Shown in pieces: positions 1 to 64,000 of a stretch of DNA of 64,000 nt. The notes under the pieces are model-generated. The model saw only the letters and a program-made list of their open reading frames with translations, ran no database searches and had not been told where the DNA came from. The number at the start of each line of letters is the position of its first letter. Positions within the stretch are counted from its first letter, which is position 1. Source of the DNA: Martinezella rhizogenes (GTDB lineage Bacteria > Pseudomonadota > Alphaproteobacteria > Rhizobiales > Rhizobiaceae); the NCBI RefSeq assembly GCF_027460065.1, contig NZ_JAPYZZ010000020.1:1-64000 (forward strand), written 5' to 3'. Both the position numbers and the translations under genes were made by a program.

Positions 1-250
<250 letters not shown>

Positions 251-264
251 ATCGTTTCAACCGA

Positions 265-1695
265 TCAGAAAATATCGGCGCCGCTGCCCCATGGGCCGTG
301 CGGCTTGTCGACACCGTCGGTGCGTTCGAAACCATGCGCGCCGAAGAAGTCGCGCTGTGCCTGAATGAGGTTGGCGCTGCCGCGGCCACGGCGATAGGCA
401 TCGAAATAGCCTAGTGCCGAGGCCAGCGCCGAAACCGGCAGGCCGGAGAGCACGGCGTAGGAAACCACGCGGCGCAGCGGCGCATCGGTATCCTTGACGA
501 TGGCGGCGAAGGCAGGCGTTACGATGAGGTTGGCCACATGCGGATCCTTGGTGAAGGCCGAGGTGATCTCATCGAGGAATTCCGAACGGATGATGCAGCC
601 GGCGCGCCAGATGCGGGCAATCGTCGGCATCGGCAGGTTCCAGTTGAACTCCTTCGATGCGGCCGACATGATGGCGAAGCCCTGCGCATAAGCGCCGACC
701 TTCGCGGCCAGAAGCGCGCTTTCCAGATCGGCGATGAAGGCCTTTTTGTCAGCCGGTGCCGCCGCGAGGGTCGGCAGGCCGAAGATCTTCTCGGCAGCTT
801 CGCGCTCATCCTTCTGCGAGGAGAGAATACGGGCAGCCACGGCCGCCTCGATGGCGGTTGCGGCGACGCCCATGTTCTGCGCCTCGATGACCGACCACTT
901 GCCGGTGCCCTTCTGGCCGGCCTTGTCGAGGATCAGATCGACCATCGGCTTGCCGGTGATCGGATCGGCGGCGCGCAGAACCTTCTCGGTGATTTCGATC
1001 AGGTAGGAATTCAGACGGCCCTTGTTCCATTCGGCGAAGACATCGGCGATTTCGACGGCGCTCATGCCAAGGCCATCACGCAGGATGCCGTAGATTTCAG
1101 CGATCATCTGCATGTCGGCATATTCGATGCCGTTGTGGATGGTCTTGACGAAGTGGCCAGCGCCGTCATTGCCGAGCCATGCCACGCACGGATCGTCATT
1201 ATACTTGGCGGAAATGGAGGTCAGCACCTTCTCGACACGCTTCCAGCTGTCCTCGGTGCCACCGACCATGATCGACGGTCCGTGACGCGCGCCTTCTTCA
1301 CCGCCGGAAACGCCCATGCCGATAAAGGTGAGGCCGCTATCCTTCAGATTGTCGAAACGGCGGATCGTATCGCGGAAATTGGCATTGCCGGCATCGATCA
1401 TGATGTCGCCATTGGCGAGATGGGGCTTCAGGATTTCCATCTGCTGGTCAACCGGATCGCCGGCCTTGATCATGATGATGATCGGGCGCGGAGGACGAAT
1501 GGCGGCGACGAATTCCTCTATGGTTTCGCAGGGGATCAACTGTCCCTGCAACTCACCCGCCTCGGCGTAGAATTTTTTCGTCGCTTCAGGGGTTCGGTTG
1601 AATACGGCAATCTTGTTGCCCTTTTCCGCGATGTTCAACGCCAGGTTCGAGCCCATGACGCCGAGACCGATCAAACCGATTTCTGCCTGTTCCAA
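265..1695 (-). CDS. gnd: 6-phosphogluconate dehydrogenase, decarboxylating
   Basis: This cytosolic enzyme of the oxidative pentose phosphate pathway converts 6-phosphogluconate to ribulose 5-phosphate and CO2 while reducing NADP. The N-terminus carries the dinucleotide fold (IGLIGLGVMGSNLALN), then the substrate loop GVSGGEEGARHGPSIMVGG and the KTIHNGIEYADMQ segment, and it ends in the usual long helical domain. I chose a TTG start at 1695, which gives 476 residues beginning MEQAEIG, because GGAGG lies 8 bases upstream and the family starts about here. In-frame ATG codons at 1710 and 1758 give 481 and 497 residues. The gene stands alone, converging on the transposase fragment. Confidence 0.95.
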   Translation of the reverse strand: MEQAEIGLIGLGVMGSNLALNIAEKGNKIAVFNRTPEATKKFYAEAGELQGQLIPCETIEEFVAAIRPPRPIIIMIKAGDPVDQQMEILKPHLANGDIMIDAGNANFRDTIRRFDNLKDSGLTFIGMGVSGGEEGARHGPSIMVGGTEDSWKRVEKVLTSISAKYNDDPCVAWLGNDGAGHFVKTIHNGIEYADMQMIAEIYGILRDGLGMSAVEIADVFAEWNKGRLNSYLIEITEKVLRAADPITGKPMVDLILDKAGQKGTGKWSVIEAQNMGVAATAIEAAVAARILSSQKDEREAAEKIFGLPTLAAAPADKKAFIADLESALLAAKVGAYAQGFAIMSAASKEFNWNLPMPTIARIWRAGCIIRSEFLDEITSAFTKDPHVANLIVTPAFAAIVKDTDAPLRRVVSYAVLSGLPVSALASALGYFDAYRRGRGSANLIQAQRDFFGAHGFERTDGVDKPHGPWGSGADIF

Positions 1696-1847
1696 GGGAT
1701 GTGCCTCCATCTTGCTTTTTGGTGGTCGTGTTGTGGCACTGTAATAGGCAAACGGCAAGGCTAGGGGCGACTGAAACGATTAAATTTTGATGACGCAAAT
1801 CAGCTTTGCATATTTGCGACAGGTCGAAACAGCAACAGCACCTGCCC

Positions 1848-2009
1848 TCAAGATGATGGCCGGGGCCGGTCATCACCATCGTCTATCGCCCGCCAGGCCG
1901 CCCCGTCCATATCCTCATACTGCCCTGAGCGCACCGACCAGAGGAAGGCGAAAAGCCCAAGCGCGCCCAGAAACAGCGCGACGGGAATGAGATAGATCAG
2001 CATGTTCAT
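1848..2009 (-). CDS. ccoS: cbb3-type cytochrome oxidase assembly protein CcoS/FixS
   Basis: This 53-residue protein begins MNMLIYLIPVALFLGALG and has one transmembrane helix followed by a WSVRSGQYEDMDG segment, the usual hallmark of CcoS/FixS. Such proteins are needed for maturation of the cbb3 oxidase, probably for cofactor insertion into CcoN. Its ATG overlaps the stop codon of the copper ATPase gene by four bases (ATGA), so translation is coupled and it is the last gene of the ccoGHIS operon. The small size, position and motif agree with each other. It ends in an acidic, proline-rich tail. Confidence 0.9.
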   Translation of the reverse strand: MNMLIYLIPVALFLGALGLFAFLWSVRSGQYEDMDGAAWRAIDDGDDRPRPSS

Positions 2010-4297
2010 GCCAGTTGCGCCCCCTCGCCTGCAAATCCGGTCTTCGCTTGGTTCTGAGGACGGACGGTTTCAGCCGTACCGGCAAGCCGCAGGGCATTGG
2101 CGACAACGATCAGCGAGGACGTCGACATGGCGATGGCCGCGATCATCGGCGTCGCATAACCGGCAATCGCAATCGGCACGGCGATGATGTTGTAGCCGAT
2201 GGCAAGCGCGAAGTTCTGCCGGATCAGCCGTCCTGCCCGCTGCGATGTCTCGATCGCGAAAGGCACGGCATCGAGATCCTCCTGCATGAACACGAAATCG
2301 GCGGCCTGCCGGCCGATATCGGCGGCGGTGGCGGGCGCCATGGACACATGCGCAGCAGCAAGCGCCGGCGCGTCGTTGATACCGTCTCCCACCATCAGCA
2401 CCTTGCGACCCTCGCCGGCAAGTTCGGCGCAGCGCGCCGCCTTGTCCTTCGGCGACAGGTCCGCACGCCAGTTGCCGATCCCCAGCCGCTGCGCCATGGC
2501 GCTGACGGCGGCGGCCCGGTCACCCGAAACGATTTCCTGCATCAGGCCCCGCGCTGAGAGATTACGCAAAGCCGCAACCGCACCCGCGCGCGGATTATCC
2601 TCGAAACCGAAGCTTGCCAGTTGATAGCCATCGAGCGACAGCACCACTTCCGACCGCGCATCGCCATTGTCGGTCGGTGTCTCGTCCGGGCAGGCGAAAC
2701 GGCGATTGCCGAGCCGGTAGATGCCGGCTTCCGTCTCGGCCTCGACACCCGAGCCTGGAATTTCCCGCACCAACTCATAGGCCGGCAAGGCACCGTTATA
2801 GGCGGCATGCAGGGCTTTCGAGAGAGGATGACGCGAATGGGCAGCAAGTCCCGCCGCAATTGCCATGGTGGCCGACTTCACATCACCTGTCTCGACTAGT
2901 CTCGGTTTACCAACGGTCAGCGTGCCGGTCTTGTCGAACAGCACGGTGTCGATTTCGGCCAGCCGCTCCATGGCCGAGCCTTCCTTGACCATGATGCCGT
3001 GCCGGAAGAGCCGTCCAGCGGCCACCACCTGCACGACGGGAACGGCAAGGCCGAGCGAACAGGGGCAGGTAATGATGAGAACCGCAATGGCAATCAGCAT
3101 CGCCTGTTTCCAGTCCCCGCCAAAAATGCCCCAGCCGAGAAACGTCACCAGCGCGAGAAGATGCACCACGGGTGAATAATAGCTTGCGGCGCGGTCGGCG
3201 ATACGGCGGTAACGCGCCCGCCCGCCTTCGGCCGCCTCCATCAACCCGATCACTTCCGACAGGAAGGAGTCTCTGGCCGAGGCGGTCACCCGAGCGGTGA
3301 GCGAACCGGTGAGGTTGAGCGTGCCGGCCTGCAGGCTGTCGCCTGCCGCAACGCGACGCGATGCGCTTTCACCATTGACGATGGACATGTCGAGATCGCT
3401 GCTGCCAGAGACGACCACGGCATCCACCGCCACACGATCACCCGCCGCAATCGCAATCGACATTCCGGGTCGAACATCGGCAAGCTGGCGGTATTCCCGC
3501 GTTCCATCCTCCCCGATAACGGTCGCGCCGCGCGGCGACAGCCGGGCCAATCCGGCAATGGCCGAGCGCGCCTTGTCGCGCATGATATGGTCCAGCGTGC
3601 GGCCGATCAGCAGGAAGAACAGCAGCGATACGGTCGCGTCGAACCAGGCATGTTCACCGTGATGGATCGTTTCCCACAGCGAAACGGCATAAGAGAGCGT
3701 GATGGCAAGCGCGATCGGCACATCCATGTTGGTGCGGCCGTGTTTCAGCGCGTTCCAGGCAGATTGATAGAAGAAACGCCCGCCATAGATCAGCGCCGGC
3801 GCGGCAATCATCGCCGAAATCCAGTGGAACATGTCGCGCGTCGCCGCATCCGCCCCCGACCAGACGGAGACGGACAGAAGCATGATATTGGCGGAGGCAA
3901 AACCGCACAGCGCCACCGCCCTGATCAGCTGCGAGCGCAACGCGTCCGAAGCATCCTGCCCGCTGGCAAAAAGATGTGTGCGGTATCCCGTCGACAGGAT
4001 TGCACGGGCAATCTCGGCGGGATCGGTCCTGACGCCATTGACCTCTTCCCTCCAGACAACCGCCACACGTTTGGACGACAGGTTCACCCGCGCCCGTTCC
4101 ACCTGTGGCAAACGGTTAAGCGCAGTCTCGATGGTTGTGATGCAGGCGCCGCAATAAACATCCGGCACGCTGAGATCGGTCTGACGCAGCCCCTGCCCCA
4201 GATCGCGGCTCGCCAGCAGCAATTCCTCCGACGATGGTGGATTGACCGGCTCGCCGAGTTGAAGCGAACCTTCCGTTCCCGGTGCGCAGCAGCTCAT
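2006..4297 (-). CDS. ccoI: Copper-translocating P-type ATPase CcoI/FixI
   Basis: This 763-residue P1B-type ATPase is thought to deliver copper for assembly of the cbb3 oxidase. Visible in order are a Cys-rich start (MSCCAPG), a heavy-metal-associated domain with CGAC at about 49-52, membrane helices, the actuator region near 310, the metal-site CPC at 411-413, the phosphorylation motif DKTGTL at 455-460 and GDGINDAPAL in the ATP-binding domain. The actuator motif reads NGES where P-type ATPases usually have TGES. The start overlaps the end of fixH by four bases, and the stop overlaps the start of ccoS by four. The operon position separates it from general copper-efflux CopA. Confidence 0.93.
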   Translation of the reverse strand: MSCCAPGTEGSLQLGEPVNPPSSEELLLASRDLGQGLRQTDLSVPDVYCGACITTIETALNRLPQVERARVNLSSKRVAVVWREEVNGVRTDPAEIARAILSTGYRTHLFASGQDASDALRSQLIRAVALCGFASANIMLLSVSVWSGADAATRDMFHWISAMIAAPALIYGGRFFYQSAWNALKHGRTNMDVPIALAITLSYAVSLWETIHHGEHAWFDATVSLLFFLLIGRTLDHIMRDKARSAIAGLARLSPRGATVIGEDGTREYRQLADVRPGMSIAIAAGDRVAVDAVVVSGSSDLDMSIVNGESASRRVAAGDSLQAGTLNLTGSLTARVTASARDSFLSEVIGLMEAAEGGRARYRRIADRAASYYSPVVHLLALVTFLGWGIFGGDWKQAMLIAIAVLIITCPCSLGLAVPVVQVVAAGRLFRHGIMVKEGSAMERLAEIDTVLFDKTGTLTVGKPRLVETGDVKSATMAIAAGLAAHSRHPLSKALHAAYNGALPAYELVREIPGSGVEAETEAGIYRLGNRRFACPDETPTDNGDARSEVVLSLDGYQLASFGFEDNPRAGAVAALRNLSARGLMQEIVSGDRAAAVSAMAQRLGIGNWRADLSPKDKAARCAELAGEGRKVLMVGDGINDAPALAAAHVSMAPATAADIGRQAADFVFMQEDLDAVPFAIETSQRAGRLIRQNFALAIGYNIIAVPIAIAGYATPMIAAIAMSTSSLIVVANALRLAGTAETVRPQNQAKTGFAGEGAQLA

Positions 4298-4794
4298 TTG
4301 CGCCCCCTGATGACGGCGATCCGCGTGCCCTCATGCACGATGACACGACCGTCCTTGACGGCGGTGACCTCGACGATCCATTGCCCCGGTAGCATGTCAT
4401 GTGCGCCGGTAAAGACGCCGGTGGTGGCCGGGGTGAGTTCCATGTCGAAATTCTGGCTTTCACCCACAGGCCGGCGAAAATGCGCCGTCACCGTGTCTGT
4501 ATCGATCGGGCCTTTTTCCGGATGGAAAACCTCGTAACGCACGGTCTTCTCATTCACCACGAGCCTGCCCTTGATGCCGGTTGCGGCCCGTGCCTTGGCG
4601 GCTTCCGCCTTGGCATTGAACTGCTGGCTGACGACATAGGTGTTGGGCACGACGAGCCCGCTCCAGCTGTGGACCGCATTCCAGGCCATGATCATGTTGA
4701 CGGTGATGATGGTGCCGAAGAACAGCACCATGACGCCGAGCATGTGCCAGCCGGTGAAAACGAAGCCGGATGTCTGGCGATTGTTGACTGTCAT
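4294..4794 (-). CDS. fixH: FixH family protein (cbb3 oxidase assembly)
   Basis: This 166-residue protein has a short cytoplasmic start, one strongly hydrophobic helix (MLGVMVLFFGTIITVNMIMA) and then a periplasmic domain of about 125 residues with beta-rich spacing, which is the FixH/CcoH layout. Members interact with the cbb3 complex and are needed for its stable assembly; the exact chemistry is not known. It overlaps ccoG upstream and ccoI downstream by four bases each, so the genes are translationally coupled. No catalytic motif is visible. Identity rests on topology and operon position. Confidence 0.9.
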   Translation of the reverse strand: MTVNNRQTSGFVFTGWHMLGVMVLFFGTIITVNMIMAWNAVHSWSGLVVPNTYVVSQQFNAKAEAAKARAATGIKGRLVVNEKTVRYEVFHPEKGPIDTDTVTAHFRRPVGESQNFDMELTPATTGVFTGAHDMLPGQWIVEVTAVKDGRVIVHEGTRIAVIRGRK

Positions 4795-6374
4795 TTTTTC
4801 ACTCCCGGAGCATTGAAGACCGCATCGTAACGGGCCGTTTCGTGGCCGGCCGTATCGCTGACGATGAATTCGAAGTTTTCCGCCGCCCGCGCGATATCCT
4901 TGCCCGGCAGGGTGACGAAGACCTTCAGCGTCGTCGCCTCATCCGGCTCCACCGTCACCTCGAAGGCGCGCGCAGCCGTATCCGGCATGCCGTTTATCTT
5001 CATCACCGCATTGGGAAGGCCTTCTATCGTCAGGCTCATTATGCGCGGCTGCGGCACCATGTTGAGAATGCGCACGGTATAGCCGTTACGGATCGACCCG
5101 TTTGATTCCAGCACATATTGCGGATTACGGTCGTGCAGGACATTGAGCGCCAGCCGCTCGCGCGTCACCAGCGCAAACAGCATGCCGATGCCAACGGCAG
5201 CCCAGATGGCGGTATAAAGCAGCGTGCGCGGCCGGAAGATGATGCGCCAGTTGAAGTGGCGGACACGCTTGCTGAAACTGCCGTCCTCCTCACGCACATT
5301 GGTGGGGCGGATGGTGTATTCGCCATTGCCGGTCGCCAGCGCCATGTTGGACTGATATTCGGACAGCGTCGCATAGGCAATCAGCCCGCGCGGCTTGCCG
5401 ATCTTGTCCATCACCCCGTCACAGGCATCGATGCAGAGCGCACAGGTGATGCATTCCAGCTGCTGCCCGTCCCTGATGTCGATGCCCATGGGACAGACCG
5501 CAACACAGGCATTGCAATCGACGCAATCGCCGATGCTCTCCCCAGCTGCCGCAGCCTTCTTGGCGTGCCGCGAGCGCGGTTCACCGCGCCAGTCATTATA
5601 GGTAACGACAAGCGAATTCTCATCCAGCATCGCCGCCTGGATGCGCGGCCAGGGACACATGTAGGTGCACACCTGTTCCCGCATCAGCCCGCCGAAGACA
5701 TAGGTGGTGGCGGTCAGCGTGGCGACGGTCGAGTAGGCAATCATCGGCGCCTGCCCGGTCATGAACTGCATCGCCAGCGTCGGCGCATCGGCAAAATAGA
5801 AAATCCAGGCGCCGCCGGTTAGAACGCCGATCACCAGCCAGATCGCATGTTTCAGCATCCGCTTGCGCAATTTGCCAAATGTGAAGGGCGCCGCATCCAG
5901 TTTCATGCGGGCGTTCCTGTCGCCCTCGATCGCCCGTTCGACCACCAGAAACAGGTCGACCCAGACGGTCTGCGGACAGGTGTAACCGCACCATGCACGC
6001 CCGACGGCTGATGTGACGAGAAACAGCCCCAGCCCCGCCATGACCAGCAGGCCGGCAACAAAAAAGAACTCCTGCGGCCAGATTTCGATGAAGAAGAAAT
6101 AAAAGCGTCGGTTGGCGATATCGATCAATACCGCCTGATCGGGCGCATAGGGACCGCGGTCCCAGCGCAGGAAAGGCGTCAGATAATAGATGCCGAGCGT
6201 GACCAGCATCACCAGCCATTTGAACCGCCGGAACCGGCCCTCGGCGCGCTTCGGAAAAATCTTCTTGCGCGCTTCGTAAAGCGGTTTGCGCGTTTTTGCG
6301 GAATTGACGGCTTCCGCCTCCAGCCTTTCGACGGGCTGTTGCGGGCGATCCTGTCCGGCGCGATAGATGTTCAT
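4791..6374 (-). CDS. ccoG: Cytochrome c oxidase accessory protein CcoG/FixG (polyferredoxin)
   Basis: This 527-residue membrane ferredoxin is the first gene of the cbb3 assembly operon; CcoG proteins are thought to reduce copper for insertion into the oxidase. Several membrane helices lie between about 52 and 235, with a CGYTCP motif near 129-134. Two 4Fe-4S clusters are predicted from cysteines at 284, 287, 290, 294 and 308, 311, 314, 318. The C-terminal third is an Ig-like periplasmic domain. The ATG at 6374 is the first start after an in-frame stop, yet the good ribosome site AAGGAG lies about 19 bases upstream, in front of another ATG in a different frame. An FNR/FixK box lies 56 bases upstream. 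Confidence 0.95.
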   Translation of the reverse strand: MNIYRAGQDRPQQPVERLEAEAVNSAKTRKPLYEARKKIFPKRAEGRFRRFKWLVMLVTLGIYYLTPFLRWDRGPYAPDQAVLIDIANRRFYFFFIEIWPQEFFFVAGLLVMAGLGLFLVTSAVGRAWCGYTCPQTVWVDLFLVVERAIEGDRNARMKLDAAPFTFGKLRKRMLKHAIWLVIGVLTGGAWIFYFADAPTLAMQFMTGQAPMIAYSTVATLTATTYVFGGLMREQVCTYMCPWPRIQAAMLDENSLVVTYNDWRGEPRSRHAKKAAAAGESIGDCVDCNACVAVCPMGIDIRDGQQLECITCALCIDACDGVMDKIGKPRGLIAYATLSEYQSNMALATGNGEYTIRPTNVREEDGSFSKRVRHFNWRIIFRPRTLLYTAIWAAVGIGMLFALVTRERLALNVLHDRNPQYVLESNGSIRNGYTVRILNMVPQPRIMSLTIEGLPNAVMKINGMPDTAARAFEVTVEPDEATTLKVFVTLPGKDIARAAENFEFIVSDTAGHETARYDAVFNAPGVKK

Positions 6375-6429
6375 GATAGGAGTCCATTTTTATCTCCTTG
6401 CTTTCTCCCATCTCAGCGGGGAAACATCC

Positions 6430-6443
6430 TTGACTTACATCAA
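6430..6443 (-). promoter_or_regulatory. FNR/FixK-type box for the ccoGHIS operon
   Basis: The sequence TTGACTTACATCAA fits the FNR/FixK consensus TTGAT-N4-ATCAA with one mismatch. Its centre is about 62 bases upstream of the ccoG start, a distance suited to class II activation from a start site near 6395. Low-oxygen control by FixK- or FnrN-like regulators is the established mode for fixGHIS in rhizobia. The site also lies upstream of the divergent SRPBCC gene and could affect it. Confidence 0.75.
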
Positions 6444-6493
6444 GTGACGACAAAGTGGCGCAGGGAGGGACCGCGCCGCAGAGGGAGGACGAG

Positions 6494-6898
6494 ATGCCTG
6501 TCATGCAGTCGAGAATCATTCACCTGTCAGTCGAAAAGCCGTGGGCACAGGTCTATGGTTTCGCCTCCGACCCGCAGAACATGCCGCGCTGGGCGGCAGG
6601 TCTGGGCGGCGGGCTGAAGCCTGACGGCAACGACTGGATCGCCGATGGCGGGCCGCTTGGCGAGGTGCGTGTCAATTTCGCGCCGGCCAACGGATTCGGC
6701 GTCATAGATCATGTCGTCACATTGCCTGACGGCTTGAAGGTCTATAACGCGCTTCGGGTAACGCCGAATGGCAGCGGCGCGGAAGTGAGCTTCACGCTGC
6801 TTCGGCTTGACGGCATGACGGACGAGGAGTTCGAGCAGGATGCGAGCGCGATCATGGCCGATCTCGAAACGCTGAAATCGCTGCTTGAAGCGGATTGA
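6494..6898 (+). CDS. SRPBCC family protein (polyketide cyclase-like)
   Basis: This 134-residue protein (from MPVMQSRIIHLSVEKP) has the START/Bet v1-like pattern: an opening strand, a helix with PWAQVYGFASDPQNMPRWAAG, repeated strands and a long C-terminal helix (EEFEQDASAIMADLETLKSLL). The family binds hydrophobic ligands, and no specific substrate can be read here. The start is set by GGGAGGACG just upstream; longer starts lack this site. Eight bases separate it from the first VOC gene, and the three plus-strand genes from 6494 to 7729 look like one transcription unit. It is divergent from ccoG and shares the intergenic region holding the FNR-type box. Confidence 0.8.
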   Translation: MPVMQSRIIHLSVEKPWAQVYGFASDPQNMPRWAAGLGGGLKPDGNDWIADGGPLGEVRVNFAPANGFGVIDHVVTLPDGLKVYNALRVTPNGSGAEVSFTLLRLDGMTDEEFEQDASAIMADLETLKSLLEAD

Positions 6899-6906
6899 TG
6901 GAGTAA

Positions 6907-7266
6907 ATGATGACAGAAAATGCCAATGACCGGCGCATCGACTATATCGAATTTAACGTCGCCGACATCGAACGAGCCAAGGAATTTTACGGCGGCGCGT
7001 TCGGCTGGACCTTCAAGGATTACGGTCCGCAATATTGCGAATTTTCCGACGGCCGCCTGACGGGCGGCTTCACCACCACCGCGCCGGTTTCGGCCAAGGG
7101 CGGACCGCTCGTTATTCTCTACGCCGCCGATATCGAGGATGTGCAGCGGCGTGTCGAGGCCGCCGGCGGCCAGATCAGCGTCGCGATCTTCGCCTTTCCC
7201 GGTGGCCGGCGTTTCCATTTCACCGATCCGGATGGATACGAACTGGCCGTCTGGTCGAAAAACTGA
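6907..7266 (+). CDS. VOC family protein (glyoxalase/bleomycin-resistance fold)
   Basis: This 119-residue single-domain protein has two beta-alpha-beta-beta-beta modules: IDYIEFNVADIERAKEFYGG at the start and FTDPDGYELAVWSKN at the end. The C-terminal glutamate metal ligand (GYEL) is present, but the first-strand histidine found in metal-dependent members is a tyrosine (IDY), so metal binding may be altered. The substrate is unknown. GGAG lies a few bases before the ATG. It is the middle gene of the SRPBCC-VOC-VOC cassette, with 16 bases to the next gene. Confidence 0.8.
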   Translation: MMTENANDRRIDYIEFNVADIERAKEFYGGAFGWTFKDYGPQYCEFSDGRLTGGFTTTAPVSAKGGPLVILYAADIEDVQRRVEAAGGQISVAIFAFPGGRRFHFTDPDGYELAVWSKN

Positions 7267-7282
7267 TCGGCAGGAGCCCGCC

Positions 7283-7729
7283 ATGACTTTGACAACACCG
7301 CCTTTTTCGTTGGTCGGTATCGATCATATCGTTTTCATCGTCGACGACATGACGCGGGCGCTCGATTTTTACCGAAACGTACTGGGGTGTAGGGATGGCT
7401 ACTCTTACCCTGCTCTCGGGATGGAACAGGTCTGGTGCGGAAATGCCTTGATCGTGCTGTGGGATGTCACGCATCCCGGTGGCACAAAGGCTGCTCCGCC
7501 CGTCGCCGGAGGACGTAATGTCGATCACATCTGCATAGCGACCGGCCCTCTGAACCATGATGCGCTTCGCGCCCATCTGGCGAAATTTGACGTCACGATA
7601 GAACAGGAAGCCTTTCACGGCGGCGCGAGAGGGATGGGACATTCGTTTTATTTCCGTGATCCCTTCGGCAACAAGATCGAGTTGAAGGGACCAGCCGAAT
7701 ATGCGGATGGACGGGCGGAAAACGCCTGA
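7283..7729 (+). CDS. VOC family protein
   Basis: This 148-residue protein starts MTLTTPPFSLVGIDHIVF, with AGGAG in front of the ATG. The classic VOC ligand pattern is visible: histidine in GIDHIVF, a second histidine in NVDHICI and glutamate in FGNKIEL, so a metal-dependent lyase, isomerase or dioxygenase-type reaction is possible. It is not a close duplicate of the neighbouring VOC protein. It ends 15 bases before a strong hairpin shared with the convergent ccoP gene. The physiological role is not evident; placement between two low-oxygen operons is the only contextual hint. Confidence 0.8.
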   Translation: MTLTTPPFSLVGIDHIVFIVDDMTRALDFYRNVLGCRDGYSYPALGMEQVWCGNALIVLWDVTHPGGTKAAPPVAGGRNVDHICIATGPLNHDALRAHLAKFDVTIEQEAFHGGARGMGHSFYFRDPFGNKIELKGPAEYADGRAENA

Positions 7730-7744
7730 TCTGAACAATAAAAA

Positions 7745-7769
7745 AGGGCGCCTCCCGGCGCCCTTTTTT
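7745..7769. terminator. Bidirectional terminator between VOC gene and ccoP
   Basis: GGGCGCC and GGCGCCC form a perfect stem around a four-base loop, with A-rich sequence on the left and T-rich sequence on the right. It can stop transcription of both the VOC cassette and the convergent ccoNOQP operon. Confidence 0.85.
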
Positions 7770-7783
7770 ACATCCTACTTGCC

Positions 7784-8647
7784 TCATTCGCCCCCACCAA
7801 GCGAATGTACGAAGATCGCCAGCTGTTTGACAGTCGTATCGCCAAGACGCTCACCCCAGGCGGGCATGACCCCGTGCTTCGGCGAACGGATCTGCGCACC
7901 GATACCCTCTTCCCCATGCGCTTTGAGCCAGATCGCGTCGGCCAGATTGGGCGCGCCGAATTCGCGATTGCCCTTGGCGTCTTCCCCGTGGCACGAGGCG
8001 CAATTGTCGGCAAAGAGCTGCTTGCCGGGTTCCACCAGCGCCGGGTTGGAAGGCGTGCCGGTAAGGCTGACGACATAGGCGGCGACCTCGCGGATTTCGT
8101 CCGATTTCAGAATGTCGCCGAAAGCAGGCATTTCCGAAGCGCGCGTATCAGGATCATCGGCAAAACGAATGCCGTGTTTGACCGTCGTGTAGATATCATC
8201 GACGCTGCCGCCCCACATCCAGTCGTCGTCATTGAGGTTGGGATAACCCTGCCCACCTTCCGCGCCCGAACCGTGACACTGAATGCAATTGACCTTGAAA
8301 GCGGCTGCACCGCCGGAAAGGGCAAACTGCATCAGGGTCGGGTCCGCCTGAATTTCGGCAAGCGAGGAATTGGCGATTCTGTCGACATAGACGCTCTGCG
8401 CCTGTTTCGCATCGGCAATTTCGGCGGCGATTTCGCCGCGGCTGCTCCAGCCGAGCAACCCTTTTGTCGCGCCTGATATCAGCGGGTAAGCCGGATAGGC
8501 GATGGTGTAGCCGATGGCCCAGAGGATCGTGAAATAGAAGGTCCAGACCCACCAGCGCGGCATGGGATTGTTCAGCTCGCGGATGCCGTCCCATTCATGG
8601 CCGGTGGTTTCGACGCCGCTGATGTCATCAATGTGTTTTTCGGACAT
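7784..8647 (-). CDS. ccoP: Cytochrome c oxidase, cbb3-type, subunit III (CcoP/FixP)
   Basis: This 287-residue diheme cytochrome c passes electrons toward the CcoN active site. A cytoplasmic N-terminus with the typical GHEWDGIRELNNPMPRWW segment precedes one membrane helix at about 33-55. Two periplasmic heme c domains follow, with CIQCH at 121-125 and CASCH at 216-220; candidate axial methionines are in SEMPAFG and GVMPAWG. The length matches the family. It is the last gene of ccoNOQP, with its ribosome site GGAGG inside the end of ccoQ, four bases upstream. Confidence 0.97.
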   Translation of the reverse strand: MSEKHIDDISGVETTGHEWDGIRELNNPMPRWWVWTFYFTILWAIGYTIAYPAYPLISGATKGLLGWSSRGEIAAEIADAKQAQSVYVDRIANSSLAEIQADPTLMQFALSGGAAAFKVNCIQCHGSGAEGGQGYPNLNDDDWMWGGSVDDIYTTVKHGIRFADDPDTRASEMPAFGDILKSDEIREVAAYVVSLTGTPSNPALVEPGKQLFADNCASCHGEDAKGNREFGAPNLADAIWLKAHGEEGIGAQIRSPKHGVMPAWGERLGDTTVKQLAIFVHSLGGGE

Positions 8648-8650
8648 ATC

Positions 8651-8803
8651 CTAGTCCTCCTTGAGCGGAATGCTGGCGGCATCGTCCGCGGCTTGTCTGG
8701 AGCCGGGGCGAAGGGTAAAAACGACGACGCCGGCAAAGAACAGGGTCATGGCAAGCAGGCCCCAGCTATCGGCGAAGTGGCGCATGGCAGTGTAGGTTTC
8801 CAT
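8651..8803 (-). CDS. ccoQ: cbb3-type cytochrome oxidase subunit CcoQ/FixQ
   Basis: This 50-residue protein (METYTAMRHFADSWGLLAM at the start) has a single membrane helix ending in VVVFTLRPG and a short charged tail. CcoQ is a small non-catalytic subunit that stabilises the cbb3 complex. It lies between ccoO (12-base gap) and ccoP (3-base gap), exactly where the fourth gene of the fixNOQP operon should be. GAGG lies just upstream of its ATG. Confidence 0.92.
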   Translation of the reverse strand: METYTAMRHFADSWGLLAMTLFFAGVVVFTLRPGSRQAADDAASIPLKED

Positions 8804-8815
8804 CGTCTCGCCTCC

Positions 8816-9547
8816 TCACCGGTATCCGGCGGCATCGTCATAGGTCGAGAAATCGACCAGCGTGCCGAGCATCTGCAGATAGGCGACCAGAGCATCCATT
8901 TCGGTAAGCTTGGCCGGATCGCCGTCGAAATCGCCGACCTTCGCCTTCGGGTAACGCGCCAGAAGTTCCGACGAATCCGCATTCGGGTCGGCCTGAGCGA
9001 CAAGATCGGCTGCGGACTTCTCGATCATCTCATCGCTATAGGGCACACCGACTGCGCGGTTGGCCTTCAGCTCCATCGAAATATCCGTGATCTTCAGCGG
9101 TGTCGTCTTGAGGAAAGCGTAAGACGGCATGATCGATTCCGGCACCACCGAGCGCGGATCGGCCAGATGCTGCACATGCCATTCATTCGAATAACGATCG
9201 CCGACGCGCGCGAGGTCTGGCCCCGTGCGCTTGGAACCCCACTGGAACGGATGGTCATACATGGATTCCGCCGCCAGGCTGTAATGCCCGTAACGCTCCA
9301 CCTCGTCGCGGAATGGCCGGATCATCTGGCTATGGCAGACGTAACATCCCTCGCGGATGTAGATGTTGCGCCCGGCCAGTTCCAGCGGCGTGTAGGGCCG
9401 CATGCCCTCCACCTTCTCGATGGTGTTTTCGAGGTAGAAGAGTGGTGCGATTTCCACGATACCGCCGATGGAGACGACCAGCAGCGAGCCGACCAGAAGC
9501 AGCGTGGCATTGCGTTCGATGACGCCGTGTTTGTCAAGTATGGACAT
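8816..9547 (-). CDS. ccoO: Cytochrome c oxidase, cbb3-type, subunit II (CcoO/FixO)
   Basis: This 243-residue membrane-anchored monoheme cytochrome c relays electrons from CcoP to the heme-copper centre in CcoN. An N-terminal membrane helix lies at about 15-35, followed by the conserved [15 protein letters not shown] region with the heme attachment CYVCH at 68-72 and the segment [18 protein letters not shown]. The gene lies 10 bases after ccoN on the minus strand and is part of the same operon. Length and motifs are normal for the family. Confidence 0.97.
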
Positions 9548-9557
9548 CGGCCTCTCC

Positions 9558-11180
9558 TTATTCAGCAGGCTGCAGCGAAGGAGCCGCGCCCTTGCTGGCG
9601 CCCTCTTCGCGTTGATGACCGAGGATGGTCATCGTGACGTTGTAGGCCATGATCAGCGCACCGCTGAGGAACATCAGGCCGCCCAGTGCACGCATCACAT
9701 AATAGGGGAACAACGCTGCGACCGATTCCGCGAAGGAATAGACGAGGAAGCCCTGGCTATCATATTCGCGCCACATCAGAGCCTGCTGGATGCCGGCCAC
9801 CCACATGACGGCGGCGTAAACGACGATGCCGAGCGTGGCGAGCCAGAAGTGCCAGTTGACCAGTTGCAGGCTGTAGAGACGGTCCCTGCCCCACACTTTC
9901 GGCGTCAGGTAATAGATCGCGCCGAAGGTGATCATGCCGTTCCAGCCGAGTGCGCCCGAATGCACGTGGCCGATGGTCCAGTCGGTATAATGGCTGAGCG
10001 AGTTGACGGCCTTGATCGACATCATCGGACCTTCGAAGGTCGCCATGCCGTAGAAGGCTACCGCCATCACCATCATGCGCACGACGGGATCGGTGCGGAT
10101 CTTGTCCCATGCGCCCGAAAGCGTCATCAGGCCGTTGATCATGCCGCCCCATGAAGGCATCCACAGCATGACCGAGAACACCATGCCGAGCGTCTGCGCC
10201 CAGTCGGGCAGCGCGGTATAGTGCAGATGGTGCGGACCGGCCCAGATATACATGAAGATCAGCGCCCAGAAGTGGATGATCGACAGGCGGTAGGAATAGA
10301 CCGGGCGGTTCACCTGCTTCGGAATGAAATAATACATCATGCCGAGGAAGCCGGCCGTCAGGAAGAAGCCGACGGCGTTATGGCCGTACCACCATTGCGT
10401 CAGCGCATCCTGCACGCCCGAGAACGCCGAATAGCTCTTGACGCCCAGGAACGACACGGGCACCGCCAGATTATTGACGATGTGCAACATGGCGATGGTG
10501 ACGATGAAGCCGAGATAGAACCAGTTCGCCACATAGATATGTGGCTCCTTGCGCATGAAGATCGTGCCGAGGAAGGTCACGAGATAGGCGACCCAGACGA
10601 TGGTCAGCCAGATATCGACATACCATTCCGGCTCCGCATATTCGCGACCCTGGGTGATGCCGAGCAGGTAACCGGTGGCGGCCATGATGATGAAGAGGTT
10701 GTAGCCCCAGAACACGAACCAGCCGAGATTGCCGCCGAACAGGCGCGCCCGACAGGTTCTCTGCACCACGTAAAAGGACGTGGCGATCAGCGCATTTCCA
10801 CCGAAAGCGAAGATCACCGCCGAGGTGTGCAGCGGCCGCATGCGGCCGAAATTGAAATAGGGTGCGACATTGAGATCGGGAAAGGCAAGCTGAAGCGCCA
10901 CCACGACCCCGACCAGAAAACCGACGACACCCCAGAACACGGTGGCGATGACGCCGTATTTCACCACCTCGTCGAAATATTCCGACTTGCGGCGGGCGAG
11001 CGCGGCCGGATCGACAGGCGCGAAGGAGACACGGCGCAACAGAAGCACCGTGCTGACCACAAGTGTAAAGAACAGCACCCACATATGGGCGGCGAAAAGA
11101 CTGTCATGGGCAAAAGCTGCCCCAAGCAACGCGAGAAAGGCCCCGAGGGCCACGATCGCGGTTTCTAACGTGTAATTCAT
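9558..11180 (-). CDS. ccoN: Cytochrome c oxidase, cbb3-type, subunit I (CcoN/FixN)
   Basis: This is the catalytic heme-copper subunit of the high-affinity terminal oxidase used at low oxygen. The start at 11180 ([13 protein letters not shown]) gives 540 residues, the usual size; a longer frame to 11444 exists, but its extra residues look non-coding and would include the FNR-type box. Many membrane helices are visible, with histidine-rich motifs such as [23 protein letters not shown] and the [18 protein letters not shown] region that is characteristic of cbb3 subunit I. It leads the ccoNOQP operon, with an FNR/FixK-type box 116 bases upstream. Confidence 0.97.
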
Positions 11181-11524
11181 TGTTGGTTTCCCCCAACGTG
11201 CAAGCCGACCGACGAAAGGCAGGTTGTGCGCCTGGGAGAGCGGAAACGCGCCTTTGCGTCGGTTGGAGCATTGCCACCGGCAGGGCAACGCCACCTTGAT
11301 CCAGATCAAGAAAGCAAAGCTGTCGCAGCCCCGATAAAACAGGGTTCGGTTTCGTGAAAGGAATTGCGGAAGAACAAAAAGCCGGGCCTTATCGAAGCGG
11401 TTTCGGTCATGCTCGAAATCCATCGATCCGCGCTGCCAAGCCACTGGATTTCCATCGAGACTTCACGCTAATCCTGATATTGTCGTGTTTGGCGCGAGAA
11501 CTCCGGTGAGGATCACGGTGCGGC
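11181..11524. other. Intergenic region between ccoN and the SulP operon
   Basis: These 344 bases separate two divergent operons. The FNR/FixK-type box at 11296-11309 is the only regulatory site I can support. No other gene-like frame with a credible start was found. Confidence 0.6.
11296..11309 (-). promoter_or_regulatory. FNR/FixK-type box for ccoNOQP
   Basis: TTGATCCAGATCAA is a perfect match to TTGAT-N4-ATCAA. It lies 116 bases upstream of the chosen ccoN start, which supports control by a FixK/FnrN-like regulator under low oxygen. It is also 216 bases upstream of the divergent SulP gene. Confidence 0.85.
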
Positions 11525-13138
11525 ATGGGTAACAATGGGCGGGATATTCTCGCGGGGCTTTCCGTCGCCGGGCTGATGTTACCGGAGGCGATCGCTTATT
11601 CCGGCATAGCCGGCGTTCCGCCACAACATGCATTATATGCGGCCATGGCAGGCTGTCTTGTTTATGCCCTTCTTGGCCAGAGCCGTTTCGCCATCATCTC
11701 GCCCACCTCGTCATCTGCCGCGATCCTTGCGGCCATGCTGACGGCGCTCGTGCCTCAGCCCGGGCAGAAAATGCTGCTGGTCGCCGTCGCGGTGTTTCTT
11801 GTCGGGCTCCTGTTCCTTGCCGCCGGCACGTTGCGGCTGGGCGCCCTGTCGAGCATCATTTCAAGGCCCGTGCTGCGTGGCTTCGCCTTCGGGCTGGCGA
11901 TCCTCATCTCGCTCAAACAGTTCCCCGTGATCTTCGGCATGCCGGAATCAGGGGCCAGCACATTCGAGGCGATCTGGCAGATATTGACCAATCCCGGCCA
12001 ATGGAACGGTTTCAGCCTGTCGATCGGCATCGGCGCCCTTGTCCTGCTGCTTTTCGCACGACGGTATCCGCAGCTTCCGGGAAGCCTGATCATCATTGCG
12101 CTGGCGATCCCCATCTCGGTCCTGTTCGATTTGCAGCAACGCGGCGTCGATGTTGTCGGCACAATCGATCTGTCCGGTATCTGGGGAAATTTCACCGCGA
12201 TCTCGTTCGACGAACTGGCGCATGTGGCGCGTTTCGCCCCGCCTCTGGTGCTGATCCTGTTTGCCGAATCCTGGGGAACAATACGCGGCCTGTCGTTACG
12301 GCACGGGGAAAACGTGGATGCCAATCGTGAGCTGAAAACGCTTGGTATTGCGAATATCGCGAGTGCCGCCTTGCAGGGAATGCCCGTCGGGGCCGGGTTT
12401 TCCGCCGGCGCCGCGAGCGAAGCAGCCAATCCGCGCACGGGAATGGCCTCGGCAATCGCGGCAATCGGGCTCGCCGGCTTCACTTTTGCGGCGGCCGACT
12501 GGTTTGCCTATATCCCGCATGCCGCCCTTTCCGCCATCATCATCGTGGCCTTGCTTCATGCGCTGGATCCATCTCCGTTTTTCAGGCTTTGGCGGCTGAG
12601 ACAGGACCTCGTGCTTGCCCTGGCGGCAACCGCCGGCGTGCTTTTCCTTGGCGTGCTCAACGGGATGCTGGCAGCAATCGTGCTGTCTTTCGCCGTGTTC
12701 CTGCAAAGACTTTCCTCCCCGCGCATCGTGATGCTCGGCCGCCTCGGCGCGAGCCACGACTTCGTTGACGTGAAGCGGCATCCGGATGCCGCGGAGCCGG
12801 CCGGCATGCTCGTCCTGCGCCCGGCGCAACCGCTTTTCTTCGGAAATGCCGAGCCGACATTCGCGGAAATCACCCGCCGCATACTCGCGAGCCCTGACAT
12901 CAACGCCGTCATCATCAGCCTCGAAGAGACATTTGAACTCGATACGACAGCCCTCGAGGCGTTGCTGGAATTCGACGCCAGCCTGCGCGGGCGCAACATT
13001 GGAATTCGCTACGCCCGAATGCATGACGCGGTGCGCGACGTTGTCGCCGCCGGTGGCGGAGACGATCTTTTGCGTCGGGCAAACTACAGCGTTGATGATG
13101 CCGTTGCCGCGATGGACGGCCTCAAGGAGGAAAAATGA
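11525..13138 (+). CDS. SulP family inorganic anion transporter with STAS domain
   Basis: This 537-residue membrane protein opens with GLSVAGLMLPEAIAYSGIAGVPPQ, the SulP signature region, and has about 10-12 hydrophobic helices to around residue 405. A C-terminal STAS domain follows from about 430, containing INAVIISLEETFELDTTALEALL. Family members carry sulfate, bicarbonate or related anions; the substrate cannot be read here. The stop overlaps the next start by four bases, and the ribosome site for that next gene (AAGGAGG) lies inside this one. The proximity to the low-oxygen oxidase operon may matter but is not proof of shared control. Confidence 0.88.
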   Translation: MGNNGRDILAGLSVAGLMLPEAIAYSGIAGVPPQHALYAAMAGCLVYALLGQSRFAIISPTSSSAAILAAMLTALVPQPGQKMLLVAVAVFLVGLLFLAAGTLRLGALSSIISRPVLRGFAFGLAILISLKQFPVIFGMPESGASTFEAIWQILTNPGQWNGFSLSIGIGALVLLLFARRYPQLPGSLIIIALAIPISVLFDLQQRGVDVVGTIDLSGIWGNFTAISFDELAHVARFAPPLVLILFAESWGTIRGLSLRHGENVDANRELKTLGIANIASAALQGMPVGAGFSAGAASEAANPRTGMASAIAAIGLAGFTFAAADWFAYIPHAALSAIIIVALLHALDPSPFFRLWRLRQDLVLALAATAGVLFLGVLNGMLAAIVLSFAVFLQRLSSPRIVMLGRLGASHDFVDVKRHPDAAEPAGMLVLRPAQPLFFGNAEPTFAEITRRILASPDINAVIISLEETFELDTTALEALLEFDASLRGRNIGIRYARMHDAVRDVVAAGGGDDLLRRANYSVDDAVAAMDGLKEEK

Positions 13139-13752
13139 CGCATATTTATGAGCCCCGCCTGTCCCGTATTGCCATCGAAAAACTGCGACCGACGCAAATC
13201 GCCGTCGGCTTCCGCGAGGTCGAGCTGAAAAGAAAGGAGTGGCGTGAAACCAGGAAAAAAGACGGAGACGGGTTCCTGGGGAGCCACATCGTTCCGGTCG
13301 TGGCCGGTCCCAAGGACAGGATTTATCTCATCGACCATCATCACCTCGTTCTCGCACTGTCCAAGGAGGGCGTGGAACATGTGCTGACAAGCGTGGTCGC
13401 CAAGTTTTCCCACCTTGGCAAGGATGAGTTCTGGTCGGTGATGGACCATCGCAACCTGATCTATCCCTTTGATGCTCAGGGCCTGCGGCGGCAACCCGGC
13501 GACATCCCGAAAAACGTAAATGATCTCGAGGATGATCCTTTTCGATCGCTAGCCGGAGCCCTGCGCATGGCTGGCGGTTACGCAAAAGTCGTTATTCCCT
13601 TCTCCGAATTCGGCTGGGCCGATTTTCTGCGACGTCGAATTGATCCTGATCTCCTCGTCGACTCCTTCGACGAAGCACTGGCCGAAGCGATGAAACTGGC
13701 GAAATCAAGGGACGCCCGGCATCTTCCGGGCTGGTGTGGGGTTGAGGAATGA
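13135..13752 (+). CDS. ParB-like nuclease domain protein (ParBc_2 family)
   Basis: This 205-residue soluble protein resembles the putative ParB-like nuclease family: an N-terminal LSRIAIEKLRPTQIAVGFREV segment, then a GSHIVPVVAGPKDRIYLIDHHHLVLAL core with a histidine triplet, and a helical C-terminus. ParB N-terminal folds bind or hydrolyse nucleotides (CTPase activity in chromosomal ParB), but no activity is known to me for this subfamily. There is no DNA-binding helix-turn-helix of canonical ParB. It overlaps the SulP gene by four bases at its start and the MscS gene by four at its end, so it is translationally coupled to two membrane-protein genes. Confidence 0.75.
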   Translation: MTHIYEPRLSRIAIEKLRPTQIAVGFREVELKRKEWRETRKKDGDGFLGSHIVPVVAGPKDRIYLIDHHHLVLALSKEGVEHVLTSVVAKFSHLGKDEFWSVMDHRNLIYPFDAQGLRRQPGDIPKNVNDLEDDPFRSLAGALRMAGGYAKVVIPFSEFGWADFLRRRIDPDLLVDSFDEALAEAMKLAKSRDARHLPGWCGVEE

Positions 13753-15824
13753 ATGTTTTATCCCGCCTTTTGAGGTTCTGCGCCTGCCGGCCGGCTCTAT
13801 ATCTGGCGCTCTGCCTGTTTTCCTCCTCCACCGTCTTCGCCCAGACCGCAACGCCCGCAAATCCGACTAATCAGGCCACGGAACAGAAAGTCGATCAGCT
13901 CCTCAACCTCATGGGGCAGGATGATGTTCGCAGCCTGCTGGCGCAGCGGCTGTCAGATACGTCTGATGTGGCCGCACCTGATGACGGCAACATAAGCGTG
14001 CTCGACCAGTGGGCAAGCAAACGACGCGAACATCTGGCACGATTGGCGGATGATGCCCCGGCGATACCAGGTGAATTGTCGAAGGCGGGGGGAACGCTCG
14101 TCAATGAAATCGAGGCCTATGGCATTCTCCGTTTCCTCGCCCATGTCGCGCTGCTTTTCGGAGTGGGAATCGCGGCAGGGATCGCGACCTACTTGATAAC
14201 CGCCGCCCGCACCGCGCGCGCCCTGCCCGGCAATGTCGCCGAATTTGCGCTGGCGACAGCCTCGAGACGCCTGCTGCCCGTGGTGGGATATGGCCTTTCG
14301 GCGACGATCATGTTTTTCACCATTCCGTGGCCACCACTCCTGAGTGCGGTGCTACTTCCCTGGCTTGCGGTCAGCATCGGCCTTCCGCTCGTTAAAGCGG
14401 TCGTCGACCTGTTGAAACGGGTCATCAATGACGGTCTGAATTCACGGCGCCAATTCTGGCTGACGCGCTCTTTCGATCTTCTGGCCGTGGCGATCGTCTG
14501 CTGGGCCGTGCTGCGCATGCTTGTCAGCCTCGGGGTAACGGCTGCCGCAGTCAAACTCATCTCCTATGCGATGATCGCGGCGCTCTTCGCCCTTGGTGTC
14601 TATTTTATCTGGCGCCAGCCGCAGGCGGACGCGAATACCGAACGCCGGCGGTCGCTGGATGTGGCCTTCACCTTTTACCTGCTCATCCTGTTTGCTGTCT
14701 GGATCGCAGGTGCCGGCGTATTTTTCTGGCTGGGATTTTTTGCGCTGGTTCTTCCCGGTGCCGTCGGCACGCTGGGAATAGCAGCGCGAAAAACCGCGAC
14801 CGCGATGGGCGGTTATTCCGAAACGGACTTCCGCCCGGTTCTGGCGCAACGCAGTGTCCGGCTGCTGGTGCTGGGCGCCGCCGTCATATGGCTCCTGTTC
14901 CTCATCAGGAACCATCCGGGCGCGCTTCCGGGCGGATCGACCGTGAGCGCGATGTTCACGGGCCTCTTGCATGGTATTCTGGTCCTGCTCTTTGCGGATA
15001 TCTTCTGGGTGGCGATCAAGACCGTGATTGCGCGGCGGTTGGAGATGAATGCACCGGCGACGAGCGAGCATGGCGTGCCTGCCTCGGACGACAGATTGCA
15101 GACAATCCTGCCGATCCTGCGCAACATGCTGGGAATTCTGATTGGCGCCGTCAGCGTCATGACGGTTCTGTCCGAACTTGGCGTCGACATAGGGCCCCTG
15201 CTCGCCTCCGCAGGAATTTTCGGGATCGCCATCGGTTTTGGTTCGCAGACACTGGTGAAGGACATCATCAGCGGCGTCTTCTACATGATCGACGACGCTT
15301 TCCGGGTGGGTGAATATATTCAGAGCGGTTCATACAAGGGAACCGTAGAATCTTTCAGCATTCGCTCGGTGAAACTGCGGCACCATCGCGGACCGATCTA
15401 TACCGTGCCCTTCGGATCGCTCGGCGCTGTCGAAAATATGAGCCGCGACTGGTCGATCGACAAATTTCTTGTCACCGTTGCCTTTGATACGGACCTCACA
15501 AAAGTGAAATCGATTACCCGCGAGATCGGCAAGGCACTGAAGGATGACCCGGAATTCGGGCCGATGCTCATCGAGACGGTCAAGCTCAAGGGTGTCGAAC
15601 AGTTCGGAGACTACGGCATGACGCTCGGCTTCGGCATGATGGTGAAACCAAACGGTCAGCAATCGATCATCCGCCGAAAAGCCTATTCGATGTTGAAGGA
15701 TGCCTTTGAGAAGAACGGCATCGAATTCGCGACGATGAGCGGCACCTCTCCCGGAAAACCAAAGTCAGGTCCACAACCGCCCGAGGAGCCGCCATCGGAA
15801 ATGACCGATAATTTCAGGCCCTAG
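13749..15824 (+). CDS. Mechanosensitive ion channel family protein (MscS-like, large)
   Basis: This 691-residue protein has a signal peptide (cleavage near VFAQTA, about residue 28), a periplasmic stretch to about 120, several added membrane helices and a C-terminal MscS core. The core includes the pore helix ASAGIFGIAIGFGSQTLVKD and the beta domain FRVGEYIQSGSYKGTVESF. Such channels open under membrane tension to release solutes during hypo-osmotic shock; the large form resembles MscK/YbdG-like members. The C-terminal tail is proline-rich. It is last in the SulP/ParB-like/MscS operon, overlapping its neighbour by four bases. Confidence 0.9.
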   Translation: MNVLSRLLRFCACRPALYLALCLFSSSTVFAQTATPANPTNQATEQKVDQLLNLMGQDDVRSLLAQRLSDTSDVAAPDDGNISVLDQWASKRREHLARLADDAPAIPGELSKAGGTLVNEIEAYGILRFLAHVALLFGVGIAAGIATYLITAARTARALPGNVAEFALATASRRLLPVVGYGLSATIMFFTIPWPPLLSAVLLPWLAVSIGLPLVKAVVDLLKRVINDGLNSRRQFWLTRSFDLLAVAIVCWAVLRMLVSLGVTAAAVKLISYAMIAALFALGVYFIWRQPQADANTERRRSLDVAFTFYLLILFAVWIAGAGVFFWLGFFALVLPGAVGTLGIAARKTATAMGGYSETDFRPVLAQRSVRLLVLGAAVIWLLFLIRNHPGALPGGSTVSAMFTGLLHGILVLLFADIFWVAIKTVIARRLEMNAPATSEHGVPASDDRLQTILPILRNMLGILIGAVSVMTVLSELGVDIGPLLASAGIFGIAIGFGSQTLVKDIISGVFYMIDDAFRVGEYIQSGSYKGTVESFSIRSVKLRHHRGPIYTVPFGSLGAVENMSRDWSIDKFLVTVAFDTDLTKVKSITREIGKALKDDPEFGPMLIETVKLKGVEQFGDYGMTLGFGMMVKPNGQQSIIRRKAYSMLKDAFEKNGIEFATMSGTSPGKPKSGPQPPEEPPSEMTDNFRP

Positions 15825-15879
15825 TGGACAATAGACCGAACAGCTCCCGAAAACGTTAGGCTCGGGGCCGGCTCCCGTT

Positions 15880-16401
15880 TCAGCCCTTCATCTTCAGCGG
15901 CAGACCGGCGGCGACAAAATAGACCTCGCCGGCAATGGCCGCGATGCGCTGGTGCAGTCGGCCGGCGTGATCGCGGAATTCGCGCGCCATGCGGTTTTCC
16001 GGCACGATGCCGAGACCGACCTCGTTCGAGACGAGGATGATCTTTGCACGCGGCGATGCGATTGCCGATTCCAGCCCCGTGAAGGCCGTCTCCATATCGG
16101 CATTCTCCATCATCAGATTGGTGAGCCATAATGTCAGGCAGTCGATGAGGATGACATTTTCCGGGCTGTCGAGCCGCTGCAGCACGGTGGCAATATCGAC
16201 CGGCGCTTCATGGGTGGTCCATTCCCCGCCGCGCCGTTCCTGATGATGGCTGATACGGTCCCGCATCTCGTCATCCCATGCCCGGCCAGTAGCAAGATAA
16301 TGCAGGCGCCCACCGGCTTTTCCCGCAAGCTCTTCGGCAAAACGCGACTTGCCGGAGCGCGCGCCGCCAAGAATGAAAACGGAGCGGTTTTTATCTGTCA
16401 T
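15880..16401 (-). CDS. cobP: Bifunctional adenosylcobinamide kinase/adenosylcobinamide-phosphate guanylyltransferase
   Basis: This 173-residue enzyme (CobP, called CobU in enterics) phosphorylates adenosylcobinamide and then attaches GMP, in the late steps of cobalamin nucleotide-loop assembly. The P-loop GGARSGKS is at 12-19; the [20 protein letters not shown] segment contains the histidine region used for GMP transfer; [15 protein letters not shown] and [12 protein letters not shown] follow as conserved blocks. The start at 16401 (MTDKNRSVF) matches the normal size; an upstream ATG adds 24 unsupported residues. The gene is solitary here, converging with the MscS gene. Confidence 0.95.
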
Positions 16402-16903
16402 TGGAAACCTGAAAGGAAAGAATGAAGCGGACCGGCATCTTTGCGATGTCGCAAGCCAGAGACAGACGGTCATGAAGGGAACGATTCGTAGAAAAAGGCG
16501 TCCCCCGGTTGCTCATGCCGGACTGCCGCTGATACCGGATCGGAGAAACAAGACCCGCCCGCAGGATGCGGGACATCAAAAGCCCTGATGACCCCGGATG
16601 CCGGAAACACCGGTCCTGATGAAAGGCTAGGTGCGAAAGCCCGCCCTGTCAATCGGCGGCGGTCGTGCCGGGAAATCACACGGAACCGGTACGCAAAACC
16701 TGACCCGGAACCGGCAGACCTGTCGTCCGCGAAGTGATTGATAAAGCGACTTGGTTACCGGAACGTTAGCGAAAATCCGAATGGTACGGCGGCAACGCAG
16801 GAAGAGAATATCCGGTGACGGCAATCGCCGCCATTGCCTTGCCATGGCCTTCAAATCAATATGCTTTCGAAGATTCGTGAAACAGCAAGGTGGCCTGCCC
16901 GTG
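16402..16903. other. Long intergenic region between divergent cobP and DUF599 genes
   Basis: About 500 bases lack a credible gene. A strong hairpin is present (CCCGCA around 16557-16562 pairing with TGCGGG) on the cobP-leader side, and GGAACCGG occurs twice between 16681 and 16711. The length suggests a structured leader for cobP, but the core motifs of a cobalamin riboswitch (AAGGGAA, CCCCGCAAC, GCCACTG) were not found, so none is called. Confidence 0.4.
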
Positions 16904-17596
16904 ATGACCGTCATGGACTATATCTCGATCGTCGTTTTCATCCTGTTATGGGTTGGCTATACCCATGTCACGACGGGAACGCGGCTGTTTTCGCGCGCCA
17001 GCCTCAATCAGGCCATGGCCGAGCGCCGCCGCGACTGGATCATGAATTCGCTGAAGCGCGACCTGAAGATGATCGATACGCAGATCATGGCAGGCCTTCA
17101 GAATGGCACCGCTTTCTTCGCTTCCACCTCCATCTTCGCCATCGGCGGCTGTTTCGCCCTTCTGGGAGCCACGGAACAGGTCGAATCGGTGTTTCGCGAC
17201 ATGCCCTTCGTGCATTATGCCGGGCGCACGGCCTTTGAAATGAAGGTCATAGGGCTCACCTGCCTGTTCGGTTATTCCTTCTTCAAATTCGGCTGGTCCT
17301 ATCGCCTGTTCAACTATTGCACCATCCTGTTTGGCGCCATTCCCATGGTCCATGACGTCAATACGGATCGCGAAGCGGCGGAGCGCGCGGCTGAAAACGT
17401 CATAAAGATGAACATCATCGCTGCTAAGAACTTCAATGACGGCCTGCGGACGATCTTCCTTTCCATCGGTTATCTCGGCTGGTTCATCAGCCCCTATGTC
17501 TTCATTGCCAGCACCGTCATCATCATCGTCGCGCTGTTGCGCCGCCAGTTCTTTTCAGAGGCCCGCCGCGCCATCATGGAAGAAACCCGGCCTTGA
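16904..17596 (+). CDS. DUF599 family membrane protein
   Basis: This protein of about 230 residues starts MTVMDYISIVVFILLWVGYT. It has four hydrophobic segments: near the N-terminus, FASTSIFAIGGCFALLGA, VIGLTCLFGYSFFKFGWSYR and a C-terminal YVFIASTVIIIVALL. The first loop carries SLNQAMAERRRDWIMNSLKRD, typical of DUF599 proteins. The function is unknown. The start is uncertain: 16904 follows an AAGGTGG-like site, 16913 is another ATG, and an upstream start at 16751 would add basic residues that look non-coding. The next plus-strand gene starts 55 bases downstream. Confidence 0.8.
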   Translation: MTVMDYISIVVFILLWVGYTHVTTGTRLFSRASLNQAMAERRRDWIMNSLKRDLKMIDTQIMAGLQNGTAFFASTSIFAIGGCFALLGATEQVESVFRDMPFVHYAGRTAFEMKVIGLTCLFGYSFFKFGWSYRLFNYCTILFGAIPMVHDVNTDREAAERAAENVIKMNIIAAKNFNDGLRTIFLSIGYLGWFISPYVFIASTVIIIVALLRRQFFSEARRAIMEETRP

Positions 17597-17651
17597 AATA
17601 GCCGCACTTAAAAGGCCAAGCCCACACGTCATTTCAAGCATATCCAAGTGA

Positions 17652-18653
17652 ATGCCGGCCCCTCGAAAAGCTGAAAAAGCGGAAAACATGGACACAGACG
17701 CAGCCGCAAACGAAACCCGCCGCAAAGGCCGCATAGGCGGGCTGGATACGCTCAGAGGGATCGCCCTCCTCGCCATGGCGTCCTACCATTTCACATGGAA
17801 TCTGGAATATTTCGGCTATCTCGAACCCGGCACGGCAACCACGGGTCTCTGGAAGCTTTATGCGCGCGGAATCGCCAGCTCTTTCCTGTTTCTGGCCGGC
17901 TTCAGCCTGTTTCTCGCCCATGGCAAGGGTCTGAACTGGCCGTCCTTCGGCAAACGTTTTGCGATGGTGGCCGGTTCGGCCCTGCTCATCACCGTAGCCA
18001 CCTATTTCGCCTTCCCGGACAGCTTCATCTTCTTCGGCATATTGCACAATATCGCTGCCGCAAGCCTCGTGGGACTGCTGTTCCTGCGGGCACCCGCGCC
18101 CGTGACGCTGCTTTTCGCGATCATTGCGTTTATCCTGCCGCAATATCTGCAATCCGATCTTTTCAACGCAAAATGGCTGGCCTGGATCGGCTTTTCCACC
18201 ATGCCGCCGCGCTCGAATGACTACGTGCCGCTGCTGCCCTGGCTTGCGCCTTTCCTCGGCGGCCTTGCGGTTTCTCAATTCGTCACGCCACGCGGTTGGC
18301 TTGATCGTTTTCGCAATCCAAGCTCGCCGCGCAATCTCATCGCCAGCGCCGGCCGCCACAGTCTCGCCTTCTACCTCATCCACCAGCCGGTGCTGATTGG
18401 CCTCGTTTATACACTCTCCCTCGTCGCCCCGCCTCCGCCGGTCGATCAGGTCGAGCTTTATAAATCGAGCTGCGAAAAAAGCTGCGTCGAGCAGGCAAAC
18501 GGGGCGGAACTGTGCCAGCGTTTCTGTGGCTGCACGCTGGAAAAGCTGCAGGCAGAAAACCTGTTCGACTTGATGATGGATGGCAAGCTCAGCGCGGATC
18601 AGCAGACGAAGGTCAGCGAAGTAGCGCAACAGTGCACGGTTGAGGCGCAGTAG
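17652..18653 (+). CDS. Heparan-alpha-glucosaminide N-acetyltransferase-like membrane protein (DUF1624)
   Basis: This 333-residue membrane protein has RIGGLDTLRGIALLAMASYH near the start, the hallmark of the HGSNAT/DUF1624 acyltransferase family, and about eight hydrophobic segments to near residue 262. Members transfer acyl groups from the cytoplasm across the membrane; the acceptor here is unknown. After the last helix comes a soluble tail of about 65 residues with six cysteines (including SSCEKSC and CQRFCGC), which could form disulfides on the periplasmic side. An alternative start at 17688 (MDTDAAANE) is possible. A palindromic repeat follows. Confidence 0.8.
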   Translation: MPAPRKAEKAENMDTDAAANETRRKGRIGGLDTLRGIALLAMASYHFTWNLEYFGYLEPGTATTGLWKLYARGIASSFLFLAGFSLFLAHGKGLNWPSFGKRFAMVAGSALLITVATYFAFPDSFIFFGILHNIAAASLVGLLFLRAPAPVTLLFAIIAFILPQYLQSDLFNAKWLAWIGFSTMPPRSNDYVPLLPWLAPFLGGLAVSQFVTPRGWLDRFRNPSSPRNLIASAGRHSLAFYLIHQPVLIGLVYTLSLVAPPPPVDQVELYKSSCEKSCVEQANGAELCQRFCGCTLEKLQAENLFDLMMDGKLSADQQTKVSEVAQQCTVEAQ

Positions 18654-18669
18654 GGAGACGTCAGGGCTT

Positions 18670-18809
18670 GCCGCTTGTTTCTTCTCCCCGCCGGGGAGAA
18701 GGTGGCCCGAAGGGTCGGATGAGGGGGCAAGCGCAGAGACATACGGAGAGCTCGCCCCCTCATCCCGCTGCCGCGACCTTCTCCCCGGCGGGGAGAAGAA
18801 ACAAGCGGC
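18670..18809. repeat. Intergenic palindromic repeat of rhizobial RIME-like type
   Basis: Two 34-base arms, 18670-18703 and 18776-18809, are perfect inverted copies (GCCGCTTGTTTCTTCTCCCC and on). Each arm contains its own short palindrome, CTTCTCCCC/GGGGAGAAG. An inner pair, GGATGAGGGGGC (18717-18728) and GCCCCCTCATCC (18754-18765), continues the cruciform. The text resembles the dispersed intergenic palindromes of Rhizobiaceae. It lies just after the acyltransferase gene and could act as a transcript end or RNA-stability element. Confidence 0.85.
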
Positions 18810-18937
18810 GTGCGCTCGCTCCAACGCGGCCCATCACCGCTCTAGCGATCGCCCCTCAAAGGAATGCGGTAAAGATAGAAGGCTTTAGCCCGTTTTCGGC
18901 GTTAAATCACTGAAGAACCAAGCAGCACGCGCTGCTT

Positions 18938-19324
18938 TCAAGTCCCCACGCCGATTTCGGCAAGCCGCGTCAGACAGGCTTCTTCGACATTGTCGAGCTC
19001 CGCCAGCGTCTCTTCGATGTCCTTGCGTTTCTGCCTGAGATCGGCGCGCTTTTCGTCGACCTTCTTCATCAGCATCACCAGCTGGCCCGATTCGCCTGGC
19101 GGTTCTTTGTAGACGTGAATGATTTCACGAATCTCGGAGATCGTAAAACCGATACGGCGACCACGCAGGATTTCCTGGATCAGGCGGCGGTCCGCAGCCC
19201 TGAACAGCCGGGTGCGCCCGCGACGCTCAGGGTGAATCAGCCCCTCGTCCTCGTAAAATCGCAAGGTGCGGGTGGAAACACCGAATTCGCGTGTCAGTTC
19301 GGTTATGCTATAATACTTGTCCAA
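18938..19324 (-). CDS. MerR family transcriptional regulator
   Basis: This 128-residue regulator has the N-terminal winged helix-turn-helix of the family: YYSITELTREFGVSTRTLRF, then YEDEGLIHPERRGRTRLF and RRLIQEILRGRRIGFTISEI. A coiled-coil dimerisation helix follows (about 85-120). The C-terminus is short, with a single cysteine and no clear metal-binding loop, so it is not a mercury or copper sensor by sequence. It is transcribed in the same direction as mgtE, which lies upstream of it with a gap of about 70 bases; whether they are co-regulated is unknown. Confidence 0.9.
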   Translation of the reverse strand: MDKYYSITELTREFGVSTRTLRFYEDEGLIHPERRGRTRLFRAADRRLIQEILRGRRIGFTISEIREIIHVYKEPPGESGQLVMLMKKVDEKRADLRQKRKDIEETLAELDNVEEACLTRLAEIGVGT

Positions 19325-19395
19325 AGGCCTATCCGATTCATGGTCGGAAGATATTATTTGACCTTCACGTAAAAGTCAATTTTTGCCCACCTCAC

Positions 19396-20823
19396 CTATC
19401 CGGAAATACCGTACCACCAGGTCGCGATTCCCAGAAAGGCGAAAAAGCCGACAATGTCGGTCACCGCCGTCACGAAGACCGCGGAGGAAACGGCGGGGTC
19501 AGCGCCGAACTTGTCGAGAACCAGTGGTATGAGAATGCCTGCCAGCGCCGCCGCCAGCATGTTGAGACACATGGCCGTGGCGATGATGCCGCCAATATGG
19601 ATATCCTGAAACCAGACCCCGGCGACGATGCCGATGGCGCAGCCGAACAGCATGCCGTTCAGGATGCCCACCCCCGCCTCACGCCGGATGATGCGTGCGG
19701 CATTGTGAATATCGAGGCTTTTGGTGGCGAGCGCCCGCACCGAGACGGTCATGGTCTGCGAGCCGGCATTGCCGCCCATGCCAGCCACCGCCGGCATCAG
19801 GATTGCGAGCGCAATGATCTGCTGGATCGTCGCATCGAACAGGCTTATGACGGAAGCGGAGAGAAAGGCCGTGAGCAGGTTGACCGCAAGCCAGGGCACG
19901 CGGGAGCGTGAGGTGCTGACGATACTGTCCGACAGTTCTTCGTCACCCACACCGCCGAGACGCAGCAAATCCTCCTCCGCCTCTTCCTGAATGACGTCGA
20001 CCACGTCATCGATGGTGAGAACGCCGACCAATCGGCCGTTATTGTCGACCACGGCGGCGGAGAGAAGGTCATATTGCTCGAAAAGCTGCGCCGCCTCTTC
20101 CTGGTCCATCTCGGCCGGAATGGAGTGGTTGGTCTCGTGCATGATCGTTTCGATCTTCACCTGACGCTTGGCGCGCAGCACCCTGTCCAGATCAAGCGCG
20201 CCGACCAGTTTGAAGGTCGGGTCGATGACGAAGATCTGCGAGAAGGATTCGGGCAGTTCCTCTTCTTCGCGCAGGTAGTCGATGGTCTGCCCCACGGTCC
20301 AGAACGGCGGCACGGCGACAAATTCCGTCTGCATGCGGCGACCGGCCGAGCTTTCCGGATAATCCAGCGCCCGCATCAGCCGCACGCGTTCGGTAAACGG
20401 CAACTGCGAGAGAATATCCTCGCGGTCCTCGTCGTCGAGGTCTTCGAGAATGTAGACCGCGTCGTCCGAGTCGAGCTCGCCGATACCGGCGGCGATCTGC
20501 TCGTTCGACATCTGGTCGACGATATCGAGACGGATGCCCTCATCCACCTCGGTCAGCGCCGTCATGTCGAAATCGGAACCCAAAAGCCTGACCAGCGCGT
20601 GGCGCTGTTCCGGCAGGATGGATTCTAGCACGTCGCCGAGCTCGGACTCATGCAGCCGCGCAACATTCTTGCGCAGGAAAAGCAGGTCGCGATCGGCGAT
20701 CGCAGCGCCCACCATCGCCAGAAAATCGGAGCGGACGGACCCATCTTCCGCGTAAATATCGGAGAGCGCTTCTGCCGGCTTTACGTCGTCGGGCGCGACA
20801 GGATCGTCGTCACGGTCTGTCAT
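19396..20823 (-). CDS. mgtE: Magnesium transporter MgtE
   Basis: This 475-residue Mg2+ channel has the expected order: an N-terminal superhelical domain rich in acidic pairs (ELDSDDAVYILEDLDDEDRE), a pair of CBS domains from about 205 to 325 that sense cytosolic Mg2+, a plug helix and five membrane helices ending near the C-terminus, with the pore motif PAVAGMGGNAGSQT. The start at 20823 (MTDRDDDPVAPDD) follows GAGGGGA; a longer frame to 21045 is open but unlikely. No magnesium riboswitch was seen upstream. Confidence 0.95.
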   Translation of the reverse strand: MTDRDDDPVAPDDVKPAEALSDIYAEDGSVRSDFLAMVGAAIADRDLLFLRKNVARLHESELGDVLESILPEQRHALVRLLGSDFDMTALTEVDEGIRLDIVDQMSNEQIAAGIGELDSDDAVYILEDLDDEDREDILSQLPFTERVRLMRALDYPESSAGRRMQTEFVAVPPFWTVGQTIDYLREEEELPESFSQIFVIDPTFKLVGALDLDRVLRAKRQVKIETIMHETNHSIPAEMDQEEAAQLFEQYDLLSAAVVDNNGRLVGVLTIDDVVDVIQEEAEEDLLRLGGVGDEELSDSIVSTSRSRVPWLAVNLLTAFLSASVISLFDATIQQIIALAILMPAVAGMGGNAGSQTMTVSVRALATKSLDIHNAARIIRREAGVGILNGMLFGCAIGIVAGVWFQDIHIGGIIATAMCLNMLAAALAGILIPLVLDKFGADPAVSSAVFVTAVTDIVGFFAFLGIATWWYGISG

Positions 20824-21216
20824 CTGGCGTCCCCTCGTATTCAAATGCCGCAGCGCACGGATGCGCAGGCAGAATGGCGTTAAAAAGCATATTGTCAACA
20901 ACCGGATAGCTGCAGGTACGCAAGCTTCCCGACTGCGGCGAAAAATCCATTCAACATTCCTCTTCCTATCCGCCGGCGGGGTCCCAGCCAATGGCCCAAA
21001 GCATGTTTCGCCAATCTTTGCGGCTTGTTTTGCGACAACGTCCACCCCCTTTACGCCGTTCCCATTTCAATTGTCGAACGGGCGAATAAGGTTCTGCCGC
21101 GATGCACAATTAAGACATTGACAGCCGGCCCGGATCGGGGCTTCTGAAGATTATTTTGACGAATGATAAACCGCCGCCTGAGAGGCGCGGAAACACAGTT
21201 CCGGGATAGCAGAATC
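20824..21216. other. Intergenic region between divergent mgtE and FdhF/YdeP-like gene
   Basis: These 393 bases hold the promoters of both genes. A TTGACA hexamer at 21118-21123 could be a -35 box for the molybdoenzyme operon, but no good -10 partner is visible at 17 bases, so I do not call a promoter. No conserved RNA or extra gene was recognised. Confidence 0.35.
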
Positions 21217-23517
21217 ATGAGCAAGACGGATTTCTTGGGCAAGGCATCGTCGGCCGCGGGTGGTTGGGGCGCACTCAAAAGCGTTGGCAAACGCCTGCTG
21301 GAATCCGGTGCACCGATTTCCGGCGCCCGCACCCTTTTGAAGACCAATCAGCCGGACGGGTTCGACTGCCCAGGCTGCGCCTGGGGCGACCCCGAACACG
21401 GCTCGTCCTTCGAGTTCTGCGAAAACGGCGTCAAGGCCGTGTCATGGGAAGCGACGGAAGCGCGCGTCCCGCCGGATTTCTTTGCACGTAACACCGTCTC
21501 GGAACTGCGTAGCTGGTCAGATTACGAACTGGAAAAACAGGGCCGCCTCACCCATCCGATGCGCTATGATCGGGCGAGCGACACATATCTCCCCGTCTCC
21601 TGGGACGATGCCTTTGCCGAGATCGGCCGTATCCTCAAAAGCCTCGACAGCCCTGACCGGGCGGAATTCTACACATCCGGCCGCGCCTCCAACGAGGCGG
21701 CCTTCCTCTATCAGTTGATGGTGCGGCTTTACGGCACCAATAACTTCCCCGATTGCTCCAACATGTGCCACGAAGCGAGCGGCGTTGGCCTCAATGCGTC
21801 GATCGGCGTCGGCAAAGGCACGGTGCTGCTCGAGGATTTCGAGCATACCGACGCCATTTTTGTCATCGGGCAAAATCCCGGCACCAACCATCCCCGCATG
21901 CTCGGCGACCTGCGCCGCGCCGCCCTTCGCGGAGCCCGTATCGCCGTCTTTAATCCCATCCGGGAAAAGGGTCTGGAACGCTTCGCCGACCCGCAGGACA
22001 AGATCGAAATGATCACCGGCAGCAGCACGAAGATCGCCACCAACTATTATCAGCCGCGCCAGGGCGGCGACATGGCGGCGGTGCGCGGCATGAGCAAGGC
22101 GGTCTTCGCCGCCGACGCTGCCGCAAGGGCAGCGGGCGAGCCCGCCATTATCGACTACGACTTCATTGCCGAGCATGCCGCCGAATTCGAAGCCTATCGC
22201 GCCGCGGTCGATGCAACGAGCTGGGAAAACATCCTTGACCAGTCCGGCCTGACCCGCGCCGAGATCGAAGAAGCAGCCGGCATCTACATGAATGCCGGTT
22301 CCGTCATCGCCACCTGGGCCATGGGCGTCACCCAGCACCGGCATTCGGTCCTGATCGTTCGCGAGATCGCCAATTTCATGCTGCTGCGGGGCAATGTCGG
22401 CCGTCCTGGCGCCGGCCTTTGCCCGGTGCGCGGCCATTCCAACGTGCAGGGCGACCGCACCGTCGGCATCGACGAAAAAGCGCCGCCGGCACTTCTCGAC
22501 GCACTGGAGAAAGAACTCGGCGTTCCCATGCCGCGCAAGCGCGGCCACAATACCGTTGAGGCCGTCGCCGCCATGCTGGATGGGAAGGCTCAGACCTTCA
22601 TCGCACTCGGCGGCAATTTCATGCGCGCGACCCCCGACAGTCCGCTGATCGTTAAGGCCTTCGAAAAGCAGAAGCTCACCGTCAACATCGCCACCAAGCT
22701 CAACCACTCGCATCTGGTGCCGGGTGAAACTTCCTTCGTGCTGCCCTGCCTCGGCCGGACGGAAATCGACCGCAATTCGGCCGGCCGGTCGCAGATCGTC
22801 ACCGTCGAGGATTCCATGAGCATGGTGCATGGCTCCGGCGGCATCAATCCGCCGGCCTCGGATGCACTTCGCTCGGAAGTCGCGATCATCGCCGGCATCG
22901 CCGAAGCCACGCTCGGCAATGTCAATGTGAACTGGAAAGCCCTCGCCGATGATTACGATCTCATCCGCGACATGATCGAGCGCGTCATTCCGGGTTTCGA
23001 CAATTTCAACGAGCGTGTCCGCATTCCCCGCGGTTTTCATCTGCGCAACGCCGCCGCCGAACGGCAATGGAATACGCCTGCGAAAAAGGCCACCTTCTAT
23101 AGCGGCCCGCTGCCCGAGAAGACCGAGCACCAGCAGGCGCTGACCCGCGACAATCTATTCGTGCTGCAGACCTTCCGCAGCCACGATCAATACAACACCA
23201 CGATCTACGGCATGGATGACCGCTATCGTGGCGTCTATGGCGAGCGCCAGGTCATTTTCATGAACCCTGGGGATATGGAGGCGCTCGGCGCCCATTCCCG
23301 TCAGCGTGTCGATGTCATCGGCGAATATGGCGACGGGGTGGAGCGCATCGCCAGGAACTTCCGTCTGGTGCCCTATAATATCCCGCGAGGCAGCGTCGGC
23401 GGATATTATCCGGAACTGAACGTGCTGGTGCCGCTGTCGAGCTATGGCGAAGGCAGCTTCACGCCGACATCGAAATCGGTGCTGGTTTCCGTCCGCCTGC
23501 TTGCCGATGCCACATGA
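21217..23517 (+). CDS. FdhF/YdeP family molybdopterin-dependent oxidoreductase
   Basis: This protein of about 766 residues belongs to the formate-dehydrogenase-alpha-like/YdeP group of the DMSO reductase superfamily. Near the N-terminus is DCPGCAWGD (cysteines 51 and 54) with another cysteine at about 71, fewer than the four cysteines of typical Fe4S4 formate dehydrogenases. The Mo-bis-pterin fold is marked by YTSGRASNEAAFLYQLMVR, FVIGQNPGTNHPRM, GNVGRPGAGLCPVRGHSNVQG and LPCLGRTEID, with the C-terminal FRSHDQYNTTIYGMDDRYRG block. The true substrate of YdeP proteins is not settled. The start at 21217 (MSKTDFLGK) fits best; 21163 is an alternative. No fdhD lies beside it. Confidence 0.9.
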   Translation: MSKTDFLGKASSAAGGWGALKSVGKRLLESGAPISGARTLLKTNQPDGFDCPGCAWGDPEHGSSFEFCENGVKAVSWEATEARVPPDFFARNTVSELRSWSDYELEKQGRLTHPMRYDRASDTYLPVSWDDAFAEIGRILKSLDSPDRAEFYTSGRASNEAAFLYQLMVRLYGTNNFPDCSNMCHEASGVGLNASIGVGKGTVLLEDFEHTDAIFVIGQNPGTNHPRMLGDLRRAALRGARIAVFNPIREKGLERFADPQDKIEMITGSSTKIATNYYQPRQGGDMAAVRGMSKAVFAADAAARAAGEPAIIDYDFIAEHAAEFEAYRAAVDATSWENILDQSGLTRAEIEEAAGIYMNAGSVIATWAMGVTQHRHSVLIVREIANFMLLRGNVGRPGAGLCPVRGHSNVQGDRTVGIDEKAPPALLDALEKELGVPMPRKRGHNTVEAVAAMLDGKAQTFIALGGNFMRATPDSPLIVKAFEKQKLTVNIATKLNHSHLVPGETSFVLPCLGRTEIDRNSAGRSQIVTVEDSMSMVHGSGGINPPASDALRSEVAIIAGIAEATLGNVNVNWKALADDYDLIRDMIERVIPGFDNFNERVRIPRGFHLRNAAAERQWNTPAKKATFYSGPLPEKTEHQQALTRDNLFVLQTFRSHDQYNTTIYGMDDRYRGVYGERQVIFMNPGDMEALGAHSRQRVDVIGEYGDGVERIARNFRLVPYNIPRGSVGGYYPELNVLVPLSSYGEGSFTPTSKSVLVSVRLLADAT

Positions 23518-23532
23518 GCCGGATGCCGCCTG

Positions 23533-23832
23533 ATGAATGAGGAACGATCCGCAGCAGCCTTTCTGGCCGCTGTGGGAAAACTCCAGCAATCGTCTCCAGC
23601 GCTGACGGCAACGGGAGCAGCAATCCTACTTGCGATCCATAAGGACATCGCCACCGATAGCCGCAGCATCGCCAACCGGCTGGGGCTTGCGCACGCCCTC
23701 GTTCTGCGCGAAATCACTAGCCTGTCGCCCCGCTTCCTGCGGGTGACGAAACGCGATGCCCGCACCCAGCGCAGCTTTCTGGAGGCAACCGGGGAAGGAC
23801 AGGCGCTTGCCGCCTCATCCTCGCAGATTTGA
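23533..23832 (+). CDS. Small winged-helix-like protein, function unknown
   Basis: This 99-residue protein starts 15 bases after the molybdoenzyme and ends 15 bases before the deformylase-like gene. The middle, ATDSRSIANRLGLAHALVLREITSL followed by FLRVTKRDARTQRSFLEAT, has the helix-turn-helix plus wing spacing seen in MarR/ROK-like regulators, suggesting DNA binding or a partner fold. I do not recognise a named family. There is no signal peptide or membrane segment. It could be an accessory or autoregulator of the operon. Confidence 0.7.
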   Translation: MNEERSAAAFLAAVGKLQQSSPALTATGAAILLAIHKDIATDSRSIANRLGLAHALVLREITSLSPRFLRVTKRDARTQRSFLEATGEGQALAASSSQI

Positions 23833-23847
23833 ACGAAGGAGCATTCC

Positions 23848-24342
23848 TTGGCAATCAGGCCGATCCTGCCCTACCCCCACGCCGGTCTTTCAGGGATCTG
23901 CGCGCCGGTTCTGGCTTTTGACGATCATCTGCGGGAACTGGTCACGGATCTGATCGACACGATGCGCGCCGCCCCCGGCGTCGGCATCACGGCGGCCCAT
24001 ATCGGCGTGATGCAGCGCGTCTTCGTGCTCGAATTGACGCCGGGAACCGTCCTGACCTACATCAATCCCGAAATCACCAGCCAATCTCCACAGACCATGC
24101 GGCATGTGGAAGGCAGCGTGTCGATGCCGGGCTTTACCGACGAGGTGGAGCGGCCTTCCACGGTGGAGGTGAGGTTTCAGGATATAACTGGCGCGGAACA
24201 CGCCGAGACCACCGAAGGCTTCCACGCCATCTGCATCCAGCACGAGATCGACCAGCTTGACGGCATCTTTTGGCTGAAGCGCCTCTCCAAGCTGAAGCGC
24301 GACCGACTGGTGAAGAAATGGGAAAAATCCCGAAAGCCGTAA
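23848..24342 (+). CDS. Peptide deformylase-like protein with degenerate active site
   Basis: This 164-residue protein is recognisably peptide-deformylase fold: GVGITAAHIG (44-53) aligns with motif 1 GxGxAAxQ, EGSVSMPGF (89-97) with EGCLS, and QHEIDQLDG (131-139) with QHExDHLxG. Three functional residues differ: the motif-1 Gln is His51, the metal-ligand Cys is Ser90, and the second metal-ligand His is Gln136. Codons AGC and CAG were read directly. Family knowledge says the Cys and both His hold the catalytic Fe2+, so normal deformylase activity is doubtful. It is the last gene of the operon with the FdhF/YdeP-like enzyme. Confidence 0.88.
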   Translation: MAIRPILPYPHAGLSGICAPVLAFDDHLRELVTDLIDTMRAAPGVGITAAHIGVMQRVFVLELTPGTVLTYINPEITSQSPQTMRHVEGSVSMPGFTDEVERPSTVEVRFQDITGAEHAETTEGFHAICIQHEIDQLDGIFWLKRLSKLKRDRLVKKWEKSRKP

Positions 24343-24345
24343 CGG

Positions 24346-24777
24346 TCAGCCGGTTATCGACAGCGCAAATTCCGCATTGCCCTTCAGCGTATTGCTGACG
24401 GTACAGATATGCTCCGCCATGTGAGCGATTGCGGCACGGGTCGCTTCATCGAAACCGCCCGTAATCTCGATCCTGATCTCGAAACGAAGAATACGATACG
24501 GCTCGTCGGCGGATTTTTCCCCTGACACGTCAACGGCAACACCTTCGAAACCGTCAAGCACGCCCAACCGGCTTGCCGCAATCCGGGCGCTCAGCGCAAG
24601 GCAGGCGGCAAGCGACGAGTAAAGAAGATCGATCGGGTTGAAGCCCGGCTCCGAGACACCGGTCACGATCTCCAGAACACCGCCGGTCACCGTCGAGATC
24701 ATCGGCCGGCCAAGCCGGCCGACTTTTGCCGTTGCGCCCACCGGTCTCAATTTCACTTTTGCACCATCCACCATCAA
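24346..24777 (-). CDS. OsmC family protein
   Basis: This 143-residue protein has the OsmC/Ohr fold. The two redox cysteines expected of hydroperoxide reductases are present: Cys59 in SSLAACLALSARIAA and Cys125 in EHICTVSNTLKGN. Family members reduce organic hydroperoxides, but several paralogues have other roles. A run of conserved blocks (PGFNPIDLLYSSLAACLALS) confirms the family. The start MMVDGAK is at 24777. It converges with the deformylase-like gene with only three bases between the stops, so both must share a transcript-end region. Confidence 0.88.
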   Translation of the reverse strand: MMVDGAKVKLRPVGATAKVGRLGRPMISTVTGGVLEIVTGVSEPGFNPIDLLYSSLAACLALSARIAASRLGVLDGFEGVAVDVSGEKSADEPYRILRFEIRIEITGGFDEATRAAIAHMAEHICTVSNTLKGNAEFALSITG

Positions 24778-24895
24778 GAGAATCCAAATTTAATCGCGCG
24801 CAACCAACCGCATGGAACAAAAAACCGTCTGGCGCTTTTTATTCACACGACGGTGAACGACCGTTGAACCTTTATTTTACAGGGAGCTGGGACAT

Positions 24896-25063
24896 ATGGT
24901 TACATCTACGCTCGTCAGCATTCTCATCACCTTTCTGGTGATCGTGCTCGTCTTGTGGCTCATCGCGCGACTGCCGGTCGGCGGCGGCGCAAAACAGATC
25001 GCCCAGGTGATCGTCATCATCATCGGCATTATTTCGCTACTGAAATATCTCGCCGTATTCTGA
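24896..25063 (+). CDS. Small membrane protein, Thivi_2564-like
   Basis: This 55-residue protein begins MVTSTLVSILITFLVIVLVL and has two hydrophobic helices separated by ARLPVGGGAKQIAQ, ending KYLAVF. The two-helix hairpin with a glycine-lysine loop matches my recollection of the Thivi_2564 membrane-protein family, a family of unknown function. AGGGAG sits about 8-10 bases before the ATG, and a perfect terminator follows 23 bases after the stop, so it forms a complete monocistronic unit. Confidence 0.75.
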   Translation: MVTSTLVSILITFLVIVLVLWLIARLPVGGGAKQIAQVIVIIIGIISLLKYLAVF

Positions 25064-25086
25064 TGTCCCGGCGGAGCAAAACGCAA

Positions 25087-25110
25087 AAGGCGGCGAAAGC
25101 CGCCTTTTTT
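25087..25110. terminator. Terminator after the small membrane protein gene
   Basis: AAGGCGGC and GCCGCCTT pair around a GAAA loop and run into six T residues. A-rich sequence on the left lets it also serve the convergent PAS gene. Confidence 0.88.
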
Positions 25111-25134
25111 GCGCAGTTTTCACGGGCCTGATCG

Positions 25135-25560
25135 CTACTGGCGAGGTTCGAACTGAAAGGCTTTCTTGACGGTAATGTCCCGGACGCTGCCAATGCCGAG
25201 AAACGGCGTATTATCAGTATCGAAAATCGCCCTGCCCTTCGCCACGATCCACCGGCTCGAACCATCAGGCAGATGAACCTTGTAACGCTGGTCGAAAAAT
25301 ACCGCTGTCGTGATGCTCTCAAAAATTGCCTTCGCCACCTGATCGCGCATTTCGACATCGATTCTCTCGAGAATCTCCTCGATCGTCACCCCGCGTGACG
25401 CAACCTCTTGGGAGAAACCATGACATTCCGCGGTGACCGCATCCATGATCAGCCGGTTATCGGAAATGCTCCACATGTAATAGCCAAGCGCATTGTCTGA
25501 ATCCGTCTTGTCCCCCAGCACGAAAACCTCCAGACATTTTTTCCTTACAAAAGCTAACAT
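25135..25560 (-). CDS. PAS domain-containing protein
   Basis: This 141-residue protein consists of little more than one PAS domain: YYMWSISDNRLIMDAVTAEC at the start, a helical core, then YKVHLPDGSSRWIVAKGR and a closing LGIGSVRDITVKKAF, the typical PAS/PAC end before a linker. No output domain (kinase, cyclase or DNA-binding) follows, so it would act as a stand-alone sensor or partner. The ligand cannot be read. AGAGG lies just before the ATG. It is flanked by terminators and is probably monocistronic. Confidence 0.85.
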   Translation of the reverse strand: MLAFVRKKCLEVFVLGDKTDSDNALGYYMWSISDNRLIMDAVTAECHGFSQEVASRGVTIEEILERIDVEMRDQVAKAIFESITTAVFFDQRYKVHLPDGSSRWIVAKGRAIFDTDNTPFLGIGSVRDITVKKAFQFEPRQ

Positions 25561-25634
25561 CAGACCTCTAATATTCCACCCCTTGTTTTTGTAGGGTCGA
25601 ACGGCAAGCCACCAGAGCGTGCATTGATATCCAC

Positions 25635-25689
25635 CGAAATTTATTGATGGTCTGATCCGGATGCCCGTCCGAAGGACCGATAAATTTCG
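25635..25689. repeat. Extended inverted repeat between PAS and lipoprotein genes
   Basis: CGAAATTTAT (25635-25644) and ATAAATTTCG (25680-25689) are perfect inverted copies, with nested GGTC/GACC and CGGA/TCCG pairs inside, giving a 55-base imperfect stem-loop. It is 69 bases upstream of the lipoprotein start. It could be a regulator site, a leader structure or a small RNA. Confidence 0.5.
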
Positions 25690-25757
25690 AAGGCATATCG
25701 CAAAGTCAAAAGCCTGCTCCTACATAATCCAGCGACGAAATTTCAAAGGAGGCCAAT

Positions 25758-25946
25758 ATGCGACAAACCACTCTCGCTTTCGGATTGCTGATTGTGACTG
25801 TCGCTCTCACGGGATGCCAAACGTGGGAGAGCCCATATCGCGGAAGCGGATGGCGGATGGATCAGGTCATGGATGGCGACCCTTATCGCGTCGGCGACGG
25901 CAACCATCAGGAGAACGGAACGGCATCGAATATCATTCGGCGCTAA
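25758..25946 (+). CDS. Small predicted lipoprotein
   Basis: This 62-residue protein has a lipoprotein signal peptide: a basic start (MRQ), a hydrophobic core and a lipobox LTGC with the acylated cysteine at position 20. The mature part of about 43 residues is polar with no known domain (ESPYRGSGWRMDQVMDG). AAAGGAGG is well placed before the ATG. After processing it would be anchored in the periplasm-facing membrane. Such tiny rhizobial lipoproteins have no assigned role. Confidence 0.75.
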   Translation: MRQTTLAFGLLIVTVALTGCQTWESPYRGSGWRMDQVMDGDPYRVGDGNHQENGTASNIIRR

Positions 25947-26111
25947 ACCACAACCAATATGCCCGGGTGGCGGCAATCCATGATTTGCCGCCCCGAAACT
26001 CAATGACATAGTTGTGGAGAAAATCACGTCGGCATGGCCGGGGCTTGGTCCATTCCGGTCCAACGAGCCTGTCGGCTTGCAGGAAGCCAGGAGCTAACCG
26101 ATTGGCTGAAA

Positions 26112-26136
26112 AAGAAAAAACCCGCCGAAGCGGGTT
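26112..26136 (-). terminator. Terminator downstream of tRNA-Leu
   Basis: AACCCGC and GCGGGTT pair around a CGAA/TTCG tetraloop. On the minus strand a T-rich run follows, five bases beyond the tRNA 3' end. Confidence 0.85.
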
Positions 26137-26140
26137 TCTT

Positions 26141-26225
26141 TGGTGCGGTCGAGAAGACTCGAACTTCCACGGGTTGCCCCACAGCGACCTCAACGCTGCG
26201 CGTCTACCAATTCCGCCACGACCGC
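26141..26225 (-). tRNA. tRNA-Leu (anticodon GAG)
   Basis: The minus strand folds into a class II tRNA of 85 bases including the encoded CCA. The acceptor stem is GCGGTCG/CGACCGC, the anticodon stem CAGCG/CGCTG encloses the loop TTGAGGT (anticodon GAG, reading CUC and CUU), a long variable arm follows, and the T-loop is GTTCGAGTC. A terminator lies directly downstream. Confidence 0.95.
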
Positions 26226-26414
26226 ATCGTGGTAGGCGTCGACTTGCGCCGACGGGGGTGCATGTAGCAAAAGGATTTTGGGTGCACAAGAGCGTCGTGA
26301 CAGTTTTTTGAAATTAAAAATCGCACTGCACCATCCTATATGCAGGAAGCCCGGAAATGCTGGGGTTGCGGCCTTGTCGTCATTTTGCGAGAAGGCTGTG
26401 GAAAGGACTTTTTC

Positions 26415-27146
26415 ATGCTCACACGCACGGATATCGAGACAAATATGTTCCCGGCCGCCGGATCAGCGCCCGTTCGCTGGCGAATCTCGGATGGTCTTGT
26501 TCCTTACGGGCAGGCTATCGAGGAGATGGAGCGTGAGGTTGCCGCTATCGCCGCCGGCGAGGCCGACGAACTCGTCTGGCTGCTGGAGCATCCTCCGCTT
26601 TATACCGCCGGCACCAGTGCCGATGTGGCCGACCTCATCGAGCCGGACCGTTTTCCCGTCTTCGCCACGGGTCGCGGCGGCGAATACACCTATCATGGCC
26701 CCGGCCAACGGGTTGTCTACGTCATGCTCGACCTGAAACGCCGCCGGCAGGATGTCCGCGCCTATGTGGCGGCGCTGGAGGATGTCATCATCCGCACGCT
26801 CGACAAGATGAATGTCCGCGGCGAGCGGCGCGAGGATCGCGTCGGTGTCTGGGTCAGACGGCCGGAAAAACCCCTTCTGCCGGATGGCGGCATGGCCGAG
26901 GACAAGATCGCAGCACTCGGCATCCGTCTGCGCAAATGGGTGAGCTTTCACGGGCTGTCGATCAATGTGGATCCCGACCTCTCGCATTTCTCCGGGATCG
27001 TTCCCTGCGGCATCAGCGCCTATGGCGTCACCAGCCTTGTCGATCTCGGATTGCCGGTTATGATCGGCGACGTCGACGTTCTGCTGCGTGAGGCCTTCGA
27101 GGAGGTTTTCGGCCCGGCAGTGCCCGAAACCGGCGCAGGCGGCTGA
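26415..27146 (+). CDS. lipB: Lipoyl(octanoyl) transferase LipB
   Basis: This 243-residue enzyme moves octanoate from acyl carrier protein to the lipoyl domains of 2-oxoacid dehydrogenases, the first step of lipoate synthesis. The conserved blocks are [33 protein letters not shown], the lysine in [10 protein letters not shown] (about 164) and the nucleophile cysteine in [17 protein letters not shown] (Cys198). The start at 26415 follows GAAAGGA; the upstream in-frame start at 26340 adds 25 residues without family support. It lies between the divergently transcribed tRNA-Leu and an alcohol dehydrogenase gene in the same direction. Confidence 0.95.
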
Positions 27147-27212
27147 TCCTACCGCAACCTTTGTCGCAGGCCGGTGTTTGATGCATCGATCACCACAACA
27201 GGAGGAACGACC

Positions 27213-28280
27213 ATGTTCACAACCTCCGCCTATGCCTGCGATGACGGTTCTTCGCCGATGAAGCTCGCGACCATCAAGCGCCGCGATCCCGGTCCGCGCG
27301 ATGTCGAAATCGAGATCGAATTCTGTGGCGTCTGCCACTCGGATATCCACACGGCCCGCAGCGAATGGCCTGGCTCCCTGTACCCCTGCGTTCCCGGCCA
27401 TGAAATCGTCGGCCGCGTCGGTCGGGTGGGATCGCAGGTCACCCGGTTCAAGACGGGTGAACGCGTCGGTGTCGGCTGTATCGTCGATAGCTGCCGCGAA
27501 TGCGCAAGCTGCGCCGAAGGGCTGGAGCAATATTGCGAAAACGGCATGACCGGCACCTATAACTCCCCGGACAAGGCGATGGGCGGCGGCGCGCATACGC
27601 TTGGCGGCTATTCCGCCCATGTGGTCGTGGATGACCGCTATGTGCTCAATATTCCCGAAGGGCTCGATCCGGCAGCCGCAGCACCGCTGCTCTGCGCGGG
27701 TATCACCACCTATTCGCCGCTGCGCCACTGGAATGCTGGTCCCGGCAAGCGGGTCGGTGTGGTCGGTCTGGGCGGCCTCGGCCATATGGCCGTCAAGCTT
27801 GCCAATGCCATGGGTGCAACCGTCGTCATGATCACCACCTCGCCCGGCAAGGCGGAAGACGCGAAAAAGCTCGGCGCGCATGAGGTGATCGTTTCCCGCG
27901 ATGCGGAGCAGATGAAGAAGGCTGCTTCCAGCCTCGATCTCATCATCGATGCTGTCGCCGCCGACCACGACATCGACGCCTATCTGGCGCTACTGAAACG
28001 CGATGGCGCGCTGGTGCAGGTGGGGGCGCCGGAAAAGCCGCTCTCGGTGATGGCTTTCAGCCTCATCCCCGGCCGCAAGACCTTTGCCGGCTCGATGATC
28101 GGCGGCATTCCCGAGACCCAGGAAATGCTGGATTTCTGCGCCGAAAAAGGCATCGCCGCCGAAATCGAGATGATCGATATCGATCAGATCAACGACGCTT
28201 ATGAACGCATGATAAAAAGCGATGTGCGTTATCGTTTCGTCATTGATATGAAGAGCCTGCCGCGCCAGAAGGCCGCCTGA
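27213..28280 (+). CDS. Zinc-dependent NAD(P) alcohol dehydrogenase (YahK/cinnamyl-ADH type)
   Basis: This 355-residue medium-chain dehydrogenase has the catalytic zinc motif CGVCHSDIHTARSEWPG with GHEIVGRV, the structural zinc cysteines in CRECASCAEGLEQYC, and the cofactor loop GVVGLGGLGHMAVKLANAMG. The pattern fits the YahK/cinnamyl-alcohol dehydrogenase group, which reduces a wide range of aldehydes, usually with NADPH. The start at 27213 (MFTTSAYACDDGS) has AGGAGGA upstream; an earlier in-frame start at 27174 is less likely. It is probably separate from lipB (66-base gap). Confidence 0.93.
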   Translation: MFTTSAYACDDGSSPMKLATIKRRDPGPRDVEIEIEFCGVCHSDIHTARSEWPGSLYPCVPGHEIVGRVGRVGSQVTRFKTGERVGVGCIVDSCRECASCAEGLEQYCENGMTGTYNSPDKAMGGGAHTLGGYSAHVVVDDRYVLNIPEGLDPAAAAPLLCAGITTYSPLRHWNAGPGKRVGVVGLGGLGHMAVKLANAMGATVVMITTSPGKAEDAKKLGAHEVIVSRDAEQMKKAASSLDLIIDAVAADHDIDAYLALLKRDGALVQVGAPEKPLSVMAFSLIPGRKTFAGSMIGGIPETQEMLDFCAEKGIAAEIEMIDIDQINDAYERMIKSDVRYRFVIDMKSLPRQKAA

Positions 28281-28353
28281 CCTCTGGAAGGGGGCGACCT
28301 TGCAGGCGTCCCCTCTCCCGTTAGACCTACTGGTCGAAAGCGTAGCCTGACCC

Positions 28354-29289
28354 ATGACCAGCCAGACCGGTTTCAACGACATCGCCAAGGGCATGACCAT
28401 CATGGCGGGTTGCATGCTTGTGCTGCCGGTCATGGACGCGATCGCCAAATACATGGCGGTCAGCGGCGGCATGTCGCCGGCGCAGGTGACCTTCTACCGA
28501 TTCTTTTTTCAGGTCCTGTGCACCCTGCCGCTGCTGCTGGTGGTGTCACCCGGGGCCCTGTTCAGAGCCAAACGGCCATGGATGAACTGCCTGCGCGGCG
28601 TGCTGCACGCCTCCGCCAGCCTGATGTTCTTCGCCGCCGTCAAATACATGCCGCTTGCCGATGTCTTCGCGATCTATTTCGTCGAGCCTTTCATGCTGAC
28701 AATGATGTCGGCTCTCTTTCTCGGCGACAAGGTGGGCTGGAAGCGCTGGACGGCGATCGTGGTGGGTTTCGGCGGCGCGCTGATCGTCATCCAGCCGAGT
28801 TTCGAAATCTTCGGCTGGACCTCGCTTCTGCCGGTCGCCTGCGCGTTTTTCTATACGCTTTATCTGTTCCTGAACCGCGCCATCGGTGATGCCGACAGCC
28901 CGCTTGTGATGCAGACCATGTCCGGCATCGCCGGCACGCTGTTCATGGCCGCTGCACTTTTTATCGGCGATGCTCTTGGAGACAAGGACTTTGTCGTCTC
29001 GCTTCCGCAATCCTCCTTCGCGCTTGTCCTGCTGGTTCTGCTGGGATCGATATCCGGCTACATGCACCTGCTGATCGTCAGGGCCTTCCGGCTGGCGCCG
29101 CTGTCTTTGCTGGCGCCATTCCAGTATTTCGAGATCATCTCGGCGACGATTCTCGGTTATGCGCTGTTTTCGGATTTTCCCACCCCATCGAAATGGCTCG
29201 GCATCCTCATCATCGTCGCATCCGGCCTCTTCATCATCTGGCGCGAGCGCCAGCAGCCCGCCTCCACCCCGCCGCTCGACGGACAATGA
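28354..29289 (+). CDS. DMT family transporter (EamA domain)
   Basis: This 311-residue protein has ten hydrophobic helices arranged as two EamA repeats, the usual drug/metabolite transporter layout. Recognisable segments are AKGMTIMAGCMLVLPVMDAI near the start and FGGALIVIQPSFEIFGW mid-protein, with ISATILGYALFSDFPTPSKW in the second repeat. The substrate is unknown; many members export amino acids or metabolites. The ribosome site before 28354 is weak, and a start at the next methionine is possible. It converges with the small membrane-anchored gene at 29302. Confidence 0.88.
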   Translation: MTSQTGFNDIAKGMTIMAGCMLVLPVMDAIAKYMAVSGGMSPAQVTFYRFFFQVLCTLPLLLVVSPGALFRAKRPWMNCLRGVLHASASLMFFAAVKYMPLADVFAIYFVEPFMLTMMSALFLGDKVGWKRWTAIVVGFGGALIVIQPSFEIFGWTSLLPVACAFFYTLYLFLNRAIGDADSPLVMQTMSGIAGTLFMAAALFIGDALGDKDFVVSLPQSSFALVLLVLLGSISGYMHLLIVRAFRLAPLSLLAPFQYFEIISATILGYALFSDFPTPSKWLGILIIVASGLFIIWRERQQPASTPPLDGQ

Positions 29290-29301
29290 CAGGGACGCGC
29301 T

Positions 29302-29760
29302 TCAGGTACCTGATGGCAGCGGCCCTTCATCGTGATGATCCTGCGCCTCCACGAGGCTGCCAAGCAGCCACAGCGAAACCTCGGCGGCCTCTCCGGCAGA
29401 TTTGAAGCGGTATGAGCCGCTATATTTGGGCATATCGAAGAAGGTGACGACAAAACCGTCGCCGGTTTCCAGGCTCTCAACCCGGATGCGCTCGGGATCG
29501 ATCATCACACAGACATAGTGGGACCCCATATTGCGCATGAAACCGGCCTTGTTGTCATGCAGCCGCACGAAAGCCGCGGCGCCATCGGCCGTCATATGCA
29601 GGCTTCTGATCGCCTCATTGGGAAAAGCACGGGCGAAATCCATGATCGCCTGCCCAACATCGTGGCTGCTATCCTCTTCGGTCGCCCGCGACATGCGCCA
29701 GGCATAAACGGCAAAGACCGAAAGCAGCACGAAAACGATAATCCAGATCGCCAAATTCAT
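29302..29760 (-). CDS. Hypothetical membrane-anchored protein
   Basis: This 152-residue protein has an N-terminal hydrophobic helix (MNLAIWIIVFVLLSVFAVYA) and a soluble domain with MGSHYVCVMIDPERIRVESL and FVVTFFDMPKYSGSYRFKSA blocks. I do not recognise a family. The start at 29760 is chosen because GAGGGAG lies upstream; a longer frame to 29832 adds basic residues with no support. The domain size and mixed beta pattern would suit a small periplasmic or cytoplasmic ligand-binding role, but that is a guess. Confidence 0.65.
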   Translation of the reverse strand: MNLAIWIIVFVLLSVFAVYAWRMSRATEEDSSHDVGQAIMDFARAFPNEAIRSLHMTADGAAAFVRLHDNKAGFMRNMGSHYVCVMIDPERIRVESLETGDGFVVTFFDMPKYSGSYRFKSAGEAAEVSLWLLGSLVEAQDHHDEGPLPSGT

Positions 29761-29883
29761 CCGGGACGCTCCCTCAGTACCGAAACCCCTCGATTCGCGA
29801 CTCGAAACGACACGAACCCGATCTGGGTTCATAAAGATCGAGGCTTGCGTGAAGTGTGGCTCCCGGTGACAGGCGCCCTGTGA

Positions 29884-30729
29884 TCAGAAACGCTTGAGGA
29901 AAGAGGCCTTCGCAAGCAGCCATTGCCGGCGAAGCTGCGACAATTGCAGATCGCCGTCGAATACCCCTGCGCCCGCCTTTCTGGCGGCAGAGATGACCGG
30001 GCCGGACAGAGCGACGGGCAGATAGGCGGCAAAGAGATTTTTCGAGATCGTCGCGCGTCTTGCCTTCTCGATATGATCGAGCGCATGGGCAGCAAAAATT
30101 TCCACCGCGATGCCGATACGCTGCCTGTCCCGACCCGCAAGAAAAGTTTCACGATCGAGACCAGCCGCCGCCAGCATGTCGGCGGGAATATAGACCTGTC
30201 CGCGACGCCGATGGAGCGGCATGAGCAGCAGCATGCCGGCCATGGCCTGGGCCACGCCCGCATGTCCCGCCGCTTCCGCGCTTTGAGCGGCATCCTCAGC
30301 CGAATGCACGAGGCTTGCGAGCTGGATCAGCGCCGAGGCGGTTTCGCCGGCATAGCCCTCAAGCGCATTACGATCCTCGAAGAGATCGTCATAAAGATCG
30401 AAGATACGTGCCTCGATCATATTGCCAAGCACCGGGCGCGGCAGGCGATATTGCTCGATCGTGGTCATAAGCGCTGCGGCCACCGGATGAGACTGGCTGT
30501 CACCGTGCGGATTGCCGTCAATAAGGTCACGCCACCATTGCATGCGCACCTCACCCGGCAGCGCCTCGCGCACGGAATCGCGGATGCGGGCGATTTCGGC
30601 ATTGAATGCATAGAGCGCCGCCAGGGCATTGCGCTTGTCGGCAGGCGACAGAAGGCAGGCGAGATAGCGGTCACGATCAGTGTCGCGCAGCGTCGCGAGG
30701 CAGACATCGAGATTTTCTGTGGGTTCCAT
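29884..30729 (-). CDS. Squalene/phytoene synthase family protein (NDUFAF6-like)
   Basis: This 281-residue protein has the trans-isoprenyl synthase fold: ALYAFNAEIARIRDSVREA in the first-motif region and ARIFDLYDDLFEDRNALEGYAGETASALIQLA in the second. Aspartate-rich motifs are weaker than in true phytoene synthase (IARIRDSV for DxxxD), and no carotenoid or hopanoid genes are adjacent. It most resembles the NDUFAF6-type branch, which in mitochondria assists respiratory complex I assembly. It lies 23 bases after the Mth938-like gene in the secDF operon. Enzyme or assembly factor cannot be decided from sequence alone. Confidence 0.8.
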   Translation of the reverse strand: MEPTENLDVCLATLRDTDRDRYLACLLSPADKRNALAALYAFNAEIARIRDSVREALPGEVRMQWWRDLIDGNPHGDSQSHPVAAALMTTIEQYRLPRPVLGNMIEARIFDLYDDLFEDRNALEGYAGETASALIQLASLVHSAEDAAQSAEAAGHAGVAQAMAGMLLLMPLHRRRGQVYIPADMLAAAGLDRETFLAGRDRQRIGIAVEIFAAHALDHIEKARRATISKNLFAAYLPVALSGPVISAARKAGAGVFDGDLQLSQLRRQWLLAKASFLKRF

Positions 30730-30752
30730 GGTTCCCCGCGCGCGAAACGCCC

Positions 30753-31145
30753 TCAGCCTTCGACGGCAATCAGCGCCGCGGCGACGGCACGCGATTCCGA
30801 AAGCATGATATTATAGGTACGGACGGCAGCACCCGTGCTCATCGGGTCAACCGAAATACCCGCCTCCTTAAAGGCCGTACGCAATTCTTTCGGCAGGACC
30901 CGCATGCCGTCACCCGTGCCGATCAGCAGCACTTCGATATCCTGCGCTTCCGCCAGAACCTTTTCGAAATGCCCGATGGTCAATTCTTTCGGATCAACGG
31001 GCTCCCACCCGTAAATGCCCGAAGGCAAAAGCAGAAGAGAGCCACGATGTGACATGTCGGCAAAGCGGAAGCCGCCATTGCCATAGGCATCGAGGGGCGC
31101 CCGGCCGGGAAAATGGGCCGGGCGTATTTCGATCCCGCCGGCCAT
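30753..31145 (-). CDS. Mth938-like domain protein (NDUFAF3-like)
   Basis: This 130-residue protein has the Mth938/DUF498 fold: FRFADMSHRGSLLLLPSGIY near the start and EVLLIGTGDGMRVLPKELR in the centre, ending with ALIAVEG. Human NDUFAF3, a complex I assembly factor, belongs to this family; the bacterial function is unknown. Its ATG shares one base with the secDF stop codon (TGATG), so translation is coupled to the Sec translocase subunit. The next gene, 23 bases downstream, is homologous to another complex I assembly factor. Confidence 0.85.
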   Translation of the reverse strand: MAGGIEIRPAHFPGRAPLDAYGNGGFRFADMSHRGSLLLLPSGIYGWEPVDPKELTIGHFEKVLAEAQDIEVLLIGTGDGMRVLPKELRTAFKEAGISVDPMSTGAAVRTYNIMLSESRAVAAALIAVEG

Positions 31146-33706
31146 CAGACGGCAGGCTTGCCGCCGATGGCATTGGTTTTGTCGTTCTTCTCGTCTTCCG
31201 CATCCTTGCTGTCAGGACGCAGCTTGAAGGCGATCAGCACCGGAGCGGCAATGTAAAGCGACGAGAACACGCCGATACCGACACCGAACAGCATGGCGAA
31301 GGTGAAGGAACGGATGACTTCGCCACCGAAGAGATACAGCGACAGAAGGGCCAGAAGGACCGTCAGACCGGTGAGGATCGTACGCGAAAGCGTCTGGTTC
31401 AGCGACGCGTCGATAATCATCGGGAGCGGCATCTTTTTATAACGCCTGAGGTTTTCGCGGATACGGTCATAGATGACGACGGTGTCGTTCAGCGAATAAC
31501 CGATGATCGTCAGGATCGCCGCGATACTGGTGAGGTTGAACTCTATCCCCAGGAACACGAACAGGCCGATGGTGAAGACCACGTCATGCACCATCGAGAT
31601 GACCGCGCCGAGCGCAAACTGCCACTCGAAACGCACCCAGATGTAAACCATGATCGCGCTCATCGCGAGCAGGATGCCGATCGTGGAGGTGAAGGTCAGG
31701 TCACCCGACACGGCCGGGCCGACAACTTCAACGCGGCGGAAATCGTAGTTGGCTTCAAGTTCGCCGCGTACCAGGGTGATGGCCGACTGCTCGGCATTTT
31801 CGCCGCCGTCCTGCGCCTGGATGCGGATGAGAACATCCTGCGGCGTGCCGAAGTTCTGCGCCTGGATTTCACCGAGGTTCAGCTGGTTCAGGCGATCACG
31901 AATATCGGCGAGATCGGCGTCACCCTGCTTGGCGCGCACTTCGATGACCGAGCCACCCTGGAAATCGATGCCGAGGTTCAGACCCTTTGTCACGAAACCG
32001 CCGATGCAGGCGAGCATGATCGCACCAGTGATCATGAACACAACGCGGCGATAGCGCATGAAGGGAATATCGCGTCCGTCGAACATGGCGGTGCGAACAC
32101 CCTTCGGCAGGTGCTTCGGACGGCTGCGGCGAACCCAGTAGCCGAACATCCATGCCGTCAGCGTATAGGCGGTGAAGACGGTGGTGATGATACCGACCGC
32201 AAGCGTAACGGCGAAGCCCTTGACCGGACCGGTGCCCATGTAGAACAGCACGCTCGCCACGATCAGCGTCGTCAGGTTGGCGTCGATAATCGTCGCAAAG
32301 GCGCGTGTGAAGCCGTTATCCAGCGACTGGATCAGCGGCTTTCCGCTCTTCACCTCTTCGCGTATGCGCTCGTAGATCAGAACGTTGGAGTCCACCGCCA
32401 TGCCGATGGTCAGAACGATACCGGCAATACCTGGTAGCGTAAGCGTCGATCCGATCACACTGAGGACAGCGAGCAGCATGACGATGTTGACGATGAGCGC
32501 GATATTCGCCAGCAGGCCGAAAAAGCCATAGAAAACGAACATGAAGATAAGGACGCCGACCGCGCCGATGGCGCTTGCCACCAGACCGGCGGTGATGGAG
32601 TCGTTACCAAGGCTCGGGCCGACGGTGCGTTCCTCAACCACGGTCAGCGTGGCAGGCAGTGCGCCTGCGCGCAGGAGAACGGCGAGGTCGTTGGCGCCCT
32701 GCACCGAGAAACTTCCGGAGATCTGTCCGGAACCGCCGATGATCGGCTCACGGATCACAGGCGCGGAAATCACCTGATTGTCGAGCACGATGGCGAAAGG
32801 CTTGCCGACATTCTGCTGTGTCGCCTGCGCGAAGCGCTGTGCGCCACGGCTGTCGAAGCGGAAGGTGACGACGGGTTCGTTAGTCTGCTGGTTGAAGCTT
32901 GCCTGCGCATCGACGAGATTGTCGCCGGATACGAGCGCGCGACGCTCCACCAGATAGGGAACCGGCGGATCGTCCTGCGAATAAAGAACTTCCGAGGTCG
33001 CGGGCGGACGGCCGTTCATCGCCTCCTGCACCGGCATTGTCGTGTCGACCATGCGGAAGGAAAGCTTTGCCGTCTGGTTGAGAAGCGATTTCAGGCGCTG
33101 CGGATCCTGAAGACCCGGCACCTGCACGATGATGCGGTCGGAACCCTGACGCTGGATGAGCGGCTCGGTGGTGCCGACTTCGTCAACGCGGCGGCGCACG
33201 ACTTCGATGGACTGCGATACGGCCGAGGACAGGCGGTAATCGATGCCCGCATCCGAAAGGTTGAGACGCAGCAGGTTGTCGCCGCCGTCGCTCATCGTCA
33301 CTTCCGTAATGGAACCACCGACCAGCGTGCCGGCGGACACCGGTAACGTCAGATCGCGAAGCGCGGTCTTGGCCGCTTCCATCTGGGCGGGATCGCTGAT
33401 GCGGACCTGGACCTGCTGGCCGTTGCCGGTCAGGCCAGAATAGCGGATATTGGCGTCGCGAAGCTGCGTGCGCACATCGCCCACGATCGTTTCAAGCCGT
33501 TCCTTGACGATGTCGGAACGCTCGATCTTGAGCATGATGTGCGAGCCGCCCTGAAGGTCGAGACCGAGCGTTACCTTGTTGTCCTTGTACCAGGCAGGCA
33601 TGCCCTCCAGCTGTTTGTCCGTAAACAGGTTGGGAGAGGCGATGAAGACGCTTGCCAGCACAAGCAGCCAGATGAAGACTGTTTTCCAACGGGAAAAATG
33701 AAGCAT
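31145..33706 (-). CDS. secDF: Protein translocase subunit SecDF (fused)
   Basis: This protein of about 853 residues fuses SecD and SecF, as in many alphaproteobacteria, and uses proton flow to help pull preproteins through SecYEG. The SecD half has LGLDLQGGSHIMLKI, the periplasmic P1 domain and GIAGIVLTIGMAVDSNVLIYERIREE; the SecF half starts near residue 545 with LGIDFQGGSVIEVRA and includes GYSLNDTVVIYDRIREN. I start at the ATG at 33706 (MLHFSRWKT); a TTG five codons earlier is open. It follows yajC by 82 bases and is followed by two assembly-factor-like genes. Confidence 0.96.
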   Translation of the reverse strand: MLHFSRWKTVFIWLLVLASVFIASPNLFTDKQLEGMPAWYKDNKVTLGLDLQGGSHIMLKIERSDIVKERLETIVGDVRTQLRDANIRYSGLTGNGQQVQVRISDPAQMEAAKTALRDLTLPVSAGTLVGGSITEVTMSDGGDNLLRLNLSDAGIDYRLSSAVSQSIEVVRRRVDEVGTTEPLIQRQGSDRIIVQVPGLQDPQRLKSLLNQTAKLSFRMVDTTMPVQEAMNGRPPATSEVLYSQDDPPVPYLVERRALVSGDNLVDAQASFNQQTNEPVVTFRFDSRGAQRFAQATQQNVGKPFAIVLDNQVISAPVIREPIIGGSGQISGSFSVQGANDLAVLLRAGALPATLTVVEERTVGPSLGNDSITAGLVASAIGAVGVLIFMFVFYGFFGLLANIALIVNIVMLLAVLSVIGSTLTLPGIAGIVLTIGMAVDSNVLIYERIREEVKSGKPLIQSLDNGFTRAFATIIDANLTTLIVASVLFYMGTGPVKGFAVTLAVGIITTVFTAYTLTAWMFGYWVRRSRPKHLPKGVRTAMFDGRDIPFMRYRRVVFMITGAIMLACIGGFVTKGLNLGIDFQGGSVIEVRAKQGDADLADIRDRLNQLNLGEIQAQNFGTPQDVLIRIQAQDGGENAEQSAITLVRGELEANYDFRRVEVVGPAVSGDLTFTSTIGILLAMSAIMVYIWVRFEWQFALGAVISMVHDVVFTIGLFVFLGIEFNLTSIAAILTIIGYSLNDTVVIYDRIRENLRRYKKMPLPMIIDASLNQTLSRTILTGLTVLLALLSLYLFGGEVIRSFTFAMLFGVGIGVFSSLYIAAPVLIAFKLRPDSKDAEDEKNDKTNAIGGKPAV

Positions 33707-33788
33707 TTCGATCTCGGTCAAGGTTGGGGGTCGCGCGGATAGCGCAACCCGTCAAAATTCGGAAGCAGGCATCGGTTATCCGGCAGGA

Positions 33789-34136
33789 TCAGGAAGCGGC
33801 TTCCGTCTTGACCACTTCGCCCTTCACGCGCACTTCGGCGATATAAGCGCGAGCGGCACGGATTTTCACGCCTTCGGCGATTTCGACTTCGAGTTCATTG
33901 TCGTCGATGACCTTGGTCACCTTGCCAACGATGCCGCCGCCGAGAACGACCTGATCGCCACGGCGAATATTGGTCAGCGTTTCCTGGCGCTTCTTCATCT
34001 GTGCGCGCTGCGGACGGATGAGGAAAAAGTACCAGACGACCATAAGCGGCGCAAACAGGAAAAGCATTTCCAGGCCGGAACCGAAGGCCGATGCGCCGCC
34101 CGCTGCGTCCTGGGCAAAAGCTTGACTAATGAACAT
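33789..34136 (-). CDS. yajC: Preprotein translocase subunit YajC
   Basis: This 115-residue protein has one membrane helix (LEMLFLFAPLMVVWYFFLIRP) followed by the conserved QRAQMKKRQETLTNIRRGDQ segment and the KVTKVIDDNELEVEIAEGVK domain. YajC associates with SecDF in the inner membrane. GGAG lies upstream of the ATG. It leads the yajC-secDF-Mth938-phytoene-synthase-like operon, a common alphaproteobacterial arrangement. Confidence 0.95.
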   Translation of the reverse strand: MFISQAFAQDAAGGASAFGSGLEMLFLFAPLMVVWYFFLIRPQRAQMKKRQETLTNIRRGDQVVLGGGIVGKVTKVIDDNELEVEIAEGVKIRAARAYIAEVRVKGEVVKTEAAS

Positions 34137-34343
34137 ATAAAACTCCTCAACGATTACGGCACGACCTCGTATGCCGCCCCAGCTTTCAAGCCGCCGGAAT
34201 ATAGTGGGGAACGCCGGGATTGCAACAGATGCAGGGCCCTCGCCGTACCGATTCCGGACCTCTTAACCTTTATGGTGCGGAAACACCATGCTAGGCCGGG
34301 CGCAAAACAGAGTTTTGAACACCAGACAAGCGGAAGAAACACC

Positions 34344-35216
34344 ATGATTCGAGAAGAAACGGCCTCCCTGCTTCTTTCAGAACTGCGCCGGCTCACCAAC
34401 GCCGTTGAACGGCTGGCCGGACCGGCGCCCGCCGTAAACGACTGGAATGCGGCGGATTGTTTCGTCTGGACCCCGGTGAATTCTTTCCTTCAGCCGGTTG
34501 CCCGCCCCAACCGCATCGCGTTGAAACTCATTCGCGGCGTCGATCATGTGCGTGATATCCTGCACGAAAACACGCTGCGTTTCGCGGAAGGTTTCGCCGC
34601 CAACAATGTGCTCCTGTGGGGCGCACGTGGCATGGGAAAATCCTCGCTGGTCAAGGCCGTTCACGAAGATGTGCGCGCCGCGAGCGGCGTTTCCCTGAAG
34701 CTGGTGGAAGTGCACCGCGAGGACATCCACACCCTGCCCGCTTTGCTGGATATATTGAAGGCCTCCGCCCAACTCGTCATCGTTTTCTGCGACGACCTCT
34801 CCTTCGACCATGACGACACGGCCTATAAGTCGCTGAAGGCGGCACTCGACGGCGGCATCGAAGGGCGGCCGGACAACGTGCTGTTTTACGCCACCTCCAA
34901 TCGCCGCCACCTTCTGCCGCGCCACATGATGGAGAACGAGCAGTCGACCGCCATCAATCCTTCGGAAGCGGTCGAGGAAAAGGTATCGCTGTCAGACCGT
35001 TTCGGCCTGTGGCTCGGCTTCCACAAATGCGGTCAGGAAGACTATCTGACGATGATCGACAGCTATGCCGAGCATTTCGATCTGGGTCTCGACCGCGAGA
35101 CCCTGCATCACGAAGCGCTGGAATGGGCGACGACCCGTGGCGGCCGCTCGGGCCGCGTGGCCTGGCAATATATTCAGGATGCCGCCGGCCGCCTCAGAAA
35201 ACCGCTCGACAGATAA
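34344..35216 (+). CDS. ATP-binding protein, DUF815 family
   Basis: This 290-residue P-loop ATPase has the DUF815 layout: a helical N-terminus, the Walker A motif GARGMGKSS at 93-101, Walker B in LVIVFCDDLSF and a conserved YATSNRRHLLPRHM sensor-1 region, then EKVSLSDRFGLWLGF. These are AAA-like proteins with no firm role, often linked by context to loading or remodelling. No membrane segment is visible. The gene is divergent from yajC with a 207-base gap and stands alone before the formaldehyde dehydrogenase gene. Confidence 0.88.
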   Translation: MIREETASLLLSELRRLTNAVERLAGPAPAVNDWNAADCFVWTPVNSFLQPVARPNRIALKLIRGVDHVRDILHENTLRFAEGFAANNVLLWGARGMGKSSLVKAVHEDVRAASGVSLKLVEVHREDIHTLPALLDILKASAQLVIVFCDDLSFDHDDTAYKSLKAALDGGIEGRPDNVLFYATSNRRHLLPRHMMENEQSTAINPSEAVEEKVSLSDRFGLWLGFHKCGQEDYLTMIDSYAEHFDLGLDRETLHHEALEWATTRGGRSGRVAWQYIQDAAGRLRKPLDR

Positions 35217-35377
35217 CGCCACCGTGACATCAGGCGAAACGCGGTGTCGTTACGACCACACCGCGTGTCGTATTCCCGAACGCCCCATCTCCCGCCACAT
35301 GATTTGCTGCATCCATGGAGTCACCTGCCCGCGGAGGAGCCGGCAGGCACAATGTTCAAACCATGGAGGAGATGGAT

Positions 35378-36568
35378 ATGAGCAGAAACAGAGGCGTCGT
35401 CTATATGCGGCCTGGCCAGGTCGAAGTCCGCGACATCGACGACCCGAAGCTTGAGGCGCCGGATGGTCGCCGCATCGAGCACGGCGTCATTCTCAAGGTG
35501 ATTTCCACGAATATCTGCGGCTCCGACCAGCACATGGTGCGCGGCCGCACCACCGCGATGCCGGGCCTTGTCCTTGGCCATGAAATCACCGGTGAAGTCA
35601 TCGAAAAAGGCATCGACGTCGAGATGCTGCAGGTCGGCGACATCGTCTCCGTGCCGTTCAACGTCGCCTGCGGCCGTTGCCGCTGCTGCAAATCGCAGGA
35701 CACAGGCGTCTGCCTCACGGTAAATCCTGCCCGCGCCGGCGGCGCTTATGGTTATGTCGATATGGGCGGCTGGATCGGCGGGCAGGCCCGTTATGTCACG
35801 ATCCCCTATGCCGATTTCAACCTTCTGAAATTCCCTGACCGCGATAAGGCGATGTCGAAGATCCGTGACCTCACCATGCTATCAGACATTCTGCCGACCG
35901 GCTTTCATGGAGCGGTCAAGGCGGGCGTCGGCGTCGGTTCCACGGTTTACGTCGCAGGCGCCGGCCCGGTCGGTCTTGCCGCTGCCGCCTCAGCCCGTAT
36001 TCTGGGTGCGGCCGTCGTCATGGTCGGCGATTTCAACAAGGATCGCCTCGCCCACGCGGCAAGAGTAGGCTTTGAACCCGTCGATCTTTCCAAGGGCGAC
36101 CGGCTGGGCGACATGATCGCCGAGATCGTCGGCACCAACGAGGTAGACAGCGCCATCGACGCCGTCGGCTTTGAAGCCCGCGGCCATTCCGGCGGCGAAC
36201 AGCCGGCCATCGTTCTCAACCAGATGATGGAAATCACCCGCGCCGCCGGCTCCATCGGCATTCCCGGCCTTTACGTCACCGAAGACCCCGGCGCGGTCGA
36301 TAATGCTGCCAAGCAGGGCGCCCTGTCGCTGCGCTTCGGCCTTGGCTGGGCGAAGGCTCAATCCTTCCACACCGGCCAGACACCGGTGCTGAAATATAAC
36401 CGCCAGCTCATGCAGGCCATCCTGCACGACCGCCTGCCGATTGCTGATATCGTCAACGCCAAGATCATCGCGCTCGACGATGCCGTGCAGGGATATGAAA
36501 GCTTCGACCAGGGCGCGGCCACCAAGTTCGTGCTTGATCCGCATGGCGATCTCCTGAAGGCAGCCTAA
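35378..36568 (+). CDS. fdhA: Glutathione-independent formaldehyde dehydrogenase
   Basis: This 396-residue zinc MDR enzyme oxidises formaldehyde to formate with NAD and does not need glutathione. The catalytic-zinc block NICGSDQHMVRGRTTAMPG with GHEITGEV, the structural-zinc loop CGRCRCCKSQDTGVC and the FdhA-specific GGAYGYVDMGGWIGGQARYV region are visible, followed by the NAD loop VAGAGPVGLAAAASARILGA. GGAGG is 9-10 bases before the chosen ATG; two nearby upstream ATGs are in frame. A strong terminator follows. Its proximity to a P450 and to a formate-type molybdoenzyme 12 kb away is noted without further claim. Confidence 0.92.
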   Translation: MSRNRGVVYMRPGQVEVRDIDDPKLEAPDGRRIEHGVILKVISTNICGSDQHMVRGRTTAMPGLVLGHEITGEVIEKGIDVEMLQVGDIVSVPFNVACGRCRCCKSQDTGVCLTVNPARAGGAYGYVDMGGWIGGQARYVTIPYADFNLLKFPDRDKAMSKIRDLTMLSDILPTGFHGAVKAGVGVGSTVYVAGAGPVGLAAAASARILGAAVVMVGDFNKDRLAHAARVGFEPVDLSKGDRLGDMIAEIVGTNEVDSAIDAVGFEARGHSGGEQPAIVLNQMMEITRAAGSIGIPGLYVTEDPGAVDNAAKQGALSLRFGLGWAKAQSFHTGQTPVLKYNRQLMQAILHDRLPIADIVNAKIIALDDAVQGYESFDQGAATKFVLDPHGDLLKAA

Positions 36569-36600
36569 TTAACCGATAATTCCTCCAGGGAATGAAAGCG

Positions 36601-36632
36601 CGCCCGCGGCAACCTCGTCGCGGGCGTTTTTT
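36601..36632 (+). terminator. Terminator after fdhA
   Basis: CGCCCGCG (36601-36608) pairs with CGCGGGCG (36619-36626) around a 10-base loop, then six T residues. Confidence 0.9.
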
Positions 36633-36657
36633 GTCTCCATGTCTCCCACTGGAGATA

Positions 36658-37320
36658 TTACGCTTCGCTTGTGGCAAGCGCTTCGAGCGCGGCGATGGCG
36701 TCCGCCGAGAGATAAGGCCTGAACAGGCTGGAGACCTGCTGCAGCCCCCATTCCAGTTGCTGCGGTCCAAATTCGCTGACACCTTCCTGCAGAGCGAGAT
36801 AGGCGGCCCAATAGGTCGAGACGATCCACAGATTGGTCAAAACCGCATCGCGCTCGCTTTCGGGAATAGTCACCAGCCCCGCTTTCTGCATGCGCCCGAT
36901 AATGTCTCCGACGGCAAGCCGCATCGCGGCGCTTATCGTCCTCACCGGCTCCACCAGCCCCGGCGCGAGCGCAAGCAGACCGACGAGATCGCGAAACAGA
37001 AAGCGGTAGTTCCACACCAGCGAGAACCATTGCCGCAGGAAACCGGCATAGGTTTCCGCCGCTCCCTTATCCGCCCCGTCGACGGTTGCGACCAATGCCA
37101 CCGCATCGGCCTCGAAGCGCGCAAACAGGGCAAGAACCAGCAATTCCTTGGTACGGAAATGGTAATAGAGATTGCCTTCGTTGATCTTCACGGCTTCGGC
37201 AATCTCCGCCGTCGTCGCACGGTCCGGCCCCCGCCCGTTGAAGAGATCGAGAGCGACGTCCAGAATCCTGTCGCGCGTCAAAGTTCGAGCGCGCGCCGGT
37301 CGTTTCGCATCATTGCTCAT
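36658..37320 (-). CDS. TetR family transcriptional regulator
   Basis: This 220-residue repressor-type protein has the N-terminal TetR helix-turn-helix: TRDRILDVALDLFNGRGPDR, then TTAEIAEAVKINEGNLYYHF and RTKELLVLALFARFEADAV. The C-terminal ligand domain is helical and hydrophobic with no family I can name. The gene is divergent from the cytochrome P450 gene, and two similar 16-base palindromes in the 115-base gap are likely operators for autorepression and P450 control. The ligand is probably a P450 substrate or an inducing lipid, by analogy. Confidence 0.92.
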   Translation of the reverse strand: MSNDAKRPARARTLTRDRILDVALDLFNGRGPDRATTAEIAEAVKINEGNLYYHFRTKELLVLALFARFEADAVALVATVDGADKGAAETYAGFLRQWFSLVWNYRFLFRDLVGLLALAPGLVEPVRTISAAMRLAVGDIIGRMQKAGLVTIPESERDAVLTNLWIVSTYWAAYLALQEGVSEFGPQQLEWGLQQVSSLFRPYLSADAIAALEALATSEA

Positions 37321-37349
37321 TATCGAAATCGCATCCCGCTATTGAAATT

Positions 37350-37365
37350 TGAGGTATTCACCTTA
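37350..37365. promoter_or_regulatory. Predicted TetR operator, site 1
   Basis: TGAGGTATTCACCTTA is an imperfect inverted repeat (GAGGT/ACCTT) that matches the second site in 12 of 16 positions. It lies 30 bases upstream of the tetR start. The two site centres are 28 bases apart, close to a whole number of helical turns. Confidence 0.65.
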
Positions 37366-37377
37366 ACTTACCCAAAA

Positions 37378-37393
37378 TAAGGTACACACCTTA
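37378..37393. promoter_or_regulatory. Predicted TetR operator, site 2
   Basis: TAAGGTACACACCTTA has perfect arms TAAGGT/ACCTTA around a four-base centre. It lies 43 bases before the P450 start, where a bound repressor would block the P450 promoter. Confidence 0.7.
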
Positions 37394-37435
37394 ACAGCAA
37401 GTTGTCATTGTTCAACGGGCATAAAGGACCAGCAG

Positions 37436-38830
37436 ATGACCGAAACCGGCCTTCGCACCCCGTCCACCGATACGACCGGGCCGCAACGCGTATCGAAACT
37501 CGCCACGGCGCGTCTCGCCCTTTCCCTTATCCGCAATCCGTTGAAGGCATTGCCGCCAGAGATTTTCAGCGAACCGGTGGTCTTTAATCGCCTCGGCGGA
37601 ATCATGCGTGTCCATCTGGCAGATCCCGTGCTGATCCACGAGGCTCTGGTGAAGAATGCCGCTCTGCTCGGCAAGGGGGAAGATGTACGCCGGGCACTAG
37701 GCCCCGCGCTTGGCCAGGGCCTTCTGACGGCCGACGGCGATCACTGGAAATGGCAAAGGCAATCCGTCGCGGCCGCCTTCCGCCATGAAAAGTTGCTGGA
37801 GTTGCTGCCCGTCATGATCGAGACGGCGCGACGTACGGAAACACGCTGGCGTTCGTCTTCCATCGCCGACGTCGATATCGGCCATGAAATGATGCGGACC
37901 ACCTTCGACATCATCGTCGAAACCATGATGTCCGGCGGACATGGCATCGATACGGGCCGCGTGGAGCAGAGCATTACCGATTATCTGAAGCCGACCGGCT
38001 GGACCTTCGCGCTTGCCATGCTGGGTGCGCCGGAATGGTTGCCGCATCCGGGCAGGCGCAAGGCGCGCGCCGCGGTCGGTTACCTGCGCACCAGCCTTGC
38101 CACAGTGATTGCCGAACGAAGGCAGAACCCCACCGACAGGGCCGATCTCGTCTCCATGCTGCTGGAAGCCAGAGACCCGGAAACCGGCCGGATGATGAAC
38201 GACACCGATATCGTCGACAATCTGCTGACCTTCATAACAGCTGGCCATGAAACGACCGCGCTCGGCCTTGCGTGGACATTTAACCTCCTGTCGCAAAACC
38301 CGGACGTGGAACGGAAAATCATCGAGGAAATCGAAACCGTTACCGCCGGCAAGCCGGTAACGGCGGAACATATCGCCAGCCTCGGCTACGTCAGGCAGGT
38401 GTTTTCTGAAGCAATGCGGCTTTACCCGCCTGCCCCCGTCATCACCCGCACCGCGCTGCAGGACTTCAGGCTCGGCGAACACGATATCCCGGCCGGAACC
38501 GTTCTTTATGTACCGATTTATGCCGTGCACCGGCACAAGACGCTGTGGGATGAGCCCGAACGCTTCGATCCGTCACGCTTCGAACCCGAGAAGGTGAAAG
38601 CACGCCATCGTTACGCCTATATGCCGTTTGGCGCCGGGCCGCGCGTCTGCATCGGCAATGCTTTCGCTGTTATGGAGGCTGTCGCGATCCTTGCCGTCAT
38701 CCTGCAGACAAACCGTCTCGAAAACAAAACCATGGCATCGCCGGAGCCGCTGATGCGAGTGACATTGCGGCCGCAGGAGCGGCTGATGATGCAGATCACC
38801 CGGCGTCAAAACAAATCGCCCGCGGTGTAA
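37436..38830 (+). CDS. Cytochrome P450
   Basis: This 464-residue protein has the complete P450 set: the I-helix oxygen-activation motif AGHETTALGLAW, the K-helix ExxR in EAMRLYPP, a PERFDPSRFEPE region and the heme-binding loop FGAGPRVCIG with the axial Cys at 405. There is no N-terminal membrane anchor, so it is probably soluble and would need a ferredoxin partner, which is not adjacent. Length and the PPAPVITRTA region suggest a fatty-acid or hydrocarbon hydroxylase-like clade (CYP102/CYP4-like), but the substrate is not assigned. It is probably controlled by the divergent TetR protein. Confidence 0.95.
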   Translation: MTETGLRTPSTDTTGPQRVSKLATARLALSLIRNPLKALPPEIFSEPVVFNRLGGIMRVHLADPVLIHEALVKNAALLGKGEDVRRALGPALGQGLLTADGDHWKWQRQSVAAAFRHEKLLELLPVMIETARRTETRWRSSSIADVDIGHEMMRTTFDIIVETMMSGGHGIDTGRVEQSITDYLKPTGWTFALAMLGAPEWLPHPGRRKARAAVGYLRTSLATVIAERRQNPTDRADLVSMLLEARDPETGRMMNDTDIVDNLLTFITAGHETTALGLAWTFNLLSQNPDVERKIIEEIETVTAGKPVTAEHIASLGYVRQVFSEAMRLYPPAPVITRTALQDFRLGEHDIPAGTVLYVPIYAVHRHKTLWDEPERFDPSRFEPEKVKARHRYAYMPFGAGPRVCIGNAFAVMEAVAILAVILQTNRLENKTMASPEPLMRVTLRPQERLMMQITRRQNKSPAV

Positions 38831-38850
38831 CCACCACGGGCGACTGTTTT
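38817..38850 (+). terminator. Terminator after the P450 gene
   Basis: CGCCCG (38817-38822) and CGGGCG (38837-38842) pair with inner GGTG/CACC, spanning the stop codon, followed by a T-rich run. Confidence 0.7.
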
Positions 38851-38860
38851 ATTGAATGCG

Positions 38861-38883
38861 AAAACCCATCCGTCACCGGATGG
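38861..38883 (-). terminator. Terminator after DUF3126 gene
   Basis: CCATCCG (38866-38872) and CGGATGG (38877-38883) enclose a four-base loop; on the minus strand GTTTT follows the stem. Confidence 0.75.
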
Positions 38884-38889
38884 TGACGA

Positions 38890-39093
38890 TCAGAGATCGA
38901 CGTCGAGGATCGCCATGGAGAAGTTGTACGAGCGGTCGCCGTCTTCGTCATCGATGTAGACGACGCCGAGAAACTCTTCGCCCATATATACTTCGGCGGA
39001 ATCATCCTTGCGCGGACGCGCCTTGACGATCATCTTCTCGTTGAAGGTGCGCTTGAAATAGGCGTCGAGTTTTTTGATTTCGTCGGCTTTCAC
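38890..39093 (-). CDS. DUF3126 family protein
   Basis: This 67-residue protein (MKADEIKKLDAYFKRTF at the start) is a short acidic alpha/beta protein ending EDGDRSYNFSMAILDVDL, which I recognise as the alphaproteobacterial DUF3126 family, of unknown function. It begins with GTG at 39093, with AGGAG seven bases upstream; a GTG one codon earlier is less well spaced, and longer in-frame starts upstream lack conservation. It is followed by cysE on the same strand upstream, with a gap of about 120 bases. Confidence 0.82.
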   Translation of the reverse strand: MKADEIKKLDAYFKRTFNEKMIVKARPRKDDSAEVYMGEEFLGVVYIDDEDGDRSYNFSMAILDVDL

Positions 39094-39213
39094 CACTATT
39101 CTCCTGTGCGGTTCGGGTTGGGCCGCTTTTGGCATGGGACAAAGGCGAAAGTAAAGTGAAAGCGGCACATCGCCCATGTCTTTCCCATGGACGAGTGCAA
39201 TATTCACGGCCTC

Positions 39214-40038
39214 TCAGATATCGGCCCCGATGAGCTGGTCCATCAGACGCGAGGGTTCGGAACACCCTGCTTCTCCCACCACCCGCGCCGGAACACCGGC
39301 CACCGTGGTCTTGGGCGGAACGGGTTTCAGCACCACCGAACCGGCGGCAATGCGCGAGCAACTGCCGATCTCGATATTGCCGAGAATTTTCGCACCTGCC
39401 CCGATCATCACGCCATTGGCGATCTTCGGATGGCGGTCTGCTCCCTCCTTGCCGGTGCCACCAAGCGTCACGCCATGCAGGATGGAAACGTTGTCGCCGA
39501 TAACGGCGGTCTCACCAACCACCAGACCCGTGGCATGATCAAGGAAGATGCCCTTGCCGATGCGCGCGGCCGGATTGATATCCGTCTGGAAGATGCTCGA
39601 TGAGCGGCTCTGCAGATAAAGCGCCAAATCCTTGCGGCCCTTCTGCAGCAGCCAATGGGCGAGTCTGTGGGTCTGGATCGCCTGGAACCCCTTGAAATAA
39701 AGCAGCGGCTCCATGAAGCGCGTGCAGGCGGGATCGCGGTCGTAAACGGCCTGGATATCGACGCGCAGCACACTTCCCCATTCCGGCCAGTCCTCCAGCA
39801 TGTCCTGGAAGGTCTGGCGCAGAAGCACGGCCTGCATGTCGGGATGATCGAGGAGCTCGCAGATACGGTAGATCACACAGTCTTCGAGGGAGCGGTGATT
39901 GAGGATAGTCGAATAGAGAAAGGCTGAGAGCAGCGGGTCCTGAGCGGCAGCGCTACGCGCCTCATTCAGCAGGCTGCCCCAGATCGGATCGACGATCGCC
40001 AGCTGTTCCGGCTGACGGGCCTCAGTACGTGCGACCAT
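39214..40038 (-). CDS. cysE: Serine O-acetyltransferase
   Basis: This 274-residue enzyme makes O-acetylserine from serine and acetyl-CoA, the first step of cysteine synthesis. A helical N-terminal domain is followed by the left-handed beta helix with hexapeptide repeats (GKGIFLDHATGLVVGETAVI, VSILHGVTLGGTGKEGADRH and so on). The catalytic histidines are in DHATG and LHGVT. The C-terminal tail that mediates cysteine feedback inhibition is present (GCSEPSRLMDQLI). The start at 40038 has GAGGAG upstream; an earlier start at 40077 is unlikely. Confidence 0.95.
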   Translation of the reverse strand: MVARTEARQPEQLAIVDPIWGSLLNEARSAAAQDPLLSAFLYSTILNHRSLEDCVIYRICELLDHPDMQAVLLRQTFQDMLEDWPEWGSVLRVDIQAVYDRDPACTRFMEPLLYFKGFQAIQTHRLAHWLLQKGRKDLALYLQSRSSSIFQTDINPAARIGKGIFLDHATGLVVGETAVIGDNVSILHGVTLGGTGKEGADRHPKIANGVMIGAGAKILGNIEIGSCSRIAAGSVVLKPVPPKTTVAGVPARVVGEAGCSEPSRLMDQLIGADI

Positions 40039-40239
40039 GAATGGTCTCCTCGTTTGCAGTGGTCGTTCTTTATACAAAAAAAGACGCGCATTAGAAATGG
40101 GATTCGAATGACGACTTTAAAGACGGCAATGCTTCAGTTTTTCTTCATGCAGCATAAAAAACCGTTTCTTGCCGTCCCCGAGCGTTGCTGCATCTCCAGA
40201 CGGAAAACCGGGTTCCTTTTTTCCTGGAAATGCTTGAGA

Positions 40240-41016
40240 TCAAAGAGAGCGGTAAAATTCCAGAACCGCCGCTTTAAACACCCGGTCGCCAACGGCCAGC
40301 ATATGGTCGCGGCCGGGAATGTCGATTGCCCGCGCATGCGGCATGATCGCGGCCAGTTCCGCGCCCGATCCGGCGATGTCGTCCTTCGTTCCAACCGCGA
40401 TCAGTGTCGGCGCGTCGATCTTTTGTGCCTGTTCGCGCGTGACGAGAACCCGCGATGTCTCGATGCAGGCGGCAAGCGCCAGCCGGTCGCTTTTGGTCTG
40501 GTCGGCGAAGGCCCGGAACATGCGGCCACGCTCATGGGTGACCACATCGAGCGAAGGGGCAAGCAGCGCCTCGGCGATCGGATCCCAGTCGCCCACGCCT
40601 TCCACCATGCCTATGCCGAGCCCGCCGAAGACCAGCGACCGCACGCGCTCCGGATGGGCCATGGCCAAAAAGGCGGAAATCCGCGCGCCCATGGAATAGC
40701 CCATCACATGCGCTTCCGCGATGCCGAGATGATTGAGCAGCGCCACGGCATCCCCTGCCATGACCGGTGGATAATAGGCTTCCGGATCATGCGGCTTGTC
40801 GCTTGCGCCATGGCCGCGATTATCGATGGCGATCACCCGGTAACCCGCATCGCCCAGCGTCTTCACCCAGCCGGGATGCACCCAGTTGACATTGGCGCTG
40901 GAGGCAAAGCCGTGGATCAGCAAAACCGGATCGCCCGCCGGATCGCCCTCGTCGAAATAGGCAAGGCGAAGGCCGTCATGGGAAAAATCGGAAAATTGCG
41001 GCAGGTTGAGATTCAT
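40240..41016 (-). CDS. Alpha/beta fold hydrolase
   Basis: This protein of about 258 residues has the alpha/beta-hydrolase core: PVLLIHGFASSANVNWVHPG with the oxyanion loop, AIDNRGHGASDKP, the nucleophile elbow GYSMGARIS (serine) and a likely histidine in IPGRDHMLAV. The substrate is unknown; similar proteins include esterases and C-C bond hydrolases. The start is taken at 41016 (MNLNLPQFSDF), with AAGGA eight bases upstream; 41025 is an alternative. It is a lone gene between cysE and the divergent CHCC zinc-finger gene. Confidence 0.88.
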   Translation of the reverse strand: MNLNLPQFSDFSHDGLRLAYFDEGDPAGDPVLLIHGFASSANVNWVHPGWVKTLGDAGYRVIAIDNRGHGASDKPHDPEAYYPPVMAGDAVALLNHLGIAEAHVMGYSMGARISAFLAMAHPERVRSLVFGGLGIGMVEGVGDWDPIAEALLAPSLDVVTHERGRMFRAFADQTKSDRLALAACIETSRVLVTREQAQKIDAPTLIAVGTKDDIAGSGAELAAIMPHARAIDIPGRDHMLAVGDRVFKAAVLEFYRSL

Positions 41017-41186
41017 CAAGGACATCCTTTTTGCCGGACCATATGGCAGGAAAGCGCAAGATTGAACATGTTTTGCTGACGATTGTTATGGAGATGCAAT
41101 GCGTTTGAGGCTACATATCCGCAACGACGGGCCGATGCGAGAAGACGGATTGCGGCTCGATAACGATATTGCATTTGGAGACGAAC

Positions 41187-41432
41187 ATGGCCGGGCATTC
41201 CATTCCCCACTTTCAGAACGATGGCGGACACAGCGTAATCGAGATCGGCGTCAAGGAATTCATGTGCACCGGCGCTTCCGTGCCTTACGATCATCCGCAT
41301 ATTTTCATCGATATGGGCGACGACAACGAGAAGGTCTGTTCCTACTGCTCCACCCTTTATCGCTACAATCCGTCGCTGAAGGCCGAGCAGACCAATCCTC
41401 CGGGCTGCGTCTTCCATGTGAAGGCCGCCTGA
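41187..41432 (+). CDS. CHCC zinc-finger domain protein (NDUFS6-like)
   Basis: This 81-residue protein carries the CHCC-type zinc finger: Cys27 in EFMCTGASVPYDHPH, a histidine at 36 or 38, and Cys51 and Cys54 in KVCSYCSTLYRY. This domain is shared with the mitochondrial complex I subunit NDUFS6, and alphaproteobacterial complex I includes a homologous small subunit. GGAG lies nine bases before the ATG. It is 28 bases upstream of the flavin monooxygenase gene in the same direction. Involvement in complex I is inferred from the family. Confidence 0.88.
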   Translation: MAGHSIPHFQNDGGHSVIEIGVKEFMCTGASVPYDHPHIFIDMGDDNEKVCSYCSTLYRYNPSLKAEQTNPPGCVFHVKAA

Positions 41433-41460
41433 CCTCCACTTTTGCTAATCGGGGCGCATC

Positions 41461-42642
41461 ATGCCCATAAAATCCGTAGCCATTGTCGGTGCCGGCATTG
41501 CCGGTCTCACCGCTGCCCTTGCTTTTGCCCGGCACGGTATCGATTGCGACATCATCGAACAGGCCGGCGAACTGACCGAAGTCGGCGCCGGCCTGCAGCT
41601 TTCCCCCAATGCCGCCCGCATTCTGGCCACGCTCGGCGTCCTGCCTGATATAGAGGCCCGCTGGACCGAACCGGTCAGCGTCGATCTCGCCTCTGGAAAA
41701 TCGCTGACCACGCTGCTCTCCCTGCCGATGGGCGCGGTCGCCCGCACACGCTGGGGCGCACCCTATGGAGTGTTGCACCGCTCGACGCTGCAAAGCGCGC
41801 TTCTCCAGGCGGTGACACGCAATTCGCTCTGCCGGTTGCATCTCGGCAAGCGCATCGAAAACGCGACGGTGGATGTCATTGCCGCAACCACATTCCGTGA
41901 CCATGATCTGGTCGTCGGCGCCGACGGCGTCTGGTCGGCGGCCCGCTTTTCGGTCCCTTCCGCCCCCACCGCCACCTTCTCGGGCAATGTCGCCTGGCGC
42001 TTCACCGTCGCCGGAGACAAGGTGCCGTCCGCCTTCAACAAAACCGCCGTCACGGCCTATCTCGGCGCCCGCGGCCATATCGTTGCCTATCCGCTGAAGG
42101 AAGTCGGGGGCTTCAACATCGTCGCCATCGCGCTCGGCGCCGATCCCGGCGCGACGTGGCGGGCGGAATCGAGCGGGCGGCAGAAAGCCCTCCTGCTGGA
42201 GCAATTTCGCGGCTTCAGCCCTGACATCGTCCGATTGCTCGATTCGTCTGACAATCCGACCTTCTGGCCGCTCTATCAGGCCAGCCCCGGCCACTGGCAC
42301 AATGGCCGCGACACGGTGCTGATCGGCGATGCGGCACACGCCATGATGCCTTTCGCCGCGCAGGGTGCGGCCATGGCAATAGAGGATGCGTTCGAACTTG
42401 CTGGAACGATGGCGGGCAGTAACGGCGAAAAGCCCCTGCCCGTGCCACAGGCCCTCGCGGCCTTCGAGGCGCTGCGCCTGCCGCGCATAGAAAAGGCCCG
42501 CAAGCGGGCCTCTCTCAATCGTTTTGCCTATCATGCCAGAGGCCCGGTCCGTATTGCACGGGACCTGGTATTTTCCACACGTCCCCCGGAAGCTTTCCTG
42601 AAGGACTTCGACTGGCTCTACGGCTATCACGCCAACGGCTGA
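41461..42642 (+). CDS. FAD-dependent monooxygenase (salicylate-hydroxylase-like)
   Basis: This 393-residue flavoprotein has the GxGxxG dinucleotide fold (VAIVGAGIAGLTAALAFARH), the DG motif HDLVVGADGVWSAAR and the FAD-ribityl motif VLIGDAAHAMMPFAAQGAA, as in class A aromatic hydroxylases and UbiH/UbiF relatives. The first residues have no signal peptide, so it is cytosolic. The substrate is not assigned; no aromatic-degradation genes are adjacent. It probably forms a two-gene unit with the CHCC zinc-finger gene upstream and converges with metC. Confidence 0.88.
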   Translation: MPIKSVAIVGAGIAGLTAALAFARHGIDCDIIEQAGELTEVGAGLQLSPNAARILATLGVLPDIEARWTEPVSVDLASGKSLTTLLSLPMGAVARTRWGAPYGVLHRSTLQSALLQAVTRNSLCRLHLGKRIENATVDVIAATTFRDHDLVVGADGVWSAARFSVPSAPTATFSGNVAWRFTVAGDKVPSAFNKTAVTAYLGARGHIVAYPLKEVGGFNIVAIALGADPGATWRAESSGRQKALLLEQFRGFSPDIVRLLDSSDNPTFWPLYQASPGHWHNGRDTVLIGDAAHAMMPFAAQGAAMAIEDAFELAGTMAGSNGEKPLPVPQALAAFEALRLPRIEKARKRASLNRFAYHARGPVRIARDLVFSTRPPEAFLKDFDWLYGYHANG

Positions 42643-42651
42643 AGGCTGGGC

Positions 42652-43839
42652 TCAGACCCCGGCCGCGGCTGCAAAACCGGCCTCGAGATCTTTCTTGAGA
42701 TCGGCGACATCCTCGAGCCCGATCTGCAGACGGATGACCGGTCCTTCCGACGGGCCCTTCACAATCGTCCTGTCGATGAGCGATACCGATACGGCAAGCG
42801 ATTCGTATCCGCCCCAGGAATAGCCGAGCCCGAAGAAGGTCAGCGCGTTAAGGAAGGCAGACGCCGCCTGCTTGTATTTGCCCTCCTCCGCCTTCAATAC
42901 GAAGGAGAAGACACCGCTCGCGCCCTTGAAATCGCGCTTCCAGAGTTCATGCCCCGCAAAGCTCGGCAAGGCCGGATGCAGCACGCGCACGACGTCGTCG
43001 CGGCCTTCCAGCCATTGAGCGATATCAAGCGCGCTCTTCTGATGGTGTTCCAGCCTGATGCCCATGGTGCGCATGCCGCGCAGGATCTGGTAGGCATCGT
43101 CAGAGGTAACGCAGATGCCGAGATTGGTATTGGCCTGATAAAGCGCCTTCCAGTGCTTTTCATTGGCTGAGACGAAGCCCATCAGAACATCGGAATGCCC
43201 GGAGGGGTACTTGGTCGCGGCGTGAATGGAGACGTCGACGCCGAAATCGAGCGGCTTGAAATAGAGCGGCGTCGCCCAGGTGTTGTCCATGGTCACGACG
43301 CAATCGTGCCTGTGGGCGATCTGGGTAATCAGCGCCACGTCCTGAATCTCGAACGTATTGGAACCCGGCGCTTCCAGATGCACCAGCCTGGTGTTCGGCC
43401 GGATGAGCGCCTCGATTCCAGCCCCGATCGCCGGGTCGTAATACTCCACATCCACGCCGAGCTTCTTCAGCATCGTGTTGCAGAAACGGCGTGTGGGACC
43501 ATACACCGAATCGACCATCAGCGCATGATCGCCCGCACTCAGATATGCAAGGAAAGGCACAGTGATCGCCGCAAGGCCCGACGGCACGAGAATGGTTCCG
43601 AAAGACCCTTCCAGCTCGTTGACCAGATTGCAGAGCGCATCGGTCGTCGGCGTACCATGGGTGCCATAGGTGTATTTCTGGTTTTCCGTCGAAAGCGTTT
43701 CTGCATCGGGAAACAGCACGGTAGAGCCGCGCACGATGGGAGGATTGACGAAACCGAAACAGTCCGCGGGATCGTTGCCGCCATGGGTCAGGCGCGTATT
43801 CACACCTGCGGCGGAAAGCAGGTCATTGGTCTTGGTCAT
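42652..43839 (-). CDS. metC: Cystathionine beta-lyase
   Basis: This 395-residue PLP enzyme of the Cys/Met metabolism family cleaves cystathionine to homocysteine, pyruvate and ammonia. The PLP lysine is in SIHAATKYPSGHSDVLMG, and ATMDN-type cofactor contacts are in VVTMDNTWATPLYFKP. The N-terminal LTHGGNDPADCFGFVNPPI is typical of the MetC branch. The gene converges with the flavin monooxygenase with nine bases between stops. No SAM riboswitch was seen upstream. Confidence 0.92.
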   Translation of the reverse strand: MTKTNDLLSAAGVNTRLTHGGNDPADCFGFVNPPIVRGSTVLFPDAETLSTENQKYTYGTHGTPTTDALCNLVNELEGSFGTILVPSGLAAITVPFLAYLSAGDHALMVDSVYGPTRRFCNTMLKKLGVDVEYYDPAIGAGIEALIRPNTRLVHLEAPGSNTFEIQDVALITQIAHRHDCVVTMDNTWATPLYFKPLDFGVDVSIHAATKYPSGHSDVLMGFVSANEKHWKALYQANTNLGICVTSDDAYQILRGMRTMGIRLEHHQKSALDIAQWLEGRDDVVRVLHPALPSFAGHELWKRDFKGASGVFSFVLKAEEGKYKQAASAFLNALTFFGLGYSWGGYESLAVSVSLIDRTIVKGPSEGPVIRLQIGLEDVADLKKDLEAGFAAAAGV

Positions 43840-44215
43840 TTCAGATCAGCTTTCGAAGGAACATTGACGCGTGCGACAATGCTGAGAGCGCAGCGCAAGG
43901 TCAAGTCCCGCAACGAGCCCCGAAGCGGGCCAATTGATCCATCACGACGCAGCATACAAGAAGTATACAAAATTCGTGCAAGTGCAATTTCTCGCAAAAA
44001 TATGCTTATATTTTCACCCTTTGCACACTTCCCGACCAAAATTTGGAAAATTCCGTTTTATAGGCACAATTATTGTCCCCACGTCTTGACCCCGCTGCCA
44101 ATTGCGATTGTGATAGAAAAAGCGGATCGAAAAGGTCTTGCTGAAGGGGGAGCTGGGGTAAAACAAAACATGCCGGTCCTCTTCCATCGACGATAACAAA
44201 CAAAGGTTGGGAAAA
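43840..44215. other. Intergenic region between metC and aapJ
   Basis: These 376 bases hold the divergent promoters. A direct repeat TTGTAT on the minus strand (43955-43972 region, TTGTATACTTCTTGTATGC) could be a regulator site for metC. A promoter candidate for aapJ is listed separately. No gene was seen in it. Confidence 0.45.
44086..44114 (+). promoter_or_regulatory. Candidate promoter for aapJQMP
   Basis: TTGACC (44086-44091) and TGTGAT (44109-44114) lie 17 bases apart, a fair match to sigma-70-type boxes, about 100 bases upstream of the aapJ start. Confidence 0.35.
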
Positions 44216-45238
44216 ATGAAAAAGGCAATTCTGTCGGCCGTCATCGGCGCAGCAGTTTTGGGAGGAGCCTCGGTCGCTTCGGCTGCGACGCTTCAGGATG
44301 TGAAGGGCAAAGGTTTCGTCACCTGCGGCGTCAGCGCCGGCATTCCGGGATTTTCCAATCCCGATGACAAGGGCGAATGGTCCGGTATCGACGTGGACTA
44401 TTGCCGTGGTATTGCCACTGCGGTTTTCGGCGACCCTTCCAAGGCGAAGTTCGTCGCACTTTCGAGCAAGGACCGATTCCCGGCTCTCCAGTCCGGTGAA
44501 GTCGACGTTCTGACGCGTAACACCACCTGGACGATCAGCCGCGACACGTCGCTGGGTTTCAACTTCCGTACCGTCAACTATTATGACGGCCAGGGCTTCA
44601 TCGCCAAGAAGGGCCTCAACGTGAAGTCCGCGCTTGAGCTTTCCGGCGCCGCCGTCTGCGTTCAGACCGGCACGACCACCGAGCTCAATCTCGCCGACTA
44701 TTTCAAGACCAATAATCTCCAGTACAACCCGGTCGTCTTCGAAAAGGAAGCCGACGCAACCTCCGCTTATGATGCCGGCCGTTGCGACGTCTACACCACC
44801 GACCAGTCGGGCCTTTATGCAATCCGCCTGAAGCTGAAGAACCCGGACGACAACATCGTTCTTCCGGAAGTAATCTCCAAGGAACCGCTCGGACCGGCCG
44901 TTCGCCAGGGTGACGACCAGTGGTTCGACATCGTCAGCTGGGTTCACTACGCCATGGTCAACGCCGAAGAACTTGGCGTCACATCCAAGAACGTCGACGA
45001 GCAGAAGAACAGCGCCAACCCGGACGTGAAGCGTCTGCTCGGCACGGAAGAAGGCACCAAGATCGGTACCGATCTCGGCGTGACCAACGACTGGGCCTAC
45101 AACATCGTCAAGCTGGTGGGCAATTACGGCGAAGTCTTCGACCGCAACGTCGGCGCAGGCTCTCCGCTGAAGATCGAGCGTGGCCAGAACGCGCTGTGGA
45201 CCAAGGGCGGCCTGCAATACGCACCGCCGGTCCGTTGA
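44216..45238 (+). CDS. aapJ: General L-amino acid ABC transporter, substrate-binding protein AapJ
   Basis: This 340-residue periplasmic protein has a signal peptide (MKKAILSAVIGAAVLGGASV, cleavage near SVASA-A at 23) and the extracellular solute-binding family 3 fold, with GVSAGIPGFSNPDDKGEWSG and DVLTRNTTWTISRDTSLGFN blocks. In rhizobia the Aap system imports a broad range of L-amino acids and influences efflux. It leads the aapJQMP operon; GGTTGGG precedes the ATG. A GC-rich hairpin after the stop may favour higher output of this subunit. Confidence 0.95.
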   Translation: MKKAILSAVIGAAVLGGASVASAATLQDVKGKGFVTCGVSAGIPGFSNPDDKGEWSGIDVDYCRGIATAVFGDPSKAKFVALSSKDRFPALQSGEVDVLTRNTTWTISRDTSLGFNFRTVNYYDGQGFIAKKGLNVKSALELSGAAVCVQTGTTTELNLADYFKTNNLQYNPVVFEKEADATSAYDAGRCDVYTTDQSGLYAIRLKLKNPDDNIVLPEVISKEPLGPAVRQGDDQWFDIVSWVHYAMVNAEELGVTSKNVDEQKNSANPDVKRLLGTEEGTKIGTDLGVTNDWAYNIVKLVGNYGEVFDRNVGAGSPLKIERGQNALWTKGGLQYAPPVR

Positions 45239-45267
45239 TCCGCCCCATCATCGGCTAGATCACGACA

Positions 45268-45292
45268 GGAGGCTGGGCAACACCCGGCCTCC
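45268..45292 (+). terminator. Intercistronic hairpin between aapJ and aapQ
   Basis: GGAGGC and GCCTCC, with inner GGG/CCC, form a GC-rich stem followed by ATTTTAAAATTATAT. It resembles an attenuator or RNA-stabilising structure that would leave more aapJ transcript than downstream mRNA, as is common for binding-protein genes. Confidence 0.65.
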
Positions 45293-45347
45293 ATTTTAAA
45301 ATTATATAAATAAGCTCGCAAAGAGCATATAAAAGGGAAAGGTGCCT

Positions 45348-46544
45348 ATGGCAGGCAACGCGGTCAGTTCGCAACGATCGCGCGCGCAAAGCGCGTCGTC
45401 ACTTATCAACGATCCACGCATACGCGGCATTTTCTATCAGGTTCTGACAGTCGTCATCCTGGCCGCCTTCGTCTGGGTCATCGTGACGAATACGATCACC
45501 AATCTTCAACGGTCAAACATCTCGTCCGGCTTCGGCTTCCTGAACGGAAGAGCCGGATTCGACATCGGCCAGTCGCTGATCGCTTATACCAGCGATGCGA
45601 CCTATGGCCGGGCTCTGCTCGTTGGCATTCTCAACACGATCCAGGTCGCATTTTTCGGCATCATCGCCGCCTCGATCATCGGTTTCATCGTCGGTATCGC
45701 CCGGCTGTCCAATAACTGGCTGATCTCAAAGCTCGCGCAGGCCTATGTGGAAATCTTCCGCAACATCCCGCCGCTGCTCGTCATCTTCTTTTGGTACAAG
45801 GGCGTCATCTCGGTTCTGCCGCAGGCGCGTGAGTCGCTTGAGCTTCCGCTTGGAAGTTATCTCAACAATCGCGGCTTCTTCTTTCCCAAGCCACTCTGGG
45901 GAGAAGGCACCTGGCTGATACCGCTCGCCTTTCTGGTCGCAATCGTCATCAGCTATTTCGTTTATCGCTGGGCAAAGGCGAGACAGGAACAAACCGGCCA
46001 GCAGTTCCGAACCGGCATCACGGCCACACTTCTCATCATCGGCCTTCCGGCCGCGACATTTCTGGCGCTTGGCTCACCGCTGACATTCGACTTCCCGATT
46101 GCCGGGCGGTTCAACCTGTCGGGCGGCGCGGTCGTCGCACCTGAATTCATGTCGCTGTTCCTGGCGCTGTCCTTCTACACCGCCTCCTTCATCGCCGAGA
46201 TCGTTCGCGGCGGCATCAAGGCTGTGGCGAAGGGCCAGACGGAGGCTGCGGAAGCACTGGGGCTTCGCTCCAGCACGACGACACGTCTGATCATCGTGCC
46301 GCAGGCGATGCGCATCATCATCCCGCCGCTGACAAGCCAATATCTCAACCTGACCAAGAACTCCTCGCTTGCGGTCGCTGTCGGTTTCGCCGACATCGTC
46401 TCCGTCGGCGGGACCATCCTGAACCAGACGGGACAGGCGGTTGAAGTTGTTGCAGTCTGGTTGGTTCTCTACCTCTCGCTGTCCCTGCTCACGGCCGTGG
46501 TCATGAACTGGTTAAACGCGAAAATGGCCCTGGTGGAGAGATAA
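45348..46544 (+). CDS. aapQ: General L-amino acid ABC transporter, permease AapQ
   Basis: This 398-residue inner-membrane permease has an N-terminal helix at about 26-50, the family's long periplasmic insertion and the C-terminal BPD transport domain with EIVRGGIKAVAKGQTEAAEA, the loop that contacts the ATPase. It pairs with AapM to form the pore of the amino acid importer. The start at 45348 (MAGNAVSSQRS) follows AAAGG; an in-frame ATG two codons earlier exists. The stop lies 3 bases before aapM. Confidence 0.95.
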   Translation: MAGNAVSSQRSRAQSASSLINDPRIRGIFYQVLTVVILAAFVWVIVTNTITNLQRSNISSGFGFLNGRAGFDIGQSLIAYTSDATYGRALLVGILNTIQVAFFGIIAASIIGFIVGIARLSNNWLISKLAQAYVEIFRNIPPLLVIFFWYKGVISVLPQARESLELPLGSYLNNRGFFFPKPLWGEGTWLIPLAFLVAIVISYFVYRWAKARQEQTGQQFRTGITATLLIIGLPAATFLALGSPLTFDFPIAGRFNLSGGAVVAPEFMSLFLALSFYTASFIAEIVRGGIKAVAKGQTEAAEALGLRSSTTTRLIIVPQAMRIIIPPLTSQYLNLTKNSSLAVAVGFADIVSVGGTILNQTGQAVEVVAVWLVLYLSLSLLTAVVMNWLNAKMALVER

Positions 46545-46547
46545 TCG

Positions 46548-47705
46548 ATGACATTAAGCAATCATGCTTTCGTGCGTCATACCATTGAGGAAGCAAAACC
46601 CGCACCTTCGAGTGCGGTGGGCCTCTCCCATTGGCTGCGCACCAAACTCTTCGCCACGCCAAAAGATACCGTCCTTACGGTTCTGGCCATCGCTTTATTG
46701 GCCTATCTTCTGCCGCCGCTTTTCAAGTGGCTGTTCGTAGATGCGGTGTGGACCGGTACAGATCGCTTGGCCTGCCTGACATCCTCTCAGGGTGGTGCAT
46801 TGCCAGATGGCGAAGCCGGGGCATGCTGGGCCTTCGTCTCCGCGAAATTCGGTCAGATCATGTTCGGTCGCTATCCGATCGACGAGCGCTGGCGTCCCAT
46901 CCTGGTGATGGTGACGTTTGCCATTCTGCTGATACCGATGCTCATCCCGAAAGCACCGTTCAAGCGCCTCAACGCGCTGGTGCTTTTCATCATCCTGCCC
47001 TTTATTGCGTTTTTTCTGCTCATCGGCGGCGTCTTCGGCCTACCAAAGGTGGAAACGCAGCTCTGGGGCGGGCTGATGATCACCCTGATCCTGTCGTTCT
47101 TCGGAATAACGGTATCCCTGCCCTTTGGCATTCTTCTCGCCCTCGGGCGGCGGTCGAACCTGCCTGTCATCAAGATGCTCTGCGTGCTCTTCATCGAAGT
47201 CATCAGAGGCATCCCGCTGATCACCGTCCTGTTCTTCGCCAGCATCATGCTGCCGTTGTTCCTGCCCGACGGCTGGACCTTCGACAAGTTCCTGCGCGCG
47301 CTTGTCGGTGTGTCGCTGTTCTCGTCCGCCTATATGGCGGAGGTGATCCGCGGCGGCCTGCAGGCTATTCCCAAGGGACAATATGAAGGTGCTGACTCGC
47401 TCGGCCTGAACTACTGGCAGAAGACGAGGCTGATTGTGCTGCCGCAGGCGCTGAAGCTCGTCATTCCGGGCATCGTCAACACCTTCATCGGGCTGTTCAA
47501 GGACACGTCGCTGGTCTCGATCATCGGCATGTTCGACCTGCTCGGCATCGTTACACTCAACCAAGCGGATGCGAACTGGGCGACGCCTGTCACCGCCATG
47601 ACTGGCTATATTTTCGCGGGCTTCGTATTCTGGATATTCTGCTTCGGCATGTCGCGTTATTCGCTGTTCATGGAACGGCACCTCGACACCGGGCATAAAC
47701 GATAA
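46548..47705 (+). CDS. aapM: General L-amino acid ABC transporter, permease AapM
   Basis: This 385-residue permease resembles AapQ in layout: about eight hydrophobic segments, an insertion with [20 protein letters not shown] and the EAA loop [20 protein letters not shown]. Together they form the heterodimeric channel. It ends 12 bases before aapP, and the operon spacing is tight. The C-terminal segment [17 protein letters not shown] is charged. Confidence 0.95.
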
Positions 47706-47717
47706 GGGACGCTCAAA

Positions 47718-48491
47718 ATGGCAGAAAACCAAGCAAAAAAACTGGCCGTCTCGACAACGGACGTGGCAATCGAACTCACCGGCATGAACAAGTGGTATGG
47801 CGATTTCCACGTATTGCGCGACATCAACCTGAAGGTCATGAAGGGCGAGCGCATCGTTATCGCCGGTCCTTCCGGGTCGGGCAAGTCGACCATGATCCGC
47901 TGCATCAACCGGCTGGAAGAACACCAGTCGGGTTCGATCCAGGTCGACGGTATTGAGCTTACCAACGACCTGAAAAAGATCGACGAAGTGCGTCGCGAAG
48001 TTGGCATGGTGTTCCAGCACTTCAACCTCTTCCCGCATCTGACGATCCTCGAAAACTGCACGCTGGCGCCGATCTGGGTTCGCAAGATGCCCAAGAAGGA
48101 AGCCGAAGAAGTGGCGATGCACTATCTGAAGCGCGTCAAGATCCCCGAGCAGGCGCACAAGTACCCCGGCCAGCTCTCCGGCGGTCAGCAGCAGCGTGTG
48201 GCGATCGCCCGTTCGCTCTGCATGAAGCCGAAGATCATGCTGTTCGACGAACCGACCTCGGCGCTTGATCCGGAAATGGTCAAGGAAGTGCTCGACACCA
48301 TGGTCAGCCTTGCCGAAGACGGCATGACCATGCTGTGCGTGACTCACGAAATGGGCTTTGCCCGCCAGGTCGCAAACCGCGTCATCTTCATGGATCAGGG
48401 CCAGATCGTCGAACAGAATTCGCCCGCCGAATTCTTCGACAATCCGCAGCACGAGCGCACCCGGCTGTTCCTCAGCCAGATTCTGCACTAA
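47718..48491 (+). CDS. aapP: General L-amino acid ABC transporter, ATP-binding protein AapP
   Basis: This 257-residue ATPase drives the Aap importer. Walker [10 protein letters not shown] is at 50-58, the signature [15 protein letters not shown] follows, Walker B is in [16 protein letters not shown], and the switch histidine is in [13 protein letters not shown]. It belongs to the polar amino acid uptake family. A strong terminator follows within 30 bases, closing the operon. Confidence 0.96.
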
Positions 48492-48518
48492 GACTGCAGT
48501 CATCATCAAATTATCCAG

Positions 48519-48541
48519 CGGGGCCGTTTCGGCCCCGTTTT
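48519..48541 (+). terminator. Terminator after aapJQMP
   Basis: CGGGGCC and GGCCCCG pair around GTTTC, followed by TTTTC. Confidence 0.85.
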
Positions 48542-48562
48542 CATTTCTGGAGACCTGCTGAA

Positions 48563-48661
48563 ATGACTATTTCGACACACGAGCGCAACGATTTCGATTC
48601 CGTGATTCCACCGCTCTCGAAGCGTCAAAGGCACAAAAATGGCCGCGGCGCCGCAGTTTAA
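48563..48661 (+). CDS. Possible 32-residue small protein
   Basis: An ATG 8-10 bases after GGAGA opens a frame of 32 residues (MTISTHERNDFDSVIPPLSK and on, ending GRGAAV) that closes with TAA. It lies between the aap terminator and the first tRNA-Glu gene. The ribosome site is the only support; no family was recognised. It may be only a chance frame. Confidence 0.25.
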   Translation: MTISTHERNDFDSVIPPLSKRQRHKNGRGAAV

Positions 48662-48746
48662 CCATTTGTTACGAAACAAGAATCCTTGTTTTTCAGGGCT
48701 TCTGGCCACCCATGTCATTTTTTTGTCAAATCATGCATTTTTCCGC

Positions 48747-48775
48747 TTGCAGACCTTCGGGAGCCTGACTATAAG
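48747..48775 (+). promoter_or_regulatory. Promoter of tRNA-Glu copy 1
   Basis: TTGCAG (48747-48752) and TATAAG (48770-48775) are separated by 17 bases, a good sigma-70-type match. The predicted start is about 12-15 bases before the tRNA. Confidence 0.7.
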
Positions 48776-48796
48776 GGCGCCACACCACAAGCGCAC

Positions 48797-48871
48797 GCGC
48801 CCTTCGTCTATCGGTTAGGACGTCAGATTTTCATTCTGAAAAGAGGGGTTCGACTCCCCTAGGGCGTGCCA
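48797..48871 (+). tRNA. tRNA-Glu (anticodon TTC), copy 1
   Basis: This 75-base tRNA has encoded CCA, the acceptor stem GCGCCCT/AGGGCGT (with a G-U first pair), the anticodon stem TCAGA/TCTGA around TTTTCAT (anticodon TTC) and the T-loop GTTCGACTC. Confidence 0.95.
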
Positions 48872-48876
48872 CTTGC

Positions 48877-49260
48877 CTTCGTGTTCTCCCCTCCGAAAAT
48901 CTCGATCCCGCCTCCAACGTCGCGAATTTGTCGCCCGTCATCATTGCTGCGGAACCGATTCCCGCGCGGCACGTTAGAATGGCGTCCCCCCGATGGAAGG
49001 CAAGCCGGATGAAATGCCATCGGCCAGATCAACCGGCTTGCCTTTCCCATCCCCCGACCACAGCGCCTCTTCGTCCCAGACCGCAGCTTGATGCCAGCTA
49101 AGGGTTGGAATCCGCTTCCCCGGTCTCGCACGAGACACGAGCACGTTTGCGCCCACACGGCGATAGGGGCGATATTTCAAGGTCTTGACCGGATCCGCCG
49201 TAGTTTTCCACAGCGCTTTCAGCGTCCATAAAAAAACTCGTCTCGAAGCGCAAAAAATCA
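48877..49260. other. Spacer between the two tRNA-Glu genes
   Basis: These 384 bases lie between the repeat copies. A minus-strand frame ending near 48974 encodes a basic, glycine-rich polypeptide (for example KYRPYRRVGANVLVSRARPG, then SGLPSIGGTPF) that runs upstream into the second repeat. It has no convincing start, so I do not call it a gene. No other structure was recognised. Confidence 0.4.
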
Positions 49261-49270
49261 ATTTTTCCGC

Positions 49271-49299
49271 TTGCAGACCTTCGGGAGCCTGACTATAAG
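49271..49299 (+). promoter_or_regulatory. Promoter of tRNA-Glu copy 2
   Basis: TTGCAG-N17-TATAAG, identical to the box upstream of copy 1, so both tRNA genes can be expressed independently. Confidence 0.7.
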
Positions 49300-49320
49300 G
49301 GCGCCACACCACAAGCGCAC

Positions 49321-49395
49321 GCGCCCTTCGTCTATCGGTTAGGACGTCAGATTTTCATTCTGAAAAGAGGGGTTCGACTCCCCTAGGGCGTGCCA
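49321..49395 (+). tRNA. tRNA-Glu (anticodon TTC), copy 2
   Basis: Base-for-base identical to the copy at 48797-48871, with the same acceptor, anticodon TTC and encoded CCA. Confidence 0.95.
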
Positions 49396-49526
49396 CTTGC
49401 TTCTCCAGAAAAATCAAACACCTGCATTAAGATGTTAAAGCATCGCGTAAACACGACGGCCCGCATCTGATGCGCCTGTCCCAGGCACTTGTTTCCGTAA
49501 AATTCAGGATTATTCGGCAGCCCCTG

Positions 49527-51335
49527 TCAGGGCGCGAAAGCCGCGTCCAGCACGCGTAGTTGAACACGCCTCTGGCCCTGCCAGAGATCGGCACCCACTG
49601 TTCCAGCCACGTGAATATTCCTGCCACGCGCATTCAGCAGCATCTGCCCCAGAGGCGCTTCGGCAGCGCGGAAGGCGATACCGTCCAGCCGCGATCCATC
49701 CATGGCCTCCAGCGTGATCTTGACGTGGGCTGTGCCCACAAGCCGCACATCGCGCAGGCGGTGCGCCGGCACGGCAAAGATCGGCTGCGAATGGCCAGAA
49801 CCATAAGGACCAGCCTGCTCCAGCTGATCGACAAGCTGCAAAGTCGCGCCTGACGCGCCAATGGCGCCGTCGATCTTCAGGACGCTGCTTTCCACCAGCT
49901 CGTTCACCGTCTTTGCGGCAGCTTCTTCAAAGAAAGTCCTGAGCTTGCCTAGATTGGCTCGTTCCACCGTCAGGCCGGCCGCCATGGCATGGCCACCGCC
50001 CTTGACCAGCAACCCCGCCTCCACGGCGGCGCGCACCATGCGGCCCATATCGAAGCCGTTGATCGAGCGGCCTGAGCCGGTGCCCTTACCGGAAGGATCA
50101 AAGGCAATGGCGAAAGCCGGACGGCGGAAACGGTCCTTCAGGCGTGAGGCAAGCAGACCGACAATGCCCGGATGCCAGTTCTCGCGCGCCGTGACGATGA
50201 CGCCCGCACCCGAGCCGTCGCCATATTCATACAGTGCCTCGGCTTCGGCCTCCGCCAGCATCGCCGCTTCCATGGCCTGCCGTTCGCGGTTCAGTTCATC
50301 CAGCCGCTCGGCAATCACCTCGGCTTGCGAAGAATCATCGATGGTCAACAAACGACTGCCCAGCGCGGCATCGCCAATGCGGCCGCCGGCATTGATGCGC
50401 GGCCCGATCAGGAAGCCGAAATGATAGGGTGTAACAGGCCCACCGAGACCCGCCTTCTTGAACAGCGCCGCAAGCCCGGCATTGTTCATGTGGCGCGCGG
50501 CAATCAGCCCCTTCACCACATAAGCGCGGTTCAGCCCTTTCAGTGGCACCACATCGCAGACTGTCGCAAGCGCGACGATATCAAGCAGTGACAGCAGATC
50601 GAGCGTGAAGGCCTGCCGGTTACGCTTGTCCTTCAGCAGCCGCAACGTGGCCACCAGCACCAGAAACACCACGCCCGCGGCACAGAGATGCCCCTGCCCC
50701 GAAAGATCGTCCTCCCGGTTGGGATTGACCAGCGCCACGGCCGGCGGCAGTTCCGTGCCGACCTGATGGTGATCGATCACCACCACATCCGTTCCGGCGT
50801 CCTTCGCGGCCTGAAGCGATTCATGACTGGTGGAGCCGCAGTCGACGGTCACGATCAGCGTCGCGCCATTGGCGGCAAGCTGCTGCATCGCCGCCGGGTT
50901 CGGCCCGTAGCCCTCGAAAATGCGGTCAGGAATATAGATTTCCGGCGTCAGGCCGAAATGCGCCAGAAAGCGATACATCAGCGCCGAAGAGGCAGCGCCA
51001 TCAACATCGTAATCACCGAAGATCGCCACCTTCTCGCCGGTCTCGATGGCGCGCACCAGCCGCTCGGCGGCCTTTTCGCAATCGGTCAGCACATGCGGAT
51101 CGGGCATCAGGGAACGTATGGTGGGATCAAGGAACGGCAGGGCGTCATCGACACCGACGCCGCGCCCGGCCAGCACCCGCGCGATCAATTCGGGAATGGC
51201 GTGGACCTGGGACATCGCGAGTGCACGGTTTTGCCCGGCCTGATCCAGCCGCGACACCCAGCGCTGTTCTGTCGCCGACCGCTCCACGCTTAAAAACGCG
51301 CGGGCCACAGTATCGGCCGGCTCCAACATTGCCAT
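49527..51335 (-). CDS. recJ: Single-stranded-DNA-specific exonuclease RecJ
   Basis: This 602-residue 5'-3' exonuclease acts in recombination and mismatch repair. The DHH-family motifs are seen in order: FGDYDVDGAASSALMYRF, VTVDCGSTSHE, VVVIDHHQVG and NPNRED in the catalytic domain, then the DHHA1 domain with GLLVKGGGHAMAAGLTVE, and an OB-fold C-terminus. Length is normal for the family. The start at 51335 follows AAGGGACAGG; an ATG two codons later is also possible. It lies downstream of a small membrane-protein gene on the same strand. Confidence 0.95.
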   Translation of the reverse strand: MAMLEPADTVARAFLSVERSATEQRWVSRLDQAGQNRALAMSQVHAIPELIARVLAGRGVGVDDALPFLDPTIRSLMPDPHVLTDCEKAAERLVRAIETGEKVAIFGDYDVDGAASSALMYRFLAHFGLTPEIYIPDRIFEGYGPNPAAMQQLAANGATLIVTVDCGSTSHESLQAAKDAGTDVVVIDHHQVGTELPPAVALVNPNREDDLSGQGHLCAAGVVFLVLVATLRLLKDKRNRQAFTLDLLSLLDIVALATVCDVVPLKGLNRAYVVKGLIAARHMNNAGLAALFKKAGLGGPVTPYHFGFLIGPRINAGGRIGDAALGSRLLTIDDSSQAEVIAERLDELNRERQAMEAAMLAEAEAEALYEYGDGSGAGVIVTARENWHPGIVGLLASRLKDRFRRPAFAIAFDPSGKGTGSGRSINGFDMGRMVRAAVEAGLLVKGGGHAMAAGLTVERANLGKLRTFFEEAAAKTVNELVESSVLKIDGAIGASGATLQLVDQLEQAGPYGSGHSQPIFAVPAHRLRDVRLVGTAHVKITLEAMDGSRLDGIAFRAAEAPLGQMLLNARGRNIHVAGTVGADLWQGQRRVQLRVLDAAFAP

Positions 51336-51396
51336 CCTGTCCCTTCATCCTGTCATGCGCGTTCAGCGCCTTGGTTAGAACGGGCTAAATGGCGAA

Positions 51397-51423
51397 GGCG
51401 CGTTTTTCAAGCAAAAACGCGCC
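51397..51423. terminator. Terminator between recJ and the small membrane-protein gene
   Basis: GGCGCGTTTTT and AAAAACGCGCC form a near-perfect stem around CAAGC. It falls 9 bases after the stop of the minus-strand small gene and upstream of the recJ start. Confidence 0.7.
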
Positions 51424-51432
51424 TTGATGGAG

Positions 51433-51651
51433 TCACACCGAAAAAATCGAGAAAAACGGGCTGACGATCGACACTGCGCCGACCAGCAGCAGCAACGAGA
51501 AAACGGCGAGCGAGCACCAGTTGCGCTCATGCTCGGCAATGTCGAATTCCATGCTGCGAATATTGTCGTTAGCAGTGTGCGGACGCGCCCGGTGATGGGT
51601 AGCCAGCACGCCTGCGCGCTTATTGTCCTTGAACAGGATGATCGATGTCAC
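51433..51651 (-). CDS. Small single-helix membrane protein, function unknown
   Basis: This 72-residue protein (starting MTSIILFKDNKRAGVL from a GTG at 51651) has a basic N-terminal half and a C-terminal membrane helix, CSLAVFSLLLLVGAVSIVSP. GGGAGG lies seven bases before the GTG, with a second GTG two codons upstream. Charge distribution suggests the N-terminus is cytoplasmic. No family was recognised. A terminator hairpin follows. Confidence 0.6.
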   Translation of the reverse strand: MTSIILFKDNKRAGVLATHHRARPHTANDNIRSMEFDIAEHERNWCSLAVFSLLLLVGAVSIVSPFFSIFSV

Positions 51652-51807
51652 GGCCACGCCTCCCTCGCTTGGTGAACATGATTAACCATAGGGCCGAATC
51701 GTGTCGTATTCCAGCGGTTCCGAGACCATTTCCTCAAATTTTGTGACAGCTGAAAGCTGGTAGTTTCGGGGGCGTTTTTTACACCCTCACCAAGCTCTCC
51801 CCATGAC

Positions 51808-51839
51808 AAAAAAGACCGCGCTTCGATGTGGAAGCGCGG
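51808..51839 (-). terminator. Terminator after hom
   Basis: CCGCGCTTC (51816-51824) pairs with GAAGCGCGG (51831-51839); on the minus strand TCTTTTTTG follows, a strong rho-independent terminator for the aminotransferase-hom unit. Confidence 0.88.
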
Positions 51840-51869
51840 CCCTAAACTTCAGAAAAATCGTGACGCGTC

Positions 51870-53180
51870 TCAGGTCCGCTCGATGCGGATGACCTGCGGT
51901 TCGCTGACGAGATATTTCTCGTTCTTGATCGCCTTCACCGCCTTGCGGATCGCATCTTCCATCGTCGCATGGGTGACGAGGATGATGGTCTGCGGCGCGC
52001 CTTCCACATGCACGCGCTGGCGCTGCACGATGGATTCCAGCGAGATGTTATTGTCCGCCATGCGGGTGGCGATCGAGGCGAAAACACCCGCCTGATCCTT
52101 CACCGTCAGACGGATGAAATAACCGCCCTCATGGCTCTTCATCTTGGCGCGGCGGTATTCCGTCAGCGACTTGGCCGGACGGCCGAGCACAGGCACCTGC
52201 TGGGCGCCCGGACGGCTCTTGGCGATATCGGCGATGTCGCCAAGAACGGCAGACGCCGTGGCATTGCCGCCCGCACCCGGGCCGACCATCAGCAATTCGC
52301 CGAGAATGTCGGATTCGATTGCCACCGCATTGGTCACGCCATCCACCTGGGCGATGACGGAATCGAGCGGCACCATAGTCGGATGCACGCGCTGCTCGAT
52401 GCCGGAGTCGGTCACCTGCGCCACACCGAGAAGCTTGATGCGGTAACCAAGCTCGGCCGCCGCCTGAATATCCTCGATGGAGATATTGGTGATGCCTTCG
52501 AGATAGATGTCATCGGCAGCGATTTTGTTGCCGAAGGCAAGCGTGGTCAGGATCGAAAGCTTGTGCGCGGTGTCATTGCCCTCGATATCGAAGGCCGGAT
52601 CCGCTTCGGCATAACCGAGCCGCTGCGCCTCCTTCAGGCACGCCTCGAAGGACAGGCCTTCCTTCTCCATTTTGGTGAGGATGTAGTTGCAGGTGCCGTT
52701 CATGATGCCGTAAATGCGCGACACATGGTTGCCGGTGAGCGATTCACGCAGCGCCTTGATGACCGGGATACCGCCAGCCACCGCCGCCTCGAAATTGAGA
52801 AGCGCGCCCTTGTCTTCGGCAATGGTCGCCAGTTCGACGCCGTGCTTGGCAAGCAGCGCCTTGTTGGCTGTCACCACATGGAGACCGCGTGACAGCGCTG
52901 CCCGCACCGCATTTTCCGCCTGACCGGAAGCACCGCCGACCAGTTCGACGAACACGTCGATATCGGCTTCGCTCGCCATCTGCTCGGGCGTATCGAACCA
53001 GGTAATACCCTTGAGATCGATGCCGCGGTCGCGCGAACGATCGCGCGCGCTCACCGCAATAATCTCAATCGCGCGTCCGCAGGTAATCGCAAGTTCGTTG
53101 CTTCTCTGCTGGAGGATGCGCACGAGCGAAGCGCCGACAGTGCCGAGCCCCGCTATGCCGATTCTCAATGAATCTGCCAT
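51870..53180 (-). CDS. hom: Homoserine dehydrogenase
   Basis: This 436-residue enzyme reduces aspartate semialdehyde to homoserine, at the branch to threonine and methionine. It has the NAD(P) fold (RIGIAGLGTVGASLVRILQQ), the conserved AVAGGIPVIKALRESLTGN and GIMNGTCNYILTKMEKEG blocks, and a C-terminal ACT domain (IRLTVKDQAGVFASIATRMA) for feedback control. The start at 53180 has AGGA upstream; a longer frame to 53270 is unsupported. It lies 61 bases after the aminotransferase gene on the same strand and is probably co-transcribed with it. Confidence 0.96.
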   Translation of the reverse strand: MADSLRIGIAGLGTVGASLVRILQQRSNELAITCGRAIEIIAVSARDRSRDRGIDLKGITWFDTPEQMASEADIDVFVELVGGASGQAENAVRAALSRGLHVVTANKALLAKHGVELATIAEDKGALLNFEAAVAGGIPVIKALRESLTGNHVSRIYGIMNGTCNYILTKMEKEGLSFEACLKEAQRLGYAEADPAFDIEGNDTAHKLSILTTLAFGNKIAADDIYLEGITNISIEDIQAAAELGYRIKLLGVAQVTDSGIEQRVHPTMVPLDSVIAQVDGVTNAVAIESDILGELLMVGPGAGGNATASAVLGDIADIAKSRPGAQQVPVLGRPAKSLTEYRRAKMKSHEGGYFIRLTVKDQAGVFASIATRMADNNISLESIVQRQRVHVEGAPQTIILVTHATMEDAIRKAVKAIKNEKYLVSEPQVIRIERT

Positions 53181-53241
53181 GGGTATGTTCCTGATTTGCT
53201 GATGATGGTGGCGGCCGAGGCCCGGCCGCCTTCGGTTGCCC

Positions 53242-54462
53242 TTATCTGTGGGCGTTAAGCGAAACGACATTGTGCATCGTTTCGTCTGCGCTCGACAGGA
53301 AACGCTTCAGATTGCGCGCTGCCTGACGAATTCGATGCTCGTTTTCCACGAGCGCAAGGCGGACGTAATCATCGCCCATCTCGCCAAAGCCGATGCCGGG
53401 AGCAACGGCGATATCAGCCTTCTCGACCAGAAGCTTGGAGAATTCCAGGCTGCCGAGATGGCGGAACTTTTCCGGGATTTTCGCCCAGGCGAACATCGTC
53501 GCCGCCGGTGGCGGAACCTCGAAACCGGCCTTGCCGAACGTATCGACCATGACATCGCGGCGGCGGCGATAGACGCTGCGCACTTCGGCGATGTCGGAAC
53601 CGTCACCGTTGAGCGCATGCGTCGCCGCAACCTGGATCGGCGTAAAGGCGCCGTAATCGAGATAGGACTTCACGCGGGTCAGCGCCGCGATCAGCCGCTC
53701 GTTACCGACGGCAAAGCCCATGCGCCAGCCGGGCATGGAGAAGGTCTTCGACATGGAGGTGAACTCCACCGCAACGTCCATTGCGCCGGGAACTTCCAGA
53801 ACTGAAGGCGGCGGATTGTTGTCGTCGAAATAAATTTCCGAATAGGCAAGGTCGGACAGCACGATGATCTCATGCTTCTTCGCGAAGGCGATCACGTCCT
53901 TGTAGAAATCGAGCGACGCGACATGCGCCGTCGGGTTCGACGGGTAATTGACGATCAGTGCCAGGGGCTTCGGGATGGAGTGGCGCACGGCGCGCTCCAG
54001 CGGCCCGAAGAAGCTTTCATCCGGCTCGACATTCATCGAGCGGATAACACCGCCTGCCATCAGGAAGCCGAAGGCATGGATCGGATAGGTCGGGTTCGGG
54101 CACAGGATCACGTCACCGGGTGCCGTGATGGCCTGCGCCATATTGGCGAAACCTTCCTTGGAGCCGAGCGTGGCGACGACCTGCGTATCGGGGTTGAGCT
54201 TCACGCCAAAACGACGGGCATAATAGGCGGCCTGCGCGCGGCGAAGACCGGGAATACCCTTGGACGAGGAATAACGATGGGTGCGTGGGTCCTGAACGAC
54301 TTCGCAAAGCTTGTCGACGATCGCCTTGGGGGTCGGAAGGTCGGGATTGCCCATGCCGAGATCGATGATATCGGCCCCGGCCGCTCGCGCGCTCGCTTTC
54401 AAACGGTTGACCTGTTCGAAGACGTATTGCGGCAGACGCCGGACCTTGTGAAACTCTTCCAT
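53242..54462 (-). CDS. Class I/II aminotransferase (LL-DAP/alanine aminotransferase type)
   Basis: This 406-residue PLP enzyme starts MEEFHKVRRLPQYVFEQ. The family's PLP motif SMSKTFSMPGWRMGFA supplies the lysine, and the N-terminal DLGMGNPDLPTP and VNYPSNPTAHVASLDFYKDV blocks match the AlaC/YfdZ and LL-diaminopimelate aminotransferase-like group. AGGA lies five bases before the chosen ATG; upstream starts to 54540 are possible but less supported. Its position directly before hom suggests a role in aspartate-family or pyruvate-family amino acid metabolism. The exact substrate is not fixed by sequence. Confidence 0.9.
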   Translation of the reverse strand: MEEFHKVRRLPQYVFEQVNRLKASARAAGADIIDLGMGNPDLPTPKAIVDKLCEVVQDPRTHRYSSSKGIPGLRRAQAAYYARRFGVKLNPDTQVVATLGSKEGFANMAQAITAPGDVILCPNPTYPIHAFGFLMAGGVIRSMNVEPDESFFGPLERAVRHSIPKPLALIVNYPSNPTAHVASLDFYKDVIAFAKKHEIIVLSDLAYSEIYFDDNNPPPSVLEVPGAMDVAVEFTSMSKTFSMPGWRMGFAVGNERLIAALTRVKSYLDYGAFTPIQVAATHALNGDGSDIAEVRSVYRRRRDVMVDTFGKAGFEVPPPAATMFAWAKIPEKFRHLGSLEFSKLLVEKADIAVAPGIGFGEMGDDYVRLALVENEHRIRQAARNLKRFLSSADETMHNVVSLNAHR

Positions 54463-54763
54463 CACTTTCCTCATGGGAATGGACCGGTTCTGCCGGCCCA
54501 TAACGAAGGTTCGTTTTTTGTTTTTAAACGCCGCCGACACGAACCGATCCGGCAGGCGTTATTCATTGTAGCGCAAAGCACGGGAAAACCTACAAGGCTT
54601 TTCTCGGCTCACACGCCATCGCGATCATCCGCCTGTGATTCGGCACAGCCTTTTCGGCCCCTTTGGCAAGGCGGATCGCGCAATAGGATCAAGGAACTTG
54701 CATAACGCCAGATTCTTGGAAAATGCAAGGCAAGCCATGCTCGAGAACGGCCATTCCTGTCGT
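54463..54763. other. Intergenic region between aminotransferase and nucleoside hydrolase genes
   Basis: About 300 bases upstream of the aminotransferase. A short inverted repeat CTTGCAT/ATGCAAG spans 54697-54729. No gene or clear promoter was seen. Confidence 0.35.
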
Positions 54764-55723
54764 TCAGCCGCGCTCACCCATCACAATTGCCGCACGGATG
54801 ACCGAAAGCACGCGCTCCGGCTTGATATCCGTGCACACAAGCTGGCTCGGATGCCCGTCCCAGTCGCCCGGCGGGAAGGCACGTCCGTCAGGCTTCTGAA
54901 TGGTCTGGCCGTCGGCAAGACCACCACAGACGACGCGCACAGGGCCGCTGCGGGTCTCGAACAGCTCTGGCGCGACGAGATAGACGCAGGCGCAGCTGTC
55001 ATGCACCACCATGCCGTCGCCGGTGCGGGTCTTGTAGAAATCGATGTAGAATTGCGACAGGTCAGAGAGAAGCTGCACGGGCTTGCCGCCGGCCGCCGCC
55101 ATCTCCGCCATGAAGGCGCTGGTCATCACGGTCTTTGTCGTGACGTCGAGGCCGACGACCACCACGCGCCAGGGCGCGGTGAAGACGAGATCGGCCGCTT
55201 CCGGGTCGCCATGAATATTGGCCTCGGCCGCCGGCGACACATTGCCGTTGATATCGAAAGCGCCGCCCATGACGATCACTTCCTTCACCAGCGCGGCGAA
55301 ATCCGGTTCCTCACGCAGCGCCAGCGCCAGATTGGTCATGCGGCCGACGGCGATCAGCGTCACCTCGCCGGGATTGGCTTTCACCGTCTCGATGATGAAG
55401 CGATGCGCGGGGCGGGGATCGAGCGGCAGGTCGATGGTCTCGGGAATATCGATATCGCCGAGGCCGTTTTCGCCATGGATGAAGGTCGGCCAGTGGCCTT
55501 CCTTGCGGGCGGGATCGAAGGTCACGCCGGCGCCTTTCGCAACAGGCGCGGTCATCTGCCATTCCCGCTTCAGGAAAAGCGCATTGCGTGTGGTGATATC
55601 GATGGGCGCATTGCCGAAAACCGTGGTGACGCCGATCAGATCGATATCGGGGTGCCGGTGCAGGAAAAGAAGCGCCATGGCGTCATCCACACCGGGATCC
55701 GTATCGAATATCACTTTATGCAT
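54764..55723 (-). CDS. Nucleoside hydrolase
   Basis: This 319-residue enzyme cleaves the N-glycosidic bond of ribonucleosides, usually in nucleoside salvage. The calcium-binding DTDPGVDDAMA motif at residues 7-17 is the family signature; GRMTNLALAL, VMGGAFDINGNVSPAAEANI and the C-terminal HDSCACVYLV region follow. The start at 55723 (MHKVIFDTDPG) has GAGGGC upstream; a longer frame to 55900 is not supported. Substrate specificity (purine, pyrimidine or uridine) cannot be read. It is divergent from the TSUP transporter gene. Confidence 0.93.
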   Translation of the reverse strand: MHKVIFDTDPGVDDAMALLFLHRHPDIDLIGVTTVFGNAPIDITTRNALFLKREWQMTAPVAKGAGVTFDPARKEGHWPTFIHGENGLGDIDIPETIDLPLDPRPAHRFIIETVKANPGEVTLIAVGRMTNLALALREEPDFAALVKEVIVMGGAFDINGNVSPAAEANIHGDPEAADLVFTAPWRVVVVGLDVTTKTVMTSAFMAEMAAAGGKPVQLLSDLSQFYIDFYKTRTGDGMVVHDSCACVYLVAPELFETRSGPVRVVCGGLADGQTIQKPDGRAFPPGDWDGHPSQLVCTDIKPERVLSVIRAAIVMGERG

Positions 55724-55905
55724 AATGCCCTCATCCATATGTCTCGAGCGCCATCGGTCCTTCCAGCGGCGCGCCACGGAAACATAACGATAAGCGGCCA
55801 CACCGCAATCCCCCTGCCCGTAACCCAACACCCAGAAAGAGATTGCGCGGTCACCGTTTCGGTGAAAGAAGAAGCCCTCTCCTTCCGCCCGCCCGGACAT
55901 ATCAA

Positions 55906-56709
55906 GTGCAAGACATCGCCCTCAACGTTTTTATCATCCTCTTCTGCGTCGCCATCTTCGCCGGATTTATCGATTCCATCGCCGGCGGCGGTGGGCTCAT
56001 AGTCATTCCGGCAATGATGATCATGGGCATTGCGCCGCTCGATACGCTGGGCACCAACAAGCTTCAGGCGCAGTTCGGTTCCGCTTCCGCGACGCTGGCC
56101 TATGCAAGACGCGGCCACGTAAACCTCCGGGAGCAAATGCCGATGGCTTTGATGGCCATGGCTGGCGGCATGCTCGGCGCGCTGACGGCCGCCTTCGTGC
56201 CGGCCGATCTCATGCGCGCCATCATGCCTTTTCTGCTGATCGCGATTGCGCTTTATTTCGCCTTCAAGCCGCAGCTCAGTGATATCGACAGCCACCGTCG
56301 CATCACGCCCTTCGTGTTTGGTCTGGTGGTCGCGCCGCTGATCGGTTTTTATGACGGCGTTTTCGGCCCCGGCGCGGGTTCCTTCTACATGCTCGCCTTC
56401 GTGGCGCTGGCGGGTTTCGGCATGCTGAAGGCAACCGCCCATACCAAGCTGCTGAACCTCGGCTCGAACTTCGGCGGTTTCGTTGTGTTTGCGATGGGCG
56501 GAGCGGTTTTGTGGAAGCTCGGCCTCGCCATGGGCCTTGGCCAGTTCATCGGGGCGCAGGTCGGATCACGCTTTGCGATGAAAAACGGCGCGAAGATCAT
56601 CCGCCCGCTTCTTGTCCTGTCATGCCTCGCCATGGCGACGAAGCTTCTTATCGACGCATCGTCCGCCTGGTCGATCGCTACGATCTGGGAAACCATCTTC
56701 CCGAAATGA
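55906..56709 (+). CDS. TSUP family transporter (TauE/SafE type)
   Basis: This protein of about 267 residues has eight hydrophobic helices in two repeats, with FAGFIDSIAGGGGLIVIPAM and IGFYDGVFGPGAGSFYMLAF, the glycine-rich motifs of the TauE/SafE sulfite/organosulfonate exporter family. The substrate is unknown. The start is uncertain: a GTG at 55906 (MQDIALNVFIILF) sets a natural membrane start, whereas a frame reaching 55843 is open and adds a basic leader. It converges with the PAS-domain gene with a 51-base gap. Confidence 0.85.
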   Translation: MQDIALNVFIILFCVAIFAGFIDSIAGGGGLIVIPAMMIMGIAPLDTLGTNKLQAQFGSASATLAYARRGHVNLREQMPMALMAMAGGMLGALTAAFVPADLMRAIMPFLLIAIALYFAFKPQLSDIDSHRRITPFVFGLVVAPLIGFYDGVFGPGAGSFYMLAFVALAGFGMLKATAHTKLLNLGSNFGGFVVFAMGGAVLWKLGLAMGLGQFIGAQVGSRFAMKNGAKIIRPLLVLSCLAMATKLLIDASSAWSIATIWETIFPK

Positions 56710-56760
56710 GGGATGGTGCAGCGCCTTTTCCCGTCAGGCAACGGACAGGCGCCCGCTGCC

Positions 56761-57456
56761 TCAGCCTGCGGCGCGGCGCCTGCGATCGGCGATTTCGCGG
56801 ATCACCACCATCGCGCCCACGAGCTTGTAGGCGGAGGAGTAGCAGGGCGACATTTCCAGCGACTTGACGACCGTGCGGCCGTTCTGATCTTCCGCATAGG
56901 TATATTTCGACGTATCGCCCTTGAAGCAATTGTCGAGCTTTTCCCTGAGACTGTTCTGGAAACGGTGAACGCCGACAAGCTCGGCGATGTGGCAGCCGAT
57001 CAGCCCTTCCGGCGCATTGCGCTGAAATGCATCGAGCGCATTGGCGAAGGAAACACGGTAACCGGGAGACACGATCACGACAGGCTCGTCCAGATCGTTG
57101 AGCATGTCCTCATCGAGGATCAGATGACGGTGATGCCACGCCAGCGTATCCTCATCCTCGTCACCGACGACCTTTGCCTTTAACGGCATACCGACATAGC
57201 GATCGACCAGAGTGCGCAGCAGCTCGGAGTTGCGCTGCACGCAGCCGAGATCTTCCGCCTCATGATTGAGGAGATCGATGGCAAAACGGAACTGCTCGCG
57301 AATATCTTCGGAACTTTCGGTTTTGCGTCCAACAATCCGCTCGAGGAGTTGTTCCAGTTCACGCTCCAGCACGGCAATCTTGTCGGCTTCGTTCTTACCA
57401 ACGGCAGATTGCAGTTCCGTATAACGCAGCCAGAACAGCTCAATCAAATCTTTCAA
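56761..57456 (-). CDS. PAS domain-containing protein
   Basis: This 231-residue protein begins with TTG, with GGGAG about seven bases upstream, and has a helical N-terminal part (coiled-coil-like, about 1-60). A PAS-like C-terminal domain contains LDEPVVIVSPGYRVSFANAL and NGRTVVKSLEMSPCYSSAYK. It has no output domain visible. It could be a sensory partner protein; the ligand is not evident. It is a lone gene upstream of the lipid A cluster. Confidence 0.78.
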   Translation of the reverse strand: MKDLIELFWLRYTELQSAVGKNEADKIAVLERELEQLLERIVGRKTESSEDIREQFRFAIDLLNHEAEDLGCVQRNSELLRTLVDRYVGMPLKAKVVGDEDEDTLAWHHRHLILDEDMLNDLDEPVVIVSPGYRVSFANALDAFQRNAPEGLIGCHIAELVGVHRFQNSLREKLDNCFKGDTSKYTYAEDQNGRTVVKSLEMSPCYSSAYKLVGAMVVIREIADRRRRAAG

Positions 57457-57735
57457 CCCAACTCTCCCTGAACGGGCATATGCCCCGCTCCCAATGCGAA
57501 CGGATTAACCCATTGCCCCTGTTTATAGCGTCTGCGCGCTTAAAAATGACGTAACAAAACGCAGGAACGCCGTGAGGATTGATGTTCAAAATATCACAGC
57601 CACCGCTATTTTTTCAATTTCGATAATCCATGAACGAGAAATGAGGTTCCACCAATATGAAAAAATACCGAAATGCACGAATTCGCGGTCTATTCTTGTG
57701 AAATCGCAAAAAAATCCGGCCGCCCGGCAGTCGCT

Positions 57736-58674
57736 TCAGATCTGGTGCTTCACGTCCCAGCGATCATGATACCAAAGCCATTGGCCAGGATATTCTCGCA
57801 CCCAGCTTTCCACCTTGTCGTTCAGAAGCTGCGCCGTCGCCTGAATATCGACATTGCCCTTCTGATCCCGCGGGATTTCAACCTTTGGCTCAATCTCCAG
57901 CCTGTAGCGATTGTCCGGAAGGCGTATGCAGCGGGCGGGATAGACATCGCAATTAAACTGCCGCACCAGCTTGGCCAGAAGCGGATTGGTACGGACCTCA
58001 AGCCCGAAGAACTTAGTCGTCAGCCCCTTGCCGAACTTCTGGTCGACAAGCACACCCACACCGCCGCCCTTTTCCAGCTGCCGCGCCAGCGCGAAGGAGG
58101 AGCCGGCATGCGAAGGCACGAGATTGCCCATGCGTTCCTTGCGGAAATTGAACACCTTGTCGGCCACGTAGGGATTGTTCGGCGGCCGGAACAGCACCGT
58201 TACATCAAGACCGAAGGCCGAGCCGGCCACCGGCAGCAGCTCGAAATTGCCGCTATGAGCGGTAAAGACGATGAAGGGCCGCGGATTGTCGCGCAATTCG
58301 AGAAAGGTCGGGATACCCTCGACTTCGATGCGACCGGGTTCGTTTTTTTCCGGGTCGAAATCGAACAGCCGGTCGAGAAACACATATTCCGCCGCAAGCC
58401 GGCCCATATTGGCCCAGCTGTCCATGGCAATCTCCAGCCGCTCTTCCTCGGATTTTTCCGGAAAGGCGCGGGCCAGATTGTAAAGCATCAGCTTGTGGCG
58501 GCCGGTTTTCGGCCCTATCAAGCGCGCCAGCCGGTCCGTGGCGCGAATGCCCGCATCGGCAGGAAAAAGCTTCAGCAGATTGAGAAGGCCGAAAGCGAAT
58601 GTCGCGATCAGCCACTGCCGGAAGTGGTCCAGTTTCAGGACGATCCGCGTCAGGAATAATTTCAAGGGGGTCAA
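57736..58674 (-). CDS. lpxXL: Very-long-chain acyl-ACP lipid A acyltransferase (LpxXL)
   Basis: This 312-residue lysophospholipid/lauroyl-acyltransferase family enzyme has the HX4E motif HSGNFE in FIVFTAHSGNFELLPV, an N-terminal membrane segment at about 22-40 and GVGVLVDQKFGKGLTTKFFG. In rhizobia LpxXL transfers the 27-hydroxyoctacosanoyl group, made by the cluster's own synthase genes, onto lipid A. It is the last gene of the acpXL cluster, overlapping adh2XL by four bases. The homologous LpxL/LpxM has the same fold, so the assignment rests on operon context. Confidence 0.9.
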   Translation of the reverse strand: MTPLKLFLTRIVLKLDHFRQWLIATFAFGLLNLLKLFPADAGIRATDRLARLIGPKTGRHKLMLYNLARAFPEKSEEERLEIAMDSWANMGRLAAEYVFLDRLFDFDPEKNEPGRIEVEGIPTFLELRDNPRPFIVFTAHSGNFELLPVAGSAFGLDVTVLFRPPNNPYVADKVFNFRKERMGNLVPSHAGSSFALARQLEKGGGVGVLVDQKFGKGLTTKFFGLEVRTNPLLAKLVRQFNCDVYPARCIRLPDNRYRLEIEPKVEIPRDQKGNVDIQATAQLLNDKVESWVREYPGQWLWYHDRWDVKHQI

Positions 58675-59699
58675 TCCATCCGCAGAACGATTTTGCCGAA
58701 CACCTGGCGCGTTTCCATGCGCTCCAGCGCCCGGTCGATATCGTCGAAGGTGACTTCCGTGTCGATGACGGGATGAACGATGCCGCGCGCCATCTTCTGC
58801 ATGGCATTGGCCATGTTTTCCATGCGGCAGCCGAAGGAGCCGAGCAGCTTCAGCTGCTGCTGGAACAGCATCATCAGATTGATTTCGGTGGAAACGCCCG
58901 AGGTGGAGCCGCAGGTGACAAGACGGCCACCGCGCTTCAGCGAGAACATCGAGGCGACGAAGGTGTCCTTGCCGACGTGCTCGAACACGACATCGACACC
59001 CTTCTTTTTCGTCAGCTTGCGCACGACGCCTTCAAAACGGTCGGTCCGGTAGTTGATGACATGATCGGCCCCGAGCGCCTTCGCCCGTTCGATCTTGTCG
59101 TCGGAACCGACCGTGGTGATGACGGTGCAGCCCATCTTCTTGGCAAGCTGGATCGCCGCCGTGCCGATACCGGAACCGCCGGCATGGATGAGGATGGTTT
59201 CGCCGGGCTCGAGCTTGGCATTGTCGAACAGCATGTGCTCGACGGTGCCGAAGGTCACCGGCGCAAGCGCCGCGGCAACCGCATCAATTCCATGGGGTGC
59301 CGGCACGAGCTGGCGGGCGGGAATATTGATCTTTTCCTGCGCGAAACCATCGAGATGGAAACCATGGACGCCCTGAACATGTTCGCACAGATTGTCACGG
59401 CCTTCACGGCAGGGCTTGCAGAGCCCGCAGGTGCGCGCGCCGTAAACCGAGACCAGCTGACCGGGCAGCACATTCGAAACGCCGGGACCGATGGCCTCGA
59501 CCACGCCGGAGGCTTCCGCACCGATGGTGAGCGGCATCTTGCGCTTGGCGAAAGCCATGCCGCGCCAGCCCCAAACGTCGATGTGGTTGAGCGCCACGGC
59601 CTTGACGCGCAGCGTCACCTCGCCCGGGCCCGGAGCATCGGGTTCAGGCAGGTCCACTTTTTCGAGCTTCCGGTCATCCACGAGTTGAAGAGCGCGCAT
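58671..59699 (-). CDS. adh2XL: Zinc-binding dehydrogenase of the VLCFA cluster (Adh2XL)
   Basis: This 342-residue MDR protein has GHIDVWGWRG-like N-terminal residues, cysteine-rich loop CGLCKPCREGRDNLC (structural zinc), a coenzyme-binding loop ILIHAGGSGIGTAAIQLAKK and DVVFEHVGKDTF. In the cluster such a reductase is thought to act during elongation of the very-long-chain hydroxy fatty acid; the exact step is not established. It overlaps lpxXL by four bases and is separated from fabF1XL by a structured 141-base spacer. Confidence 0.88.
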   Translation of the reverse strand: MRALQLVDDRKLEKVDLPEPDAPGPGEVTLRVKAVALNHIDVWGWRGMAFAKRKMPLTIGAEASGVVEAIGPGVSNVLPGQLVSVYGARTCGLCKPCREGRDNLCEHVQGVHGFHLDGFAQEKINIPARQLVPAPHGIDAVAAALAPVTFGTVEHMLFDNAKLEPGETILIHAGGSGIGTAAIQLAKKMGCTVITTVGSDDKIERAKALGADHVINYRTDRFEGVVRKLTKKKGVDVVFEHVGKDTFVASMFSLKRGGRLVTCGSTSGVSTEINLMMLFQQQLKLLGSFGCRMENMANAMQKMARGIVHPVIDTEVTFDDIDRALERMETRQVFGKIVLRMD

Positions 59700-59735
59700 A
59701 TTTCAGTCCTTCGCCCGAGGGCGTTATCTAAAAAT

Positions 59736-59853
59736 CATTCCAGCAAAACTCTGTAACGGTTTTGCGGCTGGAATGCGTAATCAAAGAGACGAGAGCGCTT
59801 CCGCAGTGCTTTTGGAAACGCTCCTGTTTAGCGGAACCGGTTAAGCCGGTTCC
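59736..59853. repeat. Structured intergenic element with several hairpins
   Basis: CATTCCAGC (59736-59744) pairs with GCTGGAATG (59767-59775), with inner AAAAC/GTTTT. A second stem, GAGCG/CGCTC with TTCC/GGAA, follows, and GGAACCGG/CCGGTTCC (59833-59853) overlaps the fabF1XL stop. It resembles a dispersed rhizobial palindromic element and could end or process the cluster transcript. Confidence 0.6.
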
Positions 59854-61121
59854 CGCGTCATGACAAGGCTTGCATTCTGCCCGCCAAACCCGAAGGAGTT
59901 GGAGAGAACCGCACCCACCTGCGCATCCCGCTTCACATTCGGCACCACGTCGAGCGTGATGGTCGGATCGGGATTATTGTAGTTGATCGTCGGCGGCAGG
60001 GTGCCGGTCAGCATCGTCTGCAGCGAGAAAACCGCTTCCACCGCGCCGGCTGCCGTCAGCGTATGGCCGATCATCGACTTGTTGGACGACAGCGGAATAT
60101 TCTTCAGGCCTTCACCGAAGACGGCCAGCATCGAGCCATATTCCATCTTGTCGTTCTCAGGCGTCGAGGTGCCGTGCGCGTTGATATAGCCGATGTCGCT
60201 TTCGGCCACGCCCGCATCGGCCAGTGCCGCACGGATCGTCGCAATCGCCGGGCCGCCATCGGGCGAAGACCGCGTGCGGTGGAAGCTGTCAGCCTTTTCG
60301 CCGGCACCCTTGATGATACCGAGAACCTTGGCACCACGGGCGACAGCGGCTTCGAGCGATTCCAGCACCAGCGTTGCGGCACCTTCGGCGATCACGAAAC
60401 CGTCGCGATCCTTGCTGAACGGCTTGGAGGCCTTTTCCGGCGGGTCGTTCTGGGTCGAAAGCGCCGAGAGCAGCGAGAAGCGGATCAGCGCCTCGGCGCT
60501 GACAGAACCGTCGGTCGCAACCGTCAGCGCGCGTTCGGTGCGGCCCTGGCGGATCGCCTCAACGCCGAGCTGGATCGCAGTCGCACCCGAAGCACAGGCA
60601 GTGGACAGAGTGACTGGCAAACCGCGCGTGCCAAAACGGTCGGAAAGACGTTCGGAAATCGCGCCGAACAATGCGGCTTCCTGGAATGCCGGATCGGGAC
60701 GCTGGCGCAACGCCGTCATGAACCGTTCATAGGCGTCACCAGGCTTTGCGGCTGGCGGAGACCGGTCGGCAAGCTCGAAACGGGCGCTCCATTCAGGCTC
60801 GATCGGCGGTGCTGCGAGAAACAGCGGTCCATCGAAATCACCGGATATACCGGCCTGCGCCAGCGCCTCGATGGTGGTTTCGCGGGCGAAGGCATAGGAG
60901 CGCTCGACGGAGTTCGGAACCGGGATATCGATGAAATCGACCGTGCCGCTGATCCGGGTCGAAAGACCCTCGGTCGGGAAGCGGGTGATCTTGTGAATAC
61001 CCGACTTGCCTGATGTCAGCGCCGCCCAGTTATCGGCAAGTCCCTGACCGAGCGAGGTGATGATGCCCATGCCGGTCACGGCAACGATCGGGCGACCGAG
61101 ATGATCCTTAAAATTGGTCAT
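59841..61121 (-). CDS. fabF1XL: Beta-ketoacyl-ACP synthase, VLCFA cluster (FabF1XL)
   Basis: This 426-residue ketosynthase condenses acyl chains with malonyl-ACP in elongation of the very-long-chain fatty acid. The full catalytic triad is visible: Cys176 in LSTACASGATAIQ, the histidine in INAHGTSTPENDKM and the histidine in MIGHTLTAAGAVEA. The N-terminus carries the KAS signature VAVTGMGIITSLG. It lies 12 bases after fabF2XL, which has lost two of these residues, so the two may form a heterodimer with this protein as the active half. Confidence 0.93.
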   Translation of the reverse strand: MTNFKDHLGRPIVAVTGMGIITSLGQGLADNWAALTSGKSGIHKITRFPTEGLSTRISGTVDFIDIPVPNSVERSYAFARETTIEALAQAGISGDFDGPLFLAAPPIEPEWSARFELADRSPPAAKPGDAYERFMTALRQRPDPAFQEAALFGAISERLSDRFGTRGLPVTLSTACASGATAIQLGVEAIRQGRTERALTVATDGSVSAEALIRFSLLSALSTQNDPPEKASKPFSKDRDGFVIAEGAATLVLESLEAAVARGAKVLGIIKGAGEKADSFHRTRSSPDGGPAIATIRAALADAGVAESDIGYINAHGTSTPENDKMEYGSMLAVFGEGLKNIPLSSNKSMIGHTLTAAGAVEAVFSLQTMLTGTLPPTINYNNPDPTITLDVVPNVKRDAQVGAVLSNSFGFGGQNASLVMTREPA

Positions 61122-61133
61122 GGTCTTTTCTCC

Positions 61134-62330
61134 TCACACGTCACGGGACAGGACGGCGACACCTTCGCCGCGCACATGGCCGACGGTGGTGACGACGGCC
61201 TCCGTGGCCGCCTCGCCCATCTGCTTTTCGGCAGCCGCGTCGAAGGTAGGAACCTTCGCGCCGCTTTCAAGCGTCAGCGCCGCCAGAGCCAGCCCGAGCG
61301 GAAACTGCGCCTCAAGTCCATGACCGGTGACACCGCCGAAACCACGAATGACCGAATTTGGCAGCGCCTTTTCGAGAATATCCTTCTCGCGGGCTGTCAC
61401 CTCGTCATAACCGCTCGCGCCGGAAAATACGACGGTCGCAGCGCTGTCCTTTGCAGGCGCAAGCAGCCGCTCCATGCGCTTTTCCATCTTACCGTCATCG
61501 CGGCTGCCACGGTCGCCCTCAATGGCGTCGATGCGGGCATAGATGCGCGCGCCGCGCGCGCTGGCGTGCTTGCGCGATTCCAGCACGAGGAATGCGCCAA
61601 GCGAACCGGAAATCATGCCGCCGCCATCCTGGTCGCCACGCGACCAAAGCGGCTGCCAGCCGCCCTGCGCATGTGCGCCGATGGCTTCGAACAGCAGGAT
61701 CATGTCGGGACGTTCAGCCGAGAAGGCACCGCCCACAAGCGCGTGGCTCGATTCGCCGGAACGAATGCGGTGGAACGCGGTTTCGACGGCGGAGATACCT
61801 GCCGCTTCCTCACCCATGAAGGTGCGGGAAGACCCGGTGACCTTGTGCACGATGGAGATATTGCCGGCCATCAGGTTGGAAAGCTGGGCGAGAAACAGCG
61901 TCGGGCGCAGTTCCGTGGTCAGCTTCTCGTTCAGCAGCTTTTCACGGTCATTGCGCTTCAGCGCCTCATCGACAATCAGCGTATCGACATTGATGTCGCG
62001 CTCGCCGCCGCCGGCAGCAACAATCATGTCCATGGTGGCGCAAGCTTCGGTATCTTCCTTCAGCCCGGCATCATCGAGTGCGAGGCCGGCGGCGAACACG
62101 CCGAGCCGCTGCCAGTTTTCCATCTGGCGCTGGTCACCGCGCTTGGCGATCTGCGCGGACCAGTCGATCTCAGGCATGGGATGGACCGGATAGGGTTTGA
62201 ATTTTTCGGTCTCGACAATCGTCGCCGGCGCGGCTGCTCCAGAAAGAAGCGCCACATGCGCCTGGCTGCCGACGCCGTGACAGGTCACGATGCCGACCCC
62301 TGTTATCACCACATCATTGTCAGATTTCAT
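61134..62330 (-). CDS. fabF2XL: Ketosynthase-like protein of the VLCFA cluster (FabF2XL), catalytic residues replaced
   Basis: This 398-residue protein has the KAS fold (DVVITGVGIVTCHGVG at the start) but aligns by eye with Glu175 in FMGEEAAGISAVE where active ketosynthases have the Cys. The NAHGT histidine aligns with FSGASG (no histidine), while GHGLEAQFPLGL retains a GH near the third position. This combination is like the chain-length factor of type II polyketide systems. It is co-transcribed with the intact FabF1XL. A small gene may overlap its start. Confidence 0.85.
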   Translation of the reverse strand: MKSDNDVVITGVGIVTCHGVGSQAHVALLSGAAAPATIVETEKFKPYPVHPMPEIDWSAQIAKRGDQRQMENWQRLGVFAAGLALDDAGLKEDTEACATMDMIVAAGGGERDINVDTLIVDEALKRNDREKLLNEKLTTELRPTLFLAQLSNLMAGNISIVHKVTGSSRTFMGEEAAGISAVETAFHRIRSGESSHALVGGAFSAERPDMILLFEAIGAHAQGGWQPLWSRGDQDGGGMISGSLGAFLVLESRKHASARGARIYARIDAIEGDRGSRDDGKMEKRMERLLAPAKDSAATVVFSGASGYDEVTAREKDILEKALPNSVIRGFGGVTGHGLEAQFPLGLALAALTLESGAKVPTFDAAAEKQMGEAATEAVVTTVGHVRGEGVAVLSRDV

Positions 62331-62488
62331 CGTCTGTCATCCTTTGCAGCCGGCCCCGCCGAAACGGTCACGGCTATCCAACAGCGGTTGCGAACAACCA
62401 CTTCATGCGTTGCGGAATAAAGCGCGCGGTGCGGATTGGCAATGGTGAAGGCCCGTTCGGCCATCGCCAGCCCACGATTTTCATGCAT
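62327..62488 (-). CDS. Possible 53-residue gene overlapping the fabF2XL start
   Basis: This frame opens with ATG at 62486-62488 and encodes MHENRGLAMAERAFTIANPH and on, ending KDDRR. Its TGA overlaps the fabF2XL ATG by four bases (ATGA), a typical coupled arrangement. It lies in a 209-base gap between fabZXL and fabF2XL, in the same frame as fabZXL after that gene's TAA. No good ribosome site is visible; ATG at residue 9 is an alternative. No family was recognised. It may be a real small gene or a chance frame. Confidence 0.4.
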   Translation of the reverse strand: MHENRGLAMAERAFTIANPHRALYSATHEVVVRNRCWIAVTVSAGPAAKDDRR

Positions 62489-62539
62489 CGAAACCGGGCC
62501 GACGGGAAAAACGCCCTCTTTCGAAACGGGCGGAAGCGC

Positions 62540-63019
62540 TTATTTTTGCGCATCCGCGGCAATGGCCGCCATCAGGCCGACTTCTTCGGCCCGCTTCTTG
62601 ACGATGGGACCGAGCGGAATTTCACTGAACGGCATAGTGCGCAGTTTCAGCTGCGCATCGCAGACCTTCTTGCCATCGCAGGTAATCTTCGCCTTGGTGA
62701 CCGCAAAGCCCGAACCGTCATGCTCCAGCACGGCCTCGATGTCGAGAACCGCGCCGGGCTCAACGAAGGTGCGCATCTTGGCGCCATCGACCGACATCAG
62801 GAACGGCATGGAGGCAAAATCGCTGAATGCCAGAACCAGCATGCCTGAAGCCTGCGCCATGGTCTCGATCAGGAGGACACCCGGAACCAACGGCATGCCG
62901 GGAAAGTGGCCTTCGAAAACCGGGCTCTTGTCGGGAACGACGGACTGCGCCTTCAACGTGCGCGTCGCCATGTCCACGGCTTCGACCTTGTCGATCATCT
63001 GAAAATATTCAAGCAGCAT
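62540..63019 (-). CDS. fabZXL: (3R)-hydroxyacyl-ACP dehydratase, VLCFA cluster (FabZXL)
   Basis: This 159-residue hot-dog-fold dehydratase has the FabZ active-site block GHFPGMPLVPGVLLIETMAQ with His38 and Glu52. It would remove water during each round of very-long-chain acyl elongation on AcpXL. It lies about 90 bases after acpXL, with an intervening terminator-like hairpin, and about 200 bases before fabF2XL. The start MLLEYFQMIDK is natural for the family. Confidence 0.92.
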   Translation of the reverse strand: MLLEYFQMIDKVEAVDMATRTLKAQSVVPDKSPVFEGHFPGMPLVPGVLLIETMAQASGMLVLAFSDFASMPFLMSVDGAKMRTFVEPGAVLDIEAVLEHDGSGFAVTKAKITCDGKKVCDAQLKLRTMPFSEIPLGPIVKKRAEEVGLMAAIAADAQK

Positions 63020-63071
63020 CCGTCCGGCCCGTTTCTGGTCGGTTGTGACCCGCCCAACAAGGCCGGGTCCA

Positions 63072-63101
63072 GAAAAAGAAATGCCCGCTTGACGCGGGCA
63101 T
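63072..63101 (-). terminator. Terminator-like hairpin between acpXL and fabZXL
   Basis: ATGCCCGC (63081-63088) pairs with GCGGGCAT (63094-63101) around TTGAC, and a T-rich run (minus strand, TTCTTTTTC) follows. It could end part of the acpXL transcript, giving a higher acpXL yield than the enzyme genes. Confidence 0.75.
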
Positions 63102-63108
63102 TGTCACA

Positions 63109-63393
63109 TCAGCCCTTGGCTGCGCGCAATTCGTCGATCTTGGCACAGAGGTTCTTCAGCACGAAGTACTCTTCGGTGGAAACTTTGCCTTCGTTGACTT
63201 CCTGCGTCCACTGCTCGAGCGGAATCTTGATGCCGAATTCCTTGTCGATCGCAAAAACGATATCAAGAAAGTCGAGGCTGTCGATGCCCAGATCGTCGAT
63301 CGTGTGGCTCTCCGGCGTAATGGTTTCGCGGTCGATTTCGCTGGTTTCGGCGATAATGTCGGCAACCTTGTCGAATGTAGCTGTCACGCCCAT
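63109..63393 (-). CDS. acpXL: Acyl carrier protein AcpXL
   Basis: This 94-residue carrier protein holds growing very-long-chain acyl groups on a phosphopantetheine attached to Ser39 in the [10 protein letters not shown] motif. The acidic helix pattern ([28 protein letters not shown]) is typical, and it is longer than normal AcpP. In rhizobia AcpXL carries 27-hydroxyoctacosanoate for lipid A. It leads the operon and is followed by a terminator-like hairpin. Confidence 0.95.
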
Positions 63394-63507
63394 AATCCTT
63401 ATTGTCGTTCGTATGAATTATCCTGTCTGACGCACCACATAGGCAAGTCGCACAAAAAAGCCAATGGTTTCGTGACGTAACTTTGAAATTTGCCCTAAAA
63501 CTGTTGC

Positions 63508-64000
63508 CTAAACAGCAACCGAATGCCGGCCGCGTCCATTGCCGAGATAGGTGTCGAAGATTGCCGCTATATTACGGACGAAGGGTTTCCCCCTCTCCGT
63601 GACGGCAAAAATACCGGCCTCCATACGCACCACACCGTCGCTGTTGCCGGCAGCGAATTGCTGCGCCTGCGTTCGCACGGAATGGCTCGCTTTGCCGAAA
63701 CGCTGGTCGATATCCGCAAAGTCGAGCGCGAAATCACACATCAGCCGCTCAATGACATGCGAGCGCACCTGATCCTCTTGCGACAGTTCTATTCCCTTGA
63801 CCACGGCAAGCCCACCCTCGCCCACTATGCGCTGATATTCTCCTGTTGCCACCATGTTCTGCACATAACCCTGCGGCAGCCTACCTATCGAAGAAGCGCC
63901 AAGCCCGATCAGCGCATCGGCCGTATCGGTGGTGTAGCCCTGGAAATTCCGCCGCAGGGCACGGGCCTCGACGGCCTGACACAATGTATCTGCCGGCTTG
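63508..64000 (-). CDS. hemN: Oxygen-independent coproporphyrinogen III oxidase HemN, C-terminal part (partial)
   Basis: The frame runs to the window edge without a stop, so the N-terminal radical-SAM region is outside. The visible C-terminal 163 or so residues include RRNFQGYTTDTADALIGLGA and SSIGRLPQGYVQN, then a helical HemN C-terminal domain. HemN decarboxylates coproporphyrinogen III anaerobically in heme synthesis and in rhizobia is often under FixK/FNR control, which fits the cbb3 operons elsewhere in the window; the promoter lies outside. Confidence 0.9.
   Translation of the reverse strand, partial: KPADTLCQAVEARALRRNFQGYTTDTADALIGLGASSIGRLPQGYVQNMVATGEYQRIVGEGGLAVVKGIELSQEDQVRSHVIERLMCDFALDFADIDQRFGKASHSVRTQAQQFAAGNSDGVVRMEAGIFAVTERGKPFVRNIAAIFDTYLGNGRGRHSVAV

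Follow-up and report, generated by a model that had tools for sequence, protein, structure and literature searches.

The window analysed in this work, a 64,000-nucleotide stretch of a Martinezella rhizogenes contig (NZ_JAPYZZ010000020.1), encodes a relative of peptide deformylase (PDF) that is probably not an ordinary PDF copy. The protein belongs to a clade, here called H-S-Q, whose members carry His, Ser and Gln at three positions of the former catalytic centre. On the sequence evidence presented below, we regard as about evenly balanced the reading that the H-S-Q protein is an accessory PDF relative that docks on the ribosome and binds N-termini, with a site that has been rewired rather than lost. 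Under this reading, a hydrolase working with another metal or with none, possibly oxidant-proof, would be the most likely activity, a non-cleaving reader being less likely.

Sequence of the Protein and Position of Its Gene

The window protein matched the Pfam family PF01327 over its whole length with a score of 143.4 bits against a cut-off of 22.8 (E 5.5e-42), and the NCBIfam family NF009484 (PRK12846.1-5) with 256.1 bits against a cut-off of 190. The protein was aligned with E. coli Def, whose residues are given in the literature numbering. His51 was found in place of the motif-I Gln, Ser90 in place of Cys and HEIDQ in place of HEXXH, with Glu133 present. Of four motif features expected in an active PDF, the protein lacks three (the motif-I Gln, the metal Cys and a complete pair of metal His, His132 being kept) and retains the catalytic Glu. 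The sequence-only reading of this DNA had assigned His51, Ser90 and Gln136 to the places of the motif-I Gln, the metal Cys and the second metal His, and the assignment agrees with the codons and with the alignment, in which these residues fall on Gln50, Cys90 and His136 of E. coli Def.

A canonical set was compiled for comparison from 32 of the 34 other PDFs in our tree, comprising 24 main Defs, E. coli Def and 7 standard-motif accessory PDFs, two diverged Rhodobacterales copies being left out. The motif-I Gln, the metal Cys and the second motif-III His were each present in 32/32 of these proteins. A standard def, for which the sequence-only reading had suggested looking, occurs in the same genome (G000:C1:400035-400490, minus strand), where it carries EGCLS and QHEIDH and represents the sole other PF01327 match. 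The coordinates of the features are collected in Table 1.

Table 1. Features of the PDF-like gene and its upstream region, in window coordinates.
Feature	Position	Strand	Basis
H-S-Q clade PDF-like gene, 164 aa, TTG start	23848..24342	+	ORF, Pfam/NCBIfam profiles, tree
AAGGAG, likely ribosome-binding site of the TTG start	23836..23841	+	Six bases upstream, by sequence
His51 codon CAT, replacing motif-I Gln (E. coli Gln50)	23998..24000	+	Sequence and alignment
Ser90 codon AGC, replacing metal-ligand Cys (E. coli Cys90)	24115..24117	+	Sequence and alignment
His132 CAC (24241-24243) and Glu133 GAG (24244-24246), kept metal His and catalytic Glu	24241..24246	+	Alignment
Gln136 codon CAG, replacing second HEXXH His (E. 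coli His136)	24253..24255	+	Sequence and alignment
C-terminal basic helix region, residues 148-164	24289..24339	+	Model and alignment with E. coli PDF
99-aa ORF directly upstream of the PDF-like gene	23533..23832	+	ORF; profile scans
FdhF/YdeP family oxidoreductase gene upstream, same strand	21163..23517	+	NCBIfam; neighbour comparison

The Three Changes Occur Together in One Clade

Relatives of the window protein were collected by two routes. A sample of 151 genomes was drawn from the window's family and relatives were picked by their NF009484 score, which exceeded the cut-off in 45/151. All 45 proteins were read, and His51, Ser90, His132, Glu133 and Gln136 were present in 45/45, a figure to be taken with the fact that the NF009484 profile was probably itself built from such H-S-Q proteins. 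The sequence-only reading had raised the questions whether the altered residues are conserved and whether relatives instead keep Cys and His; none of the 45 does, and all carry His51, Ser90 and Gln136.

The second route was a DNA scan for the altered motif III in one genome per species over 84,980 species. It returned at least 118 stretches, and 116 of those listed encode PDF relatives, L143 and L186 being left out as non-PDF sequences and L116 representing one broken gene. Glu133 was present in 116/116 of these listed relatives, Gln136 and His132 having been part of the search pattern. With the broken L116 set apart, the motif-I His was found in 110/110 of the listed relatives with that motif in view and the motif-II Ser in 113/113; motif II is cut off in L087 and L129, and motif I in these two as well as in L135, L152 and L171. 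Every intact sequence that was read showed the three changes in combination.

Names were available for 80 of the 118 listed stretches, and by these names all 79 PDF rows belong to the Alphaproteobacteria. Among the matches listed, the genera include Rhizobium and relatives, Mesorhizobium, Bradyrhizobium, Methylobacterium, Bosea and Devosia, together with Brucella, Ochrobactrum, acetic acid bacteria, Roseomonas and Caenispirillum; a Tistrella copy comes from a plasmid record. When genomes were drawn evenly over the class, the altered pattern was detected in 9/289, the 8 besides the window's own also carrying the His and the Ser, and the gene is therefore patchy in the class.

A tree of the 45 H-S-Q proteins and the 34 other PDFs placed the clade on one side of a single branch with a support of 100/97, and this branch occurred in 100% of 200 bootstrap trees. 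The inner order of the clade mixes bacterial orders, many inner forks being weak, and several copies are plasmid-borne; because of this mixed order and the plasmid copies, the gene has probably moved between lineages. An alignment (A1) was also prepared from 60 of 73 full-length rows plus the window protein, the 13 omitted rows being close copies and one cut row, and 61/61 of its members matched NF009484 at E 1e-5 or better.

Two further observations were made on individual members. The genome of Ochrobactrum chromiisoli (G458) encodes two different H-S-Q proteins (L097 and L241) beside a canonical Def (L222). In Tistrella and similar sequences (L203:5001-5585, L217 and L218), a tandem DAEAG-type repeat is inserted before the conserved YVNP stretch; its copy number varies between related genomes, and the H-S-Q member L219 is without it.

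Conserved Residues, Docking Helix and Fold

The 45 profile-picked proteins share a median pairwise identity of 58% (range 41-89%). Of the 164 positions, 31 are invariant among them and all five former catalytic positions are included, which in a random draw would occur with a probability of 2e-4. Ten positions have a fixed residue that differs from the canonical one when a residue is required in at least 90% of the clade and the other in at least 70% of the canonical set, and nine of the ten lie within motifs I-III or a short way behind them. The exchanges are Met to Leu35, Leu to Ile47, Ala to Thr48, Gln to His51, Cys to Ser90, Leu to Val91, Ile to Met93, His to Gln136, Leu to Phe141 and Phe to Trp142. 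Gly46, Glu88, Gly89, Arg102, Gln131, His132, Glu133 and Asp135 are kept in the clade, Arg102, His132 and Glu133 without exception.

Residues of the C-terminal helix of E. coli PDF dock on ribosomal protein uL22 and 23S rRNA, according to a recent study (PMC12690207). The window protein has the same residues as E. coli PDF at L149, K150, R153, K157 and K160, and Lys instead of Arg at position 163. Among the 45 clade proteins, L149 is found in 44, K150 in 42, R153 in 44, Lys or Arg at 157 in 43 and K160 in 45, the corresponding numbers for the 24 main Defs being 24, 23, 10, 24 and 24. Lys or Arg occupies position 163 in 26/45 clade proteins versus 23/24 main Defs. The docking helix, as judged from these residues, is retained, with R153 kept better and position 163 worse than in the main Defs. 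As the main Defs have the other docking residues equally often, and Lys or Arg at 163 more often, the clade may simply have received the helix by descent, with no special constraint on it. A stricter conservation of the whole helix in the clade was considered and dropped after a recount on the 24 main Defs, R153 being the one position that is stricter.

An AlphaFold2 model, calculated from the alignment of 61 clade members, had a pLDDT of 96.8 and placed a helix at residues 148-162. It superimposed on the P. aeruginosa PDF 1n5n (Z 27.0, 1.2 A over 164 residues) and on the E. coli PDF 1xen (Z 26.8, 1.2 A over 162 residues), and the 50 best solved-structure matches listed were all PDFs. By sequence and by predicted fold, the protein belongs to the PDF fold family over its whole length. 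According to the model, the substrate groove is probably intact.

Accessory Copy, Selection and Intactness

Each of the 45 H-S-Q genomes contains at least two PDF matches by profile count, and the best PDF carried EGCLS and HE.DH in 20/20 named genomes checked. In the genomes checked, the H-S-Q protein is an extra copy and never the sole PDF.

Over 163 pairs of relatives, the dN/dS ratio had a median of 0.16 and reached 0.53 at most; the pairs are not independent and were limited to 80-99.5% identity and dS <1.5, loci fetched twice being included. The gene is under purifying selection.

One damaged copy was seen elsewhere in the clade. In Acidocella sp. KAb 2-4 (L116), an H-S-Q PDF gene is broken around 3113-3138, where its 3' half shares a single open frame with a stretch that may resemble the start of a tyrosine integrase; a mobile element possibly lies next to it. 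In genome G092, the profile match runs across a TAA located at the C-terminal end.

Genomic Neighbourhood

In the window, the FdhF/YdeP gene, the 99-aa ORF and the PDF-like gene lie on one strand (21163-24342) with gaps of 15 bp, which suggests that the three genes are co-transcribed. Neither Pfam nor NCBIfam gave a hit for the 99-aa ORF at E 0.001, and the 2 further genomes of the genus within the sample have a relative of it in the corresponding position. Among the 45 genomes of the family sample, this gene order occurs in the 3 of the window's genus and in none of the other 42. A link between deformylation and formate, through the formate-dehydrogenase-like gene, is tempting, with one genus as its basis.

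No general neighbour gene family emerged from the loci compared. The commonest neighbour, MgtE, was found divergently oriented within 1.5 kb at 26/114 loci, and the next commonest clusters of this wider sample at 10/114 and 9/114; five proteins were scanned among the neighbour clusters for annotation. In the family sample, consisting of 46 loci from 45 genomes (G120 being represented twice) with flanks of 1.5 to 6 kb, MgtE, with MerR, was present in the fetched stretch of 26/46 loci, and in 3 of these 26 FdhF sits between MgtE and the PDF-like gene. We read the MgtE adjacency as inherited gene order. An OsmC-like gene was found near the PDF-like gene in 7/46 loci.

A phage origin was considered and rejected on the viral matches listed. 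The one exact motif-III match in viral contigs is a chance match that is not a PDF and lies opposite another frame, which by eye we take to be ParB-like, and the 12 listed of 155 phage rows showed <40% identity.

Discussion

By its modelled fold and C-terminal helix, the window protein is of the type 1B kind. It resembles the type 1B enzyme E. coli Def in the whole fold, in His132, Glu133 and Arg102 and in the C-terminal basic helix, whereas Gln50, Cys90 and His136 are replaced by His, Ser and Gln; the identity is 32% to E. coli PDF and 40% to P. aeruginosa PDF. It also belongs to the NCBIfam family NF009484, named "peptide deformylase", but that name, which designates the family and does not stand for a demonstrated function, implies an activity which the missing ligands make doubtful.

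Among the papers listed by a literature search, none concerned the H-S-Q clade. An alphaproteobacterial paralogue that has likewise lost catalytic residues is found on a Pseudorhodobacter turbinis plasmid (NZ_CP039965.1, L202:4468-4962), as the third of three tandem PDF genes before a frame which by eye we take to be fmt. Unlike the H-S-Q proteins, it has EASPN and HQIDH, so that Cys and Glu are lost while the motif-I Gln and both His are kept, and it falls outside the clade; it would thus represent a different route by which an alphaproteobacterial PDF can lose its chemistry. Type 3 PDFs, found in trypanosomatids, in archaea and as some bacterial second copies, are described as having, for the most part, weak activity or none (PMC12690207, PMC5591237). 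Type 3 proteins share with the H-S-Q clade the occurrence of changes in conserved motifs (PMC12690207, PMC5591237), but in the descriptions available they are a mixed group with various changes, as opposed to the one fixed triple of the clade. The large 2025 study of accessory PDFs, in its accessible part, deals with incomplete motifs generally and not with the H-S-Q clade (PMC12690207).

That the protein is probably not an ordinary deformylase, as the sequence-only reading had proposed, is well supported, the three changes being fixed together in one clade. In addition, a study on Salmonella PDF reports that activity requires Cys90 and that a Cys90-to-Ser copy fails to rescue growth (PMC7683392).

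According to the preferred reading, that of a rewired accessory protein, the Gln/Cys/His-Glu-His centre would have given way to one made of His51/Ser90/His132-Glu133/Gln136. The protein would dock at the ribosomal tunnel exit, and formyl-Met or another modified nascent N-terminus would enter the old substrate groove; with less confidence, the site might still hydrolyse. Gln and His appear swapped between motif I and motif III, like ligands that have been re-dealt, and His51 and His132 might act as ligands and Glu133 as the base, with Gln136 doing what Gln50 does in the canonical centre. Against a site that still hydrolyses stands the poor quality of serine as a ligand for metals. So does the requirement of Salmonella PDF for Cys90 (PMC7683392). 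A centre of this kind would be free of the oxidisable cysteine-iron pair, which could be useful when peroxide or nitric oxide poisons the iron enzyme. Low H2O2 oxidises the iron of E. coli PDF and the Cys ligand with it (PMC10751367), and NO nitrosylates Cys90 of Salmonella PDF (PMC7683392); because both agents attack the Cys in these enzymes, a thiol-free version of PDF is plausible.

Since Glu133, His132 and the three new residues never vary, we lean to a site that has been rewired and still works over one that is dead. However, strict conservation could equally reflect a binding function, and no general neighbour supports the oxidant reading. The more specific proposal of a second N-terminal processing enzyme at the alphaproteobacterial ribosome, which would remove the formyl group or another mark without the oxidisable iron-cysteine pair and allow maturation under peroxide or NO, for example in nodules, is offered tentatively and appears rather doubtful.

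The chief rival reading is that the H-S-Q protein is a pseudoenzyme at the tunnel exit, where it would hold formyl-Met or other N-termini uncleaved, timing or gating canonical deformylation, a role that is quite possible although we would not back it. All intact members of the clade that were read lack two metal ligands, one of them the Cys required for activity in Salmonella PDF (PMC7683392), whereas they retain Gly46, Arg102, the majority of the docking residues and, as modelled, the fold. However, there is no evident use in a dead binder for Glu133, which is present in 45/45 family relatives and in 116/116 among the matches listed, and each lost position is occupied by one fixed residue instead of drifting; the Rhodobacterales paralogue, with the Cys region and the Glu both gone, shows what loss can look like.

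A metal-free serine hydrolase, with Ser90 as the nucleophile, His51 or His132 and Glu133 as partners and a substrate other than formyl-Met, seems unlikely. It would account for a Ser, two His and a Glu that are invariant in one pocket, and for the change of Leu46, Ala47, Leu91 and Ile93 of the E. coli pocket to Ile, Thr, Val and Met, all fixed or nearly so, but no general neighbour hints at such a substrate. Still less probable, to the point of being very improbable, is an ordinary iron deformylase that tolerates the changes. The whole fold, His132, Glu133 and Arg102 are indeed kept, and 7.1% of reference genomes are reported to contain no PDF exactly matching even the updated motifs (PMC12690207). 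Against it stand the absence of two of the three metal ligands, the requirement for Cys90 reported for Salmonella PDF (PMC7683392) and the retention of another PDF in 45/45 genomes by match number, with standard motifs read in 20/20. A sequencing error or a decaying pseudogene is hardly credible and was rejected: the Acidocella copy is broken and the G092 match crosses a TAA, but nothing of the kind was found for the window copy, whose frame is intact with a ribosome-binding site, whose altered residues are common to 45/45 relatives and whose group has a median dN/dS of 0.16.

PDF is essential and serves as a drug target, and the metal site is seen as what defines the family at its centre. By swapping this site and keeping the fold, the Glu and most docking residues, the clade would provide either another way of carrying out the PDF reaction or a protein that reads N-termini on the ribosome, and both outcomes would, to our knowledge, be new. 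This PDF relative is carried by many root-nodule, methanol-using and vinegar bacteria. The name "peptide deformylase" is doubtful for a second copy in 45/151 genomes sampled from the window's family, and annotation-based counts of accessory PDFs therefore probably include proteins that are not such enzymes.
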